DNA from: an uncultured Chitinophagaceae bacterium
GTDB lineage: Bacteria; Bacteroidota; Bacteroidia; Chitinophagales; Chitinophagaceae
Length of the DNA stretch: 5,243 bases
NCBI GenBank assembly: GCA_946885335.1
Contig: CAMPGG010000248.1
Location: forward strand, 1-5,243
Reading direction: 5' to 3'
The notes beneath the pieces were generated by a model. It saw nothing but the letters and a program-made list of their open reading frames with translations, ran no database searches and had not been told where the DNA came from. The position numbers and the translations under genes are program-made. The first letter of the stretch is position 1, and each line of letters starts with the position of its first letter. This document shows, piece by piece, positions 1 to 5,243 of the stretch.

Positions 1-270
1 AATAAGTTTTTTGATTATATCCATGCCGGTTTGCCACAGGTTTGTATGAACTACCCGGAATATAAAAGAATCAATGATACTTACCAGGTGGCCCTGCTGA
101 TCAATGACCTTAAACCTGAAACAATTGCGAGAGCTATAAACAATCTGCTCACTAATGATGTTTTATATAAACAATTACAAGAAAACTGTTTAAAAGCACG
201 GGCTTTTTTAAACTGGCAACAGGAAGAAAAAAAGCTTTTGGATATTTATGCATCAACTTTTGAAAAATAA
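1..270 (+). CDS. Glycosyltransferase (GT4-like), C-terminal fragment
   Basis: The reading frame is open from the first base, so the gene begins upstream of the window and only about 89 C-terminal residues are visible. The frame opens with NKFFDYIHAGLPQV, which resembles the donor-binding region of GT-B fold glycosyltransferases of family GT4 (usual form KxxDYxxxGxPVV). A helical tail follows (PETIARAINNLL, then LNWQQEEKKLLDIYASTF), typical of the end of such enzymes. The likely role is transfer of a sugar from a nucleotide-activated donor to a cell-surface glycan or lipid; the substrate cannot be told from this fragment. The end overlaps the next glycosyltransferase-like gene by 23 bp in another frame, suggesting translational coupling in a polysaccharide-type operon. 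The internal ATG at 46 should not be taken as the start, because the conserved motif lies before it. Confidence 0.8.
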   Translation, partial: NKFFDYIHAGLPQVCMNYPEYKRINDTYQVALLINDLKPETIARAINNLLTNDVLYKQLQENCLKARAFLNWQQEEKKLLDIYASTFEK

Positions 271-1387
271 ACACCTTCATATTGTTTGTCTCGATGTACC
301 ATTTCCACCGGATTATGGCGGGGCCGTTGATATGTTTTATAAGATCAAAACCCTCCATGAACTGGGCATCAAAATCCACCTGCACTATTTCTGTTATAAC
401 CTGCGTGGTAACCCAAATGAATTAAATGGTTATTGCGAATCGATCCATATTTATGAACGCAAAACCGGGCATAAAAGCTTTTCATTCGATTTGCCTTACA
501 TCGTTTCATCAAGAATAAATAATACGCTGATTGAAAACCTGAATAAGGATAACCATCCCGTTTTGCTGGAAGGCATTCATTGTTCAGGAGTTGTTCGTTA
601 CCTGCAGCCCACTAACAGAAAAATCCTGGTACGGTTGCACAACGATGAAAGTGCTTATTATAAACAACTGGCAGATGCTGAACTTCGATTTTTAAAGAAA
701 ATGTATTACAGGAACGAAGGAAGGTTGCTACATACCTACCAGCAATCCTTACCCGAAAATTGCCTGTATGCAGCCATTTGTGAAAAAGACGTATCAGTTT
801 TTAATAACCAGTATCATCTCAAAAACACGATTCACCTGCCGGCATTTATTCCTTATACCAAGGTGGAATCACAGGAAGGCATTGGTAATTTTTGTCTTTA
901 CCACGGGAATCTTGCTGTTGCTGAAAATGAAAAAGCGGCAACCTGGTTATTACAAAAGGTGTTTACCAAAATAAATATCCCATTGGTTATTGCAGGAAAA
1001 AATCCTACCGAAAAATTGCAGAAGCTGGTTCATATGTATGAAAATGCCTGCCTGGTTGCAGATCCATCCGGAACGGAAATGGAAGAATTAGTTCAGAAAG
1101 CACAGATCAATGTAATTCCTTCTTTCAATACTACAGGCGTAAAATTAAAAGTGTTGCAGGCTATTTTTGCCGGCCGGCATTGTGTTGTTAATGAAGCCGC
1201 AGTATCCGGATCCGAAGTAGAACCTGCCTGCCATATCGCTGCGAATGCAGAAGCAATGGCTTCAATCATAATGCAATTGTATCGCCAGCCATTTGCAGAA
1301 GAAGAAATTTTATTACGTAAAAAAATTCTGCAGCATCATTACGACAATATAAACAATGCAGAAACGATTATAGCATTGTTATGGTAG
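248..1387 (+). CDS. Glycosyltransferase-like protein (GT-B fold, family 4-like)
   Basis: A complete 379-residue protein, a normal length for a GT-B glycosyltransferase. The N-terminus (residues 9-40) reads HLHIVCLDVPFPPDYGG followed by a helix ending in LHELG. This is the usual first beta strand, glycine-rich loop and helix of GT4 enzymes. LVRLHNDES (128-135) looks like the end of the N-terminal domain. The C-terminal Rossmann half starts near FCLYHGNL (215-222) and continues with PLVIAGKNP (245-253) and INVIPSFNTTGVKLKVLQAIFAGRHCVVN (287-315), the region that normally binds the nucleotide sugar. The classical E-x7-E pair is not obvious there; Q304 sits where a Glu or Asn is often seen. The ATG at 248 is chosen because it places the first beta strand close to the N-terminus, although it overlaps the upstream gene by 23 bp. 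No signal peptide or membrane segment is seen, so it is probably cytoplasmic or peripheral. Donor and acceptor are unknown. Confidence 0.78.
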   Translation: MHQLLKNKHLHIVCLDVPFPPDYGGAVDMFYKIKTLHELGIKIHLHYFCYNLRGNPNELNGYCESIHIYERKTGHKSFSFDLPYIVSSRINNTLIENLNKDNHPVLLEGIHCSGVVRYLQPTNRKILVRLHNDESAYYKQLADAELRFLKKMYYRNEGRLLHTYQQSLPENCLYAAICEKDVSVFNNQYHLKNTIHLPAFIPYTKVESQEGIGNFCLYHGNLAVAENEKAATWLLQKVFTKINIPLVIAGKNPTEKLQKLVHMYENACLVADPSGTEMEELVQKAQINVIPSFNTTGVKLKVLQAIFAGRHCVVNEAAVSGSEVEPACHIAANAEAMASIIMQLYRQPFAEEEILLRKKILQHHYDNINNAETIIALLW

Positions 1388-2057
1388 CATTATCAATCAC
1401 CTGGCCGCGTTCCGTACGAACAACTCTTGCCGGGTATTTATTAATAACCATGTAATCATGCGTTGCCATAACAATAGCCGTGTTGAATTCTTTGGAGATC
1501 TGGAAAAGCAATTGCATGATCTCGTCTGAAGTTTCGGGATCAAGATTTCCTGTAGGTTCATCAGCCAGTATCAACTTTGGAGAGTTTAATAATGCACGGG
1601 CAATATCAACTCTTTGCTGCTCGCCACCGCTTAATTCATGCGGCATTTTAAACCCTTTTGATTTTAAACCCACTTTATCCAATACATCAATGATTTTATC
1701 ATCCATCAGTTTGGCATTGGTCCAACCGGTGGCACGCATTACAAATTTTAAATTCTCATTGATGTTCCTGTCAGTCAATAATTGAAAATCCTGGAATACC
1801 ACGCCCAGTGTTCGGCGCAGGTAAGGAATTTTGCGCCAGGTAAGTTCACGCAGATTATAGCCGGCAATGGTGCCCTCGCCTTCTTTTAATGGTAATTCGC
1901 CATAAAGCGTTTTTAATAAGCTTGATTTACCGGTTCCTGTTTTTCCTACCAGGTATACAAACTCTCCTTTATTAACCACCAGGTTTACATCCTGTAAAAT
2001 CAGGTTTTCGCCCTGGAAAATGCTTACATTTCTCAACTCTATAATTGCTTCAGCCAT
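1368..2057 (-). CDS. ftsE: FtsE-like ABC transporter ATP-binding protein
   Basis: A 229-residue single-domain ABC ATPase with every catalytic motif intact: Walker [10 protein letters not shown] (38-46), Q-loop Q89 in VVFQDFQLL, signature LSGGEQQR (142-149), Walker B LILADEPT (162-169) with catalytic E167, D-loop NLDP (171-174) and switch H200 in MATHD. Length and the motif set fit the FtsE/LolD branch. In FtsE the ATPase pairs with the membrane protein FtsX and drives periplasmic peptidoglycan hydrolase activation during division. The FtsE assignment over LolD or MacB-type ATPases is by overall resemblance and is moderately sure. No permease gene lies in the window, so the partner must be encoded elsewhere. 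The start is the ATG at 2057 ([11 protein letters not shown]); an in-frame TTG at 2081 would add 8 residues not expected in the family. The gene runs convergently into the glycosyltransferase-like gene, with the two 3' ends overlapping by 20 bp. Confidence 0.85.
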
Positions 2058-2122
2058 GTTTATTTTAAAAGTTTGATGCAAAATAACGGAATTGAAGTCA
2101 AACCCCCGTTAAAATGGGGCAA

Positions 2123-2138
2123 AAAGGAAATCTCCTTT
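2123..2138. repeat. Short perfect inverted repeat in the divergent intergenic region
   Basis: AAAGGA (2123-2128) and TCCTTT (2133-2138) form 6-bp perfect arms around a 4-base loop. Just to the left, CCCC (2104-2107) and GGGG (2116-2119) form a second, weaker pair around 8 bases. The site lies between the ftsE-like gene on the minus strand and the BlaI-type repressor gene on the plus strand. It could be a regulator site or a small hairpin in a 5' leader. No T-tract makes it a convincing terminator, and no gene ends here. The rest of 2058-2160 shows nothing else that can be supported. Confidence 0.3.
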
Positions 2139-2163
2139 CAATCCTGCAAAAAAATATTTCTAA

Positions 2164-2179
2164 AACTAAATAATTAGTT
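2164..2179. promoter_or_regulatory. Putative BlaI-type operator, distal copy
   Basis: AACTAA-ATAA-TTAGTT is an inverted repeat with 6-bp perfect arms and a 4-base spacer, 49 bp upstream of the BlaI-family start codon. BlaI/MecI/CopY repressors bind as dimers to short dyads in their own promoters, classically with TACA/TGTA cores. The core here is ACTA/TAGT, so assignment to this repressor rests on position, symmetry and repetition, not on a match to the classical site. Confidence 0.6.
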
Positions 2180-2207
2180 GTTAAACTAAAATATTAGTTA
2201 TACTTTC
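2178..2207 (+). promoter_or_regulatory. Possible promoter of the repressor-M56 operon
   Basis: The Bacteroidota consensus is TTTG near -33 and TAnnTTTG near -7. Here a TTG at 2178-2180 is followed, about 20 bp on, by TACTTTC at 2201-2207, an imperfect match to the -7 element. The spacing is plausible and the proposed elements overlap or touch the proximal operator, as expected for a repressed promoter. The match is weak, and the placement relies mostly on context. Confidence 0.3.
2184..2199. promoter_or_regulatory. Putative BlaI-type operator, proximal copy
   Basis: AACTAA-AATA-TTAGTT repeats the arms of the distal copy exactly, with a different 4-base spacer. Its centre is 20 bp from that of the first dyad, about two helical turns. 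The intervening TTAGTT-GTTA-AACTAA also has a 4-base spacer, so the four half-sites sit at an exact 10-bp period (2164, 2174, 2184, 2194). This would place bound dimers on one face of the helix and allow cooperative repression of the repressor-M56 operon. Confidence 0.62.
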
Positions 2208-2228
2208 AACTTCTCAAGTCAAAAAAAC

Positions 2229-2600
2229 ATGAAAACCCTTACAAAGGCAGAAGAACAATTAATGCAGGTATTGTGGAAAATTGAAAAAGGATTTATCCGC
2301 GATATCATGGACGCATTGCCGGCACCTAAGCCCCACCAGAATACGGTAGCCACCATTTTGAAAATATTAGTGGAAAAAAATTTTGCAGGCATTCATGTAG
2401 TGGGTCGTAACCATGAATATTACCCGCTGGTGAAAAAAACGGAATATTCAAAGAAGACCATGAAGCAAATGATGAAAGGATATTTCGGCGGCTCGTTCAG
2501 CAATGTTGTTTCATTTATGGTGAAAGAAAACAATATCAGCATTGAAGAACTGGAAACTTTACTGGAACAAATCAAGAAACAGCAAAACGCAAAGAAATGA
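2229..2600 (+). CDS. BlaI/MecI/CopY-family transcriptional repressor
   Basis: A 123-residue protein, the usual length for this family. Residues 3-68 form a winged helix: LTKAEEQLMQVLWKIEKGFIRDI gives helix 1 and the start of helix 2, HQNTVATILKILVEK (36-50) is the recognition-helix region, and HVVGRNHEYYPLV (56-68) is the wing. The rest (about 70-120) is a charged helical tail, the dimerisation segment in BlaI and MecI. Family members bind promoter dyads as dimers and are released when a partner M56 membrane protease is activated and the repressor is cleaved. Two matching dyads lie just upstream. The stop overlaps the start of the M56 gene as ATGA, indicating translational coupling and a paired repressor-receptor unit. 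The first part of the protein (MKTLTKAEEQLMQVLW) is well conserved in Bacteroidota homologs. Target genes beyond this operon are unknown, and a role in beta-lactam resistance should not be assumed. Confidence 0.92.
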   Translation: MKTLTKAEEQLMQVLWKIEKGFIRDIMDALPAPKPHQNTVATILKILVEKNFAGIHVVGRNHEYYPLVKKTEYSKKTMKQMMKGYFGGSFSNVVSFMVKENNISIEELETLLEQIKKQQNAKK

Positions 2601-3871
2601 AAGAGATCCTGTTCTACTTCCTGCAGGTTATAATTATCTCAGGCTTACTTTATTGTTATTACCACTTCTTTCTGCGTAATAATAAATTTCACCGTTACAA
2701 TCGCTTCTATTTATTAGGTGCAACGGTCGTCAGTTTAATTTTACCATTTCTTGATTTCACCTTCTATTTTAAATCAGAGGCAGATATTCCCGCTATTTAC
2801 CAGGTTCTTTCAGTTGTTCGCGTAGGTGATAATATCAATCAAACTTTATCCCCGGCTATAGCCTTGAATTTGCTATTAAATATTTTTTACTTTCTTATTA
2901 CAGTAGTCCTTTTATTTCGATTTTCCTTTTCATTGTTTAAACTTAAAAGACTCCTTGCTAAATATCATTCAAAAAAAATGGACCGTGTTTTATTTGTAAA
3001 CACAAATGAAGATGGTACCCCTTTTTCATTTTTCCATTGGTTATTCTGGAACGAAAATATTCCCCTTAATACATCAAGCGGGCAAAAGATATTAAAGCAT
3101 GAGTTATTCCATATTCAGCAAAAACATAGCTTGGATATAATCTTCCTTGAATTATTATCTATTTTTTATTGGGTAAATCCCTTCTTCTATATTATTAAAA
3201 AGGAAATAAAAGTTATTCATGAATTTCTCGCCGATCAATATGCATCTAATCAACAAAATAAAGGAGAATATGCAGAATTGTTGCTGATGCAGGTTTTAAA
3301 GACAAATCAAAAGCTTATCAATCCTTTTTTTCACAACCAAATTAAAAGACGCATTGCCATGATCACTAAATCAACACAACCTGGCCATACATTTATTCGT
3401 AAAATAATGGTTTTACCAATTATCGCTATTGTAATAAGTATGATAGTAATTAATTGTACATCAAAAGATGCAATGGAGAATGAAGAAGCAACAAAAATTG
3501 ATGTATCCACTCATACCAATTCCTCAGACCAGGAGAATAAATTAACGATTGAACAAGCCAAAAATGAACCTTCATTTCGAGGAGGTCAAATTCAATGGCG
3601 TAAATATCTTGAAAAGCAGCTCAATGCTAATATTCCTGTTGACAATGGGGCTCCTGAAGGAACGTATACAGTAGAAGTTGAATTTGTTGTAGGCGTAGAT
3701 GGTTTTATCAGTAATGTAAAAGCATTAACGAATCATGGATTTGGGATGGAGGAAGAAGTTCTTGAGTTAATTAAAAAAGGTCCTAAATGGGTACCCGCCG
3801 AACAAAATGGGGAAAAAATAAAAGCCATTAAAAAACAGCCGGTAACATTTGTAGTTTCTAAAGATTTATAG
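2597..3871 (+). CDS. BlaR1-like M56 membrane metallopeptidase with C-terminal TonB-like domain
   Basis: A 424-residue membrane protein. Hydrophobic segments near residues 5-22, 36-54, 88-110 and 270-287 give the four-helix plan of BlaR1/MecR1 receptors, with a further hydrophobic stretch at 183-200 inside the protease. The cytoplasmic zinc protease shows HELFH (168-172) and a downstream HEFLAD (208-213), where E209 with D213 fits the gluzincin ExxxD third-ligand motif, so the protease looks active. After the last membrane segment a polar linker (about 288-322) leads to a domain at about 325-422: FRGG, WRKYLEKQL, YTVEVEFVVGVDGFISNVKAL, then a final VTFVV strand. This resembles the TonB C-terminal domain; by BlaR1 topology it should be periplasmic. 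It replaces the penicillin-binding sensor of BlaR1. The gene overlaps the repressor gene by 4 bp and is followed 38 bp later by a paralog. The likely role is sensing an envelope signal and inactivating the adjacent repressor. The ligand is unknown, and the gene looks more AT-rich than its neighbours. Confidence 0.88.
   Translation: MKEILFYFLQVIIISGLLYCYYHFFLRNNKFHRYNRFYLLGATVVSLILPFLDFTFYFKSEADIPAIYQVLSVVRVGDNINQTLSPAIALNLLLNIFYFLITVVLLFRFSFSLFKLKRLLAKYHSKKMDRVLFVNTNEDGTPFSFFHWLFWNENIPLNTSSGQKILKHELFHIQQKHSLDIIFLELLSIFYWVNPFFYIIKKEIKVIHEFLADQYASNQQNKGEYAELLLMQVLKTNQKLINPFFHNQIKRRIAMITKSTQPGHTFIRKIMVLPIIAIVISMIVINCTSKDAMENEEATKIDVSTHTNSSDQENKLTIEQAKNEPSFRGGQIQWRKYLEKQLNANIPVDNGAPEGTYTVEVEFVVGVDGFISNVKALTNHGFGMEEEVLELIKKGPKWVPAEQNGEKIKAIKKQPVTFVVSKDL
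2666..2727 (+). repeat. 62-bp perfect direct repeat, copy 1 (inside first M56 gene)
   Basis: Identical base for base to 3979-4040, including all third codon positions, and in the same reading frame of the paralogous genes. A wider block (2631-2737 against 3944-4050) differs at only 8 of 107 positions. It encodes the first cytoplasmic loop and second membrane helix (FFLRNNKFHRYNRFYLLGAT). The genes diverge clearly elsewhere. Confidence 0.9.
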
Positions 3872-3909
3872 TAGGGAATAAAAATCTTAAAAACATTTAA
3901 TTATTTCAA

Positions 3910-5243
3910 ATGAAAGTAATTTTTATTGCCATATTTCAAATCATAATTACTTCAGGCTTATTATACTGTTATTACCATTTCTTTCTGCGTAATAATAAAT
4001 TTCACCGTTACAATCGCTTCTATTTATTAGGTGCAACGGTTATCAGTTTATTGATCCCATTTTTAAAGATCCCCTTATATTTTACAAGTGAAGAAGCAGA
4101 TGCTTCTATCCTGTATCGTTCCATGCAAATAATAAATGGACAGGAAGAAGTTATTGTAACTGAGAACAATTTTAGCTGGCAGCAATTATTTACCTGGCAA
4201 AATATAAGCATCGGCGTTTATGTACTGGTTACGTTGATTATTCTTGTAAGGCTGGTCATTGCGCTGAAGAGAATTATCCGTTTAAGGTACCAGTATCCTT
4301 CTGCACGCATTGAAAACATTCAATTCATAAAAACAACGGAACCCGGTACACCCTTTTCTTTTTTTAGCTGGCTGTTCTGGAATAAAAAAATTGAAGTGCA
4401 GAGTGAAAAAGGACAACAAATATTCCGGCACGAATGGTTCCATATTCAGCAAAAACACAGTTTTGATATTATGTTCATGGAATGGCTAACGGTTTTATGC
4501 TGGTTCAATCCATTTTTTTACCTGGTGAAAAAAGAACTAAAAACCATTCATGAATTCCTGGCAGATGAATTTGCTGTTCAACATTTCTCTAAAGGAGCAT
4601 ATGCAGAACTGTTACTCATGCAGGCATTTGATACCGAACACAAAATTGTAAACCCATTTTTTCATACACAAATAAAAAGACGCATCGCTATGATCACCAC
4701 TTCTTCAAAACCCGGTTACCAGTACCTGCGAAAAATTATGGTACTGCCTGTTTGCGCATTAGTCATAACCCTTTTTGCATTTACTTATCAAAGCAAAGAA
4801 GCATTGCCAGTATTATTACCAGGTGAAAAAATTACAGTGGTCATAGATGCAGGACATGGTGGAGAGGACAATGGCGCCAATGCTACAAATTCATTTGAAA
4901 AAGATATCAATCTTGAACTGGCAAAGGCAGTAGCTGCAATGAACCAGGACCCTAACATTGAAATTGTACTGACAAGAGAATCTGATGAAAGTATTCCATT
5001 GCAAAGCCGCACGGAAATAGCTGAAAAAAGAAAAGCCGACCTGTTTATCTCATTGCATGTTGGCGCTGCCGGACCAATGGCCGATGGAAAAATAAATGAG
5101 AAAAAGAATGGTATTGAAGTTGTTGTTTCCCGTAAGAATAAAACGTTTGATTTACAAAACCGTGCATTGGCATCTTATATGATCAGCCAGTTTGAAAAAA
5201 CTTATACCACTAACAAGTCAATCCTGGTAAAGCAAACCGGAAT
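3910..5243 (+). CDS. M56 (BlaR1-like) metallopeptidase fused to N-acetylmuramoyl-L-alanine amidase, 3' end beyond window
   Basis: The frame from ATG 3910 stays open to the window end: 444 full codons with no stop, so the protein is partial here. Residues 1-293 are a paralog of the preceding M56 protein. They have hydrophobic segments near 4-22, 36-54, 100-118 and 276-293, protease motif HEWFH (174-178) and HEFLAD (214-219), with E215 the expected third zinc ligand. A very short linker (QSKEALPVLLPGE) replaces the long one of the paralog. From about 307 an Amidase_3 domain begins: VIDAGHGGED with zinc ligand H316, FEKDINLELA with E330, LTRESDE, LQSRTEIA and LFISLHVG with H383. Enzymes of this family cut the amide between N-acetylmuramic acid and L-alanine of peptidoglycan. 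By BlaR1 topology the domain should face the periplasm, fitting a wall-binding sensor or active hydrolase. The family's catalytic Glu near the C-terminus would lie outside the window. The 38-bp gap to the upstream gene has no terminator, so co-transcription is likely. Confidence 0.88.
   Translation, partial: MKVIFIAIFQIIITSGLLYCYYHFFLRNNKFHRYNRFYLLGATVISLLIPFLKIPLYFTSEEADASILYRSMQIINGQEEVIVTENNFSWQQLFTWQNISIGVYVLVTLIILVRLVIALKRIIRLRYQYPSARIENIQFIKTTEPGTPFSFFSWLFWNKKIEVQSEKGQQIFRHEWFHIQQKHSFDIMFMEWLTVLCWFNPFFYLVKKELKTIHEFLADEFAVQHFSKGAYAELLLMQAFDTEHKIVNPFFHTQIKRRIAMITTSSKPGYQYLRKIMVLPVCALVITLFAFTYQSKEALPVLLPGEKITVVIDAGHGGEDNGANATNSFEKDINLELAKAVAAMNQDPNIEIVLTRESDESIPLQSRTEIAEKRKADLFISLHVGAAGPMADGKINEKKNGIEVVVSRKNKTFDLQNRALASYMISQFEKTYTTNKSILVKQTG
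3979..4040 (+). repeat. 62-bp perfect direct repeat, copy 2 (inside M56-amidase gene)
   Basis: Exact copy of 2666-2727, displaced by 1313 bp, which equals the distance between the two start codons. The 5' ends of the two genes therefore align without gaps. It marks a tandem duplication with later sequence exchange, or unusually strong constraint on this segment. Confidence 0.9.

Follow-up and report, generated by a model that had tools for sequence, protein, structure and literature searches.

An M56 protease-amidase fusion encoded in a row with a blaI-type repressor gene is a candidate cell wall sensor of Bacteroidota

The means by which Bacteroidota monitor their own cell wall are, to our knowledge, largely an open question. 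The closest described signaling systems are those of BlaR1 and MecR1 and their partner repressors, BlaI and MecI, in which TACA-N-TGTA represents the BlaI box. BlaR1 has been reported to cut BlaI between Asn101 and Phe102 (PMC9834060), and a peptidoglycan dipeptide has been described to act on BlaI/MecI by binding the repressor in the cytoplasm (PMC3305447). Among the wall amidases and their homologs, the function of CwlD has been reported to depend on Glu199, based on the E199A substitution (PMC8496864), and CwlM has been described as a regulatory amidase homolog which is cytoplasmic and activates MurA (PMC4946905).

The window analyzed here, i.e., the whole stretch of 5,243 nucleotides from an uncultured Chitinophagaceae bacterium, harbors an open reading frame (Table 1) for which the initial annotation had proposed that an M56 protease and a peptidoglycan amidase are joined in one frame. 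This proposal was borne out by Pfam, as both families were matched above their curated cut-offs within positions 3910 to 5241 (profile positions 190 to 296 of 296 for Peptidase_M56 and 1 to 119 of 174 for Amidase_3), and the motifs named at the outset (HEWFH, HEFLAD, DAGHGG, Glu330, and ISLH) are all present in that frame. The active-site residues reached by the window are all intact, with the catalytic Glu, the remaining one of the four in the amidase, being located beyond the window end, and the HExxH and HExxxD residues of the M56 domain are invariant across the 121 aligned homologs. Two relatives, P0001 and P0002, are 96% and 91% identical, respectively, to the window protein over the whole query, and a helix at residues 279 to 289 in the structural model of P0002 backs the probable fourth membrane helix. 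The structural model of a close relative matches amidases, with a weaker match to BlaR1 in the M56 part. These Pfam and structural matches, coupled with the neighboring blaI gene, back the initial description of a BlaR1-type M56 protein which bears an amidase at the sensor position.

Table 1. Features of the window discussed in the text, in order of position
Feature	Position	Strand	Basis or remark
Glycosyltransferase, before FtsE-like gene	248-1387	+	Pfam/curated-model search
FtsE-like ABC ATPase	1368-2081	-	FtsE model, 230 bits, below cut-off 265
Palindrome AACTAA-N4-TTAGTT, copy 1, predicted BlaI operator	2164..2179	.	Exact match
Palindrome AACTAA-N4-TTAGTT, copy 2, predicted BlaI operator	2184..2199	.	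Exact match
blaI-type repressor gene	2229..2600	+	Penicillinase_R, 98 bits
Candidate cleavage place Phe96-Met97 of BlaI	2514-2519	+	Alignment to MecI
Tandem M56-TonB_C paralog	2597..3871	+	Pfam Peptidase_M56 and TonB_C
M56-Amidase_3 fusion gene	3910..5241	+	ORF open for 444 codons, runs off window end
Peptidase_M56 match, residues 165-262	4402..4695	+	Pfam, 44 bits, cut-off 31
HEWFH, from residue 174, with M56 catalytic Glu175	4429-4443	+	Motif position in fusion frame
HEFLAD, from residue 214	4549-4566	+	Motif position in fusion frame
Probable fourth membrane helix (277-293 in residues), immediately preceding amidase	4738..4788	+	Sequence; putative membrane assignment
Amidase_3 match, residues 310-435	4837..5214	+	Pfam, 92 bits, cut-off 27
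Zinc ligand His316, in DAGHGG	4855-4857	+	Role by alignment to CwlD/CwlV-type amidases
Zinc ligand Glu330	4897-4899	+	Role by alignment to CwlD/CwlV-type amidases
Zinc ligand His383, in ISLH	5056-5058	+	Role by alignment to CwlD/CwlV-type amidases

The blaI-type gene overlaps the M56-TonB_C paralog by 4 bp, and the latter is separated by a 38-bp gap from the fusion gene, the three genes likely constituting an operon. A blaI relative is located upstream on the same strand in 120 of the 124 distinct fusions read from genome loci, being within 150 bp of the fusion frame in 117, and two of the four copies which are not preceded by blaI (L144 and L155) are situated at contig ends. The other two, L112 (G168) and L115 (G084), are not at contig ends; no blaI is present in the approximately 556 and 537 bases upstream, respectively, and an exact copy of the palindrome described below stands directly before the fusion frame. 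G084 harbors another blaI-M56 pair with two palindromes on a different contig (L266), and L112 also carries Gln at the catalytic position. The counterpart of MecI Phe102 in BlaI is residue 97 (Met in the window), a conserved hydrophobic position occupied by Met, Leu, or Phe in all 121 sequences, from which we infer that BlaI of the window may be cut by the M56 protease near Phe96-Met97.

A second M56 gene rarely adjoins the fusion as it does in the window (3 of 124 genome copies, one of which is apparently a split frame). The two M56 genes of the window share 86.6% identity over 142 bp near their 5′ ends and 69% in a later block, a pattern which suggests local gene conversion, and the N terminus of P0001 resembles the upstream M56-TonB_C paralog. 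A conserved downstream gene was not found, as no same-strand family dominates among the 117 copies with a next gene, and this gene is located on the opposite strand within 150 bp in 61 of them. The possibility that the locus is part of a defense system was rejected, with PADLOC returning no match for P0002 and one weak match for each neighbor (E values of 0.0046 and 0.0013).

Upstream of blaI, the window harbors two exact copies of the palindrome AACTAA-N4-TTAGTT, which are located 20 bp apart, with copy 2 standing 29 bp before the blaI start codon. The palindrome is present as an exact match in 92 of 121 regions before blaI (the window included) and with at most one mismatch in 109, while 104 regions contain two or more such sites (at most one mismatch), most commonly at a spacing of 20 bp (43 regions). 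The last site ends a median of 14 bp before the presumed blaI start codon. Base-shuffled control regions contained the palindrome in 0.4 of 121 cases, and TACA-N(1-3)-TGTA was observed in none of the 121 regions. The weight of the palindrome evidence lies in these 121 regions; a scan of the window alone with two mismatches allowed, in which 44 of 200 shuffles reached two matches, is no evidence by itself.

The fusion thus joins a membrane protease akin to the staphylococcal penicillin sensor to a wall-cutting domain and is encoded in a row with a repressor gene of the type which such proteases destroy, which gives it the appearance of a sensor for the cell wall. We propose, with modest confidence, that the fusion functions as a BlaR1-like membrane antirepressor, in which the amidase, located outside the inner membrane, reads peptidoglycan and the protease cuts BlaI, leading to derepression of the operon. 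The amidase pocket would bind peptidoglycan or muropeptides in the periplasm, and ligand binding would shift the membrane helices, thereby freeing the cytoplasmic M56 site to cut BlaI at its candidate cleavage place. BlaI would then leave the paired palindromes, and the operon comprising blaI, the M56-TonB paralog, and the fusion would be derepressed, possibly along with a few distant outer membrane receptor-like genes, the latter being a tentative addition. In members devoid of the catalytic Glu, such a mechanism would have to run without hydrolysis, and in those which possess it, the role of hydrolysis may be to terminate the signal or to trim the wall.

The catalytic residue is therefore of particular relevance to this proposal. 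Glu460 of P0002 aligns with the catalytic Glu of known amidases, and the residue is present in P0001 to P0005, the closest relatives of the window protein. A total of 313 fusion rows covered all four sites, and removal of P0108 (no amidase by Pfam) and six identical amidases left 306 distinct fusions, in 305 of which the zinc ligands are intact. P0105, which was kept in this set as the single zinc-ligand loss, possesses a degenerate amidase with alterations in DAGHGG and at the second zinc His, alongside an intact M56 domain. The catalytic residue is Glu in 271 of the 306 fusions and is replaced in 35 (Gln in 25, Asn in 3, His in 2, Ala in 2, and Asp, Met, and Gly in 1 each), six of which were inspected residue by residue. 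Gln in place of the catalytic Glu also kills such amidases. The genome loci alone gave 11 replacements among 124 fusions. On a FastTree phylogeny of 308 rows (P0105, P0108, and rows of <430 residues being left out), which contains many long branches, 24 changes of the catalytic residue were counted, 20 of them forced by well-supported branches; a 92-sequence tree based on a mixture model required 8 changes for the Gln label, of which 6 were forced. Some of these changes may be regains.

Loss of the catalytic Glu was rejected as a fusion-specific mark, because short standalone amidases show the same loss. The residue is missing in 6 of 97 standalone amidases (p 0.61 versus the fusions), all of them among the 17 ORFs of <260 residues and none among the 80 longer ones (p 0.004), and 13 further standalone amidases included one short protein, L303, with Leu at this position. 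Short amidases of approximately 200 residues, in which the zinc ligands are intact and the catalytic residue is Ser, Tyr, or Leu, are found at L213, L218, L220, L210, L216, L217, and L303, and at L213, L218, and L220 such an amidase is located beside a Glu-bearing copy. Judged by sequence, the amidase branch tolerates lost cutting with retention of the zinc site, not only in receptors but also in short forms which look secreted. The repeated loss of Glu with the zinc ligands kept shows that some lineages can do without hydrolysis and leans toward a sensing or binding role, although most members, including the closest relatives of the window protein, retain the residue.

The initial annotation had offered two roles, sensor or hydrolase under protease control. 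It is conceivable that receptor and effector are one and the same, the fusion being a conventional hydrolase of the wall attached to the inner membrane, where the BlaI-M56 control sets only its amount or M56 self-cleavage alters its activity. The 271 fusions with a catalytic Glu are in keeping with such a function, as is the position of the palindrome, which in eight genomes is found chiefly before the blaI-fusion operon itself (10 of 17 exact sites) and, in L112 and L115, directly before a fusion with no blaI in the 537 to 556 bases upstream. It is less readily reconciled with the 35 Glu-less fusions, which are distributed over many lineages yet retain their zinc ligands in the same kind of operon, and we regard a regulated hydrolase as a minority possibility.

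In the same eight genomes, exact sites are not in excess over the mirrored pattern (10), from which they differ in placement alone. In 45 further genomes, there are 88 exact palindrome sites versus 64 mirrored. Among the sites listed, 22 loci were read in which the palindrome is not directly before a blaI-fusion pair. Eighteen of these sites precede a start codon and 3 are intragenic, compared to 4 and 12, respectively, of 20 mirrored sites, which were taken as the control from a total of 41 (p 1.3e-4 for 18/22 versus 4/20 before a start codon). Six of the 22 precede outer membrane barrel/receptor-like genes (Pfam OMP_b-brl_3, CarboxypepD_reg, or Plug), as opposed to 0 of 20 mirrored sites (p 0.02) and 10 of 1,964 flank genes; because this target class was defined after the hits were seen, a wider regulon is a lead and not a result. 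In addition to these six, the palindrome precedes CarboxypepD_reg proteins which resemble each other in two genomes (L228 and L229), other blaI-M56 pairs in L266, L272, and L274, and, in L239 (G148) and L269 (G077), a gene for a MacB-like ABC permease close to the blaI-fusion pair, the remaining targets being diverse. L239 also contains the glycosyltransferase and FtsE-like genes of the window. A pair of palindromes with one mismatch each and a spacing of exactly 20 bp is situated between two divergent genes at L241/L244 (G004:C3:378538-378573), with no blaI or M56 gene in the 3 kb read, and is a possible distant target. One-mismatch palindromes were dropped as a regulon, as they are fewer than the mirrored pattern in five genomes (G003, G004, G005, G006, and G167; 8 to 13 versus 41 to 66 per genome, i.e., 3 to 7 times rarer).

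The receptor-like targets are also relevant to an explanation in which the amidase is a peptidoglycan anchor that holds TonB_C or plug-like modules at the wall, with the status of outer membrane TonB-dependent transport as the signal. Pfam detects TonB_C behind the amidase in 23 of 55 relatives and Plug in 12 of 55 (P0002 runs through the whole amidase into SusC-plug-like repeats and has a Plug match), and the window's paralog carries TonB_C without an amidase, both of which would be expected of an anchor, as would the six targets. Many fusions, however, are only about 490 to 530 residues in length and end near the amidase, and the modules are therefore dispensable; with the post hoc definition of the target class also weighing against it, we consider the anchor improbable. 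Peptidoglycan sensing by the amidase is, on balance, the explanation we favor over both the regulated hydrolase and the TonB/plug anchor.

Both Pfam families were matched in all 55 aligned relatives and in 103 of 120 homologs, among the matches listed out of 5,017 (7,999 candidates scored). The 124 distinct fusion ORFs from genome loci include one in a named isolate, Parafilimonas terrae DSM 28286 (L005). With a fusion-amidase profile (A1), matches at an E value of <=1e-22 were obtained in 136 of the 394 genomes from the family of P. terrae, and at least 118 of the 394 carry the fusion, a lower bound because eight profile-match places were left out of the loci read (the 118 fusions, each from another genome, comprise L085, L086, and 116 of 130 other loci read). 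In a phylum-wide sample of 395 genomes, 20 matched at an E value of <=1e-28, of which 7 are fusions. The architecture, the absence of which from related genomes would have spoken against the initial annotation, is thus common; it is widespread in, and mainly a trait of, this Chitinophagaceae-like family, with scattered other carriers such as the Flammeovirgaceae-labeled L009 and L011. A contig scan with the window protein alone as the query confirmed nothing. Databases already annotate such proteins as "M56/M15 family metallopeptidase," "N-acetylmuramoyl-L-alanine amidase," or "bla regulator protein blaR1," and a full-text search of the open-licence literature found no M56-Amidase_3 fusion described in titles or abstracts and no study of it, two apparent hits (PMC12578637 and PMC12204202) sharing words with the topic only by coincidence. 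The fusion is real, and its origin as an assembly or frameshift artifact joining two genes is exceedingly improbable: the window consists of a single contig piece which breaks off within the gene, and P0001 has a paralog-like N terminus, but the 124 distinct ORFs, the whole-query identity of P0001 and P0002, and the 55 doubly matched relatives all speak for a single gene.

More tentatively, these proteins may represent a family of peptidoglycan-sensing antirepressors organized in the manner of BlaR1, their wall amidases having repeatedly become non-cutting binding sensors and the newly predicted BlaI operator controlling outer membrane receptor-like proteins, thereby linking wall state to outer membrane composition in Bacteroidota. 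If true, a common protein family would provide a direct line from wall to transcription, and the BlaR1 chassis would represent a general receptor with exchangeable sensors which is not tied to beta-lactams. The system would then lend itself to ready tests: its repressor is defined, its operator is predicted, and members which naturally lack the catalytic residue separate binding from cutting.

In common with BlaR1/MecR1 and BlaI/MecI, the fusion possesses the M56 gluzincin motifs HExxH and ExxxD with a Peptidase_M56 match above cut-off, a blaI-type partner gene in the gene row, and an extra domain after the last membrane helix; its M56 part, for which the structural match is weaker, may share the BlaR1 fold as well. 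Amidase_3, however, occupies the position of the penicillin-binding sensor; no Pfam match to a C-terminal penicillin-binding (transpeptidase-like) domain was obtained in the window protein or P0002, and the window's partial protein scores 17.3 bits against the NCBIfam BlaR1 model, for which the curated cut-off is 400. The fusion is therefore not a BlaR1, despite its BlaR1-like plan, and the palindrome of its operons differs from the BlaI box. Bacteroidota M56-TonB_C proteins ("energy transducer TonB," "M56 family metallopeptidase") share the M56 chassis and, with some fusions (23 of 55), TonB_C, but their C-terminal module follows M56 with no amidase in between, as exemplified by the window's own paralog. 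CwlD, CwlV, AmiA/B/C, and LytH share the Amidase_3 fold, Pfam family, and zinc ligands (His, Glu, and His), whereas the amidase of the fusion is located behind a protease membrane domain, with the catalytic Glu replaced in 35 of 306 members. CwlM provides a precedent for an amidase homolog as a regulator, and the peptidoglycan dipeptide one for wall fragments in the Bla circuit, although the cytoplasmic location of the former and the cytoplasmic repressor binding of the latter differ from the fusion. The sensor of BlaR1 is itself a penicillin-binding domain turned receptor, a parallel to the proposed turning of amidases into non-cutting sensors.
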